A DNA stretch of 51,299 nt, from NCBI GenBank assembly GCA_031274765.1, contig JAISPR010000165.1, positions 1 to 51,299 of the forward strand. Reading direction: 5' to 3'. How positions within the stretch are numbered: the first letter of the stretch is position 1; each line of letters opens with the position of its first letter. Source of the stretch: Nitrososphaerota archaeon. GTDB taxonomy: Archaea; Thermoproteota; Bathyarchaeia; Bathyarchaeales; Bathycorpusculaceae. Position numbers and translations under genes: made by a program. The notes under the pieces were generated by a model, which worked only from the letters and a program-made list of their open reading frames with translations, was not told where the DNA came from and searched no databases. Below, piece after piece: positions 1 to 51,299 of the stretch.

Positions 1-140
1 TGAGTTGTTAATCTTTTTGGAGGTTTTTTAAAAATTCCAAACCATAGGGATAACTCAAAACATGGATGTATACACCTGAATTGTGCCCAACACATGTAGT
101 GAGATATTTAACAGCAAACAGGCGTACACAGAATGTTTAG

Positions 141-288
141 TAGACCTTAGGCGTTATTATTTATCGATTCTAAAACAAGTGTGCGTTATCCAAATGATTC
201 AAAAAACATACACTTAAAACACAACTGTCACAATAACTCGGCAACAAAATGCACACTCTACCGCTAAACACTAATAACGCTAGGTCTA
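141..288. repeat. MITE-like inverted-repeat element, copy A
   Basis: This 148-bp element has imperfect terminal inverted repeats (left TAGACCTTAGGCGTTATT; right end reads TAGACCTAGCGTTATT on the other strand). The whole element recurs in inverted orientation at 25912-26060 with roughly 90% identity by eye. Both copies are bounded by TA, which fits a TA target duplication as made by IS630/Tc1-mariner transposases. It has no coding capacity and lies about 100 bp upstream of the membrane glycosyltransferase gene. Confidence 0.75.
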
Positions 289-388
289 GTATCATTTTTT
301 CACCAGCTAATTAGTCACAAAAGGCATCTGTTTTATTTTTAGAGATAATTTTAAAATGTCCAAAATCAGATGCTACATGTGAACCCAA

Positions 389-1735
389 GTGAAAGGGCAA
401 AACTTTAAAGCTATCATAGTTGCGCATTACCCCATAGTCGGAATCTTGCTTGGCAGCCTGTTGGTTACAGTGTATATGGGCACCTACACAAATTGGGATG
501 CTCAACTGGAATATGAAGCGGCTGCAAGTGTGCTTACGCAGGGTTTTCCCTACATTTCAACAGGGCTTATGATTAATCAGCCGCCGCTGGGTTTCTACAC
601 TGCGGCTTTGTTTTTTAGTGTATCGGGTTTATCCTATCTTAATGGGATATGGTTATCCACGGTATTTGGGTTGGGTAGTGTTTTTTTGCTATATGTGTTA
701 GGGACAGTATTATATGGCAAAAAAACGGGGCTTGTAGCCGCGGCACTTTTTGGTATAGTTCCCTGGCATGCTTACATGACCCGGATTTTTTTGATAGATA
801 ATCAGTATCTTTTTTTGGGTCTGCTCTTTTTAATCACAGGTATTTTGGCGGTTAGGCGTAATTCTCAGAGACTGGTGTTTGGTGCAGGGATTGTTTTTGC
901 GGCAGCGTTTCTAACAAAGCTTTATGCGGTTTTTATGCTCATACCCATGTTTTTAATAATATATCTGCATAAAAAAGAAAACAGTTTTAAACTTAATTTT
1001 AAAAATACATTTCTTTTTATTTTACCTTCACTGGTTATGCAGGCTGTTTGGTTTGGCGGTTTTGCGAATCAACACTTTTTTGGCGTCTACATTAACAGTG
1101 ACTTTACACATCCAGAACTTGTAGCTGACCCAGTGGCTGCGTTTTTACCTATTATCTTTGCCAATAGTGCCGGATGGTTTCTTTTTGTTGCAGGGTTTTT
1201 TTCTTTGGCATTTGCAGTCATCTACAAAAAGAGCCTCTCAGGATTTTTACGCTTAGATGCGGTTTGCCTTGGCACTATAGCAACAATCATGGGATTAGAT
1301 ATGTTATTGGTGTTAGGTTTGCACTTAACAGTACCCTATGTCAGCGCCTTCAAATACAATTATACTGCATTGCCTTTTTTCTGCTTGATTGCTGCATCCA
1401 TAACAGACAAAAGCAGCAGGTTAATCAGGTCAATAAACCACAAGAAAAGTCGCTTAATCGAAACGGTACTTGTTACCTCCGGGTTGGTTATGCTGTTTGC
1501 TTCCTTAGTTGAAAGTACGTTGTTTTTAAATCAATGGTGGGGGTTTGCATCTTTTGGCGTGGACTCAGTCACGTATTATTCTTTTAACCTGTTTTCGGAG
1601 GCAATGGATCGTAATCTGTTAGTGCAGCTTCATTTTGGCGTGTTAATGTTAATAGTTCTAAGCATGGTATTGCCATCCTTGTTCACTAAATTAAAGAGGA
1701 CCGTTGAGCAACTGAGAATAATATTGAAAAGTTAA
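389..1735 (+). CDS. Membrane glycosyltransferase, family 39 / ArnT-like (PMT superfamily)
   Basis: A 448-residue polytopic membrane protein with about ten hydrophobic segments. The N-terminal transmembrane helix (about residues 8-30) is followed by an extracytoplasmic loop with Trp36-Asp37 and an acidic cluster at 41-43, then QPPLGFY near residue 65. This arrangement is typical of GT39/ArnT/PMT transferases, which move sugars from a polyprenyl-phosphate carrier to an acceptor outside the membrane. The start is GTG at 389; the next ATG (479) would delete the first membrane helix and the acidic loop. Signal peptidase lies 94 bp downstream on the same strand, so a cell-envelope role (protein or lipid glycosylation) is plausible. 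The acceptor cannot be read from sequence. Confidence 0.75.
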   Translation: MKGQNFKAIIVAHYPIVGILLGSLLVTVYMGTYTNWDAQLEYEAAASVLTQGFPYISTGLMINQPPLGFYTAALFFSVSGLSYLNGIWLSTVFGLGSVFLLYVLGTVLYGKKTGLVAAALFGIVPWHAYMTRIFLIDNQYLFLGLLFLITGILAVRRNSQRLVFGAGIVFAAAFLTKLYAVFMLIPMFLIIYLHKKENSFKLNFKNTFLFILPSLVMQAVWFGGFANQHFFGVYINSDFTHPELVADPVAAFLPIIFANSAGWFLFVAGFFSLAFAVIYKKSLSGFLRLDAVCLGTIATIMGLDMLLVLGLHLTVPYVSAFKYNYTALPFFCLIAASITDKSSRLIRSINHKKSRLIETVLVTSGLVMLFASLVESTLFLNQWWGFASFGVDSVTYYSFNLFSEAMDRNLLVQLHFGVLMLIVLSMVLPSLFTKLKRTVEQLRIILKS

Positions 1736-1829
1736 CCAAAAGACACCTCACTTAGAGTATTGTCTGTCTGTTGTGTGGTAGAGCACAATGCTGTTTATTA
1801 ACATTAAAAGTGTTGTTCTATAGATTATA

Positions 1830-2525
1830 GTGAAAATAAACATGAGCAACACCCAAAAAATCACCCGCAACGATTACATAAAAATGGTAGGCCTCATTGT
1901 GGCAGTTATACTCATAGTTGCCGGTTTTTTTGTCGGGTTGGGGTTTGTTTTAAACATTGATGTTCCAGTTCGAGTGGTGGAAAGCGGCAGTATGTGCGTG
2001 CCCTATAACGATTTATGCGACGGTGGAAGCCACGTTTTTGAACATACCCTTCACGTTGGTGATATAATCATCATTCAAGGGGTAGATCCAAAAGACATAA
2101 ACGCAAACTATCCAAATAGCGATATCATTGTATATCAAAACCCAATTAACCCCTCAGACACACCCATCGTTCACCGAGTGGTTACAAGTTATGAAGAAAA
2201 CGGCATCCTTTACTTCCAAACCAAAGGAGATGGCAATCCAACCGTGAAATGGCCAAATCCGATAACGGAACAAGATTATGATTCTAATATTCTATGGCAT
2301 AATGGGGGTCAGGGTGTACCTGAAGATCAGGTAATTGGTAGAGTAGTTATGCGAATTCCATGGTTTGGACATATAACATTGTTTTTGCGGTATAATCCGT
2401 GGGGTCTGCCGCTGATTATTGCACTTATCTTAGCAGTGATGGTTTTGGAGTTCTTACCTATAAGAAAGAAGAAAACAAAAGAGATAGAAATTAGAGCAGA
2501 ACCAGTAAATAATTTTGATATCTAA
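1830..2525 (+). CDS. Archaeal/ER-type signal peptidase I
   Basis: Removes signal peptides from exported proteins at the outer face of the membrane. The 231-residue protein has an N-terminal membrane helix (about 19-41), then the nucleophile motif SGSM (Ser54), a VHRV motif holding the histidine that replaces the bacterial general-base lysine, and a KGDGN box with the conserved aspartate. This Ser-His-Asp arrangement is the Sec11/archaeal type. A second hydrophobic helix sits near residues 180-205, followed by a short basic tail. The GTG at 1830 opens the frame; ATG at 1842 (residue 5) is an equally possible start. It follows the membrane glycosyltransferase, suggesting an envelope-related pair. 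Confidence 0.88.
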   Translation: MKINMSNTQKITRNDYIKMVGLIVAVILIVAGFFVGLGFVLNIDVPVRVVESGSMCVPYNDLCDGGSHVFEHTLHVGDIIIIQGVDPKDINANYPNSDIIVYQNPINPSDTPIVHRVVTSYEENGILYFQTKGDGNPTVKWPNPITEQDYDSNILWHNGGQGVPEDQVIGRVVMRIPWFGHITLFLRYNPWGLPLIIALILAVMVLEFLPIRKKKTKEIEIRAEPVNNFDI

Positions 2526-2947
2526 AGCGCAGATAAGAACTGTGGTGCCCATCAGACACATAGCAGCTAAGAGGTAAAAATAGTTTAGAGAGCATAAAGA
2601 CTATAAAAGGACATATTGACAAGAAAATTATCCTCATACTATTGTGAAGCCGTTTTCCTGCACTATGCAGGTCCAGTTTAAAACAAATTAGGATTGTGCA
2701 TTTGCAGTGCTCAGACAGTTGTGAAAAAACGAGTTCAAAGCGTGCATATTAATAGGGATAGATAAAAAACAGCAACCGTCGGTTTTTTAATTTTTTGATT
2801 CTTCGTTGTTTGTGGGGTAACATAGGCAGCGACAAATAGTTGTATAGGACATGAAAAGTGATTTAGGTGTGGGTTATTTTGTTATCGTGTTAAAGAACAG
2901 CAATATTACACATTTATACCCTCAAAACAGCGAAGACAATTTTTTAT
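2526..2947. other. Intergenic stretch without a gene
   Basis: These 422 bp lie between the ends of the convergent signal peptidase and IlvD genes. I see no supported ORF. A perfect 6-bp inverted repeat with a 3-nt loop (CCTGCA-CTA-TGCAGG, 2657-2671) could form a small hairpin. Confidence 0.5.
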
Positions 2948-4576
2948 TCAGATATCACTTGGGTTGTATCTTGAGAGGATGCCTTTATTGATTTTTGATG
3001 GACGCGGTTTCCAAGCGGCTAAACGAAGTTGGAGTTCCTTATCTGAGAGCTCAACAGTCAGGCTGCGATTGGGTATATCAATGGTTATGATATCACCGTT
3101 TTGGATAACGCCAATGGGGCCACCTTCGAAAGCTTCAGGTGCAACGTGGCCAATACTGCCGCCTCTGGTTGCACCACTAAACCGCCCATCTGTGATGAGT
3201 GCAACAGATTCAGCAAGGCCCATACCTGCAATGGTTGCAGTTGGGATAAGCATCTCTGGCATACCAGGCCCACCTCGGGGGCCTTCATAGCGAATAATGA
3301 CAACGTCTCCTGGGACCACCTGTTTGGCGCGGATAGCAGTTACTGCTTCTTTTTCGGATTCATAGACTTTAACGGGGCCGGTGTGTTTTTGCATTTGTGG
3401 TGCGACCCCCGCGGTTTTTATGACCGCCCCTTCGGGTGCAAGATTACCGGTTAGGATTGCAATTCCACCTTCTTTGTGTACTGGATCTAAGAGCGGTCGA
3501 ATGACTTTGTGATCAAGTACTTTGGCAGTTTGGATATTTTCTCCAACTGTTTGGTTACTCACAGTGGGTAATTCCAAATGAAGTAGACTTTTGAGTTCGG
3601 TCATGACTGCGGGAACACCACCTGCAGCATCTAGATCTTCTAATGCGTAAATGCCGCTGGGAATCATATTGCAAAGGTGAGGTACTTTTCGGCCAATTTC
3701 ATCAAATGCTGACAAAGGCAGGGTTAATCCGACTTCTTTAGCTATAGCAGGTAAGTGTAGAGTTGTATTAGTTGAGCCACCCAAGGCCATATCTACAGAG
3801 ATGGCGTTTTCAAAAGCTGCTGTGGTCAAAATTGTTGATGGCCTGATTTCGTTATTGATAAGATTAATTATTTGACGACCTGTTTGTCTAGCTATGCGCA
3901 GTTTAAGGGCACTTGTCGCAAGCGAGGTGGCACAATAGGGCAAAGATATACCCAGCGCCTCAGCCATACACGCCATGGTGTTGGCGGTAAACATACCACT
4001 ACAACTACCACAACTAGGACATGCGGAATTTTCCAGTTGCGTTAGTTCCTGTGTAGTCATTTTGCCCGCGGCAACCTGGCCCAATGCTTCGGGTACAGAG
4101 CTGTAGCTAACTTTTCTGCCGCCTAATTGTCCTGCTGCCATCGGTCCGCCTGTGAGCATAATAGCAGGGATGTCGACGCGTGCAGCAGCCATCAACATGC
4201 CAGGAGTAACTTTGTCACAGTTAGAAATCATAACAAGCCCATCTATGCGGTGAGCTTGGAGCATTATTTCTATAGAGTCTGCGATGATTTCACGTGAAGG
4301 TAATGAGTAACGCATGCCTTCGTGTCCCATGGCGATACCGTCGCAGACTGCAATAGTGTTGAATTCGAAGGGTTGACCACCGGCTGAAAGAATACCGTCT
4401 TTTACTGCTTCACTTAAGGTACGGAGATGGATGTGCCCAGGGACGATATTTGTGTAGCTGTTGGCCACTCCAATAAATGGTTTTGTTAGGTCATCATCGG
4501 TTAAACCCAGTGATTTGAGTAGTGCACGGTAGGGTGCTTTTTGGTTTCCTTTTTTGATTTCATCGCTTCTCAACAC
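2948..4576 (-). CDS. ilvD: Dihydroxy-acid dehydratase
   Basis: Converts 2,3-dihydroxy-isovalerate or -methylvalerate to the 2-oxo acids in branched-chain amino acid synthesis, using an Fe-S cluster and Mg2+. The protein carries [10 protein letters not shown] and [11 protein letters not shown], which hold the cluster cysteines, and a C-terminal [15 protein letters not shown] block typical of the IlvD/Edd family. The frame opens at a TTG at 4618, but homologues begin with a residue before RSDEIKKG. The GTG at 4576 (or the adjacent TTG at 4573), preceded by AAGGTT, gives about 542 residues, the usual family length. No other ilv or leu gene is adjacent; an isopropylmalate/isocitrate-type dehydrogenase lies 6 kb away. 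Confidence 0.95.
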
Positions 4577-4798
4577 AGTAACCTTCAAACGTGTAGTGAG
4601 AACTATTTGTTTGGGCAACTGTTAAGTTTTTTGTGCATCAAAGTGTTTCTATCTCATCGCAGGGAGTAGATATTGTGATATTGTGTTTGCTTTGTCAGTT
4701 GAGTAATTTGTAAAAAGCATATTTGTTGTTTCTATAGGACGGTTTGAAGCGAAAAGGTGAAAAGACACAAGGAGGATACTCAAGATAGGTGTCTTAGA

Positions 4799-4996
4799 AT
4801 GAGTGAACAAGCAAACATAGCATCAATTCAGCTAAATGGCGATAAACAGAATTTTGTTATAGATAAAAAAGATTTCAAAACCGGCAGTAGAGGATATTAT
4901 GGAACAGGTAAAATGGTGGCCGGCGGTAAAAAATACCAGATAAGTATTCAAGTTGTCGAAATTGGATCTAAACCAAAAGAGGAACAGAAAAAGTAA
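4799..4996 (+). CDS. Small conserved-looking protein of unknown function
   Basis: A 65-residue soluble protein that is lysine-rich at its C terminus and predicted to be mostly beta-strand (alternating hydrophobics in IASIQLNG and YQISIQVVEIG). I do not recognise a family. ATG at 4799 has AGGTG 7 nt upstream. The same frame can be extended to GTG at 4757 (79 residues). A strong AAGGAGG at 4769-4775 lies inside that longer frame but is 23 nt from the ATG and serves neither start well. It is divergent from ilvD and convergent with the first cyclophilin gene. Confidence 0.6.
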   Translation: MSEQANIASIQLNGDKQNFVIDKKDFKTGSRGYYGTGKMVAGGKKYQISIQVVEIGSKPKEEQKK

Positions 4997-5020
4997 TACT
5001 TATCCCCCAATTTTTTTATT

Positions 5021-5527
5021 TTATGATACAATTTCTGCATTTGCTATAATGATTTCTTTGAGCGGTTTATCATTTTGGTTTGTTTTTACTTGAGCAATTT
5101 TATCCACAACATCCATACCCGCGATAACTTTTCCAAATTGCGGATGTTTTGCATCTAGATAGGCGTTGTTTTCTATGTTGATAAAAAATTGACTGCTTCC
5201 GGTATTTGGACCAGCATTTGCCATGGCAATAGTGCCACGGATATTGTGGTTTTTGCTGGTGAATTCATCTTTGATTTCAGGGATGGATGAATCACCATAT
5301 CCTGTTCCGGTGGGGTCACCACCTTGAATCATGAAACCGTCGATAACACGATGAAATATGGTACCGTTAAAGGTTCCGTTTACCACTAGATTTTGGAAAT
5401 TATCCGTAGTTAGGGGCATATCATTACGGAGCTGAATGGTTATATCGCCCATATTAGTGTGAAGAAGAATTTTTATACCGTTTGTATATTCATCTGCGGT
5501 GGAGAAATTTGTTTTTGAGTCAATCAT
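5021..5527 (-). CDS. Cytoplasmic cyclophilin-type peptidyl-prolyl isomerase
   Basis: Catalyses proline cis-trans isomerisation during protein folding. The 168-residue protein has the full cyclophilin signature: FHRVIDGFMIQGGD with the catalytic arginine, AMANAGPNTGSSQFFI, and a later FGKVIAGMDVVDKI block. No signal peptide or membrane segment is seen, so it should be cytoplasmic. The start ATG at 5527 is followed by a short polar N-terminal extension before the first beta strand. A second, membrane-anchored cyclophilin lies 99 bp upstream on the same strand. Confidence 0.93.
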   Translation of the reverse strand: MIDSKTNFSTADEYTNGIKILLHTNMGDITIQLRNDMPLTTDNFQNLVVNGTFNGTIFHRVIDGFMIQGGDPTGTGYGDSSIPEIKDEFTSKNHNIRGTIAMANAGPNTGSSQFFINIENNAYLDAKHPQFGKVIAGMDVVDKIAQVKTNQNDKPLKEIIIANAEIVS

Positions 5528-5626
5528 AAATATCCCAGAATAATCAATGGAACAGATGACTATTATGCTTATTGTTGGTCTGCTGAGGGTATATTTGGTT
5601 TAAAGAAAGGGAAACTTTGCCAGCTG

Positions 5627-6280
5627 CTAGGGCAAAACAGTAGCGCGTAAAATCTTTACAGGATCAACAGGAACACTGAATTCACCAGGAGAGTTGGGGT
5701 TTTCGGTTACAGGGGCAGTTGCTATAGCATCAACAACATCTTTGCCTTCGACCACGGTGCCAAATACCGCGTAATTTGAGTTAAAGCCAGGAAATTTTTG
5801 TCCATTATCTGCTACATTTATAAAGAATTCACTTGACGCTGTGTTTGGACCACGATTCGCCATAGCTACGGTGTAGTTTGTGTTACGGTTATTGGTACCG
5901 ATTTCGTCTATTATGGAGGGAACATCTTGGGCACTTGCACCTATGCCGCCCTGAATCATAAAGTCAGCGATTGTCCGGTAGAATATTGTGCCATCATATT
6001 CACCTGCGTTTACAAGGTTTATAAAATTGCTAGCGGTAATGGGTTTATCGGTTCTAAGGTCGATGGTTATGTTACCTGCAGTGGTTTCCAGCAGAACTTG
6101 GGTTGGCGCTATTGGTTCTGGTGAAGAGTTTGTACTGTTTCCTAGAATACCTGATGCTGCTAAAATTGCAAAAGTTATAACAACTGCGGCTATTGCGCCT
6201 ATTGCAATCCACGTTGTACGGTTAGAGTTTTGTTTTCGCTGCGCTGGCGTTAAACGTTTCTTATTTTTTTTGGGAGCCAT
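5627..6280 (-). CDS. Membrane-anchored cyclophilin
   Basis: A 217-residue peptidyl-prolyl isomerase with a lysine/arginine-rich cytoplasmic N terminus (residues 1-23), one membrane helix (about 24-46), a short Ser/Pro linker and a cyclophilin domain. The positive-inside rule predicts the catalytic domain is outside the cell. FYRTIADFMIQGG keeps the catalytic arginine; AMANRGPNTASSEFFI has Glu where cyclophilins usually have Gln, a conservative change near the active site. The paired cytoplasmic paralogue is next on the same strand. A role in folding exported proteins is inferred from topology. Confidence 0.9.
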   Translation of the reverse strand: MAPKKNKKRLTPAQRKQNSNRTTWIAIGAIAAVVITFAILAASGILGNSTNSSPEPIAPTQVLLETTAGNITIDLRTDKPITASNFINLVNAGEYDGTIFYRTIADFMIQGGIGASAQDVPSIIDEIGTNNRNTNYTVAMANRGPNTASSEFFINVADNGQKFPGFNSNYAVFGTVVEGKDVVDAIATAPVTENPNSPGEFSVPVDPVKILRATVLP

Positions 6281-6959
6281 GCCTGTGTAAACAACTACTG
6301 TTCATATAAAATTTTCCTCTTGGAAACGTGGACACAAAAGTAAAGTAGGGGCAGCTGTGTTTTTGCTCATTATCATTTATGTAGCGGCGAGAAGAAATGT
6401 GTTGTTTTAGCAAATAATGTTTCACTCTAGTGTAGTTTAACAGCTAAAACTGAGTTATAGCAGAATAGTTTAAGTTTTGCGTTGTGTTGTAGTGTTTATT
6501 GTGGCTCATGGGGCAGATTTCTGATAAACCGCTTGGTTTACAAGGAAAAGGGATATACACGGTTATGCCTAAACGCAAAATTTTGTAAAGTCGGGTACAT
6601 CCATTTTAAAAGGGGCAAATTTTAAACCATTCCGCATACTATAACTTGAGATTGCCCTAAAACAACTATCAAAACACGATAGGCCCACATGCACCAGATA
6701 TACCCAGTTAACGAGGTTTTCTTTTGTTTAAAAGCCATCAATCAAAAGATCACATAAATAGAGATATATCGCACTTATAAAAGCAAGTACACACAGTGTT
6801 TAACGTGTTCTCTAATATAGAACCTTAAATAAACCGATAAAGATAACAAAACAATGTGATTGTCTTACACCTGTTACAAAGACTTTTAGCAACTAACCCG
6901 CAAACGCTGATAGGCAACAATTTAATCAGTCTGGTTTAATCAACAGGAGACAGGTTTTT
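6281..6959. other. Long intergenic region between divergent genes
   Basis: This 679-bp stretch is AT-rich and I find no supported coding sequence or recognisable RNA in it. It must hold the promoters of the membrane cyclophilin (leftward) and the HExxH mini-protein (rightward). An AGGAG at 6945-6949, 10 nt before the ATG at 6960, is the likely ribosome-binding site of the latter. Confidence 0.5.
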
Positions 6960-7307
6960 ATGGTTGAGCTTGAGGGTTTAGAAATGCATGCACAAAACAT
7001 TCCAAAACAGTACCTCATTAAAGCTTGGAAAAAACTCAGCTGTAAACCATTCCCAAATGTCAAAATGCTTCGGCTAAGTGACAAAGACTTTAACCATGTT
7101 CTAAGACATCGCCGCTGTTTGGAGGATGATTTATGTGAGATCAAAGAATGGGGCAAAGTACTCTCTATCAAGGGTACAGATGCATGTATATTTAGTAACG
7201 AAGAATCTGATGACAGCTACACCATATTGGTCCGCCAAAATCCCTACCATAGCTTAGAAGAGATCATCGGACATGAATTAAGGCACATAGTAAATGGTGA
7301 CCTTTAG
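6960..7307 (+). CDS. Minimal HExxH protein (putative zinc metallopeptidase-like)
   Basis: A 115-residue soluble protein whose only recognisable motif is HELRHIVNGDL at its extreme C terminus: His105-Glu106-x2-His109, the zinc-binding motif of gluzincin-type peptidases. The helix before it (SLEEIIGHELRH) resembles ImmA/IrrE-type and archaeal HELxH mini-proteins. Nothing follows the motif that could supply a third zinc ligand, so either an upstream residue does so, the protein is non-catalytic, or the gene is truncated. AGGAG 10 nt before ATG 6960 supports the start. The stop overlaps by 4 nt the stop of the convergent oxidoreductase gene. Confidence 0.65.
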   Translation: MVELEGLEMHAQNIPKQYLIKAWKKLSCKPFPNVKMLRLSDKDFNHVLRHRRCLEDDLCEIKEWGKVLSIKGTDACIFSNEESDDSYTILVRQNPYHSLEEIIGHELRHIVNGDL

Positions 7308-8257
7308 CCAGGAGAACATATGTTAACCGTTTTGAACAACCTCAATCCATCAAGACTTGGAAAGTCAGCAAAATACAGCAAAAAATAAGTCACACCTAAA
7401 TCTATGTAGGGCTGAAAAATCGGTTGACAATCTTTGGCAGTTCCTATTAGTGTGTATTGTTTAAATGCGTCAAGCGAAATATTCACAGGTTTGTATTTGG
7501 CAATTTTTTCCTGCAGTGTTGTTTGGTCGCCAGCAAGCAATATCTGTCCACTGGGCCAGCATGACAACTCTATTTGATGGAAATCTCGGCCTATGAGTTC
7601 ACAGTTTTGTTTTAGAATAGATAATTTTTTCCGATACATCTCTATAGAGGGCAGAAATCCCCAGTCAATACGGTCAGCATATTTGGCAGCAACCCTTAGA
7701 GTATGCTTTTCGCCACCACCCCCGACAGTGATAGGAGGATGGGGTTTTTGTTGGGGTTTAGGTTCGCACATCGCGTCTTTTAATGTGTAATATTTACCAT
7801 AATAATTTGCCTTTGGTTGCGTCCAAAGACGTTGGGTGACTTCTATAGCTTCCTCCAACTGGGCTATCCTCACTGAGGGTAATGGAAAGCTAAAGCCATA
7901 AGCCCTATGTTCAGATGCTTGCGTGCCAGCACCCATACCAAATTCTAATCGTCCCTTTGATATAATGTCTATAGTTGCAGCGGTTTTGGCAATCAGCGCG
8001 GGGTTACGGTGAGCGTTGCAAGTCACCAGTATACCGAGGCGGATTTTGTGGGTTATTGCGGCAAGCGCAGATAACGTGGTCATGCATTCAAGGATTGGCG
8101 CGTTGCCATACATGAGGTGGTCATCGAGCCATATAGAGTCATAGCCGAGCCGTTCACATTCTAAAACTATGTTTTTGAGTTCGCTATAGTAGTGGTTTGT
8201 GGTTGAGGCAGAAAAAGCATAAAAAGGCAAAAAAACGCCGTATTTGAATTTGGTCAT
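7304..8257 (-). CDS. LLM-class flavin/F420-dependent oxidoreductase
   Basis: A 317-residue bacterial luciferase-like (TIM-barrel) oxidoreductase. It begins with KYGVFLPFY and contains the family blocks GYDSIWLDDHLMYG, RLEFGMGAGTQASEHRAYGF and PPITVGGGGEKHTLRVAAKYAD, which build the flavin/F420 pocket. Archaeal members such as methylenetetrahydromethanopterin reductase and F420-dependent dehydrogenases use coenzyme F420; the substrate here is unknown. Length fits the family (300-350). It overlaps the convergent HExxH gene by 4 nt, implying tight 3' end formation between them. Confidence 0.9.
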   Translation of the reverse strand: MTKFKYGVFLPFYAFSASTTNHYYSELKNIVLECERLGYDSIWLDDHLMYGNAPILECMTTLSALAAITHKIRLGILVTCNAHRNPALIAKTAATIDIISKGRLEFGMGAGTQASEHRAYGFSFPLPSVRIAQLEEAIEVTQRLWTQPKANYYGKYYTLKDAMCEPKPQQKPHPPITVGGGGEKHTLRVAAKYADRIDWGFLPSIEMYRKKLSILKQNCELIGRDFHQIELSCWPSGQILLAGDQTTLQEKIAKYKPVNISLDAFKQYTLIGTAKDCQPIFQPYIDLGVTYFLLYFADFPSLDGLRLFKTVNICSPG

Positions 8258-8543
8258 AGCTATTCAACTTGAATAGCACATTATTATCCGTCTGTATTAG
8301 GGTTTAGGTTTAGCATACTTTGGTAGATAAACTGATTGTTATTTTAGATGTATCTATTGTTTCTTCTCTAAACCTGATATTCGCTTATGTTTAAAACAAC
8401 ACGTTACAATGAAACTTGTGGCCCACGTTCTGTTTTGACAAAAAACTATGACTCTATGAGCCCGTAAAATTTGTATGTTTAGCCAGATAAGTAATTATAG
8501 TTTAGAAAACCTATTTTGTTATCTATATTAATCGGGAACATAG

Positions 8544-9056
8544 ATGCCAACGTCGATGAAAATTCCGTCTATATTCGATTTGATGAATGAAGAAGAGGAA
8601 ACGGAAAACGAAGAAAAAGAACGACAAAAACGGCGCAAAGAACTCATAGAGGCCACAGGTGTCAGAGAACTTTTCAGAGATGGGAAAATCAGTATTAATA
8701 AGTTCACCTGTGTTGGCGGGCAATGTAAACTCTGTATTAAAGCCTGCCCAACCAATGCACTCTACTGGAGCGTTGGTGAAATCGGCATAATTGAGGATCT
8801 TTGCGTATATTGCAACGCCTGTGTTGCTAATTGCATGATAGATAACTGCATCAAAGTCGAGCGTACCCGTGAAGACGATACAATTGAAAAAATTGGCAAA
8901 ATATCAGACATCATTAAACTCCAAGAGAAGAAAAATGCAGAAAAACAATTAGAGCGGGTAAAAACCAATGCTGTTATGCTTCGGCATAGCTACAAAGAAA
9001 AAGCTGATGATAAACAGATCCGCCAACGGCAAAGGTTGTTGAGCTACAAGATATAG
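8544..9056 (+). CDS. Two-cluster 4Fe-4S ferredoxin-domain protein
   Basis: A 170-residue cytoplasmic protein with a central dicluster ferredoxin domain. The first set is Cys56-x4-Cys61-x2-Cys64-x3-Cys68-Pro, unusual in having four residues between the first two cysteines. The second is Cys87-x2-Cys90-x2-Cys93-x3-Cys97, with an extra Cys102. The N-terminal third is a very acidic/basic helix (EEEETENEEKERQKRRK) and the C-terminal third is a lysine-rich helix, so the redox domain sits between charged, probably protein-binding helices. Probably an electron-transfer partner of an enzyme not encoded nearby. Confidence 0.85.
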   Translation: MPTSMKIPSIFDLMNEEEETENEEKERQKRRKELIEATGVRELFRDGKISINKFTCVGGQCKLCIKACPTNALYWSVGEIGIIEDLCVYCNACVANCMIDNCIKVERTREDDTIEKIGKISDIIKLQEKKNAEKQLERVKTNAVMLRHSYKEKADDKQIRQRQRLLSYKI

Positions 9057-10291
9057 CTTGTCTGCAGAGGGCTTTGGGACAAAAGTCTCTTGCTTTTTAA
9101 AACACCAGCTCCAACACACGCGCATCAGAATACAAAAAATATATGAGCCGAATACAAATATAAGCCTGCAAAAATCTAGAATTTTGATTAATAAAATACT
9201 AAAATATTTATAAAACCTACAACAATAATCACTTGTATACATAAAGACCGATCACAAAAACCGACAGAGAACAAAAAATACGCTCCCCGAAAACATTTAG
9301 CGGACGATGGAACCGACTATGCCCAAAGGGTAGAACACCACCACCAAACCGGTCCTCAAAAAGAAGACAAACCTCGTTTTTCTTCGTAATCGATTTAGCT
9401 ACAGGCATGTATGTGGGCTATGGGTGTCGCATCGCTCCGAGGCGGATACTTTTCATAAGGCTAAACTACGCTTTGCGTATGGGGCGCCAATCAAGTTTTT
9501 GTCCCCAGTCAAGTATTTTAGTTGTGGTAAAGCTATCGGATAGTTTGGTTCTGCTACGCCTTTGTTTTTAATTCCAAAAAAAATATTGCAAAGTTGGCAT
9601 TTAGACCAATATTTTTGTAAGAGTGATGGTTTGGCGGTTGATTTTTTGTCGCAATATTTTTATCGTAACCTCGGAGAACAGGTTTTCTTTTGATAAGTGT
9701 CGATTTAATGGTTTTATTTGGCGGCAACGTGATAATGGGAAGTTGCTTTGTTTTCTGTTGCGTTTTGCATAATGTTTATGCTATTTGGGTTACCGAAATA
9801 GTTTTGTTCCAAAGCCCTACGAGGGATGCTAAAATAAAACGATGCAAGGGGGGCAGTTATAGTTTAGGATGGAAATAGATAGAATCCGCGTATTTGTATA
9901 TGACAATCCAAGTGTTGTCTTAGTCGATACGCTACTTACTCACGTTTGGCAGTTTGGGAAAAAAGTACTTTGAATTATTTATATTACCGGCTGTTACGAG
10001 TTTTGGTTATTTTTACAATGATTTTCTTATTTTTTGAATATTTTGAGTGATCATTTATTTTTTGGCTGTATTGGGTCAAACTGTCGAATGTAAGTACTTA
10101 GGTTTTCAGGTCTGTTTTTTCTGATGTGCATAAAACAGATACACATGTAGTTCGCAGAGTTTTTATGGGTTTGCACATAAACCCGGCAACAGAAACACAA
10201 GTTCATCGCCTAAACAGCATGAAAATAGAAAATTTTATAGGAAAACACATAAACAGAAACAGTGGTTAGACAATATGAGGAAGACAAATTC
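9057..10291. other. 1.2-kb region of decayed mobile DNA
   Basis: No intact gene is visible. The first 200 bp is AT-rich spacer. About 9290-9670 holds a frameshifted transposase-like fragment (separate entry), and the following segment to about 9880 continues in broken frames that may be the rest of the same element. The last 300 bp is AT-rich and must contain the promoter of the dehydrogenase gene at 10292. Confidence 0.5.
9290..9600 (+). pseudogene. Decayed DDE-transposase-like fragment
   Basis: Conceptual translation, moving between frames, gives an initial DGTDYAQRVEH segment, then FFFVIDLATGMYVGYG, then after a frameshift SHRSEADTFHKAKLRFAYG and FLSPVKYFSCGKAIG. An acidic residue in a strand followed by LATG(M/Y) and a later helix of the type SEADTFHKA is the pattern of the RNase H-like core of DDE transposases. 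At least two frameshifts and in-frame stops show that it is not functional. I cannot assign the IS family with confidence. Confidence 0.45.
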
Positions 10292-11308
10292 ATGACTAAA
10301 ACGTACAGTATAGCTGCACTCAAAGGTGACGGCATCGGGCCGGAAGTCACTGAAGCCACCGTTAGAGTGTTAGAAGCAGTTGAGAAAAAATCCAGCTTTG
10401 AACTAAACATACTCTATGGCGAAGCTGGAGCCCACTGCATCCCAGAACACAACACAAATTTACCTAAAGAAACTGTGGAGCTTATCAAACAGACAAATGC
10501 ATGCCTAAAAGGTCCCATGACTACCCCAGAAGAAGCGGGTGCGCCAGTCAGTGTCGCTGTCACACTTCGACGGATGTTTGGGTTGTATGCGAATGTGCGT
10601 CCATGTCGCACTTTCCCTAACGTGGAGTCACTCAAACCTAACATTGACCTTGTCGTTATCAGAGAAAATACTGAAGGGCTCTACTCAGGTGCAGAAACAC
10701 TTTTGGCACCAGGCGTAGGCATAGCGCTTAGAATTATCACAAAAGAGGCATCATTTAAAGTGGCTGACTTTGCCTTCAAGCTGGCTATGCAACGCCGTAA
10801 GCATTTAACCTACATACACAAAGGCAACATTTTGCGCATAACTGATGGTATCTTCAAAGATGCAGTTAAAGAGGCACAAAAAAATTATCCTGAAGTCGAA
10901 GTTGATGATCTGCATATCGATGCCGCAACTATGCAACTAATTAAACAACCTGAAAAATATGATGTTATGGTCACCACTAACCTCTTTGGCGACATTATAT
11001 CTGATGAGGCAGCACAGGTCACGGGCAGTTTAGGGCTGGCAGCAGGCGCAAACATTGGTGCAACTTATGGTATGTTTGAGCCGGTTCATGGTTCAGCACC
11101 CAAATATACAGGCATGAACCGCGTAAATCCCATAGCCACTATCATGGCTGGTGCGATGATGCTAGATTGGTTGGGCGAAAAAGAGACTGCTAAAAAAATT
11201 GAGGATGCAATCATAGCGGTGCTCAAAGAGGGCAAAGTCAGAACCCGCGATTTAGGTGGAGACGCAAATGGTATCGAAATAACAGATGCCATCATTGCAA
11301 AAATTTAG
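10292..11308 (+). CDS. Isocitrate/isopropylmalate dehydrogenase family protein
   Basis: An oxidative decarboxylase of 2-hydroxy acids (isocitrate, 3-isopropylmalate or homoisocitrate). The 338-residue chain has the N-terminal ALKGDGIGPEV nucleotide/substrate block, LRRMFGLYANVRPCR (substrate-binding arginines), VVIRENTEGLYSGAE, the catalytic-lysine region YIHKGNILRITDG, and NLFGDIISDEAAQVTGSLG with the metal-binding aspartates. The ANIG motif after this and the VHGSAPKYTG block resemble archaeal NAD-type isocitrate/homoisocitrate enzymes more than LeuB, but substrate assignment from sequence alone is unsafe. ATG at 10292 has GAGGA about 10 nt upstream; the frame can be extended to GTG 10262. 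Confidence 0.9.
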   Translation: MTKTYSIAALKGDGIGPEVTEATVRVLEAVEKKSSFELNILYGEAGAHCIPEHNTNLPKETVELIKQTNACLKGPMTTPEEAGAPVSVAVTLRRMFGLYANVRPCRTFPNVESLKPNIDLVVIRENTEGLYSGAETLLAPGVGIALRIITKEASFKVADFAFKLAMQRRKHLTYIHKGNILRITDGIFKDAVKEAQKNYPEVEVDDLHIDAATMQLIKQPEKYDVMVTTNLFGDIISDEAAQVTGSLGLAAGANIGATYGMFEPVHGSAPKYTGMNRVNPIATIMAGAMMLDWLGEKETAKKIEDAIIAVLKEGKVRTRDLGGDANGIEITDAIIAKI

Positions 11309-11316
11309 GCGACCGC

Positions 11317-11335
11317 CTTTCTTTTTATTTTTTTG
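11317..11335 (+). terminator. T-tract terminator between convergent genes
   Basis: A pyrimidine/T-rich run (CTTTCTTTTTATTTTTTT) directly follows the stop of the dehydrogenase gene. Archaeal RNA polymerase terminates at such U-tracts, aided by aCPSF1/FttA, which this window also encodes. The tract overlaps the last codons of the convergent transporter gene. Confidence 0.45.
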
Positions 11336-12614
11336 AGTTATCTTTGATTTGTTCGCGAAACATCATTTCGATTTTGTCTTGGATATATGTTTTTCCGCTA
11401 TCGGTAAGTATGTAGCAGTCAGCGTTTTCTGTTAAGTAACCTGCCTTAAGTAGAGGTTTTATGAGTTCAAGAAAGTTTGTGTCAAAATTTACACCACGAC
11501 CGGCGGTGAATTCTGTGAACACCTGGGGCACATAATTAGGTTGGAAGGTTTTCTCCAGCGAAGATACAATTTCTCTCTTAGTACTCAACTTGTTATTGTA
11601 TATAACATATAGTATCCAGTGACGGAAGTTGTCGGTACGCCGTTGAGCAATCTGTTTTTCAAATGGAAGTTTAAATTTAGAAAACTCTGGTATACCGCCT
11701 CGCATGGTTTGGGTAGTTTCACGAATCAACCTGGCGCCGTCGATACTGATTTGGGTAGCTATAAAAATACCGACAATTGCGTCAACCCAGTGTATGCCAA
11801 ATATGGAAAAAATGGCACCAATTATGACTGCTACCGCAGAGTAGATACCGTTTTTAGAGTCAATAGATTGAGTGATTAAGGAGAGGCTTTTGCTTCTTTT
11901 TCCCACAAACCGCTGGTATGAAGAGGTTATAAACAAGGAGAGTATGGCTATGAGTTCAACTGTGATAACGACATAGGGCATGGTCATGGGGAGAAAAGTA
12001 CCGGCTAAATTATCGAGGATAGATGAAAATGAGTTGTAAAATAAAATCCCTGCGGTAAGAAACATTAAGCCAATAAGGGTTAGGGTGCCTAAGACTTCTT
12101 TTTTAAATTTTATACCGGCCCAAACAATGGCTGAAGCAAATGTGTCAACCATTGTATCGGCGCCATCAGCAATTAAACCGACACTACCGCTAAACAAACC
12201 AGCCGCCATTTTGAGAATTGATATGACAACATAACTCATAGTCGTATTTCGCGCGGCCGCAGATGGATTGAGGATTTGAGTCTCGAGCCGGCGGGCGCCC
12301 TGTTCTATTGTTTTGGTGATTTGTTCTGCTTCCAGTTGGCCCATATCTGTTAGCTCATAGCGTGTTTTAGCGTCAAGTTTTATCCAACCTCTATGGACCA
12401 TATCTTCGCATGCTGTATCTACACTCAAGGGTTCGCTGTTTCTTAGTCGGTGTCTTATGCGACGCCTTTTTTGGATGTGACGGTTAAAATTGATAGTTTG
12501 CAGGACAGTTTTTTCTCTGAGTTGTTCGATGGATTGAGATCCATCATTGTGGAGAATCAACAATAGGAATTCATTCAAGTCACCGGTGAATCTGCGTTTT
12601 TTATGCTGCGTCAT
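11325..12614 (-). CDS. Cation-efflux (CDF-like) transporter with winged-helix domains at both ends
   Basis: A 429-residue three-part protein. Residues about 1-110 look like a winged-helix domain with a basic recognition segment (HIQKRRRIRHRLR) and the wing/tail pattern KLDAKTRYELTDMGQ. Residues about 125-310 are a six-helix CDF membrane domain with the metal-site helix GLIADGADTMVDT and a second acidic helix DSKNGIYSA. Residues about 335-420 form a second winged-helix-like domain ending in YILTDSGKTYIQDKI. CDF proteins export Zn2+, Mn2+ or Fe2+ in exchange for protons. The usual C-terminal cytoplasmic ferredoxin-like domain is replaced by the winged helix. Metal specificity and whether the terminal domains bind DNA are unknown. 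Confidence 0.82.
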   Translation of the reverse strand: MTQHKKRRFTGDLNEFLLLILHNDGSQSIEQLREKTVLQTINFNRHIQKRRRIRHRLRNSEPLSVDTACEDMVHRGWIKLDAKTRYELTDMGQLEAEQITKTIEQGARRLETQILNPSAAARNTTMSYVVISILKMAAGLFSGSVGLIADGADTMVDTFASAIVWAGIKFKKEVLGTLTLIGLMFLTAGILFYNSFSSILDNLAGTFLPMTMPYVVITVELIAILSLFITSSYQRFVGKRSKSLSLITQSIDSKNGIYSAVAVIIGAIFSIFGIHWVDAIVGIFIATQISIDGARLIRETTQTMRGGIPEFSKFKLPFEKQIAQRRTDNFRHWILYVIYNNKLSTKREIVSSLEKTFQPNYVPQVFTEFTAGRGVNFDTNFLELIKPLLKAGYLTENADCYILTDSGKTYIQDKIEMMFREQIKDNSKK

Positions 12615-12678
12615 ACAAAGTCATATGTGTTTAAACATTAACTTTTTAAGTTTACCCAAATGCGAAATAAAAATCAGT

Positions 12679-13515
12679 TTATTGGACCAAAACATAGACG
12701 TTTGAATCCACATGCACCTCAACAATGTCGTTTTTTGTCTCTTTCACAGGGGCATTAATCAGCAAAAGTCGTGTGCTTTCGCGAAATAATTTTTCGATCT
12801 CCGCCACTTTTTCGTTCCAAGCAACTACTGTTACCTCACCTGAATCATCGCGTAGTACAAATCGCATAACCACACCGTCACTTTCGCCGCTTCGAGCAAA
12901 ACTGGTTTTGCCAAGAACGGCTTTTACTACACCAAGGAGATGTACATTGCCTGAATTTGGGTTTAGAGTATTAATTTTTGTTGTAAGCTGTTCAAGGGAT
13001 GGGTATGTATCGGTTATTTGTGGGGATTGGAGTTCGATTAAACTTTTTGTTCCCAGGTGCAATTCAGTTTTGCCGTAACGATCATCTCGAGTGTAACCAT
13101 GTAACAGTTCGACAATTTGACCGGCTCTAAGTTCGCCTTGCTCCACCAACTCAGTTTTTTCGTTCCAAAGTACCACCCGCAATAATCCATCGTTGTCACC
13201 CAACAAGAGTGTAACTAATTTGCCAGACTTTTCTTCGTTGCTAAAAGTTTTAACGGGAAAAATTGCAATTAGGCGTCCTGCTACATTTACATCATATAAC
13301 CCCGCAAATAGATGCTTTGAAGAAATGAAACGGTTATTTTGAAACGTAACCTGTGTTACCGGTACACCAAGTTTAGCTGCAATCAGCCGCAATAGGGTAT
13401 CATCGCCCAATAATCCACCTGTTCGTTCACGTTCAGCTGTGAGCAACTCTATGATTTGACTTTGGTTTATCTGTGAATTTTTAGCTTGGATTTCAGCTAT
13501 AAGGTTTTGAGTCAT
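12679..13515 (-). CDS. Replication protein A-like single-stranded DNA-binding protein
   Basis: A 278-residue protein with two OB-folds separated by a linker. The first (about 75-165) contains VAGRLIAIFPVKTF and a VVLWNEK strand; the second (about 190-278) contains VHLLGVVKAVLGK and VTVVAWNEK. The repeated (V/L)xG(R/V) plus V(V/L)WNEK pattern is characteristic of archaeal RPA large subunits. No zinc finger follows, so it belongs to the short archaeal class. It would coat ssDNA in replication and repair; PolB and EndoQ are also in this window. It is on the same strand as the upstream SWIM and Hsp20 genes but separated by a long spacer. Confidence 0.9.
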   Translation of the reverse strand: MTQNLIAEIQAKNSQINQSQIIELLTAERERTGGLLGDDTLLRLIAAKLGVPVTQVTFQNNRFISSKHLFAGLYDVNVAGRLIAIFPVKTFSNEEKSGKLVTLLLGDNDGLLRVVLWNEKTELVEQGELRAGQIVELLHGYTRDDRYGKTELHLGTKSLIELQSPQITDTYPSLEQLTTKINTLNPNSGNVHLLGVVKAVLGKTSFARSGESDGVVMRFVLRDDSGEVTVVAWNEKVAEIEKLFRESTRLLLINAPVKETKNDIVEVHVDSNVYVLVQ

Positions 13516-13842
13516 TTTGTGCCGACACGATAAAGAGTTTGAGGCTTTTAATTTTTGTGTATTTCACGCTCATTTATCATTTTCAATGACTGTAACAAAA
13601 CCGGTGCTGACGGTAACAAAAAAGGATTTATGCATATGTTTGATGTTTTGGGAAAAAATTGTAGTGAATTGTTTATTTGTTTTGTTTGTGGAGAGATTTT
13701 ATGTTGTTTGATGTGTTTTTGGACATTTGTAAGTATAGAATTAAAGCGGTACTGTCTGGGACACGCCAAATATAGATTTATAGTAACCAGTGTCAATCTG
13801 TTTTATTTTAAACAGATAATAGAATAAGGGTAAAAATGGGCG
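13516..13842. other. Intergenic region upstream of RPA
   Basis: This 327-bp AT-rich stretch lies between the RPA gene and a 40-codon membrane peptide gene, both leftward. The open frames here (82-90 codons on both strands) have no recognisable domain and look compositional. It should hold the RPA promoter. Confidence 0.4.
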
Positions 13843-13965
13843 CTATTCGGTTGCGGTCTCTTCATCTTTCCCATAGTAAGCATATAGGAAAATCAAAGCT
13901 AATGTAATGAAGATTGATCCCATTAGGACATATTGAAGGGTTAGGAAGTATGAGCCTAAATCCAT
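13843..13965 (-). CDS. 40-residue single-span membrane peptide
   Basis: The ATG at 13965 opens a 40-codon frame starting MDLGSYFLTL. It contains one hydrophobic helix (about residues 10-31, including FITLALIFLYAYY) and an acidic C-terminal tail (GKDEETATE). GAGG lies a few nt before the ATG, in AGAGGAACCTCG-ATG. A transmembrane helix, a clean charged tail and a ribosome-binding site together make chance unlikely. The function is unknown; small single-span proteins of this kind are often subunits of membrane complexes. It sits between RPA and the SWIM gene, all leftward. Confidence 0.6.
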   Translation of the reverse strand: MDLGSYFLTLQYVLMGSIFITLALIFLYAYYGKDEETATE

Positions 13966-14011
13966 CGAGGTTCCTCTGTATGTTTACTCTTAATCTTGTC
14001 ACTTTACATAT

Positions 14012-14422
14012 TTAAGGAATAGCTTTTTTCCACTCATCCATCAACATGGCATAACAATCATCAGACTCAACAAACGACTCAAACCACCCAAGATTTTGCG
14101 CAAGTTTCTGTGTCAAAATATGATAACACATATGCACCTTTCTATCCAACACCCGAAAGTAGAAGTCATTACAGGTACAAAATTCCGCTTCGGGCATAAT
14201 AAGGTAGTCACGCTCCCGGCCCACCACAATCCAAACCACTCGACCAGAAGGTTTGAAAACATATTTTTTAACCCTGCCTTCTGTGAGGGCATCAAATGCC
14301 TTAGTAAAACGCGGCCCAAACAGGTCATATAAGACATTTAGATTATCACCAGACAGTTTCCCCGCCGCTTTGACGTCTCTACAGATTGCATTTATGGTGT
14401 CATTTTCGGAAGTACTACTCAT
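14012..14422 (-). CDS. SWIM zinc-finger protein
   Basis: A 136-residue protein with a C-terminal SWIM zinc-binding motif: Cys82-x-Cys84-xn-Cys99-x-His101, within EFCTCNDFYFRV and HMCYHIL. SWIM domains bind DNA or protein partners; archaeal stand-alone SWIM proteins include partners of recombinase paralogues and of transposon-like proteins. Residues 30-75 form the small beta domain that normally precedes the CxC. Nearby RPA makes a DNA-repair role plausible but unproven. The start ATG at 14422 precedes a polar, helix-poor N terminus. Confidence 0.85.
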   Translation of the reverse strand: MSSTSENDTINAICRDVKAAGKLSGDNLNVLYDLFGPRFTKAFDALTEGRVKKYVFKPSGRVVWIVVGRERDYLIMPEAEFCTCNDFYFRVLDRKVHMCYHILTQKLAQNLGWFESFVESDDCYAMLMDEWKKAIP

Positions 14423-14464
14423 TGGTACACAAGCTTACTATAGAGAGAGCATAAATTTAGGTCT

Positions 14465-15061
14465 TTAGTCGATATTAATGGGTTCACCCTTTGACTTGGA
14501 ATGCGCTTCCTTGGGCAACACAATTTCCAACACACCATTTTTGTAGGTAGAAAGGGCTTCTTTCACACGGACTTTTACAGGCAATTGAACTTCTTTGTAA
14601 TATTTATACTGGAGCGTATCCACAGAAATATCGATCGAATCATCGGTACCACGCAGTTTGATATCAGTTTTCTCCACGCCGGGCAGTTCTACGACCACAC
14701 GAACATCACTACTTGTCTCCATGATATCAACCAAAGGCTCACGTTCCTCTTTTACTTGCAATGGACCCTTGAGACTTTTTTTGATGTTGCCAAATTGCTG
14801 GATTTCAGGTTTACCATCAGAATCAATTTTCATACTGTAACCACATACAAATGGTCCAAGCTCTTTGACTGTGCGGCCATCAGGAAGTTTTCGCTCCTTC
14901 ACATATTCTTTAGGAACTTTCTCGGTAAAATCTTTGAACTGTTCATCCATCATCTTCTCCAACTCTTTAAACATGTCATCCATATCACCAAAGAAAGGAT
15001 CCTTAGATGATCGCTGTCGTTTCTTAAACCATTCAGAAAAATCTTCAGTATCCGAAGGCAA
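14465..15061 (-). CDS. Hsp20/alpha-crystallin family small heat-shock protein
   Basis: A chaperone of the small heat-shock class. The N-terminal part (about 1-60) is charged and helical with an Asp/Glu/Met-rich segment (MDDMFKELEKMMDEQF). The alpha-crystallin domain (about 105-190) contains REPLVDIMETSSDVRVVVEL, PGVEKTDIKL and the terminal strand YKNGVLEIVLPK. The open frame extends to a TTG at 15097. The TTG at 15061 has AGGTGA 5 nt upstream and gives 198 residues starting just before SDTEDFSEW, so I prefer it. It is divergent from the GH57 gene, with a 186-bp intergenic promoter region between them. Confidence 0.88.
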   Translation of the reverse strand: MPSDTEDFSEWFKKRQRSSKDPFFGDMDDMFKELEKMMDEQFKDFTEKVPKEYVKERKLPDGRTVKELGPFVCGYSMKIDSDGKPEIQQFGNIKKSLKGPLQVKEEREPLVDIMETSSDVRVVVELPGVEKTDIKLRGTDDSIDISVDTLQYKYYKEVQLPVKVRVKEALSTYKNGVLEIVLPKEAHSKSKGEPINID

Positions 15062-15247
15062 ATATTCACCTATTATTATATGGATTTTCCAAGCCAATAA
15101 ATTTTTTGTACAACCATCAACAAACCGTTGCCAAAAAACCCGCTAACACCCTAAACATAGGTGTTAAGATGGTATAGTTTGCGCTATAGTAGGATACAAA
15201 TTAAATAGCAGAATCACCGTATTTGATTCCGTTTAGAGGCCATTATT

Positions 15248-16789
15248 ATGACGGACATTGTGTTTGTCTTTGAAGTCCATCAACCCCATCGACTCCGACG
15301 GAACCTATTTTGGGAAGGAAAAATGTTTCGGCGACAAGCCAAAAAAGAACTTTTCAACCACTACTTCAACAACGAAGTTGACCGAGAAATCTTTAAAAGA
15401 GCATCAAAAAAATGCTATTTTCCGTCAAATCAGATAATTTTAAACACCATAGATGAGCATAAACATAACCATAAACAAGTAAAATTTTCATTTAGTATTT
15501 CAGGCATTTTTCTTGAGCAATGTGAGATGTTTGACAAAGACCTCCTGGAAACTTTCCGACAGCTGGCCAATACTAGTCGGGTAGAATTCTTAAATCAAAC
15601 ATATTACCACTCTATCGCTAGCCTCTACCCTGATAAAGAAGAATTCACAGCACAAGCCCAAATGCACAAACAAATCATCAAAGACCTCCTTGGCTATACC
15701 CCCATGGTTTTTGAGAACACAGAATTACTATACAACAACACCATAGCCAAAACCGTTGAGGCCATGGGTTACCATTGTATCTATACCGAAGGTGTCGAAA
15801 GAATTTTAGGTGAAAAATCGCCAAATTATCTCTACACACCCAAGGGTAGCAAAAAAATCCGCATTCTGCTTCGCAATTACAAATTAACTGACGATATAGG
15901 TTTTCGCTTCTCCGCAAAGTGGTGGCCTGAATGGCCGCTTACAGCCGATAAATATGCACATTGGCTTGCAACAACTAAGGGTGAAGTTATCAATATCTTT
16001 CCTGATTATGAAACATTTGGTGAGCATCATTGGCCTGAAACGGGCATTCATAGCTTTCTCCAGCATCTCCCAGACGAAATCCTATGCTATGATTCCCTTC
16101 GGATGGTAACCCCTTCAGAGGTTGTTGAAAAACATACCTCAGCAGGGGAAATTGATGTTCCAGAAGCTAAGGGTACCGTTTCATGGGCAGATATAAAACG
16201 TGACCAGACTGGATGGCTTGGTAACGTGATGCAGTGGGCATACTATACGACACTCTACAGATTGGGCCCACTTGTTTTGGAAACCGGTGATGATGAGTTT
16301 TTGCGTTTGTGGCGGAATTTTCAAACAAGTGATCACCTCTACTATATGTTCACAGCAGGCGGCGGACCAGGTGAAGTTCACAGTTACTTTAGTCCCTACG
16401 AATCCCCAATGGATGCGTTTGTGGCAGCACAGATGCTTGTCAGCGATTTTGAAGCCAGGTTAAAACTTGCGATTCTGGCGGCAAATGAGCCTTTTTTGTT
16501 CTACACAGGCAACGGCGAAGAGTATTTTACTGGTCTGAGGGCGTGGAGTTTAAAAGGGTTTATAGAAGTGCTAAAGAAGGCCCCACTTGAAGCGGTTGAG
16601 TTTCATGCCAATAAAGGTGATTTTGAGAGTTGGGTACGTTTCTCACTACGTGATGTCAAATTAGCTGATGCCATTGGACTGCTTAAAACACAAAAGGGTG
16701 AAAAACTACGTGGTGCGCTCGTTTCAGTTGCCAAGAAACGCTTTACCATTCAGAACCGTCAAGTGCAGGATGCCGCACATCTATTCTAA
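15248..16789 (+). CDS. Glycoside hydrolase family 57 (alpha-amylase / glucanotransferase type)
   Basis: A 513-residue alpha-glucan-active enzyme. GH57 conserved regions are visible in order: VHQPHR (11-15), the histidine/asparagine region near 120, FENTELLYNN with the nucleophile Glu159, and FPDYETFGEHHW with acid/base Asp253. The late WSDQ-type block is represented by TSDHLYYMFT with GGPGEVHSYFSPY. About 80 residues after the catalytic part (GDFESWVRFS to the end) form a small C-terminal helical domain seen in other archaeal GH57 proteins. No signal peptide, so intracellular. Together with the glycogen-synthase-like pair downstream it suggests glycogen or alpha-glucan storage. Confidence 0.93.
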   Translation: MTDIVFVFEVHQPHRLRRNLFWEGKMFRRQAKKELFNHYFNNEVDREIFKRASKKCYFPSNQIILNTIDEHKHNHKQVKFSFSISGIFLEQCEMFDKDLLETFRQLANTSRVEFLNQTYYHSIASLYPDKEEFTAQAQMHKQIIKDLLGYTPMVFENTELLYNNTIAKTVEAMGYHCIYTEGVERILGEKSPNYLYTPKGSKKIRILLRNYKLTDDIGFRFSAKWWPEWPLTADKYAHWLATTKGEVINIFPDYETFGEHHWPETGIHSFLQHLPDEILCYDSLRMVTPSEVVEKHTSAGEIDVPEAKGTVSWADIKRDQTGWLGNVMQWAYYTTLYRLGPLVLETGDDEFLRLWRNFQTSDHLYYMFTAGGGPGEVHSYFSPYESPMDAFVAAQMLVSDFEARLKLAILAANEPFLFYTGNGEEYFTGLRAWSLKGFIEVLKKAPLEAVEFHANKGDFESWVRFSLRDVKLADAIGLLKTQKGEKLRGALVSVAKKRFTIQNRQVQDAAHLF

Positions 16790-17039
16790 ATAAAGAGTCG
16801 CTTTGGGACAATATTGTTTGTGCCAGGCGTCTCTTGTATTTATGTCTGCGAGATAATTTAGGTAACATAACCGTTTAAGATTTAGATTACAGGTACAAAA
16901 ATGCTTCTTGCTGCTAGCTCATCAAGCCGCGTACACAACGGCAAAACATTATCCACCTCAAGCCAAAACAACCCAGACATTAGAATACATGTGATACTCC
17001 AAAAGTCATCTTTGTTGATCAACAATCAACTCATAAAGT
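16790..17039. other. Spacer before decayed insertion DNA
   Basis: This 250-bp segment follows GH57. A 64-codon frame starting at 16901 runs into the antisense side of a transposase remnant and has no recognisable domain. I see no supported gene. Confidence 0.35.
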
Positions 17040-17570
17040 ATCATTCGTTATGTCCTGTTGTTTTTTTGTTGCACACAAAAATCCCCTTAGGATAAAACCG
17101 AGCCACCCGCCCTTGCCACCAAATCACAATTATCCCTTGACAAAAACCCCAATCACCCAAAACCAAATCCACTCGACTATAACGTCTAACCGTTTCATCT
17201 AACAAAGACTTAAAAAAAAGAGCCGTGATAAAGGGTTTATCTGCAAACTTAAAAGCAAAAATAATCCTATATTTAAAACCCACCATACCTACAATTTTTT
17301 CATATATTTTGTGTACTTGGTTTTTTGGTATTCCATTTCGTAATTTTGCTTAAGTGATGTGGAATTGCCTGTGTCATCTGGGCCAAATTTGTGTTCTATA
17401 TTCGTAATGGGTTTATTGGTTAGTTCAAAGGTTTTTTGGAGGATTTGTCTAACTTTGTGTCGCCATAAGGTGTCTTTGGTTTTGTAGTTAAAGAGTTGGT
17501 TAGGTGGAGTTTTTCTTTGAAGAGCAGCTGTAGCCCTGTGCAGCCGGTTAGAGAGGCAAAAATTTGGCCA
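17040..17570 (-). pseudogene. Decayed DDE transposase
   Basis: Read leftward, the segment gives LFNYKTKDTLWRHKVRQIL, then FGPDDTGNSTSLKQNYE, a frameshift near YTKYMKK, then VGFKYRIIFAFKFADKPFI, LDETVRRYSRVDLVLGDWGF and GRVARFYPKGIF. This order, with an Asp-containing FGPDxTG block, a Y(K/R)II(S/F)AFxxA block, a second Asp in V(L/F)GDxGF and a final xPRxYPK-type block, matches archaeal IS4/ISNCY-like DDE transposases. At least one stop/frameshift and missing ends show it is inactive. It lies between GH57 and the glycogen-synthase-like genes. Confidence 0.6.
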
Positions 17571-18153
17571 TAAGGATTACTTTTGCTCCGTCAGTTGGGT
17601 TGTTTTGGGTCTTCTGGGTTTGTTGTTTGGGCAGCTTGGTTGTAGGCAGCCGGTTGCACGATGTTACGTATGGTAGGGCAGGTCGTTTATTTTGTTTGTG
17701 TGGTGGTCTTGGTTGGTTCAGTTTATGGGTGGGTTGTTTTTCTTGGTATGGAAAGTTGTCTTTTTAGTTGTTGATTCTAAAATCCTGAAAAAAATTTAGC
17801 CTATAGATTAAACGGTAAAAACGTTCCAAAATGCTAATCATGCCCAATAATCTCATGGTTATATAGGTTAAAAAATTTTTAGCATAGTAAAACCATAAAT
17901 TTTCGTATTAAGTATAACATACAATGTTTTTATCTCATTAAAATGGCATTTAAATAATTATTTGAAAAAAATTAGAAAATAGCACATCATGGGTCAAAAA
18001 TTTCGGAAATTCAGGTTGTATGAGGGTGTTGGTTTTTGGTTTTCGTGTTGTTTGCCTGCCTGACAGGCAGCATTATGTAACAGTACCTTCATAAATATGT
18101 GTGTATTATTTACACATATAAAATTAATATACCGACTGGACGAAAAAATAAGC
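17571..18153. other. AT-rich non-coding stretch
   Basis: No gene is supported. A 67-codon frame at 17564-17767 is hydrophobic/aromatic only because of T/G-rich composition. A perfect 7-bp inverted repeat with a one-base centre (CTGCCTG-A-CAGGCAG, 18056-18070) stands out as the only GC-rich island. Confidence 0.45.
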
Positions 18154-18469
18154 ATGAAAGGTAAACTGATAGTTTTCCGAGTCTACAAAAATACTGCAAA
18201 AGGAACAACCAATAGTTCAACTGTTGTTAATCAGTTTGTTCAAAAGTTCTATGTCAAAACACTACTGTTCATAGATTGAAATATAGTATCATCGACGATG
18301 ATTATTGAAAAACATTTTGCATATAAAGCTTACACGCAACGTTATTATTGTACGTGAAGTGGATTTGGAGCATGTTTTGAGTTTTTTAAATGAGTATAAT
18401 GCAGAGGTTTGTATTCGTGAGATCACTCTAACGCCAGAAGATGAAAAAATCCTAAACAAAAAAACCTAA
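18154..18469 (+). pseudogene. Frameshifted remnant of a small protein gene
   Basis: ATG at 18154 starts MKGKLIVFRVYKNTAKG and runs to NQFVQKFY. The frame then fails, but the +2 frame continues as QNTTVHRLKYS, and a third segment (18305-18469) reads KNILHIKLTRNVIIVREVDL, then LSFLNEYNAEVCIREITL and TPEDEKILNKK. The three pieces, in the same order and direction, look like one roughly 110-residue protein broken by two frameshifts. Alternatively the last 54 codons, opening at TTG 18305, could be expressed alone. I do not recognise the family. Confidence 0.4.
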
Positions 18470-18503
18470 TAATTTTGTCCCAAAACCAAGAGACCCACAT
18501 GTG

Positions 18504-18512
18504 TTTATAAAG
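18504..18512 (+). promoter_or_regulatory. TATA box of the winged-helix/glycosyltransferase operon
   Basis: TTTATAAAG is centred about 40 nt upstream of the ATG at 18548. Archaeal TATA boxes lie about 25 nt before the transcription start, predicting a start near 18533 and a leader of about 15 nt. Confidence 0.45.
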
Positions 18513-18547
18513 CCATATAGGGTACTATTTAATAATGTGGTTTAGAC

Positions 18548-18799
18548 ATGAGGGAAGAACTACCGTTTCCAGATAAGGTTTTGCAGACTCTTCACAATCT
18601 CTGTGCAACCGCCGCCGATTTAGCCAGACGGAGTGAAGAAGTTGCTCGGTTGTTACAAAAGGAACCTTATGAAATTGAGGTTATTTTAGATCGTTACAAG
18701 TCTGAGGGATTTGCCGAAAGTTTCACAGACACTGAAGGTAAGAAACGTTACTATCTCACCGGTCGAGGAATAATTAAGGTCTGTTCACTGTTTACATAG
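18548..18799 (+). CDS. Small winged-helix protein
   Basis: An 83-residue protein with a predicted helix-turn-helix (ATAADLARRSEEVARLLQ), followed by EIEVILDRYKSEGF and a wing-like hairpin KKRYYLTGRGII, the layout of a minimal winged-helix domain. It ends 7 bp before a glycogen-synthase-like gene and is first in that operon, so a regulatory role for alpha-glucan synthesis is a reasonable guess. The start ATG at 18548 lies about 36 nt after a good TATA box. Confidence 0.7.
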   Translation: MREELPFPDKVLQTLHNLCATAADLARRSEEVARLLQKEPYEIEVILDRYKSEGFAESFTDTEGKKRYYLTGRGIIKVCSLFT

Positions 18800-18806
18800 T
18801 GGAACC

Positions 18807-19424
18807 ATGCGAGCCATCATTTTTTCTTGGGAATATCCGCCACGGGTTGTAGGTCAACTTTCAGAGTACGTCAGAGCCTTAACAACCCAACTAGCTATCA
18901 ACAAAGTAGACGTTAATGTCGTCACATACGATGACGATGTAACAGGTTTAACACAAGAATCCAGCGGTATAAAAACCATACGGGTCAGTAACCCTGTGAA
19001 AACCCATATTGGCGTCTTAACTTGGGTGCTTACCTTAAACCAAGAGGTGGAGCGTGCGGCAACCAATATTTATTATGATACTGGCAAAAAAAATAGTTTA
19101 ATCGATGTTTGTGATTGGCATTTCATTCCTGCCGCAGTCACACTCAAAAATGGGTTAGATATTCCTTTTATTTATTCAGTTGAGAGTTTGGAGGACCATC
19201 GCTCGCCGACTGCACAGTCTTCCTATAACATGGCGATTAAAAGTATCGAGTGGCAGGGCTTCTATGAAGCAGATATGATAAATGTAAAGTCCCAGTGGAT
19301 GAAAGAAGAAATCATTCGTATGTACAATGTACCTCCTGAAAAAATAGCTGTAGTTTCAACCAGTTCAGATACTTGGATAAGTGACATTTTAAGGTTGTAT
19401 AACACTGTATTGGAGATTAGATAG
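18807..19424 (+). CDS. Stand-alone N-terminal domain of a glycogen-synthase-like glycosyltransferase
   Basis: This 205-residue protein starts FSWEYPPRVVGQLSEYVRAL and aligns through its length with the N-terminal half of the next gene (LSWEYPPRVIGGISPHIYFL). The GG pair that contacts the acceptor/ADP-sugar in GT4/GT5 enzymes is GQ here. The C-terminal Rossmann domain with the ExxxxxxxE sugar-nucleotide site is absent. It is therefore unlikely to be a glycosyltransferase alone, but could be a regulatory or complex-forming partner. Its TAG is immediately followed by the ATG of the full-length paralogue, so the two are almost certainly co-translated. Confidence 0.8.
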   Translation: MRAIIFSWEYPPRVVGQLSEYVRALTTQLAINKVDVNVVTYDDDVTGLTQESSGIKTIRVSNPVKTHIGVLTWVLTLNQEVERAATNIYYDTGKKNSLIDVCDWHFIPAAVTLKNGLDIPFIYSVESLEDHRSPTAQSSYNMAIKSIEWQGFYEADMINVKSQWMKEEIIRMYNVPPEKIAVVSTSSDTWISDILRLYNTVLEIR

Positions 19425-20624
19425 ATGCATGAATTATCCGTTTTGATGCTTAGCTGGGAATATCCTCCCCGAGTCATCGGAGGTATATCACCGCATATCT
19501 ATTTTCTCTCCAAGCACTTAGTTAAACAGGGCATCAAAGCTTATGTTGTCACCTGTGATTTCCCAGACGCGCCAGCGCATGAGGTCATCGATGGAGTAGA
19601 AATATATCGAATAGATTCCTACAAGAATCCTTCGCCAGATTTCGCCACGTGGGTTTATCTCATGAATATGAATATGCAAAAAGAAACCGCGGCACTCATG
19701 AAGAAAATCGGTTACAAAATCGATGTCATCCATGCACATGACTGGCTTGTCGCCAATGCCGGCATCGGTTTGAAACATATCTTTCGTAAACCTCTCTTGG
19801 TAACGATGCATTCAACTGAGATGGGCAGACGAGACGGTCTACACACTACTGCAGAAAAAATGATACATGAAACAGAAGCCTGGCTTACCTACGAAGCCTG
19901 GAAAGTTATATGTTGTAGCGACTATATGATGAATCACGTCAAATACGTATTTGGTTTACCAAACGATAAGCTAGTAATGGTTCCAAACGGCGTTGACACT
20001 CATAACTATGCCGCAACTATCGACTACCAAACTTTCCGCAGTAAATTCGCTTTGCCAGAAGAAAAAATTGTGCTTTTTGTTGGGCGACTGGTCTACGAAA
20101 AAGGTATTCATATTCTAATAAATGCCGTACCCAAAATACTAAGCAAAGTTAACACCAAATTCATCATTGTCGGAAGCGGCTACATGAAAGAACAACTATT
20201 AAACATCGTTTGTAGTATGGGCTTGGAACATAAGGTGCTCTTTGAGGGTTTCCTTGATGATACCAACCTGATGAAACTACAGAAATGTGCCGATGTCTCT
20301 GTTGTACCATCACTGTTTGAACCCTTTGGTATCGTAGCATTGGAGGCGATGGCAGCAGGAAGCCCAGTTGTCGTATCAGATACGGGGGGACTTGCAGAAA
20401 TCGTTGAACACGATATCACCGGTGTCAAAGTGTATCCTAACAACCCGGATTCGCTGGCTTGGGGCATAACCAAGGTTCTTCTCGATGAGAGTTATGCCCA
20501 ATCTCTACGTGTTAATGCATACCGTCAGGTACAGGAAAAATATGATTGGGAAAAAATCGCTCAGGACACAAAACGCATCTATGAAAACGTCTTAAGGGAA
20601 TATTCAAAAAGTTTCTGGGCTTAA
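19425..20624 (+). CDS. GT4/GT5 glycosyltransferase, glycogen-synthase-like
   Basis: A 399-residue GT-B enzyme. The N-terminal domain has SWEYPPRVIGGISPH and VIHAHDWLVANAG. The C-terminal domain has LFVGRLVYEKGIH, the GSGYMKEQL turn, and EPFGIVALEAMAAGSPVVVS, which carries the E-x7-E pair binding the sugar nucleotide. The DTGGLAE block matches the KTGGL-like loop of glycogen synthases. It probably elongates alpha-1,4-glucan from ADP- or UDP-glucose. The upstream half-size paralogue and the GH57 gene 2.6 kb away support an alpha-glucan pathway. Trehalose- or sucrose-type GT4 enzymes are an alternative. Confidence 0.88.
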   Translation: MHELSVLMLSWEYPPRVIGGISPHIYFLSKHLVKQGIKAYVVTCDFPDAPAHEVIDGVEIYRIDSYKNPSPDFATWVYLMNMNMQKETAALMKKIGYKIDVIHAHDWLVANAGIGLKHIFRKPLLVTMHSTEMGRRDGLHTTAEKMIHETEAWLTYEAWKVICCSDYMMNHVKYVFGLPNDKLVMVPNGVDTHNYAATIDYQTFRSKFALPEEKIVLFVGRLVYEKGIHILINAVPKILSKVNTKFIIVGSGYMKEQLLNIVCSMGLEHKVLFEGFLDDTNLMKLQKCADVSVVPSLFEPFGIVALEAMAAGSPVVVSDTGGLAEIVEHDITGVKVYPNNPDSLAWGITKVLLDESYAQSLRVNAYRQVQEKYDWEKIAQDTKRIYENVLREYSKSFWA

Positions 20625-20697
20625 TTTTTTAAGCAGAAAATAGTTGTGACTACAAAAAAATAACATAGATGAGGAGTCACTATTTTTCCCGCAAAAG

Positions 20698-22068
20698 TTA
20701 TTTCCCTATAATTTTCATACCCTCAACCAAAACCCAGGGTGCGATTATAGAGCCCATCTGTCGTTCATTGACACCGACTGCAATGATGTTTTTGAGTAGA
20801 TCAAAGATGTTACCAGCCAACATGACACCTCTGCAGGGGTGAGTTATTTCACCATTTTTTATTTTCCAACAGGGATTGGCAACTACACTGAATTCACCAC
20901 TGACGGGATTGCTGCTATGTGCTCCTTGAAGATAGTATATAATGAAACTGTCCTCAGCTTCAGTAAGTAGCTGTGAAGGGGTTTTGCTACCGGGTAGAAT
21001 ATGAAAGTTTGAAGGGGCAATGCTTGGAGTAGAGAGATATTCTGCTCGGACTGCGTTTCCGGTGCTTTCTTTGCCGTCTTTTCTTGCAGAGTAGGTATCA
21101 TAGAGGAAATTTTGTAAAACACCGTTTTTGATGAGAATTGTTTTTTGTTGGGGGGTCCCTTCAGCGTCAAATACTGCAGTTCGCAAGCCTCCAGGGTATA
21201 ATCCATCGTCGTAGATGCTTAGGTTTTCAGAGGCGATTTGTGTACCGAGTTTATCTTTGAACGGTGATTGGTTACGCTGGACGCTGTCGGCTTTAACAGC
21301 AGTCATAAGTGTGTAGGCAAAAAGGTCTTGGAGGGCGAATTGTGTGAGTATGACTTTGGCAGTTTGGGTTTCAACGGGCTTAGGTTCGAGTGCTGAAATT
21401 GCAAGTTTTGCGGCTTCGCTACCCACCCAAATAGGGTTGAGAAGATATTTTCTTGAGGCGTCAAACTCGAAACAAACCGGAGTGACAGAGGTACTGTTTT
21501 TTGCTAATGCGGCTAAACTACATTCCGCAATGGTACCCCTATCAAAGGCCGCTATACCATTAGAGTTTGCTATGGCATTAGCGACATATCCACTACCGAC
21601 TCCGCCCTCAATAGGAAACACAGATGGGTTTTCTTCGCCTGCGGCATCTAGCATATTGGTAGCGGCTTTGACAAGATCTTCGGGATGGAGGTCAACGATT
21701 GCAGAATCAAAGGTGTCTTCGGTTGCACGGTAGGGTTTTTTGGGGGGAAGACCATGCCAGTCGGGGTCGGGTCTGCTAGCTTTAGCAGCACTCAATGCTC
21801 GAGTGGCAACGCTTTCAACTGTTTGAGGGTTACTAATGATGTTGGTATAGGCAAACCCCACAGTTTTATTTACGATAACCCGGATACCTAAGCCACGATC
21901 GATGATACGATGAGTTTTACTTATCTGCCCCAGGTCTATACCGATGTTAGTTGCTTGCCCGTCGTAAACGTATGCTTCCGCCTCAGAGGCACCCAGTTTT
22001 AGTGCTGATTTAACTGCGTCCTCTGCCAAACTGATTAGAAAGTTTTTTTCAAGCACTGCCACCAACAA
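20698..22068 (-). CDS. TldE/PmbA-family protease subunit
   Basis: A 456-residue TldD/PmbA-fold protein without the zinc-binding HExxxH motif, identifying it as the TldE (PmbA) partner. TldD and TldE form a heterodimer in which TldD carries the metal and cleaves unfolded peptides; in bacteria it matures microcin B17 and degrades CcdA. Family features visible include the N-terminal [12 protein letters not shown] strand, the LSIYDDG block and the C-terminal [14 protein letters not shown] and [13 protein letters not shown] segments. Its ATG overlaps the 3' end of tldD by 20 bp, so the pair is translationally coupled. Confidence 0.9.
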
Positions 22069-23434
22069 TCACCTCGTTAACTCGTATATGGGGTCCACCA
22101 TCACAGATAAATGCTGTTTGTCCTTTTCCGCAACGTCCAGGATATAGAGCGAAATCTTTTCCGACACCGTTTACTTTGTGCAATGTTTCAAGTGTGCTAC
22201 CACTGATGGATGCGTTGCGCACTGGTGAGTGGATTTCGCCGTTTTTAATTTCATATCCTTCCTGTATACCTACCTGAAAAGTCCCGTCTAGACTGGCTTG
22301 TCCACCTCGGAAGCTTTTAAAATAGTAACCCTCTTTGATACCTTCAAGTAGCTCTTCGAATGTATGGTCTTGGGGCGCCATGTATGTGCAACGCATGCGG
22401 ATAATGGGTTCCACTCGAAAGTCTTCTGCGCGGGCGTTACCAGTGGGTTGGGTGCCAAATTTCTGGGCAGTTTCTCGATTATGCATTAACCCAGAGACAA
22501 CACCATCTTTTATGAGTAGGGTTTTATTGCTGGCAATACCTTCATCGTCATACTTAAATGCACCAAAAGAACCGCTCAATGTGCCATCGTCATATAAAGT
22601 GACAAGACTAGAACCTATTTGTTTACCCAAGTTATTGCTAAGCAACCCTCCAGATAGCGCGAGATCTGCTTCAGCGAGATGACCAACCGCTTCATGTACA
22701 AATACGCCAACAACATTTGGTCCAAGCACGACAGAAGCTTTGCCGCCTTTTGGGGGTTTAGCGTTGATTTGTTCAATAGCACGTTTAGCCACTTTTCGAC
22801 CCAGCTCTTCTGCTGGATGATCATCAAAGAGTTCATAACCCGCGGTGGAACCGATTTCTTCACTACTAAGGGTAAATATATCATTAGCTTGTGCAGATGC
22901 GGTTATGCGGGCCCAAACATATAATTTGTCTTGTTCAATGTTTGTGCCTTCGCTATTTATAAAAAAGCTTGTGCCCATTAGGTCCATGTAGTCCAAGCCG
23001 CAACTCTTCACGTGGTTATCAAAGTCCAGGCTGGTTTTGTTAACAACAAGGGCGGTTTTTATTTTATCTTCCATGGCAATGTCACTGGGATTTTTTTTGG
23101 GTTTAGCCAACACATGGTCTTCCACATTTGGCGCTGATGCCAATTTGATGGGATTTTTAAGCCGGTTACTTACCAGTCGCGCCATATTGCAAGCATCAGA
23201 AACTGCTGCCTCCAGAATCACACGATCCATTGAACCCACAGAAGCAAACCCCCAGGCCCCATTGACTAAAACACGGATAGCTACTCCGGATTCGATACCC
23301 TGTTTAGCAACTTCCACGCGTTCTTCTTTTAGGGTGAACATAGTTTTTGTTAGCCATTGCGCACGTACTTCAGCATAATTTGCACCGGATTTGGCAACGG
23401 CTATGTCTATGGCTTTTTGTAAAACGTCCTTCAA
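22049..23434 (-). CDS. TldD-family zinc metalloprotease subunit
   Basis: A 461-residue protein with the TldD active-site motif HEAVGH (His247-Glu248-x3-His252) in [20 protein letters not shown], followed by [13 protein letters not shown] and the C-terminal CGKGQ motif that supplies the zinc-binding cysteine. TldD/TldE degrade or process small unfolded peptides inside the cell. It is upstream of and overlaps tldE by 20 bp. Length and motif spacing are normal. EndoQ follows 68 bp further upstream on the same strand, so the three may share transcription, although functions are unrelated. Confidence 0.93.
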
Positions 23435-23502
23435 ACTATTCGCCTATAGAAATTAGGTAGGGTAAGAATTAAACAATACGTTTCAATGAGTGACGTCTCA
23501 GG

Positions 23503-24792
23503 CTACCAAAAGTCACTCATATTTCGTTGTTGTACCCGTGGCGGTGTCAAGGGTTTGGGTTTAGAGAGGGGCGTATCGATATCTAGTACAAGCTGTCCGT
23601 ATACGCCATCATAACCCGGCGTAACTTTTGCTAAACCGTCTCGAACCTTAATGACTGCTTGTGCAAAGGGTGCATCTACCACAGATGTCATATCCTCAAA
23701 AGAAACATCCATAAGCACTGTGTATTCGTCGCCAAATTTTTCTATGAGCATATTGTAGGGTTTCCAGACGGCTTGGATGGCAGGGGAGTTGGTTCCGATG
23801 ATGGCTGCGATAATTTCGCTTAGCGGTAGTAGTCGTTTAAACCTTGCATCGTTGTGCGAGTAAGTTGAGGGTCGGTCGGCGAGTTCGTCTACGCGTTGTT
23901 CAACGCCTTTGACGAGTTTTCGGCGGCAGACGGGGCAGATGTTTGCGAATTTTATTGCTTCTGTTGGTGAGAGGCTGACGTTACAGTTGCGGTGCCCCGT
24001 CCAGTGGTATTTGCCGTAAGCGGGGTCCGTTTCTATGGTGAATTTGAAGCGTTCGGGGTCATTGTCAGATATGGCAGATGTTACATGGTTGTAGGTGAGG
24101 CGGGGAAGGTCAAGTACGTTGGCTTCTCTGCCGATGCGCCAGGGCCAAAAGCTGTGGCAGTCGCTGTTTGAGACCAAAGCGTATTTGTCTAGTTTGCTTA
24201 GGCGTCGGTTCATTGCTGGGTCGGAGGATAAGCCTGTTTCGAGTGCGTGTATGTGTTTGGTCATGTCTTGGTAGCAGTCTTCAACTGTGTTAAATCCGCT
24301 AAAAGCACCAAAAATGCTAAACCAGGGAGTCCAAGCGTGGGCGGGAAAGATCATGTTATTTGCGTTGTCAGCCATGACTTCTTCGACGAGTTGGGGTGCT
24401 GTACAGTTAAGGATGGGGCGTCCATTGGAGGTTAAATCACCAAAGGGGGTTAGGCGTTCGTTAATTTGGTCAGCTGTCTCCAAGTTTGGAGTTAATATGA
24501 CGTGGTGTATTTTTTTGGTTTCGCCTTTGTAATCAAAGATGGTACAGACTTCGGTTTGAAGCATAAAGCGTACAGGTGTGTTGGTGTTGGTGAGTTGGAA
24601 TAGTTCGGTGTCTGTTTCGGGGGTGAGGGTTTTGCGGATTTCTTTGAGCCATTGTGGATGGGTAAAGTCACCGGTGCCCACTAAGTTGAGGCCTTTGATT
24701 TTTGCGTATTTTGCTATTTCTTCTAGGCTCATTTGCCCGCTGGTTGCGCGACTATATCGGCCATGAATGTGAAGGTCCGCTATTACTCGGAT
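23503..24792 (-). CDS. Endonuclease Q (PHP-domain, deaminated-base repair), non-AUG start
   Basis: EndoQ nicks DNA 5' of uracil, hypoxanthine and abasic sites. A PHP metal-dependent fold is seen: DLHIHGRYSR (metal site 1), VGTGDFTHPQWL, FPAHAWTPWFS and SNSDCHSFWPWRIG. A four-cysteine zinc site (His-Arg-Asn-Cys, then CPVCRRK) and the C-terminal helix-hairpin region follow. The last residues QRNMSDFW form a PCNA-interacting peptide, as in EndoQ. The first ATG (24732) falls after the catalytic HxH. The frame is open upstream to a TAA, with no ATG, GTG or TTG. The best candidate is ATC at 24792, 9 nt after AGGGGG, giving 429 residues starting one residue before RVIADLHIH. A sequencing error or mutated start codon is the alternative. 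Confidence 0.85.
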   Translation of the reverse strand: MRVIADLHIHGRYSRATSGQMSLEEIAKYAKIKGLNLVGTGDFTHPQWLKEIRKTLTPETDTELFQLTNTNTPVRFMLQTEVCTIFDYKGETKKIHHVILTPNLETADQINERLTPFGDLTSNGRPILNCTAPQLVEEVMADNANNMIFPAHAWTPWFSIFGAFSGFNTVEDCYQDMTKHIHALETGLSSDPAMNRRLSKLDKYALVSNSDCHSFWPWRIGREANVLDLPRLTYNHVTSAISDNDPERFKFTIETDPAYGKYHWTGHRNCNVSLSPTEAIKFANICPVCRRKLVKGVEQRVDELADRPSTYSHNDARFKRLLPLSEIIAAIIGTNSPAIQAVWKPYNMLIEKFGDEYTVLMDVSFEDMTSVVDAPFAQAVIKVRDGLAKVTPGYDGVYGQLVLDIDTPLSKPKPLTPPRVQQRNMSDFW

Positions 24793-25233
24793 TAGTGTGA
24801 TCCCCCTGTCTGTTCGTTAGTTGATTAAGTTGGTTTATAGGTTAGCGGTGTAGATTAAGTTTGCTTGAGTTCAAGGTTGTTTTTAGATGGATGAGAGATT
24901 TTGTAAAAATAACTGTGTATTGGGTACTGTTATAAATTTTGTTTTATGCATATTGTTAACAAAAAAAAATAATAAAAACTATCACTATTTTTGTTGAAAA
25001 ATTGAAAATAGAAAATTTATTAGAATTAATTATTTTGTGTAATTAGAAGATAGAATTATGGCCTTTTGCTGTTTAGGCGCACCATTGTTGTTTCTCAAAC
25101 ACAGCTCATGTTCAAAACAATTCGTTCACAGTGAAACGGGTAGCCACAACTTTTAATAAATAACCAAGCAACATATGCAACATGTTTGAGCGATAAAACT
25201 TGTTATTTTGGAACACAAAGCAAACTATCGAAA
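24793..25233. other. AT-rich spacer at the edge of an element-rich region
   Basis: No gene is visible. The segment has long A/T runs (24960-25030) and separates the EndoQ promoter from a cluster of inverted-repeat elements that fills 25234-26060. Confidence 0.45.
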
Positions 25234-25400
25234 GTTACTACTCAGCAGGGGCATATAGCATTATTTTTCACTCGTAAACCGCTCTGACAGCGGTTTTTCT
25301 GCAAAAATATGGTTGTGACATAAAGAAAATAAGAACAAACCCTATATGACGCCATTTTGCTGTAAAAACACTACATAGTGGGAACCTGCTGAGTAGTAAC
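25234..25400. repeat. 167-bp element bounded by a perfect 16-bp inverted repeat
   Basis: GTTACTACTCAGCAGG at 25234-25249 is the exact reverse complement of 25385-25400. The element has no ORF. Inside is a second hairpin (AAACCGCT 25276-25283 with AGCGGTTT 25289-25296, then T-rich). A perfect 16-bp terminal repeat around 135 bp of non-coding DNA is the form of a MITE or a deleted IS with only its ends left. Confidence 0.65.
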
Positions 25401-25688
25401 ATCTAAAACTCTAATTTTCACATTTTGATAAAAAATGAGAAAACGATTTGTTTTTCAAGGATTTATTAATTTTCAGATGCGGGTTGGTTTGGAGTAAGTT
25501 GGTTTGTAGCTATGTTCTATAACGAGATAATAGAGGAAACAAAAAAACCCCATTTCAGAAAACCAAGCAACAAAGTTGTGTTGTTTTTAGCAGACGATTT
25601 TTGGAAAAATATGGGTTTTCGGAGGTTGCATAGAATTTGCAGGTGCTTTCAAGTTATGGATAAGAGTTTTCTAAGCATACAATCCAAC

Positions 25689-25810
25689 ATTCAGACTGCG
25701 CAAAAAGTCAAAACAACATCACTAAACACTATCTGTAGTGTGTGTCTCCTCATTTATTGCTGTATTTTGTGGTTTTGGCAAACTTTATCAGAGTTTTACG
25801 CAGTCTGCAT
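25689..25810. repeat. 122-bp element with imperfect 17-bp inverted ends
   Basis: The left end ATTCAGACTGCGCAAAAA (25689-25706) and the right end TTTTACGCAGTCTGCAT (25794-25810) are inverted repeats with two mismatches. The same 18-mer end occurs exactly, inverted, at 32126-32143, showing it is a dispersed sequence. A 126-codon frame spanning 25512-25892 covers this element and lacks any recognisable domain. Confidence 0.4.
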
Positions 25811-25911
25811 TATGGGTAGTGGGTTAGTTTATGACTTGTGCTTATGTAGAAACCGCTTTAGATTATTTGCAAACTCGGAGATAATCGTTTAGTCAAAAGT
25901 ATAATTAACAA

Positions 25912-26060
25912 TAGACTTAGGTGTTATTAGTGTTTAGCGGTAGAGTGTGCATTTTGTTGGCAAGTTATTGTGACAGTTATGTTTTAAGTGTACGTTTTTT
26001 GAATCATTTAGACAACGCGCAGTCGTTTTAGAATCGACAAATAATAACGCCTAAGGTCTA
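25912..26060. repeat. MITE-like inverted-repeat element, copy B
   Basis: This 149-bp element begins TAGACTTAGGTGTTATTA and ends CTAAGGTCTA, with 20-bp imperfect inverted ends. It is the inverted counterpart of the element at 141-288. It ends 90 bp before the hypA start codon, so it may supply or separate the hypA promoter. Confidence 0.75.
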
Positions 26061-26149
26061 ATATGTTAAGAAACAATTTGAGGTTATGGATGAACCAGAA
26101 TGGGATGTTTGTGCAATATTTTTTTATTGTGCAGTGGTGCATTATAGTT

Positions 26150-26557
26150 ATGCATGAATGGGCCTTAGCTGAATCTATTCTTGTTTCTGTGCAACAAATT
26201 GCAGAGCAGGAACAATTGCAATCAGTTTTAGAAGTTACCATTCGAGTAGGAGCGCTTCAGCAGGTGGAGCCGTCTATTTTGCGGTTTGCCCTAAAACAAC
26301 TAAGTACTGGTCTGTTAAAAGATGTTAAATTCCGGATTTTGAGTGCCAAATCCACTCTTAAATGTCGTGTCTGTAGTATTGTATGGCAATATAGCCCCAA
26401 GAAACTTGACAGAACCGCTTCTGAAGCCATTCATTTCGTGCCTGAAGCGGTTCATACCTACATCAAGTGTCCTAAATGTGGCAGTCCTGACTTTGAAATC
26501 ACAAGCGGCCGGGGGGTCTGGCTTGAGAATATACGAGGAGTTAAATTAAGTGATTGA
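26150..26557 (+). CDS. hypA: Hydrogenase nickel-insertion protein HypA
   Basis: HypA carries Ni2+ to [NiFe]-hydrogenase large subunits. The protein starts MHEWALAESI, where the N-terminal amine, His2 and Glu3 form the nickel site. It has a structural zinc site made by Cys72-x2-Cys75 and Cys107-x2-Cys110. The start is ATG 26150: an upstream in-frame ATG at 26063 would bury His2 and abuts the MITE-like element. The 31-residue stretch between the zinc cysteine pairs is longer than in bacterial HypA, as in archaeal forms. It overlaps hypB by 8 bp. No hydrogenase genes are in the window. Confidence 0.93.
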   Translation: MHEWALAESILVSVQQIAEQEQLQSVLEVTIRVGALQQVEPSILRFALKQLSTGLLKDVKFRILSAKSTLKCRVCSIVWQYSPKKLDRTASEAIHFVPEAVHTYIKCPKCGSPDFEITSGRGVWLENIRGVKLSD

Positions 26558-27305
26558 TCCCCGCACAAGCATAATTAGTGAGCGGTTATCAAAAATAAGG
26601 CGGATTATAGCAGTTTCTAGCGGCAAAGGCGGTGTTGGTAAAAGTATGGTCGCATCGGCACTGGCACTTTCGCTTGCCAAAAACGGTTTTAACGTCGGAT
26701 TGTTCGATGCAGATTTCACAGGTCCCTCAACCCATATAATTTTGGGCATCTCAAACGATGTGCAACCAAAAGAAGACAAAGGTTTAGTTCCAGCTAAAGT
26801 TTGGGGGATAGCCTATATGTCTCTGGTTTACTTTGTGGGTGATAACCCTGCACCTCTGCGGGGCTTAGATGTATCAAATGCACTTATTGAGTTGCTATCG
26901 GTTACTCAGTGGGGTGAACTTGATTTTCTCATAATTGATATGCCACCAGGTATTGGAGATGCAGTGTTAGATTTGGTAAGACTGGTTAAAAAAATTGAAT
27001 TTTTGATCCTTACAACGTCGTCACTTCTGGCGTTTGAAGTTGTCAAAAAACAAGTAATGTTGCTGTGCGAACTTAAAATGCCCATAATTGGTATTGTTGA
27101 AAATATGAAAAGAGACAACACAGAGACTATTGCAGAAAAAACAAAGAGATTGGGAGTAGAGTATTTGTGTATGGCTGTTTTTGATCAAAAAGTGGAAACG
27201 GCTATTGGTGATCCGGTTAAACTGTTAGATTCGGCCATTGGAGAATTAGCAGAGAAGCTATGCAGGGAACTTGTGGGTAACAAAGGGAATATTGATGCCC
27301 TGTAG
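26550..27305 (+). CDS. hypB: Mrp/MinD-type ATPase, archaeal HypB
   Basis: A 251-residue deviant-Walker ATPase: SSGKGGVGKS (about 23-32), FDADFTGPS switch region and IDMPPG (Walker B region). By family it is Mrp/NBP35/MinD, not the G3E GTPase used as HypB in bacteria. In Thermococcus kodakarensis the HypB role is filled by exactly this kind of ATPase, which binds HypA and stimulates nickel transfer. The 8-bp overlap with hypA supports the same role here. The usual Mrp C-terminal CPxC cluster motif is absent, arguing against an Fe-S carrier. Start GTG 26550 is preceded by GAGGAG. Confidence 0.85.
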   Translation: MIDPRTSIISERLSKIRRIIAVSSGKGGVGKSMVASALALSLAKNGFNVGLFDADFTGPSTHIILGISNDVQPKEDKGLVPAKVWGIAYMSLVYFVGDNPAPLRGLDVSNALIELLSVTQWGELDFLIIDMPPGIGDAVLDLVRLVKKIEFLILTTSSLLAFEVVKKQVMLLCELKMPIIGIVENMKRDNTETIAEKTKRLGVEYLCMAVFDQKVETAIGDPVKLLDSAIGELAEKLCRELVGNKGNIDAL

Positions 27306-28035
27306 AGCGGTAATTTTTGACTATATTGGTACCTTAGTTAACTGTATAGACTACAGTATGGTTAATTCAGAGGCAAAACTTTATGCGGCATTAACAGCTG
27401 AGGGGTTTGTGTTGGAGCAGGAGAAATTTTTAAGGGCTTACAGGGATGCTCATCAGAGATATCGTAGAATTCGTTATGAACAGTTCAGAGAAGTGACTAA
27501 TGCTGTGTGGGTTTCTGAGGCATTGTGTAATTTGGGTTTTAAAACTACTCCAAAGGATGAGCGAGTTAAGATAGCGCTTAACATATTTTTTCAAGATTTC
27601 ATTGACACTTTAGAACTTCGTAGAGGGGCTAAGTGTCTCTTAGCCCAGACCGCTGAGCAGTATCGGGTGGGTTTAATTAGCAACTTTACCCATGCGCCAG
27701 TCGTCCATAAAAGTCTGCGCAGGGTAGGTATTCACAATTATTTCAACGCGGTTGTTATATCCCAAGAGGTAAAATGTCGAAAACCCAGTCTTAGAATTTT
27801 TTGTGATACTCTAAGTCGGCTTGGGGTTCAAGCACATGAAGCGGTGTTCATTGGAGATAGTCCCTTAGAAGATATCAAAGGTGCTAAGGAGGCGGGTTTG
27901 AGAACGGTGTTTGTGTCTTCACAGTTTAACAGTTTAGAAGATTTAGCTCAAAGCCGACAGGTTCCAGATGAGATAGTCACAGAGTTAGAAGATATTCCAC
28001 ATAAATTAAGTCGAATTTTTCCTGGGGGAACTTGA
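27295..28035 (+). CDS. HAD-superfamily hydrolase
   Basis: A 246-residue HAD phosphatase/dehalogenase-like protein. Motif I is FDYIGTLV (nucleophile Asp present, the usual second Asp replaced by Ile), motif II LISNFTH, motif III the lysine in CRKPSLRIF, motif IV FIGDSPLEDIKGAKEAG. The helical cap lies between motifs I and II. Lack of the +2 Asp resembles dehalogenase-type members rather than classical phosphatases. ATG 27295 has AAGGGA upstream and overlaps hypB by 11 bp, so it is co-translated with hypA-hypB. A link to hydrogenase maturation is contextual only. Confidence 0.85.
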   Translation: MPCRAVIFDYIGTLVNCIDYSMVNSEAKLYAALTAEGFVLEQEKFLRAYRDAHQRYRRIRYEQFREVTNAVWVSEALCNLGFKTTPKDERVKIALNIFFQDFIDTLELRRGAKCLLAQTAEQYRVGLISNFTHAPVVHKSLRRVGIHNYFNAVVISQEVKCRKPSLRIFCDTLSRLGVQAHEAVFIGDSPLEDIKGAKEAGLRTVFVSSQFNSLEDLAQSRQVPDEIVTELEDIPHKLSRIFPGGT

Positions 28036-28130
28036 TTTTAGTTTGGTTTATAGAGTAAATTATTGTGACTTCGATATGTTTTTACGTTTAGAGCGAGTTT
28101 GCTTGTGTGTGAACTGCTTTGCGGGGTAAA

Positions 28131-29345
28131 TTGTTGACGTTTGAAGAAGCTAAGCGAGCCATTGAGAGTGGATTTAAGCCTCAGCCGTCAGATATTGAGG
28201 ATGTGATACTACTTGAGGCCTATAATCGAGTGTTGGGTATTGATGTTGTATCACCTATAGATATTCCTGGTTTTACCACTTCCACCATTCAGGGTTATGC
28301 GCTATGTTCTGTGAATACGGTGACAGCAACCGAAGATAACCCTGTGGTATGCAGGGTTGAGGGTATGGTTTCTGCGGGGGAACAGCCAAGATTTGTTCTC
28401 TCAGGCAATAAAGTTGCAGAAGTTTCTGCAGGTGCCATTCTTCCGCTGGGGGCAGATGCAGTCATAGCTGCTCGAGATGGTGTGTGTGAGGATGATGTCT
28501 TGCGTGTTTATGGGGCTGTTTCTCGAGGTGAAAATGTGCATACACAGGGCTCAGATATTCATAGAGGTTCAATTGTGTTTAGAAAGGGACAGGTTTTAGG
28601 TTCTGCTGAGATTGGAGTTTTAGCAGCTTTGGGATACACAGATATTGGTGTTATAAGATTTCCGATGGTTGCTGTTTTTTCAGTCGGTACAGAATTTGGT
28701 GAACTGGGCAAACCGTTGTTGCCTGGAAAGGCATTTGATGCTGCGGCCTACAGTCTTTGTACTGCTGTGATAGAATGTGGGGCTAAACCCGTTGGTTTGG
28801 GGGTAGTCGCACCCGATAAAGAGGTAATCAGACAAACGTTTCTATCAGCAGTTGCATCGGCAGATATGGTAATCGTCTGTTCAAGTGTTGATATTGTTGA
28901 GGTTGTTGATGTATTGGGTGAATCAGGTGTTGTTGTTAGCGGTGTTGCAGTGAAACCGGGCAAACAAACAGGGGTTACCTTCATTGGAGGAAAGCCGGTT
29001 TTTATAATGCCCAGTAATCCTTTGGTAGCATTGCTGATGTTTCAGTTGTTTGCACGGTCGCTGGTACAACGTTTAGGCGGTAGGCCTATTTCGGGTTTAA
29101 AAACTGTGACGGCGTATGCGGGTTCAAGAATGTTTAGTGCTAAGGGTAGCCGCACTTATGTGTTTGTTCAACTTAGTTTTGATGAAAGATGTCGTTTGAT
29201 AGCTGAGCCTCTTGGAGTAGGGGGAGATGTATTGACTCTATCTATTGCAAAGGGGGTTGTAGAGATTCCAGAGAATGAGCAGTATATAGATGTTGGTAGA
29301 GAGGTTTTGGTTATGCTGTTTTGCGGCTCAGCGGGTAGGGGTTAG
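28131..29345 (+). CDS. MoeA-family protein with degenerate active site
   Basis: A roughly 404-residue member of the MoeA (molybdopterin molybdotransferase) family, which inserts Mo or W into molybdopterin. Domain order is normal: LTFEEAKRAI, SPIDIPGFTTSTIQGYAL, AVFSVGTEF, KPGKQTGVTFIGGKPVFIMP and the C-terminal beta barrel. Several catalytic positions differ from the family: the MDGYA aspartate is Gln (TIQGYA), the GGVSVGxxD block is reduced to CSSVDIVEVVD, and GLPGNP is IMPSNP. It may be a specialised or non-catalytic paralogue. Start choice is uncertain (TTG at 28119, 28131 or 28134); GGGGT at 28122-28126 favours the later ones. Confidence 0.8.
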   Translation: MLTFEEAKRAIESGFKPQPSDIEDVILLEAYNRVLGIDVVSPIDIPGFTTSTIQGYALCSVNTVTATEDNPVVCRVEGMVSAGEQPRFVLSGNKVAEVSAGAILPLGADAVIAARDGVCEDDVLRVYGAVSRGENVHTQGSDIHRGSIVFRKGQVLGSAEIGVLAALGYTDIGVIRFPMVAVFSVGTEFGELGKPLLPGKAFDAAAYSLCTAVIECGAKPVGLGVVAPDKEVIRQTFLSAVASADMVIVCSSVDIVEVVDVLGESGVVVSGVAVKPGKQTGVTFIGGKPVFIMPSNPLVALLMFQLFARSLVQRLGGRPISGLKTVTAYAGSRMFSAKGSRTYVFVQLSFDERCRLIAEPLGVGGDVLTLSIAKGVVEIPENEQYIDVGREVLVMLFCGSAGRG

Positions 29346-29689
29346 TTTTTTCTTTTAAGCAACATCAAGGCAGATATTATCCAGGTGAATACGGCATAGA
29401 TGAACGCACATAGGGCCAGTAGTATGTTGCTGAGGCCTGCGTAGTAGAGTGTGTAGAGCGAGAACACGGTGTTGGTAACCAGTAAAATAAACATCAACCA
29501 AGGGGCCCAAGCGCGTTTTGTTAGGAGACTATATGCGCTTATGAAATTGATTATTCCCAGAAACCCTATATGTGGCGGAAAACGGGTGAATGGTAGAGAA
29601 GCCCACAAAAGTATACCGGTGGAGGTATAGAAAAATAGGGCTGCTAACTGGTTACGGCTAAGACTTTTGAGTTTGACTACTATTGACAC
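29342..29689 (-). CDS. Small four-helix membrane protein
   Basis: A 115-residue protein with four hydrophobic helices (about 15-35, 42-58, 63-83 and 88-110) and a basic C terminus (LLKRKN). I do not recognise a family. Its stop overlaps the stop of the convergent moeA-like gene by 4 nt. It has normal codon texture and membrane-protein hydrophobicity, so is probably real. Confidence 0.65.
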   Translation of the reverse strand: MSIVVKLKSLSRNQLAALFFYTSTGILLWASLPFTRFPPHIGFLGIINFISAYSLLTKRAWAPWLMFILLVTNTVFSLYTLYYAGLSNILLALCAFIYAVFTWIISALMLLKRKN

Positions 29690-29993
29690 GATGTATTCGC
29701 CTTAGTCATATGGAGTATGGAGATAACTAATAATTTTTGCGCTGGACTAATGGATAATAACGCTTTGGAAAGATCGGCTTCAAAATTGACGGTAAGCACA
29801 TAAGATGTGAACAATCCGGTTCGGTTGGGTACCAACAGGTGTTGTTTTGTCTATGTATTGTGCAGTGGTTTTTAACAAAGTATCGGCTTAACAGACAAAT
29901 CATCGGTAAGACGAATATTTGTGGCACGGTGGATTTTATATTAACCCGTGCGGTAGTGATATTGTTGGGCTGTGTTTGAGCCGAGAAACAGAG

Positions 29994-30566
29994 TTGAGGG
30001 TATTCACGATTGGTTATTCTACACGGTCATTTGAAGAGTTCATGGAGTTGCTCCAGATTTATGGCATTACATTGTTATTAGATATCCGTGCCGTTCCCCA
30101 AAGCCGCCACAATCCACAAATCAATAAAGAATCACTTCCCATCAGTTTAAAATCCTTTGGCATCAAATACATTCATCTCCCAAAAATCGGTGGGTATCGA
30201 CACCCAAAATCTGACAGCACCAACCTTGCGCTTGAGGGTCAGTTTCGCGGTTATGCAGATTATATGCAAACCAAAGAATTCACTGATGCACTCCTCAAAA
30301 TCGTGGCACTGGCAAGGGAGAATTGTACGGCATTGATGTGCTCAGAAGCACTACCCTATAAGTGTCATCGAAACCTTGTCTCGGATGCATTAACGGCACG
30401 ACACGTTTGGGTACAGCACATCATTGCTAAGGAAAGTCTTGTTACCCATCGACTACATGAATTGGCACAGGTAGATGGCTTCAAAGTAACATATCCGCTC
30501 TACCCCAAAAAGACACCGCAAAGAACTCTGGGTGACTTTGAAACAGAAGACATGCCTAACAGCTAA
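29994..30566 (+). CDS. DUF488-family protein
   Basis: About 190 residues with the DUF488 hallmarks: TIGYSTRSFEEFMELL at the start, LLLDIRAVPQSRHNP, the central IGGYRHP block and the C-terminal MCSEALPYKCHRNLV with the conserved cysteine, glutamate and CHR triad. The fold is thought to be enzymatic but the reaction is unknown. The frame opens at 29919, but family members start right before (V/R)FTIGYS, making TTG 29994 the likely start. The gene lies at the border of a mobile-element patch. Confidence 0.85.
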   Translation: MRVFTIGYSTRSFEEFMELLQIYGITLLLDIRAVPQSRHNPQINKESLPISLKSFGIKYIHLPKIGGYRHPKSDSTNLALEGQFRGYADYMQTKEFTDALLKIVALARENCTALMCSEALPYKCHRNLVSDALTARHVWVQHIIAKESLVTHRLHELAQVDGFKVTYPLYPKKTPQRTLGDFETEDMPNS

Positions 30567-30635
30567 GACATAAAACTGTAACATATTTTTGCGAGAAAAC
30601 TTTATCACATATAAGAGGTTGTAATTATATGTGTG

Positions 30636-31025
30636 TCAGTAAATGACTAGATACCCGCTTACCAAAACAGGCATTTTAATTAACATATCAGTGTTTTCGT
30701 CAGTTTTAAGATAAAACGAGACTTTTTCCCGTCCGTCAACAATGATTTTGTGCAACACCTCGGAACATATCGAATCGTCAAACTCTTTAAGCCGCGCCAA
30801 ATTTTCAATAGCCCTTTCCGCGTTAGTCAACTTTTGCTGCAAGGCCTCAATCGTCGCATTGCCCTGTTTCAAGGCCAACAGTTGCTTATCCAAAGCGTCA
30901 AGCTGTTTACTATACCGATTTTTAGTCTCCTCAAACTCATCGCGGGACAGCACGCCGTCCATATACGTATCCACCAATTTCGACTTACACGCAATCAGCC
31001 GTTCAGCATTCGGGTTCTTCGTCAA
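30636..31025 (-). pseudogene. C-terminal fragment of a large serine recombinase
   Basis: The 129-codon frame matches the C-terminal coiled-coil and tail of large serine recombinases (site-specific integrases/IS607-Tn4451 type). It contains DTYMDGVLSRDEFEETKNRY, a long heptad helix (LDKQLLALKQ) and the terminal ICSEVLHKIIVDGREKVSF strand. The catalytic serine domain and zinc ribbon are missing. The reading frame stops where an IS630-type remnant begins, so truncation by that insertion is the simplest explanation. No N-terminal part is seen beyond the IS remnant. Confidence 0.7.
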
Positions 31026-31331
31026 AACAGGTGGGTGATAAAAAAATGGATTTAACTTTTAAAAAAAGACTCACCATGCAAACGACCAAAAACGACCCGA
31101 TGTCATCAAAGAACGCGCCAAATGGCGCAAAATACAAAAAACCCTAGAAATAGAACAACTTGTTTTCATCGATGAGTGCGGGGTCAATACCGCTATGACG
31201 CGCCTCTATGGGTGGGATGAGAGGGGGCACGGGTAGAGGATTATGTGCCTGATACACGCTATGAACGCACAACGGTTCTTTCGGCTGTGCGGGTGTCACA
31301 GGGGTGGAGGCTACGGTGTCGTTTGAGGGGG

Positions 31332-31436
31332 AGACTGTCTAAAAACTAGAAATTTTCGTGTTTTTGGTGTAAACGGACGGAGAAAAACAGTTCTTTTCTT
31401 GTTTTTCTGGGATTTTTGCTAGTTTTCTGACAGTCT
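31332..31436. repeat. 105-bp inverted-repeat element, copy 1
   Basis: Begins AGACTGTCTAAAAACTAG and ends CTAGTTTTCTGACAGTCT, inverted repeats with two mismatches in 18. It interrupts the IS630 remnant exactly between FEG and TLNGD codons. It is flanked by GGGGG and GTGGG. It is about 90% identical to the copy 143 bp away. Confidence 0.8.
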
Positions 31437-31579
31437 GTGGGACTTTGAATGGGGATATTTTTGCTCTTTGGGTGAAGTATGTTTTGACTTCTACTTTGAG
31501 TGCGGGAGATGTGGTGTTGTTGGATGGTTTGTTTTCGCATAAGGTGACGGGGGTTTTGGATCCTGTTTTTGAGCGTGGG

Positions 31580-31684
31580 AGACTGTCTAAAAACTAGAAA
31601 TTTTCGTGTTTTTGATGGAAATGGACGGAGAAAACCCGACCTTTTCTTGTTTTTCAAGGATTTTTGCTAGTTTTCTGACAGTCT
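31580..31684. repeat. 105-bp inverted-repeat element, copy 2
   Basis: Same orientation, length and ends as copy 1. It is flanked on the left by GTGGG (31575-31579) and on the right, after one extra G, by GTGGG (31686-31690), suggesting a 5-bp G-rich target duplication. It separates the DDE middle block from the YSPDLNP block of the IS630 remnant. Confidence 0.8.
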
Positions 31685-31875
31685 GGTGGGTGTTTGTTTG
31701 GTTTTTTCTGGTGTATTCACCGGATTTGAATCCTCTTTTGTTGTTGTGGTCGAAGTTGAAGGCGTTTTTGCGTAAGTTGAAGACGCGGTCTTTGAGGGGG
31801 TTGCAGGTGGCGCTTGGGGTGGCGCTTGGGGATATTTGTGGTTGGTTTAAGCATGATGGTTATGAATCAATATAA

Positions 31876-32267
31876 TTTCATGTTGCTATAATAATGATTT
31901 TGCGTTTGATGGGGAGATTGGGAAGCGTATATGGTATAAGTGAATACATTGGTCGGCGCGTGGGGTTTTGGCTTTGTTCAATATTTTGTTGAATTAGATT
32001 GTGGTCGTGGGGTTTATTGGGGGTTGATGGAGAAGTATTTATGTCTGGGTGAAACTGTTATCACTTTGTTGGTAATGTAGTAATTAAAAGTTAGCCAATT
32101 GTAAGACACGACCAAAATTTTTGGGTTTTTGCGCAGTCTGAATTTTGGTTTATCAATAGAATGGTTTTTATGTGGATTTTGATGGTCGCCCTTTAGAAGG
32201 GCAACGGCTTAGCTTAAAAAGGGCATATTTCAGTTATATAAATTCGTTAACCATGAAAAATAGGTGG
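31876..32267. other. Non-coding tail of the mobile-element patch
   Basis: No gene is supported in this 392-bp stretch. At 32126-32143 it holds an exact inverted copy of the end sequence of the element at 25689-25810, inside a larger imperfect hairpin (ACCAAAATT 32111-32119 with AATTTTGGT 32141-32149). Confidence 0.45.
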
Positions 32268-33614
32268 TTAGATTTTCTGTAGTTTAGCTATAAAAAAGCC
32301 GTTGCATTGATGAATATGTGGATAGAGCCGGCGGCATTCGGTTAAGTTAGTTAATCCGGGTGAGCCGAAATCGGGTGTAATTTTAGTTAGTCTGAAGTTG
32401 GGGTGTTCTTTTAGAAACTGCTCCACTACGCCCTCGTTCTCCTCTATTGTGACGCTGCAGGTGGAATATATCAAAATTCCACCGATTTTGATTTGTTTAG
32501 CACAGGTGTTAATCATTTGTAATTGTATTTCGCTCATGTTGGTTATGGATTTTGGGCTAAGGCGCCATTTTGCTGATGGTTGTTTGGCAAACACTCCAGA
32601 ACTGGTGCAGGGCGGGTCAAGAGCGATTAAATCGGCCTCGCTTGTAAGTGGAAGCGCCACTCGGGCATCGGCAATCAAGGGTTTAGCGATTTTAGTATCC
32701 ATACGTTTGGTTTCCATCTGCCAGATATGCATGCGTTTAGCCGAGAAATCCACTGAAACTATGTCGCCACGGTTTTCCATAAGTTGCGCAAGAAAAGTCG
32801 TTTTGGCTCCAGGTGCCGCACAAACGTCAAAAACCGTATGGCCCGGACGGGGGTTTGCGGTTTGGGCGGCAAAACAACTTGCTTTATCTTGCACATAGAA
32901 CAAACCAGATTTGAGGCTTGGTGAATTGTTTAGAGGCGTTTTGAGCTCCAGAATTTTGTAGGTATATTTTAAGGGTTCAGCTTTTTCGAATTTTATACCT
33001 TCAGAGGCGAGTTTTTTGAGAATTTCCTCTTCAGATACTGTTGAGGGGTTGATGCGGATGTAGGTTGGCGGCGGATTGAGACTACCTTTGAGAAATGCCG
33101 CGGCATCTTTTTTGCCAAAGAGTTTGGTGCAATACTCTACAAACCATACAGGGTGATAAGTTTCAAGGGCTACACGTTCTGTTTCATTAACAGCTTCCAT
33201 GATTGGTGCTAGTTGGCTAGTTAAAAGGAAACCCAAATAGGGTTCGACTTCTCGGAGATTTTGCCAGCCCAATATCGAGCGGCCCAAACTTGCGATAGAT
33301 TGAGCTTCCTTGAGATGAATTTTTCCCCAGTTTTTGGTAACACGAGTTTGATATGTGTAGAGCCGCAGAAAAGCTTGGATACCCTGGGTGTATTCACCGA
33401 TTTTTTTGGGTGCAGTTACGGTGTTGATGAATTTATCGATTAGATTTTTGCAACGGGTTGTTTCAACGACAAGTCCATATGCTAAACGAATGGCCCCAGC
33501 GTCTTTAATACTCAATTGTTTTGTGGTGCGCATCAGCGCAGAGCGTTCATTGAGTCGGCGTAGTTCCATCCAGCTCAGAGTTTCAATCGCAATTATCCAA
33601 GCGTCCCGTAGCAA
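32268..33614 (-). CDS. RsmB/NSUN-type RNA cytosine-5 methyltransferase
   Basis: An S-adenosylmethionine-dependent enzyme that methylates C5 of cytosine in rRNA or tRNA. The N-terminal third (about 1-150) is an all-helical NusB-like RNA-binding domain as in RsmB. The methyltransferase domain has DVCAAPGAKTTFLAQ (SAM site), ALDPPCTSSGVF and YSTCSVTIEENEGVV, supplying the two active-site cysteines. At 448 residues it has normal length. The start is TTG 33614 just before LRDAW. Substrate RNA cannot be assigned; archaeal NusB-fused members are usually predicted rRNA or tRNA enzymes. Confidence 0.9.
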   Translation of the reverse strand: MLRDAWIIAIETLSWMELRRLNERSALMRTTKQLSIKDAGAIRLAYGLVVETTRCKNLIDKFINTVTAPKKIGEYTQGIQAFLRLYTYQTRVTKNWGKIHLKEAQSIASLGRSILGWQNLREVEPYLGFLLTSQLAPIMEAVNETERVALETYHPVWFVEYCTKLFGKKDAAAFLKGSLNPPPTYIRINPSTVSEEEILKKLASEGIKFEKAEPLKYTYKILELKTPLNNSPSLKSGLFYVQDKASCFAAQTANPRPGHTVFDVCAAPGAKTTFLAQLMENRGDIVSVDFSAKRMHIWQMETKRMDTKIAKPLIADARVALPLTSEADLIALDPPCTSSGVFAKQPSAKWRLSPKSITNMSEIQLQMINTCAKQIKIGGILIYSTCSVTIEENEGVVEQFLKEHPNFRLTKITPDFGSPGLTNLTECRRLYPHIHQCNGFFIAKLQKI

Positions 33615-33759
33615 ATTTTATCACACCAAAACAAATACAGCGTCCTAAATAAGGGAATTCACGAAGGCTGTTATTTCATGCCATCAGCCACATACGTTTA
33701 TGAATTGTTCATTATTGTTGATGTTCTTTGATGGGCTCTAAAAATGGAGGTGACATAGT

Positions 33760-33897
33760 TTGTCAAAAAGATTTCGAGAAGAAACGAAATTGAATAGAGG
33801 AAAAATGACAGTACAAGAAGCGGGCCGCAAAGGTGGTGCCATAGGTGGTCCTCGTGTGCGTGAGCTCGTAAAGGAAGGCAGAGCGTTAGAAGACTAG
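33760..33897 (+). CDS. 45-residue KGG-motif mini-protein
   Basis: A TTG at 33760 preceded by a consensus GGAGGTGA (33746-33753, 6-nt spacing) opens a 45-codon frame. It contains MTVQEAGRKGGAIGGPRVRE and ends VKEGRALED. The AGRKGG motif is the hallmark of small KGG/stress-induced (GsiB/YciG-like) proteins. A second in-frame start, ATG 33805, also has GAGG upstream and would give 30 residues. The protein is basic, glycine-rich and probably nucleic-acid- or desiccation-associated by family analogy. Confidence 0.65.
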   Translation: MSKRFREETKLNRGKMTVQEAGRKGGAIGGPRVRELVKEGRALED

Positions 33898-33909
33898 GAT
33901 TAGTTCAAA

Positions 33910-33971
33910 AATAACTTGAACAAGTCAACGGTAGAATATCATAAATATTGTGTTGAATAGTTCAAGTTATT
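33910..33971 (+). terminator. 62-nt hairpin downstream of the KGG gene
   Basis: AATAACTTGAAC (33910-33921) pairs perfectly with GTTCAAGTTATT (33960-33971), and inside it CAAC (33926-33929) pairs with GTTG (33952-33955). It starts 12 nt after the KGG stop codon. It may be a 3' hairpin of that transcript or a very small inverted-repeat element. Confidence 0.4.
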
Positions 33972-34624
33972 TATTAATTGAATCTAGTAGATAATTATCA
34001 TACCATAGAAACTGTAGCGTAAAAGTATTTTATGGCATTAACCATCAGAGGGCAGGCTGATGAAAATCCATGAGCTATAATTTGGCATGCGGATAAATTT
34101 CAAGCATTCTTAACAGCTGACTATCATAAAAGTGCGAAAGCCAATAATCACCAGCATATTATTGTATGTTGATTATAGTCACATAAATTTTTTTAGTTAC
34201 ATTATAAATTTGGACTACGCAAAAACGCTATGTTTAATAGGTGTTTTGTTTTAATGCGTTTTAGCAATAGCAGGGTTATTTTTTATAATTTTTCTATTTA
34301 TGTTGAAAATGCGCATAAAATTTATAATTGTGTTATTTAGGAGCAACATTTTTTGGCAGTTCAAACCATATGTTTTTTAGTAAAATTTAATCAAAAAAAC
34401 AATAACAGCTTAATCACTTCAAAATTTACACACATAAACAGCTTAATTATTTTCATATCAAACACAAATTTTGTCGCTAAACCAGAAAAGAAGCAATCTT
34501 GAGAACACAAACAAATGTTTGACTCCGCACAACAATTTTTAGTGGAAAGCACCAAATTATTTGCTAAATGAGGGTCACTATACATTTTAATCTCAACGTA
34601 ACATATTTGGACAAGGGAAACAGG
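33972..34624. other. AT-rich upstream region of the polB gene
   Basis: These 650 bp have many A/T runs and no supported gene. They should contain the PolB promoter. A partial match to the 25689 element end (GGACTACGCAAAAACG near 34211) is noted but is not convincing as a complete element. Confidence 0.4.
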
Positions 34625-37399
34625 ATGGCAAACACGCTAGACAAGTGGTTTAATCAACCAATTAAATCACCACAAAAAAAAGAAGCTAAAGCAGAAACGC
34701 CGTCCCCCGTGTCCCAGCCATCCATAGAGCCCCCAAAAGAAGAAAATACCGAAACGGTTAAACCTAAAGAGAAAAAACCGCGACAACTTCCACCCCTTGT
34801 CCCACAAAATCTGGGACCATCATATTTTGTTTCAGCCGCTTATGATGGCAGACAGAAAAAAACTGTCATCAAACTATATGATCCTGAATCAGAACAATTG
34901 TATTTTTGGTATGATAACACAGACCATAAACCATACTGTTTGACCAACCTTAAGCCTGAGGAGATAGAAAAATTTAACCGTATAAAAAGTCATGAGGGGT
35001 TTGATGGTTTACAAACAGAAGAAAAAATTGATCCTCTAAATGACAGAACCATTCAGGTTACAAAAATTGTGACTAAAGACCCACTTGCAATCGGCGGGAA
35101 ACCTTCAGGAACCATACGAGACATCATCCCCGAAGATTACCCCAAAGTTTTTGGTATTAAAATTCAAGATAGCGACACAAAAATTTGGGAATCTAAAATC
35201 AAGTATTATCAATCCTATATCTATGACATGCAACTGTCACCAGGTATGCTCTATGAAGTTCGAGATAACAATCTTATTCCAAGTGTGGATAACAAAACTA
35301 CTGAGAATTGGAATAAAATCAAAGAACTATTTCAGAACTGCAAAACTGAGGCAGAACAAGAATACGCCCAATACTCAATGATGTGGGCTCAGTTGCTTGA
35401 GGCACCCGCACCCAGTTTCCGTCGGGCAGCCATAGACATCGAAGTTTATTCGCCACTTGCTAAACGGATGCCTGATGCACGAGAAGGCGCCTGTCCAGTT
35501 ATTGCCTGCTCAGTCTATAGTAGCAGTGGAGATAGAAGAGTTCTTGTACTCAAGCGTGAAGGGATGCAACAAGGTGACCTCGCGTTAACTAGAGGCATAA
35601 CAGTGGAGTATTGTGAGTCCGAGACGGAGTTGCTTTGTAGAGTTTTTGATGTTTTAAATGATTACCCCTTTATTTTGACGTTTAATGGCGATGATTTTGA
35701 CCTTCGCTATCTTGCTCATCGGGCCTGCAATTTAGGGTTTGCCAAAAAGAGCATCCCAATTGATGTGAGTAAACGTGTTTGTTTTTTGCGGTATGGTATC
35801 CATATTGACCTCTACAAGTTTTTCTTCAACCGGTCGGTGCAAATTTATGCTTATGGCGGTAAATACAAAGATGTTAGTCTTGATGATGTTGGCAGCGCTC
35901 TAATTGGGACCCAAAAAATTCATCTTGACAAGGATTTTGGCGCTCTAAACTATAGTGAACTTGCCGCTTATTGTCTGCGTGACAGTGAAATCACATATAA
36001 ACTTACTAGTTACGACAATGATTCAGCCATGAAACTGATTTTGGTACTTGCCCGAATCGCTAGCATGCCCATGGAAGATGTTAGTCGTCAAGGCGTAAGC
36101 CGCTGGATACGCAATTTCTTGCAACGTGAGCACAGAAAGCGGGGTATGCTCATTCCTAACGCTGAGGATATCCTCACCAAAAAAGGTAAGACTAGCACCA
36201 CTGCAGTCATTAAGGGTAAAAAATACAAGGGGGCTATCGTTGTTGAACCTACCCCGGGGGTTCATTTCAATGTGGCTGTGATGGATTTTCCCAGTCTGTA
36301 TCCATCTATCATAAAAGTCTGGAATCTGGGTTACCAGTCTATTTGTTGCAATCATCTCAATTGTCGTACACACACCATCCCTGACACTCAGCATTGGGTA
36401 TGCACAGAAAAGCGGGCACTTGAAAGCCTCTTGATTGGTTCGCTGCGTGATTTGCGGGTATACTGGTATAAAAATCGAGCTAAAGACAAAACCTTGTCAC
36501 CAGAGTTACGCAGTTGGTACAATATCACCCAAGGGGCACTTAAAGTCATTTTAAATGCGAGCTATGGTGTGTTTGGAGCGGATAGTTTTGATCTTTACTG
36601 TCCACCAGTTGCTGAAGCAACCGCAGCCATTGGGCGCTATAGCATTACTCAAATACTTAACCATTGCCAGGTAGTTGGAATTCAGGTGCTCTATGGGGAT
36701 ACAGACAGTGTGTTTCTTAAAAATCCCTCTAAAGAGCAGATTGATGAGGTTATGCGCTATACTGAAAATGAATTAGGGATGGGTATTGACGTGGATAAAA
36801 CGTATCGGTATGCTGTTTTTAGTTCGCGCAAAAAAAACTATTTAGGGGTACTTGAGAACGGTATGGTTGATGTTAAGGGATTAACGGGTAAGAAAAAACA
36901 CATACCATTCTTCATCAAAGACGCTTTTAATCAGATGAAAGAACGATTGGCACAGGTTAAAAACCCTGAAGATTTTGAGAAAGCTCGAAGAGACATTGCG
37001 TCTATTGTTCGTGACCGTTATCAAACGCTTAAACGTAGAGAATGGAAAGATAACAGTGAGCTTGCGTTCCATATGGTTTTAGGCGATGACTTATCACGCT
37101 ATACTAAAACAACACCGCAACATGTGAAAGCTGCACGTATTTTGCAGAAAAACGGGAAAGAGCTCCGGGCGGGGGATCTTATTAGTTTTGTTAAGGTCAT
37201 CAAGTCATCGTCTGTGCGGCAGGGAAACGAAGATAATTCAGGTGTTAAACCCGTCGAGTTAGCAAGCCGTAATGAAGTAGATGTTGAAAAATATGTTGCC
37301 TATTTGCAATCTACATTTGATCAGGTTTTGGATGCATTGGGTTTGAGTTTTGAAGAAATCATTGGGTTAACAAGACTGGCGAGTTTTTTTGGGGTCTAA
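34625..37399 (+). CDS. polB: Family B DNA polymerase
   Basis: A replicative/repair DNA polymerase with 3'-5' proofreading, 924 residues. The exonuclease motifs are intact: AIDIEV (about 265), FNGDDFDLRYL and YCLRDSEITYKL. So are the polymerase motifs: A VMDFPSLYPSI (about 552), B KVILNASYGVFG (about 640), C YGDTDSVF (about 690), and the KKNYLGV motif. The first 70 residues are a Lys/Pro/Glu-rich tail beginning NTLDKWF, and the last residues are LTRLASFFGV; both resemble PCNA-interacting peptides, the C-terminal one lacking the usual Gln. ATG 34625 follows AAGGGAAACAGG; the frame extends upstream to 34568. Confidence 0.95.
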   Translation: MANTLDKWFNQPIKSPQKKEAKAETPSPVSQPSIEPPKEENTETVKPKEKKPRQLPPLVPQNLGPSYFVSAAYDGRQKKTVIKLYDPESEQLYFWYDNTDHKPYCLTNLKPEEIEKFNRIKSHEGFDGLQTEEKIDPLNDRTIQVTKIVTKDPLAIGGKPSGTIRDIIPEDYPKVFGIKIQDSDTKIWESKIKYYQSYIYDMQLSPGMLYEVRDNNLIPSVDNKTTENWNKIKELFQNCKTEAEQEYAQYSMMWAQLLEAPAPSFRRAAIDIEVYSPLAKRMPDAREGACPVIACSVYSSSGDRRVLVLKREGMQQGDLALTRGITVEYCESETELLCRVFDVLNDYPFILTFNGDDFDLRYLAHRACNLGFAKKSIPIDVSKRVCFLRYGIHIDLYKFFFNRSVQIYAYGGKYKDVSLDDVGSALIGTQKIHLDKDFGALNYSELAAYCLRDSEITYKLTSYDNDSAMKLILVLARIASMPMEDVSRQGVSRWIRNFLQREHRKRGMLIPNAEDILTKKGKTSTTAVIKGKKYKGAIVVEPTPGVHFNVAVMDFPSLYPSIIKVWNLGYQSICCNHLNCRTHTIPDTQHWVCTEKRALESLLIGSLRDLRVYWYKNRAKDKTLSPELRSWYNITQGALKVILNASYGVFGADSFDLYCPPVAEATAAIGRYSITQILNHCQVVGIQVLYGDTDSVFLKNPSKEQIDEVMRYTENELGMGIDVDKTYRYAVFSSRKKNYLGVLENGMVDVKGLTGKKKHIPFFIKDAFNQMKERLAQVKNPEDFEKARRDIASIVRDRYQTLKRREWKDNSELAFHMVLGDDLSRYTKTTPQHVKAARILQKNGKELRAGDLISFVKVIKSSSVRQGNEDNSGVKPVELASRNEVDVEKYVAYLQSTFDQVLDALGLSFEEIIGLTRLASFFGV

Positions 37400-37510
37400 T
37401 AAAATTTAACCGCCCGCCAAGTTTATGTGACTGTTTAGATTCAACCACATATCAATAAAACCTATCGAATCTCTTTTCAAACTAAATCATTGGATTAGTA
37501 GGTAAACTAT

Positions 37511-37783
37511 ATGAATAAAAAAATAGGAAAAAAACCATCAACATATTTCTACGATGGTCCTTCGCCCGAAAAAGCGGAACGTATCTATGAAACTGAGGAC
37601 ATCTACAATACCGATGAACGCGAAGAAATGCTTGAAGACGACGAAATAACTGCCGCAGAAGAGGGTTTTATGCGTGGATACGACGGTGAGGCTCCCAGTG
37701 GAGCAGAAACACGCAGAAACACTCTTGGGCATATTGATGAAATCGCAAATGAATTAGCTAAAGAAGATGCAGAAGATGATTAA
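37511..37783 (+). CDS. Small acidic protein of unknown function
   Basis: A 90-residue, strongly acidic protein (runs such as EDDEITAAEEGFMRGYDGE) with a basic first ten residues. I do not recognise a domain. It follows PolB by 111 bp on the same strand and starts with a clear ATG. The EGFMRGY segment followed by a short helix is the only patterned region; the rest looks disordered. Codon use is like its neighbours, so it is probably genuine. Confidence 0.65.
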   Translation: MNKKIGKKPSTYFYDGPSPEKAERIYETEDIYNTDEREEMLEDDEITAAEEGFMRGYDGEAPSGAETRRNTLGHIDEIANELAKEDAEDD

Positions 37784-37920
37784 TCACAGCGTTTAGACAG
37801 ATCTATTGTGCGCAACTATGTGACTAATAGTTAACACCTTATTGGCAACTTGTGAGAACGGGTTTATGCGCATAAGCCTTATATCCACAGAGGCAACCTT
37901 TTTGGCTGAAGGGTTAAGGT

Positions 37921-38991
37921 ATGCATAAGAAACTCTTGATTCCAGGCCCCACTGAAGTAAGTAAAGAAATACTTCAAGAACAAACCCAATACTTAATCGG
38001 TCACAGAGAAAAAGCGTTTTCAGACCTATACAGCGGGATAACTGACAAACTCTCTAACTACTTTGAGTTACCCACTGAATATAAACCGACCGTCATCACC
38101 GGATCAGGTTCTATTTGGTTTGATATAGTGGGCAGAAGTATTGTTAGAGAAAAAGCTCTTGCATGTGTAAACGGTGCCTTCTCAGAGCGTTGTGCACAAA
38201 CTATGATGGCTTGCGGCAAGCAGACCGATATTCTTAAAGTTGAAATGGGACAAGCCATCAAACCCAAAGACATCGCTGAGAAACTTGCCACAGGCAAATA
38301 CGATACCCTTACTGTATGTCACAATGAAACCAGCACAGGTGTCCGTAGTCCCATCGCTGAAATTGGTAATCTTGTCAAAAAAGAATTCCCCGAGATTATC
38401 TTTGTAGTAGATGCAGTTTCATCTATGGCTGGCGATAAAACCTTGCCACAAGACTTCAATTGTGATATCGTATTTGGGTCTACACAGAAATGCTTTGCCT
38501 TGCCGCCAGGTTTGGCAGTCGGCTTAGTCAGTGAACGCGCAGTAGAACGTGCGAAAACAGTATCAAACAGAGGAGCATACACTGATTTAGTTGATATTTT
38601 TGAATTCGAGAAAAAACATCAAACCCCATTCACACCCAATATATCGTTGCTCTATGCACTCAATAAACGTATGGATCTTCTCCTTGAAGAAACCTACAAT
38701 AGAGTTTATCAGCGTCATCAAGACATGGCAAACTATACCCAAGCATGGGCAAAAAAACATTTCAGTATGTTCCCCGAAGTCGGATATGAATCGATAACGG
38801 TGAGTTGTATAAACAGTAACGGGAGAGACATTAAAGCGCTAAATCAGAAACTGGGTGAAAAAGGGTATCTCATCAGTGCAGGATATGGCAAGCTGGCGGA
38901 TAAAACATTTCGGATTGGTCATATGGGCGAGTGGACCCTTCAGGGCATAAAAGATGTTTTATTGATAATTAACGAAATTTGGGGATTGTAG
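37921..38991 (+). CDS. Class V aminotransferase (serine-pathway type)
   Basis: A 356-residue PLP enzyme of the SerC-like/alanine-glyoxylate aminotransferase group. Visible blocks are LLIPGPTEVSKEI, ITGSGSIWFD (PLP phosphate region), CHNETSTGVRSP, FVVDAVSSMAG with the pyridine-binding Asp, and GSTQKCFALPPG with the Schiff-base lysine. In archaea such enzymes form phosphoserine from 3-phosphohydroxypyruvate or interconvert glyoxylate/glycine and pyruvate/alanine. Its stop TAG shares a base with the GTG start of serA, so serine synthesis is the likely role. ATG 37921 is preceded by AAGG. Confidence 0.9.
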   Translation: MHKKLLIPGPTEVSKEILQEQTQYLIGHREKAFSDLYSGITDKLSNYFELPTEYKPTVITGSGSIWFDIVGRSIVREKALACVNGAFSERCAQTMMACGKQTDILKVEMGQAIKPKDIAEKLATGKYDTLTVCHNETSTGVRSPIAEIGNLVKKEFPEIIFVVDAVSSMAGDKTLPQDFNCDIVFGSTQKCFALPPGLAVGLVSERAVERAKTVSNRGAYTDLVDIFEFEKKHQTPFTPNISLLYALNKRMDLLLEETYNRVYQRHQDMANYTQAWAKKHFSMFPEVGYESITVSCINSNGRDIKALNQKLGEKGYLISAGYGKLADKTFRIGHMGEWTLQGIKDVLLIINEIWGL

Positions 38992-39911
38992 TGGTCATAA
39001 AAATCCTTGTCAGCGATAAAATTGTTGACGAAGGCATAAAAATTCTCCAAGAAAAAGGTTATGAAGTCACCAAAGGCTGGGACATTCCCAAATCCGATTT
39101 GTCAAAAGTCATCGATAACTATGACTGTTTAATTGTGCGCAGTGCAACCAAGGTCAGGGGGGAATTGTTAGATAACGCTAAAAAACTCAAAGTCATCGGC
39201 AGAGCAGGGGAAGGTTTAGATAATGTTGATTTCGAGCGGGCAAAGCAGTTAGGTATTGCTTTGGTTAACACGCCTCATGTTTCCTGCGTCAGCGTTGCCG
39301 AACTCACGGTGGGTCATCTTATAGCGCTTGCTCGAAATATCGTACAAAGCACTAACTCGATGCAGAAGGGCAAATGGGAAAAAGATAAACTGATGGGCAC
39401 TGAACTCAGCGGTAAAACTTTGGGTATAATTGGTTATGGTTTTATTGGTAAAAATGTTGAACATTTGGCATTGTCATTGGGTATGGAAATTATAGTTGTC
39501 GAGGAATGTGTACAGGGTCAGTTTGTTTCGTTAAGTGACATGTTGCCACAAGCAGATTTTATAACGCTTCATGTTCCTCTAACTTCAAAAACGCATCATC
39601 TTATCTCGGTAAAAGAGTTCAGCCTTATGAAAAATGGTGTTTGCATCATTGACTGTTCACGCGGAGGCGTGATGGACCAAGAAGCACTCTATCAAGCACT
39701 CCAAAGTGGCAAAGTTGCAGGTGCTGCGCTTGATGTGTTTGAGGAGGAACCGCCTATTGATAAAAAACTTCTCACCCTGCCAACCGTTATAGCTACACCG
39801 CACATGGGGGCTCAAACATTTGAAGCACAGCAGAGGGCAAGCATACAAATAGCTCACAACGTTATAGATGCCATAGAAAAACTAAAGCTCAGTGACATAT
39901 CCCTTGGTTGA
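38991..39911 (+). CDS. serA: D-3-phosphoglycerate dehydrogenase, short form
   Basis: First step of serine synthesis: oxidises 3-phosphoglycerate with NAD+. The 306-residue protein has the D-2-hydroxyacid dehydrogenase layout: GRAGEGLDNVDFERA, NAD-binding LGIIGYGFIGKNVEHLA, the catalytic Arg in IIDCSRGG, the Glu in FEEEPP and TPHMGAQTFEAQ with the catalytic His. It ends after the NAD/substrate domains, without the ACT regulatory domain of long SerA proteins, so feedback inhibition by serine through ACT is not expected. GTG 38991 with GGGGATT upstream is preferred over TTG 38979. Confidence 0.92.
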   Translation: MVIKILVSDKIVDEGIKILQEKGYEVTKGWDIPKSDLSKVIDNYDCLIVRSATKVRGELLDNAKKLKVIGRAGEGLDNVDFERAKQLGIALVNTPHVSCVSVAELTVGHLIALARNIVQSTNSMQKGKWEKDKLMGTELSGKTLGIIGYGFIGKNVEHLALSLGMEIIVVEECVQGQFVSLSDMLPQADFITLHVPLTSKTHHLISVKEFSLMKNGVCIIDCSRGGVMDQEALYQALQSGKVAGAALDVFEEEPPIDKKLLTLPTVIATPHMGAQTFEAQQRASIQIAHNVIDAIEKLKLSDISLG

Positions 39912-41181
39912 TATACGCCCGTTTAGAGCTCTAACTTATACCCAAAAAGCAGGTAACCCTGTAGACCTCATAACTCAACCTTATGATAAAATTGACCGCG
40001 CGCAACAAAAAGCCTACTATGCCAGATCTCCCTACAACTTTTGCCGCCTTATTTTGCCCTTGGAGGAGAACAAATATGAGGTTGCCAGTCGACGTATTAG
40101 TCAATGGCTAAAAGATGAGGTTTTATCCAAGGAGAGGAGTCCTGCGGTTTTTGTCAGTCAACAGGAATTCCAGTTAGAAGGCAAAACTTACAAGCGTACA
40201 GGTATAATCGCGGCGCTGAAGCTTTATTCTTATAGTGAAAACATGGTGTATCCTCATGAAGCCACCTACAAGGCCCCTAAGGCTGATAGGTTAAATATGT
40301 TACGCAATGTGCAAAAGGATCTAGAGCCTGTTTTTCTTATGTACCAAGACTCTGAGGCTCAAACGATTGGTTTTATGAATGAGGTGACAAAAGCTGAGCC
40401 GATGACCCAGGTTACTGACACCTTTGGAGTAAAACATACGGTTTGGAAGGTTTTGGATGCAAAGAAAATTCAGCATCTTCAAGCCATTTTTGAGCACAAA
40501 AAGATGGTGATAAATGATGGTCACCATCGTTACGAGAGTGCTCTTGCGTATCGGGATGAAATGCGTGCTAAGGGGGATTGGACGCAGAATTCTGCGTTTA
40601 ATTTTTATATGTGTTATATGGTGCCCGTGCAAGAAGAAGGGCTGATTGTTTTGCCCACGCACCGGTTGCTGAAAAATTATAGGTTGACTCCAGAGGTGTT
40701 ATATGGATTGGCCTGTTTTTTTGAGGTGCAAGAAATTCAAGCTACGGTAGAAAGTATTGAAGCATTTCTTGGTAGCCATATCGGTGAACACGCTTTCTGT
40801 ATTTATGATGGCGCTAAAGCCTGCGGCTTAACGCTTAGGCATGACAAATCAGTTTATGATTTCATTGATACGTATGTATCTAAAGAAACCAAAGTTTTTG
40901 ATGTTGTTATTCTCCGTGACATAGTTTTTGGGCAGGTGTTAAAAACGGGTCAGTTGGATCTCGATGATACCATACTCTATGAGCGCTGGACTAGAGATGC
41001 TCTTGCGAGGGTGGATATTGGGGAGGCAACAATTGCGTTTCTAGTTAATTCGATTGCCGCAAAGACGGTCGCAGAAATTGCGGTGCAACATGAACTTTTG
41101 CCTGAGAAGAGTACTGATTTTTATCCTAAATTGGTTTCTGGTTTAGTGTTGATGGATATTTCTATTGGTGAAAATTTGTAG
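39892..41181 (+). CDS. DUF1015-family protein in the serine operon
   Basis: A 429-residue protein with the DUF1015 pattern: VDIRPFRALTYT at the start, ITQPYDKIDRAQQKAYY, GIIAALKLY, YPHEATYKAPKADRL and the strongly conserved MVINDGHHRYESALAYRDEM. The biochemical role is not established from this sequence. Its gene overlaps serA by 20 bp (GTG 39892; TTG 39904 is another possible start) and follows the class V aminotransferase and SerA, a neighbourhood I recall for DUF1015 genes in anaerobic bacteria too. The DGHHR motif recalls ParB/Srx-type serine kinases, so a free-serine or phosphoserine function is a hypothesis. No phosphoserine phosphatase gene is in the window. Confidence 0.85.
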   Translation: MTYPLVDIRPFRALTYTQKAGNPVDLITQPYDKIDRAQQKAYYARSPYNFCRLILPLEENKYEVASRRISQWLKDEVLSKERSPAVFVSQQEFQLEGKTYKRTGIIAALKLYSYSENMVYPHEATYKAPKADRLNMLRNVQKDLEPVFLMYQDSEAQTIGFMNEVTKAEPMTQVTDTFGVKHTVWKVLDAKKIQHLQAIFEHKKMVINDGHHRYESALAYRDEMRAKGDWTQNSAFNFYMCYMVPVQEEGLIVLPTHRLLKNYRLTPEVLYGLACFFEVQEIQATVESIEAFLGSHIGEHAFCIYDGAKACGLTLRHDKSVYDFIDTYVSKETKVFDVVILRDIVFGQVLKTGQLDLDDTILYERWTRDALARVDIGEATIAFLVNSIAAKTVAEIAVQHELLPEKSTDFYPKLVSGLVLMDISIGENL

Positions 41182-41265
41182 ATATGGATTTTGTTCTTTT
41201 GAGCTAGTCTTTATTAGGATATTGTGTTACGTCTACGCAAGAAAGAGGCGTAAAGGCAGTTGTCT

Positions 41266-41982
41266 ATGGAAGAGAAAATTATACAGGAATCCGTTCCTAA
41301 ACCAATCGCAAAATATACCGCAGAGCTCATTGGTACGATGGTACTGGTGCTTCTGGGTTGTGGTAGCGCAGTTATCGCAGGTTACAACATCGGCTATGTA
41401 GGTATCGCATTTGCGTTTGGTCTCGCGGTTGTGGTGATGGTTTACACTTTTGGCAGTATCAGCGGATGTCACATTAATCCAGCTATTACTATTTCGATGC
41501 TTATCGCAGGTAAAATCAGTGTGCGCGACAGTGCATTCTATATCGTGTTTCAATGTATTGGTGCAATCATCGGCTCAGGTATACTCTATGCAATTGTATC
41601 AGGTACACCAAGCTTTAATATCGCGGTGAGTGGTTTGGGACAGAACAGCTATAGCACAGATGTTACTGGTTTTAGTTTAGTTGCATTGCTTATTGCAGAA
41701 GTTGCGTTGACGTTCATCTTTGTCTTGGTTGTACATGGTGCGACTCATGCTCGGGTGCCCAAAGGCTTTGCGGGTGTTGCTATTGGTTCAGCTTTGACAC
41801 TTGTTCACTTAGTCGGTATTCCTATCACGGGAACATCTGTTAATCCTGCGAGAAGTTTAGGCCCAGCAGTTATAGTCGGCATCTTTGACAATACTTTGGC
41901 ACTTAGTCAATTGTGGTTGTTCTGGTTGGCTCCCATCGTAGGCGGTATTTTAGCGGCTCTTGTCTGGAAAATTTTCAAGTAG
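41266..41982 (+). CDS. Aquaporin (AqpZ-like, MIP family)
   Basis: A 238-residue six-helix channel with two NPA half-helices: GCHINPAIT and TSVNPARSLGP. The segment TLVHLVGIPITGTSVNPARS matches the AqpZ signature, including the histidine of the selectivity filter and the arginine after the second NPA. This points to water rather than glycerol selectivity. The first membrane helix follows a short cytoplasmic tail. ATG 41266 (a TTG start at 41260 is possible) lies 84 bp after the DUF1015 gene and is not obviously part of that operon functionally. Confidence 0.93.
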   Translation: MEEKIIQESVPKPIAKYTAELIGTMVLVLLGCGSAVIAGYNIGYVGIAFAFGLAVVVMVYTFGSISGCHINPAITISMLIAGKISVRDSAFYIVFQCIGAIIGSGILYAIVSGTPSFNIAVSGLGQNSYSTDVTGFSLVALLIAEVALTFIFVLVVHGATHARVPKGFAGVAIGSALTLVHLVGIPITGTSVNPARSLGPAVIVGIFDNTLALSQLWLFWLAPIVGGILAALVWKIFK

Positions 41983-41993
41983 AACCAACAATA

Positions 41994-42009
41994 TTTCCTT
42001 TCTTTTTTT
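41994..42009 (+). terminator. T-tract terminator after the aquaporin gene
   Basis: TTTCCTTTCTTTTTTT begins 11 nt after the aquaporin stop codon, the expected form of an archaeal U-tract terminator. Confidence 0.45.
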
Positions 42010-42686
42010 AGTTCTTGTCGCTTGTGTTCAGTACAAAAAGTTGAGTGAGTTAATGATGAGCTGTGGCGCATGTTTAGCTTATTGTAACTATTTAGTCGCC
42101 CTTTTTAAGGCGTTTTCTCAACGCTAAAACCTTGATAAACCAAGAAAAAACGTTAAAAAATCGCGATTTTTACACAGTTTTGGAGAACACCCACGGAACA
42201 CCACACATTTTCCCATTTCTAACAGCTCATTATTGATAAATTTTATAGCAACTACACTTTGTGAGCTCACTTACAACATTTAATTTCGTAGCGACTGAAT
42301 AGTTACAGCTTATTAACTAATGGGTGTATTAACACAGACTCTTGGTGCTGTCACTTAATAGCTTTATGGACTGAGTGAGCCCACTCTTATGATACCGCTA
42401 AATAACAATGAGTGAAACCCATTCTCAATTAAGTAAAAATAGAACCCAAAGGAGATTTAAATCTTACCGACATATCCCCCAACTAAACGAAATCAACCTC
42501 CAGCGAAATCCTAAAAACAACCCTACAAACTTCAAACTAACCTCATCACAGGTCAAACTTTTTGGTTGAGGTTTATGGCTGTTAAGGAGCTTGTGATTGT
42601 TTGTTAAAGCGCATATAAAATAAAAGAGAATTAAATATAACGACGAATATTATAGTGTATGAGTGAATAATTAGAGTTAAAAAAGA
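42010..42686. other. Intergenic stretch without a gene
   Basis: This 677-bp stretch has no supported CDS. A small hairpin (CGCC 42097-42100 with GGCG 42109-42112) is the only clear structure. It lies between the aquaporin and the YHS gene, which converge. Confidence 0.4.
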
Positions 42687-42833
42687 CTATTTAACGAATT
42701 TTGTGGGTTGACGTTTAAACCGTTTTTTGCAGACTAAACTGCAGAAATGGTAAGTATCGCCCTCGTAGGATATTTTGAATTTAGCTGTGTTCTCATCGAG
42801 AACTGTACCACAGACTGGATCACGCATTGACAT
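42687..42833 (-). CDS. 48-residue YHS-domain metal-binding protein
   Basis: Reading leftward from ATG 42833 (or 42827), the 48 codons give RDPVCGTVLDENTAKFKISY, then EGDTYHFCSLVCKKRFKRQP. This is a complete YHS domain: DPVCG at the start, a YxGxTYxFCS block, then C-x3-F. YHS domains are small treble-clef-like metal-binding modules, found alone or on copper/heavy-metal ATPases and metal-handling proteins. The stop is TAG at 42687-42689. The frame stays open upstream to about residue -22 without another conventional start. No metal transporter is adjacent. Confidence 0.75.
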   Translation of the reverse strand: MSMRDPVCGTVLDENTAKFKISYEGDTYHFCSLVCKKRFKRQPTKFVK

Positions 42834-43609
42834 TAGATGTATTAAAGCCTCACAAATTGATGCTGCTTTCTGCCTATTATGGTTAGCGGTAAAATTGGTT
42901 TAAAAATCGCGTGTTAGAGCTGGTTTAAGAAAGATTTTGGAGAGTTAATTTTTATAGAGAATGACGTTTATGCGTACTGATAAACGGCCTTTCGCTATTT
43001 TAGGTGGGTGCGCTCATCCTCCCTTCTTCAAACTTGCTATGTTCGCCCTTATGCTCCATATAACATATACCGCAACGAAACTTATTGGTTCTGCCCACCT
43101 GATTTGACGAATAACCTGATAAACAGTATGATTTTAGTGTACATTTGTTGGTTAGCATTTTGTGAAGACGCCCCCAAAGTTGAATATGGTTATTCTGAGT
43201 TTCATTTTTTTCTACTAAGCACTCAGATTAAACTGTCAAAATTTGAGTCAATCATATTTTTCAAACCATACAAATTATTTAAATCAGAAAAAATATTCAA
43301 ATTAAAAAACTCTAAAAAATTAGTATCATAAAATAATAATTATTTTTAGTAAAATGCTCTGAGAATACCTGTTTTTCTCGAAAAGTCCATCAAAAATAAG
43401 CATAGTAGAAAAATTGAAAACCCATGGTTATGGCGCGCCGCGATTCAAATATAAAAATTATTATGTAACAATAGTTAAAAGTTAATACATAATGAAATAC
43501 GCAAATCAAATATTTATGTACCACACTAACGTATAAGTGACACCAAGCTTGAATAAAGAAACACTTAACTGTAGAACCAACAATAAATCAAGTTGGCGAG
43601 AAGAAAAGT
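42834..43609. other. AT-rich region upstream of sepF
   Basis: This 776-bp stretch lies between the divergent YHS and sepF genes. An ATG at 42961 opens a 48-codon frame (contains RPFAILGGCAHPPFF, then a hydrophobic helix) that I cannot assign and do not support strongly. A 107-codon frame at 43008-43331 has no domain and an A/T-driven composition. Otherwise nothing is recognised. Confidence 0.35.
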
Positions 43610-44221
43610 ATGCCGTTTAACCTATTTCACAAAAAAAAACCCAAAGACGAACCACATTTTACAGACCCAAAAGAGAAAACCCACCAAACCGCACTTATCC
43701 ACCCCCAAGAAACACCAGAAACAAATAACAACCAAACCACAAACACCCAAGAAAACCCACCAAACAACCCCCCAACCACCCAAAAAACCGATTTAGACAC
43801 CCAAGAAACCAAACCAAACCAAACCACACAAGAAGAAACACAAACCAAACAACCTAACACAGACACCCCAAATACTGAACCCCCCACTAAACAACAACAC
43901 GAAATACCAACAGAAACACTAAACAAAACCTACTTAAAAGCCATACCACTAAAAGACATATCAGACACAGAAAAAATCAAAACTGAAGTCAGCAACGGCA
44001 ACATTGTCATTTTACGCGTTACCCCTCTTGCAGGCAAAAGCATAGAAGACGTAAAAAATGTCGTTAACGACCTATTCCAATTCGCAGAAACCACAGGCGG
44101 CGACATCGCACGCTTAGGTGAAGAACGCGTAGTTATCTGCCCCAAAAATATCCGGATATGGCGGGAGAAAACCCCCATGCCAGTCGCAGGCAACACCGAA
44201 CCCTTGCCTACAGCAGCTTAA
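43610..44221 (+). CDS. sepF: SepF-family cell-division protein
   Basis: In archaea SepF anchors FtsZ to the membrane. The 203-residue protein has the expected three parts: a short amphipathic N-terminal membrane-targeting peptide (MPFNLFHKKKPKDE), a disordered linker of about 90 residues made almost only of T, N, Q, P, E and K, and a C-terminal SepF core (about 107-190) with YLKAIPLKDISDTEKIKTEV, VILRVTPLAGKS and GGDIARLGEERVVICPKN. The linker is coded by a strikingly A/C-rich strand. FtsZ is not in the window. The last 14 bp overlap the end of the convergent aCPSF1 gene. Confidence 0.88.
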   Translation: MPFNLFHKKKPKDEPHFTDPKEKTHQTALIHPQETPETNNNQTTNTQENPPNNPPTTQKTDLDTQETKPNQTTQEETQTKQPNTDTPNTEPPTKQQHEIPTETLNKTYLKAIPLKDISDTEKIKTEVSNGNIVILRVTPLAGKSIEDVKNVVNDLFQFAETTGGDIARLGEERVVICPKNIRIWREKTPMPVAGNTEPLPTAA

Positions 44222-46133
44222 AGGTTTCCAACGGCGCCGGAACCACAGTATTTATACCGGCCTTATTATCTAAGAAACCGGCAAAGTTTATGGTCTTCTG
44301 CTTTTCTCCGTGAACCACAAAAATACGTTCAGGTTTAGGAGACAGATGCGTGAGATAGTTAACAAGTTGCCGACGATCACTATGACCCGAGAAGCCCTCA
44401 ATAGTATTTACACCCAACTTGATACTTAGAGCAACCATTTTGCCCTCATTATCCATCATAGTTACTTCACCTATACCCTTTTGAACTCGACGACCCATAG
44501 TACCCTCAATTTGATAACTAACAAACACAATTGAGTTACGCTCATCTGAGGCCCAATGCTTAAAATATTCAATAACAGGACCACCCTCTAACATACCACT
44601 GGTTGCCAAAACAATACAGGGTTCACCCTCCATTATAGTTGAACGCTGACGGGGATGATCAACTATAGTAAAGTAATCAGATTGAAAGGGATTGACTTCT
44701 TCATGCAATATACTGTGACGAACTTCGCGACCCAAATATTCTGGATATGCAGTGTGAATAGCTGTGGCTTCACTTATCATACCTTCAATAAATACAGGCG
44801 CTTCCTTCATCATACCCCGCTTCATATAACCATCGATAACTAACATGATTTCCTGTGCACGCCCAACAGCAGGAACCGGAATGAGAACTTTACCCTTACG
44901 TTCAAGCGTTTGGTTAATCACCTTAGTCAGAGCTTCCTCTGCTTCAACACGAGAAGGCACAATATCATCAGGTCCACTGTAAGTGGATTCAGTGATAACA
45001 GTTTCGATTCGTGGAAACTCTGTTGCGGCCGCTTCAAGAAGCATAGTTCGGCCGAATTTATAGTCACCCGTGTAAACAACATTGTGCAACCCTTCACCTA
45101 TGTGAAGGTGTACCATAGCACCCCCCAAGATATGCCCACTATTGTGTAAAGTTAAACGAATATCGGGTGCAATATCTGTGACAACCCCAAAACGCAGAGG
45201 AATCGTGTGCAATACACATTCACGAACATCTTTTTGATCATAGAGCGGCATTACACCCTGCTTGTTAGCGACATCAAGATAATCAAGTTGAAGCATAGTC
45301 ATCAAGTTTGATGTTGGAGCAGAACAATAAACAGGGCCATCATAACCGTATTTGTAGAGAAAAGGAACTAAACCACAGTGATCAAGGTGAGCATGACTAA
45401 TAACAACAGCATCAAGCGAATCAATTTGGAATTCAGGAGAGTCAAATCGTGGGAACGATTCAAACGGACGATTACTACCAGGATGAATACCACAATCTAG
45501 AAGTACACTACTTTCACGGGTTTTGAGCAAAAAAGCAGAACGCCCAACCTCTTGTGCACCACCCAATACGGTAAGCCGAATGTCACCGACCTCGTAGGCC
45601 TTTGGACGAAAGATACGTTCACCTACGGTGCGAAGTATACGTTCACGCTCTTTACTCTCGGAGTGAAGATAGTGGCGCATATGAGTGACAATTTTGGATT
45701 TAATTGGTGGACTACGCAATACATGGGGGCGCCATTTGGTTTTTTTTATAATTTCTTGGAGAACAGCCCCGTTTCTACCAATAACTAAACCAGGCTTTTT
45801 GGTTTCGATTATGATTTCACCTAAACTTGGGTCAAAATTTATGTCTGTGATTTCTGCTTCAGGAGCGATGAGTTCACGAGTGATTTTTTCTGCTTCGACT
45901 TCAGGTATGCGAACGGAGGGGTCGGGTCGTATGACGATTCTTTTGCGGATAACACCAACGATTTCGGCCACGATGCTGCTTTGGTCGACTAGAATTTCGG
46001 GGCGTTTGGTGTAGACCGCAAGCATAGGTCCTTCATATTCGATTCGAGTGACTTCTGCTTCACGGGGAACTTTTTGAAGTATATATTGACTTACCTCTAT
46101 CTTGTCTTTGTCTTTTTCTTGGGTTCGTGCCAC
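44208..46133 (-). CDS. KH/beta-CASP ribonuclease aCPSF1 (FttA), transcription termination factor
   Basis: The archaeal CPSF73 homologue cleaves nascent RNA after U-tracts and terminates transcription genome-wide. The 641-residue chain has two N-terminal KH domains (about 1-145, with the GLVIGRNGAVLQ loop), a metallo-beta-lactamase domain with HAHLDH (247-252) and further metal ligands in NSGHILGGAM and YTGDYKFGR, and a beta-CASP domain ending with GFSGHSDRRQL and VVHGEKQK. GTG 46133 has AGGAAG upstream. It lies 5 bp after psmB, an arrangement conserved in many archaea. Three convergent gene ends in this window overlap, so efficient RNA 3' processing is needed here. Confidence 0.95.
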   Translation of the reverse strand: MARTQEKDKDKIEVSQYILQKVPREAEVTRIEYEGPMLAVYTKRPEILVDQSSIVAEIVGVIRKRIVIRPDPSVRIPEVEAEKITRELIAPEAEITDINFDPSLGEIIIETKKPGLVIGRNGAVLQEIIKKTKWRPHVLRSPPIKSKIVTHMRHYLHSESKERERILRTVGERIFRPKAYEVGDIRLTVLGGAQEVGRSAFLLKTRESSVLLDCGIHPGSNRPFESFPRFDSPEFQIDSLDAVVISHAHLDHCGLVPFLYKYGYDGPVYCSAPTSNLMTMLQLDYLDVANKQGVMPLYDQKDVRECVLHTIPLRFGVVTDIAPDIRLTLHNSGHILGGAMVHLHIGEGLHNVVYTGDYKFGRTMLLEAAATEFPRIETVITESTYSGPDDIVPSRVEAEEALTKVINQTLERKGKVLIPVPAVGRAQEIMLVIDGYMKRGMMKEAPVFIEGMISEATAIHTAYPEYLGREVRHSILHEEVNPFQSDYFTIVDHPRQRSTIMEGEPCIVLATSGMLEGGPVIEYFKHWASDERNSIVFVSYQIEGTMGRRVQKGIGEVTMMDNEGKMVALSIKLGVNTIEGFSGHSDRRQLVNYLTHLSPKPERIFVVHGEKQKTINFAGFLDNKAGINTVVPAPLETFKLL

Positions 46134-46138
46134 AGTGC

Positions 46139-46783
46139 TTAACTTCCTGCATGAAGCAGTTTGGCTTTTTCTTCAGCGGTTAGCTCGGTGTAACCGTGAC
46201 TGTTGATAACTATGATGTTGTAGCTATTACCTGAGGCCACGTCGCGTTTCATTGCAGCGTTAACGGCTCGGGCGATAACTGGCAGAGTTTCAGCTATGGT
46301 GCTGTCTTCTTTGAATTTGTCTTCCAATACACCAAGAGCAATTGGGGAGCCGCTGCCAGTAGATATCATTTTTTCCTCATTTAAACTTCCGTATGGATCT
46401 AAATTGAAGACATGAGAACCGGTGGTATCAATGCCGCCGACGAGAACTTGGGTTGATAGAGGAACATATCGTGCAGAGAAAAGCAGGTTAGCCACTAACC
46501 GAGCAGCTGATGCTACGGGGATAGGACGATTCATGTTGATTTTGTATAAGTGTGCATTGGCTATTAAAATATCGACAACACGTTGGGCATCGGCAACTGT
46601 ACCGGCAATAGTCATGCCAAGATGTTCATCAATTTTGTAGACTTTTTTACCTGCTTGATGAGCAATATAGTAACCCATAGTTACACGAGTATCGGAGGCC
46701 AATATTACGCCGTCTTTACAGACTACGCCTATGGTTGTTGTTCCTTTAAGGACTAATTGATTAGCTGGATTATTTTGTGACAT
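46139..46783 (-). CDS. psmB: Proteasome beta subunit
   Basis: The catalytic subunit of the archaeal 20S proteasome. With ATG 46783 (AGGGGA upstream), the precursor has a 14-residue propeptide ending LVLKG, and autocleavage exposes Thr15 of TTTIGVVCKDGVILASDTR. The catalytic Asp17-equivalent (SDTR) and Lys33-equivalent (AGKKVYKI) follow, as does GSGSPIALGVLE with the conserved Ser. The frame is open to an upstream ATG at 46846, which would give a 35-residue propeptide without a good ribosome-binding site. The 214-residue form is the usual length. It is directly upstream of aCPSF1 (5-bp gap), so co-transcribed. Confidence 0.95.
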   Translation of the reverse strand: MSQNNPANQLVLKGTTTIGVVCKDGVILASDTRVTMGYYIAHQAGKKVYKIDEHLGMTIAGTVADAQRVVDILIANAHLYKINMNRPIPVASAARLVANLLFSARYVPLSTQVLVGGIDTTGSHVFNLDPYGSLNEEKMISTGSGSPIALGVLEDKFKEDSTIAETLPVIARAVNAAMKRDVASGNSYNIIVINSHGYTELTAEEKAKLLHAGS

Positions 46784-46993
46784 AGGTTTATGTTCCCCTA
46801 AAACTCCGTTTTGCGGAATGCCATCCACTGAAGGAAGATGCACCATGTAATCTTTCTGTGCGCCTAATTAATATTTCGCCAAAGTAAAGTCAGTGATTTT
46901 TTATGTCGCTGTACATAATTTCACTTCTATTGCTCATAACAAGTTAAAGATGACCCTAAACGTTTTTAAGGCACTCAGAGTTTGACACAATTA

Positions 46994-47056
46994 ATTGGCG
47001 GGTGAGTGAGTCTCCCATCCGTTCCGCCAATAAAAATAAAACCCGGATCAGGGAGG
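46994..47056 (+). promoter_or_regulatory. Candidate H-type pseudoknot riboswitch sequestering the queT ribosome-binding site
   Basis: P1: ATTGGCGG (46994-47001) pairs with CCGCCAAT (47024-47031), eight perfect pairs, plus a G-U extension (47002 with 47023). The P1 loop holds CTCCCATCCG (47012-47021), which pairs with downstream CGGAT (47044-47048) and GGGAG (47051-47055), ten pairs with a two-base bulge (CA). The linking loop 47032-47043 is A-rich (AAAAATAAAACC). P2 buries AGGGAGG, the Shine-Dalgarno 8 nt before the queT TTG at 47065. A TATA-like TTTTTAAG at 46962-46969 would start transcription near 46993, the first base of P1. No known class consensus is claimed. Confidence 0.6.
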
Positions 47057-47064
47057 CAAAACAT

Positions 47065-47580
47065 TTGAAGATACAAAGTAAGAACTTAGCAATAATATCA
47101 ACGTATGGCGCCCTCTATGCGGCGTTGGTGATTTTTCTTCCAGGCATATCTTTTGGAATTGGTCAAGTCCGTGTGGCCGATGCATTGCTTGCCGTGGTGC
47201 CGCTTTTGGGCATACCGGGGGTTTTGGGACACACTTTAGGTGTTTTTGTTGCCAACCTGTTTTCGACACTTGGTCTCATTGATCTTCTTAACACAATACC
47301 ATCATTTGTCATGGCATTTGTTGTTTACTACGTTTATAGGCGCACTAAAAATGACTACACAATAATTGGAACCTGCATCGCTTACTCTGCAGTCTTAGGC
47401 TTAACAGTCGGGTGGATGCTCAATGCTGTATTGGATCTGCCCTTAATAGTCGCTATTGTGTCTGTGGCTTTTGGAAATATAATTGCTAGTGTATTTATTG
47501 GGTGGCCAATATTTAAGGCGCTCAAAAAAATTGGTGTATTTGAGAAATTGTTGGGGCAAGGGAGTAAAAATTATGCGTAA
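47065..47580 (+). CDS. queT: QueT-family 7-deazaguanine precursor transporter
   Basis: A roughly 171-residue integral membrane protein with five or six helices, of the QueT (ECF S-component-like) family that takes up queuosine/archaeosine precursors such as preQ0/preQ1. Family-like features are YGALYAALVIFLPGISFG in helix 1, the RVADALLAVVPLLGIPGV loop, GVFVANLF and VGWMLNAVLDLP. TTG 47065 with AGGGAGG 8 nt upstream is the preferred start. The frame also extends to GTG 47002, but that would place the start inside the predicted P1 stem. The stop overlaps the queC start by 8 bp. In Firmicutes queT genes are often under preQ1 riboswitches. Confidence 0.85.
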   Translation: MKIQSKNLAIISTYGALYAALVIFLPGISFGIGQVRVADALLAVVPLLGIPGVLGHTLGVFVANLFSTLGLIDLLNTIPSFVMAFVVYYVYRRTKNDYTIIGTCIAYSAVLGLTVGWMLNAVLDLPLIVAIVSVAFGNIIASVFIGWPIFKALKKIGVFEKLLGQGSKNYA

Positions 47581-48232
47581 TAAAAAATGTATAGTTGTGT
47601 TAAGCGGCGGTCTTGATTCCGCAGTTGTAGCATATTGGGCTAAGAAACAAAGTTATCAGATCTACCCTGTAACCTTCAATTATGGCCAAATTGCCATTAA
47701 AGAAACCCAGGCCGCCCAAAAAATCGCTCAAACACTTGACACTACCACAAAAATTATTGATCTCTCAGCACTCAAAGACATCTTTAACAGCACCACCGCT
47801 CTGGTGAACCGTGACATTTCGCTTAGCTCAGAATTTAGCAACGCTATTATTGTGCCCTTTCGCAATGCCATCTTTCTTTCCGCTGCTGTTGCATATGCTG
47901 TGACTGTGGATGTCACCGAAATTTTCTATGGCGCCCATGGTTCCGATGAACCCTTCTATCCTGATTGCAGACGCGAATTTTATGAAGCTTTTGAGAAAGC
48001 GGCACAATTAGGAACTGATTGTGATATTAGTATAAAAGCACCCTTTAGCGACAGACTCAAAGCTGAAGTCATCAGAGAAGGAGATAAACTAGAGGTCCCC
48101 TACCAACTTACATGGTCATGTTATCTTGATGGTTCCATACATTGCGGTCGATGTGAAGCCTGCATTAACCGCAAAAAAGCCTTCAGCGAGGCAAATATTG
48201 TTGACTCAACAAAATATGAGTATGTAGAATAA
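47573..48232 (+). CDS. queC: 7-cyano-7-deazaguanine (preQ0) synthase
   Basis: QueC turns 7-carboxy-7-deazaguanine into preQ0 with ATP and ammonia; in archaea preQ0 is inserted into tRNA by TGT and converted to archaeosine. The 219-residue protein has the PP-loop SGGLDS (11-16), VPFRNAIFLSAAVAYA and GAHGSDEPFYPDCR. Its C-terminal zinc site is made by the cysteines of TWSCYLDGSIHCGRCEACIN. ATG 47573 overlaps the queT stop (TAA 47578-47580), so the two are translationally coupled and presumably share control by the upstream leader. Length is normal. Confidence 0.95.
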   Translation: MRNKKCIVVLSGGLDSAVVAYWAKKQSYQIYPVTFNYGQIAIKETQAAQKIAQTLDTTTKIIDLSALKDIFNSTTALVNRDISLSSEFSNAIIVPFRNAIFLSAAVAYAVTVDVTEIFYGAHGSDEPFYPDCRREFYEAFEKAAQLGTDCDISIKAPFSDRLKAEVIREGDKLEVPYQLTWSCYLDGSIHCGRCEACINRKKAFSEANIVDSTKYEYVE

Positions 48233-48387
48233 TAACTCGAGCATACAAAGGCATCGCCTTGTCGCTCTTGACAACTTTTGCTGTTTTGACGCCGTCGCAG
48301 GAGGATTTGACGTTTATACACGATTTTTCTGTGTTGACAGATTTGTGGTAGTTGATTTATGCGTTCATATAGCTTAGAGGTCTACTG

Positions 48388-48396
48388 TTATATAAG
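48388..48396 (+). promoter_or_regulatory. TATA box, leaderless promoter of the reductase gene
   Basis: TTATATAAG is centred at about 48392, 26 nt before 48418. This places the transcription start on the second ATG of the next gene and favours leaderless translation from 48418. Confidence 0.5.
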
Positions 48397-48417
48397 AAGC
48401 CTCCACTTTAAATGCTG

Positions 48418-49641
48418 ATGAACACAAAAAATATTCCTCACGCCGCGGTTATCGGTGCTGGACCTGCCGGTTCCTATACTGCATTTCATTTAGCGAATCA
48501 AGGTATAAAAACTAGAGTTTTTGAGGAACACTCACAAATTGGTTTGCCCGCACATTGTGCAGGGCATATAAGTATCCGTAGTCTCAAAACGTTAGGCCTC
48601 TATCCATTACAGGGTATTATTGAAAACCTATTTTGTGCCGCCAATTTTTATTCGCCCCATGGCACTAAATTTGCGCTACAACTCAACGGTCCGGTCACCG
48701 CGGTCTTGAATCGGGCACGCTTCGACCAGTACCTTGCAGAACAAGCACAAAAAGCAGGGGTGGAGTTCATTTTAAAGTCTCGGGTTCAGTCGTTGTTTAT
48801 GCAAAATGGTGTTGTAACTGGCATCAGGGTAAAAAACTCAAAGGAGCCTGAAAGACACATAGACGCATCCATAGTTGTGGATGCGGAAGGTATTTCCTCT
48901 CGACTTCTAAGGCAGACCGGTTTAGTTCCTTTAAAGTCTAGTGGACTTGTTTATGCAGTGGAGGCAGAAATGGACAATGTACAGGATGTAGAGGGACAGG
49001 CTGTGGAGGTTTATTTTGGCAGCGGTTATGCACCGGGATTCTATGGGTGGGTTATTCCAAGGCCGGATGGTACAGCTAAAGTGGGTTTAGCTACAGACAG
49101 GGGGGATCCGCGTATATATCTTAAACGGCTCATGACTAAACATCCCGTTGCATCAAAGCAGCTATCAGGTGCCAAACTCATAAGCGTGGCTTATCATGCT
49201 ATTAGTTTAGGGGGTCCAATTCCTCAGGCTTATCGGGGTGGATTTTTAGCGGTCGGTGATTGTGCTTCCCAAGTGAAGCCGACTACTGGGGGCGGGGTAA
49301 TTTTTGGGTTAACAGCGGCTAAAGAAGCTGCAAATGTTGCGAAACAAGCGTTAATAAAGGGTAATGTTTGTGCCGCAGCGTTACAGCCCTATCAGAAACG
49401 GTGTGATGAACTGTTTGGGTTTGACTTTAAAACGATGCTTTGGCTCAGACGCTTTTTGGGTGTGCTCTCTGATGGGAAGCTTGATGAAATGTTTAGGGTC
49501 TGTAATAGACTTGGCGTCAATGGAGCATTACGAAGTGTTACAGAAATCGATTTTCAAGGCAAAATGCTGTTGAGTGTGGCTACGAAACCTGCCATGATAG
49601 CGGCACTCGCATATTTTGGATTGCTCTATCTACAGGGTTGA
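48418..49641 (+). CDS. Geranylgeranyl reductase family FAD protein
   Basis: A 407-residue flavoprotein of the group that hydrogenates isoprenoid chains, including archaeal digeranylgeranylglycerophospholipid reductase. It has the N-terminal Rossmann motif VIGAGPAGSYTAFHL, then EEHSQIGLPAHCAG with the conserved flavin-near cysteine, a VVDAEGISSRLLRQ block, YGWVIPRPDGTAKVGL and AVGDCASQVKPTTGGGVIFG. Membrane saturation of archaeal lipids is the probable role. ATG 48412 and ATG 48418 are both in frame; the TATA box position favours 48418. A short hydrophobic C terminus (IAALAYFGLLYL) may associate with the membrane. Confidence 0.9.
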   Translation: MNTKNIPHAAVIGAGPAGSYTAFHLANQGIKTRVFEEHSQIGLPAHCAGHISIRSLKTLGLYPLQGIIENLFCAANFYSPHGTKFALQLNGPVTAVLNRARFDQYLAEQAQKAGVEFILKSRVQSLFMQNGVVTGIRVKNSKEPERHIDASIVVDAEGISSRLLRQTGLVPLKSSGLVYAVEAEMDNVQDVEGQAVEVYFGSGYAPGFYGWVIPRPDGTAKVGLATDRGDPRIYLKRLMTKHPVASKQLSGAKLISVAYHAISLGGPIPQAYRGGFLAVGDCASQVKPTTGGGVIFGLTAAKEAANVAKQALIKGNVCAAALQPYQKRCDELFGFDFKTMLWLRRFLGVLSDGKLDEMFRVCNRLGVNGALRSVTEIDFQGKMLLSVATKPAMIAALAYFGLLYLQG

Positions 49642-49767
49642 TATGTGTGTTATTGTTTTTGACTTGTTATTGTGATAACAGGTATTTCAATACGTAAATG
49701 GAGAATAATTGGCCCGCTGATTTGGATCTATTGTATTGTTAAATTTTATGTGAAAGGGTTAACGTCA

Positions 49768-49776
49768 TTTATATAA
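49768..49776 (+). promoter_or_regulatory. TATA box upstream of the AbrB/PhoU regulator
   Basis: TTTATATAA is centred near 49772. The predicted transcription start near 49798 leaves about an 11-nt leader before ATG 49809. An out-of-frame ATG at 49798 opens a seven-codon frame ending in TAA, which could matter if transcription starts exactly there. Confidence 0.5.
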
Positions 49777-49808
49777 AAGGTTAACAAGGTTATTTAAATG
49801 AAACATAT

Positions 49809-50960
49809 ATGGCGATGTTAATGGCTGGAAAAGACTTGGGATACCGCCGTGTTCAATGCACCGGCAGAAGCGCCTATATTATCAGTCTTCCCAAAGAATG
49901 GGTTGAAAATATAAACTTGAAACGCGGCAGCGAAATAGCATTTAACATCCAGCCCGACAACACCCTATTATTGGTTCCACGAAAAATCGCAGAAAAAGAA
50001 GGTAAATTCGACACATCCAAAGCCAAAGAATACGTCATAAATATTGAGCCTAAAGAAACTGCCGACTCTGCTTTGCGTATGATACGCGCCCTCTACGCCA
50101 TAGGCGCTGACATAATACGCATCCATTTCAAAAACATAAAGGATGCCGCAAAATTCAAAGATAGAACCAAAAACTTTGTCCGCGACACCTTTTTGGGCGC
50201 AGAAATCATCGATGAAGCCCCCAACGAGATCACTCTGCAGATATTTATTAAACACTCAGAATTCGGTATAGAAAAAGCCGTCCGCCGGATGGCAATTGTA
50301 GCATTAGCAGCAAATCGTGATGCAATAGCCGCCCTCACCAATCGTAGCTCCACAGTAGCAGAAAGTGTAATCCAGGCCCGAAATGATGTAAACAGACTAG
50401 GACTCTACATCGTGCGCCAGCTCAAATACGGTATCGAACACAACCTCTACCGCGAACTCGACCTTCAAACCCCAAAAGAATTTTTGCTCTACCGCATAAC
50501 CGTCAACGACATCGAGAATATGGGAGAAAACGCTCTAAACATCATCAACAACATCAACACCTTCCAAAAACTCCTTGACACCGAAACCCTGTTCATAAAA
50601 GACCCAATCGATGAAGAGGTATATGAAACCCTAATAAGCTACCATACGCAGGCACAACAACTCTACGAAGATGCAGTAAAAGCAATGTTTAAACAAGACT
50701 ACAAAGATGCTGAAAAACTGATTTTGAAACGTGAAACGTTTGAAGATTTAGAAAATGAATTGATATTACTAATTTCAAGTAAAAAAATGGACCCCAACAT
50801 CACCTCAATACTGCGACTGATTTTTGACAGCACCAAACGCATCATGGATTACAGCAAAAACATGGCAGAACTCACACTAAACCGCACTGTAGAAGAACTC
50901 TGCGCAACATTAACAACAAATAAAACCAACACAACTAAAAACTCACACTCAACAGTTTGA
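49809..50960 (+). CDS. AbrB-PhoU domain phosphate-uptake regulator
   Basis: A 383-residue protein with an N-terminal SpoVT/AbrB swapped-hairpin DNA-binding domain (about 10-60: RRVQCTGRSAYIISLPKEWV, RGSEIAFNIQPDNTLLLVPR). Two PhoU-like helical bundles follow (about 190-370), with EHNLYRELDLQTPKEFLLYR and the E/D-rich ENMGENALNIINN helices that bind metal in PhoU. Archaeal proteins of this layout are annotated as phosphate-uptake regulators, but no pst genes are adjacent. Three in-frame ATGs (49809, 49815, 49821) are available at the 5' end. Confidence 0.88.
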   Translation: MAMLMAGKDLGYRRVQCTGRSAYIISLPKEWVENINLKRGSEIAFNIQPDNTLLLVPRKIAEKEGKFDTSKAKEYVINIEPKETADSALRMIRALYAIGADIIRIHFKNIKDAAKFKDRTKNFVRDTFLGAEIIDEAPNEITLQIFIKHSEFGIEKAVRRMAIVALAANRDAIAALTNRSSTVAESVIQARNDVNRLGLYIVRQLKYGIEHNLYRELDLQTPKEFLLYRITVNDIENMGENALNIINNINTFQKLLDTETLFIKDPIDEEVYETLISYHTQAQQLYEDAVKAMFKQDYKDAEKLILKRETFEDLENELILLISSKKMDPNITSILRLIFDSTKRIMDYSKNMAELTLNRTVEELCATLTTNKTNTTKNSHSTV

Positions 50961-51299
50961 AAAAAATACTCTAAATTATCCACATTACAAACTATCACCT
51001 TAGCTTGACCCACAACGCTAATCCTGACTTTTGACCTACTAAGCGCAGGTGTTGATGCAGGTATGTGTTCTGAGTAAAAATTATGGCTGATAGGGTATGT
51101 CCTACTTTGTTGCAATAATTGTCTACACTAAAAACACTAAAGACCAAAAAATACATACCACAAATAAACAAACACCAAAACCCCCGCCAACCAAACCAAC
51201 CATCCGCTCACATATAGATAAATTCACAAAAAGCATACAAAACAAACAACTTACTAAACCCCAACCAAACCACCCTCAAACCCGACGACCCATCACTTT
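50961..51299. other. A/C-rich non-coding end of the window
   Basis: The final 339 bp show strong A+C bias on the plus strand and no supported gene. A hydrophobic leftward frame of about 37 codons here is explained by the T/G-rich complement. A neighbouring gene may begin beyond the window edge. Confidence 0.4.

Follow-up and report, generated by a model that had tools for sequence, protein, structure and literature searches.

Three known riboswitch classes are found on the leaders of bacterial queT and queC genes, and all of them sense preQ1, the metabolite that the reviewed bacterial QueT carries (PMC11625349). The first of these, preQ1-I, has been reported from bacterial phyla only, preQ1-II forms an HLout pseudoknot with helices P1-P4 and is limited to Bacillota, and preQ1-III is about 100 nt long and has five helices, with a Shine-Dalgarno sequence that is far from the pocket (PMC11625349). 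The 2024 review of preQ1 riboswitches covers bacterial phyla only, and the word archaea is absent from it (PMC11625349). A further RNA of related layout is SAM-II, whose H-type pseudoknot is likewise compact and masks the Shine-Dalgarno sequence. Few riboswitches are known from archaea. In the literature searched, which left preprints and most subscription papers outside, we found no report of a riboswitch for preQ0, or of a comparable one in archaea, linked to archaeosine, or from Bathyarchaeia, in line with an earlier note, made from the sequence alone, that knew of no archaeal preQ1/preQ0 class. The leader described here is likely a member of an undescribed, widespread archaeal riboswitch class that senses a 7-deazaguanine, the binding of the ligand being inferred.

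The window is the whole stretch of DNA that was analyzed, a bathyarchaeal contig of 51,299 nucleotides (JAISPR010000165.1). On its plus strand it encodes the ECF-type S component QueT (47065-47580, TTG start; Pfam QueT PF06177, E = 8.1e-21) and the 7-cyano-7-deazaguanine (preQ0) synthase QueC (47573-48232; Pfam QueC PF06508, E = 5.8e-62), the gene for which overlaps queT by 8 nt and also matches TIGR00364 above the cut-off of that model (E = 1.4e-56). The divergent neighbors on the minus strand encode a proteasome subunit (46139-46846) and the FttA transcription termination factor (44208-46133).

The leader of queT-queC spans 46990-47064, upstream of the TTG start codon at 47065, and two interleaved helices can be read from its plus strand. 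The first, P1, pairs 46994-47001 (ATTGGCGG), the universally conserved part of which is RGCGS at 46997-47001, with 47024-47031 (CCGCCAAT), resulting in eight Watson-Crick pairs plus G47002-U47023. The second, P2, pairs 47012-47021 (CTCCCATCCG), an anti-Shine-Dalgarno sequence, with 47044-47055 (CGGAT-CA-GGGAG), resulting in ten pairs and a 2-nt bulge at 47049-47050, and a further pair, T47011-G47056, is possible. Loop 1 (47002-47011) begins with a near-invariant GUGAG/GURR at 47002-47006, loop 2 (47022-47023) is UU, and loop 3 (47032-47043) consists of 12 nt, is A-rich, and ends in a conserved AAAYCC at 47038-47043. The Shine-Dalgarno sequence of queT is GGGAGG at 47051-47056. The earlier note had proposed both helices at these positions, the 12-nt A-rich loop, and queT and queC as the downstream genes, all of which held on direct reading of the sequence and on the Pfam matches. 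Most of the Shine-Dalgarno sequence lies in P2, with GGGAG inside the 3' strand. That pairing hides the Shine-Dalgarno sequence is shown, and the presence of this sequence in P2 links the core to an expression platform, which is a criterion for riboswitches.

The pseudoknot score of 27.5 was not reached when 46985-47070 was shuffled 3,000 times with dinucleotides preserved and searched again for interleaved helices (shuffle maximum 25.0, median 16.5). The nested folding energy of the leader is not unusual (z = -0.79) because nested folding cannot represent the pseudoknot; P2 is found in the minimum-energy structure and P1 in the centroid. Nested folding energy was dropped as evidence, and the pseudoknot shuffle test was used in its place.

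Covariation was assessed with 207 non-redundant leaders, each with a pathway gene directly downstream, that were parsed on anchors without imposing pairing. Of these leaders, 183 have G-C as the closing pair of P1 and 20 have C-G, without any true mispair; the remaining four rows are parsing errors, two of which read P1 as ACGG/CCGU, itself compensated. Placed on the tree of QueT proteins, this pair changed three independent times, both sides together and never one alone. The outer R-Y pair of P1 occurs as G-C, A-U, C-G, U-A, and G-U/U-G. The three inner pairs hardly vary and therefore say little, being neutral on covariation. For the lower part of P2, the pairing energy of each leader's own strands was compared with that of strands swapped between leaders, yielding -12.3 versus -10.6 kcal/mol (n = 184; sd 0.13 over shuffles), and -11.0 versus -8.5 kcal/mol in the Asgard set. 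Helix P2 covaries even though the Shine-Dalgarno sequence forms its 3' strand, and its compensated forms include CTCCC/GGGAG, CACCTCC/GGAGGTG, CATCTCC/GGAGATG, TTTCCGAC/GTCGGAAA, ACATCTC/GAGATGT, CTCGCA/TGCGAG, and TTCGCA/TGCGAA. The comparison of own and swapped strands was used because lower P2 is in part out of place in the MAFFT alignment A1, such that the double changes seen there are partly artefacts. Two loose regular expressions were discarded as well, since they mis-registered P1. Ancestry is incompletely corrected in these tests, with the exception of the count on the QueT tree. The covariation check that had been proposed for homologous leaders was thus run, and covariation of both helices was seen in several classes of archaea, so the pseudoknot is a real RNA structure.

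A rival notion is that this region is a DNA operator or a short coding leader starting at GTG 47002, instead of an RNA element. In favor of this notion, the GTG frame runs open into queT in the window, and the inverted repeat is readable as an operator. Among the 187 leaders that have this GTG, however, the frame meets a stop within 20 codons in 116, indicating that it is not a conserved protein, and an operator leaves unexplained both the interleaved helices and P2 strands that change together with the Shine-Dalgarno strand. This alternative is all but excluded. Upstream of the RNA, a BRE/TATA-like promoter element is present at 46957-46970 on the plus strand (TTTTTAA at 46963-46969), and 205 homologous leaders show a peak, first A-rich and then T/A-rich, that lies 40 to 29 nt before the conserved GCGS of P1, besides which their upstream profile has no conservation. 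The fixed distance between this peak and P1 places the transcription start at about the foot of P1, near where the earlier note had put it, the start being inferred from the usual archaeal promoter spacing. In nearly all copies the start codon follows the 3' strand of P2 by a few nt; the position of the RNA between promoter and start codon is thereby shown.

The unpaired letters are strongly conserved in all three loops: GTGAG is present in loop 1 in 163 of the 207 copies and GURR in nearly all others, and in alignment A3, which covers 55 diverse copies, G9 and T10 never vary; loop 2 is TT in 193, AT in 8, and CT in 6; and the AAA.CCC anchor of loop 3 is present in essentially all copies, the length of this loop differing only on its 5' side. 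This unpaired core stays conserved across phyla, as expected of an aptamer, and covarying helices with a conserved unpaired core, another criterion for riboswitches, are therefore present. The GUGAG/GURR of loop 1 likely contributes pocket nucleotides, and the AAAYCC of loop 3 likely forms part of the pocket or a minor-groove triplex strand, both assignments being inferred without binding data. The conserved loops also argue against a constitutive structure, either an RNA thermometer or a ligand-free pseudoknot that tunes translation. P2 by itself can hide the Shine-Dalgarno sequence, but a thermometer would not be expected to keep its unpaired loop letters so constant between classes and in Asgard, nor to be associated with one pathway, and this explanation is very unlikely.

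Some copies deviate from the common form. In six leaders (L068, L082, L130, L131, L133, and L134), CCCCAAAA replaces CCCCGG and upper P2 is broken; this subtype often has AUGACAUAAA in loop 3, queT is still downstream, and it is possible that its pocket or ligand differs. The existence of a variant group in which AAAA takes the place of GG, so that upper P2 is disrupted, counts against the riboswitch model. In many copies, L115, L158, and L189 among them, P2 has CACCTCC as its 5' strand, the same letters (CACCUCC) with which archaeal 16S rRNA ends, and through this identity the leader mimics the anti-Shine-Dalgarno sequence of the ribosome itself.

The leader RNA is present at 27 queT loci including that of the window, the other QueT proteins being 56-71% identical to the window's, and 26 of these loci were used to build the covariance model R1. 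Within the order, 124 of 163 genomes match R1; for the class (Bathyarchaeia) the figure is 184 of 257, and for genomes sampled across the phylum it is 80 of 398, about 20 of these outside the class. An exact-pattern scan of the GTDB collection, whose counts are lower bounds, found the RNA in Bathyarchaeota, Methanomethylicia, Nitrososphaeria/Thaumarchaeota, and Asgard (Njordarchaeum, Odinarchaeia, and LC30). A broader model, R2, matches 16 of 227 Asgard phylum genomes at E <= 0.01, and in the Asgard matches inspected, L361-L373 with scores as low as 28 bits, a QueT-like gene lies a few nt downstream. The 60-base leader RNA with its pseudoknot is thus real and conserved in hundreds of genomes of Bathyarchaeia, Methanomethylicia, Nitrososphaeria, and Asgard, and, as a structured RNA conserved at the 5' end of mRNAs for metabolic genes, it satisfies a further criterion for riboswitches. 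This conservation is wider than a single sequence could show, and the riboswitch interpretation of the earlier note is supported.

Several matches were rejected. Bacteria (Pseudomonas, Mycolicibacter, Verrucomicrobia, and others) gave at least about a dozen exact pattern matches, which have neither queT/queC nor the conserved core letters and are attributed to chance, and four weak model matches of 17-23 bits (L073, L077, L081, and L136) were taken as false, having no pathway gene. Viral contigs gave no match to the leader RNA, and in plasmids the only matches were weak and partial, covering no more than 44% of the query with E >= 2. Four genomes of the same genus and family (G005, G008, G015, and G016) have a queT match and no match to the leader RNA, a point against the riboswitch model.

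The first gene downstream of the 207 copies, a set selected for a downstream pathway gene, is queT in 186, an unnamed membrane protein gene in 12, queE in 5, and queC in 4. The association does not rest on this selection: of 328 unfiltered pattern matches, a lower bound on their number, 298 lie no more than 2.5 kb from QueT or QueC, and the rest, chance bacterial matches and contig ends aside, have QueE or the unnamed membrane protein. One Nitrososphaeria bin (G586) contains three copies of the RNA: one heads queE and a frameshifted folE, another queE-queC, and the third queT-queC. The folE in the first of these (L350, G586:C1) is split over two frames by a frameshift or an assembly error. The contig with the RNA before queE-queC is identical, as far as compared, in two bins (L351, G586:C22; L353, G585:C48), which suggests sequence that is shared or mis-binned, and mis-binning is not excluded for this near-unchanged contig. 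The association of the RNA with genes of the preQ0 pathway is shown, and it extends to several different genes of one pathway (queT, queC, queE, and one frameshifted folE), as the criteria for riboswitches demand.

FolE, QueE, and QueC catalyze steps toward preQ0, and this gene context beyond queT supports a 7-deazaguanine ligand well. Searches of 257 Bathyarchaeia genomes found no QueF, the enzyme that would convert preQ0 to preQ1, with control searches giving the expected matches, and found the archaeosine tRNA-guanine transglycosylase (arcTGT) in 239; arcTGT is also present in the window's own genome. The absence of QueF and the presence of arcTGT indicate that preQ0 is made and used in these archaea and that preQ1 is not made, so that preQ1 is an improbable ligand of endogenous origin. 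It is possible that the same RNA instead binds preQ1, or else a 7-deazaguanine that is imported or derived (CDG, archaeosine base, or queuine), as suggested by the preQ1 specificity of the bacterial queT/queC leaders and of bacterial QueT (PMC11625349), and by the 117 of 207 copies in which queT is without queC in the same transcript. Against preQ1 stand the lack of QueF and the almost universal arcTGT, as well as the copies on queE and queE-folE, which suggest feedback by the product. Feedback by preQ0 is hence the simplest reading. The identity of the ligand had been inferred from gene context in the earlier note and is still an inference; preQ0 is favored since the class is without QueF, and we lean toward it by a modest margin, from context and without binding data.

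The changing set of downstream genes is also relevant to the possibility that the pseudoknot is a site for a regulatory protein, through autoregulation by a pathway enzyme or ribosomal protein, and not a metabolite aptamer. Repressor proteins also use conserved leader structures that hide the Shine-Dalgarno sequence, and no small-molecule binding data exist. Nevertheless, no gene for a regulator was observed to accompany the RNA, the core of the RNA remains constant while the gene below it changes (queT, queC, queE, or the unnamed membrane protein), and its size and layout fit known small-molecule pseudoknots, such that a protein site is unlikely.

The unnamed membrane protein has about 230-240 aa, and its gene lies immediately below the RNA; a small Cys-rich ORF comes next and, at some loci, queC. 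Its loci include ten from Bathyarchaeia (L086, L087, L257, L258, L266, L269, L275, L282, L287, and L293) and three of Nitrososphaeria type (L079, L177, and L231). It has no match in Pfam, NCBIfam, or PDB, its AlphaFold model is poor (pLDDT 56), and a profile comparison with QueT aligned 23 columns only. This family is a possible deazaguanine transporter, a suggestion inferred from gene context without transport data.

In the riboswitch model that we favor, the transcript would begin at about P1, which would fold first, after which the P1 loop and the downstream A-rich strand would build the H-type pseudoknot, with P2 as the second helix holding the Shine-Dalgarno sequence. A 7-deazaguanine would then bind a putative pocket of the conserved loops GUGAG, UU, and AAAYCC and stabilize P2. 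The most likely candidate is preQ0, in which the FolE-QueD-QueE-QueC pathway ends and which archaeosine TGT uses as its substrate. Stabilized P2 would block ribosome binding, turning both queT and queC off as a translational OFF switch, and when preQ0 is scarce, P2 would open and translation would start. That binding occurs and turns expression off is inferred. A bolder reading, which we hold with only slightly more confidence than doubt, is that no riboswitch class for 7-deazaguanines precedes this one in archaea and that it is the first to have evolved for preQ0 itself, acting across Bathyarchaeia, Methanomethylicia, Nitrososphaeria, and Asgard to control synthesis and import of the archaeosine precursor, including unnamed candidate transporters. 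If true, it would show how archaea regulate the supply of this precursor and would point to a new candidate transporter family.

The leader escapes the known families. No family of Rfam 15 reaches its gathering score in the window, a search of the window's leader at E <= 10 returned only three sub-threshold, unrelated models and no preQ1 model, and 15 diverse relatives returned nothing at E <= 0.05. The RNA resembles preQ1-I (RF00522) in its H-type pseudoknot, its A-rich 3' loop, and its location on queC-type operons and queT, but it does not match the covariance model of that class; preQ1-I is about half its size and has a short P2. It shares with preQ1-III (RF02680) a pseudoknot on queT leaders, but with about 60 nt and two helices, it meets neither the Rfam model nor the five-helix, roughly 100-nt architecture. 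Similarities to preQ1-II (RF01054, the COG4708/queT leader) are more extensive and include the location upstream of queT, the length of about 60 nt, translational control, and a second pseudoknot helix that takes in the Shine-Dalgarno sequence. Unlike preQ1-II, which requires a match to its Rfam model and P1-P4 with the extra hairpin P4, the archaeal leader has a short loop 3 without a conserved hairpin, has other conserved letters, is so far confined to archaea, and has preQ0 as its predicted ligand. Its layout is also that of SAM-II, from which it differs in genes, sequence, and ligand, with no Rfam match. With several hundred archaeal copies that escaped Rfam, deazaguanine sensing would gain a fourth solution, one that likely works in the manner of preQ1-II and SAM-II yet, by the tests made, stands outside the preQ1 classes.
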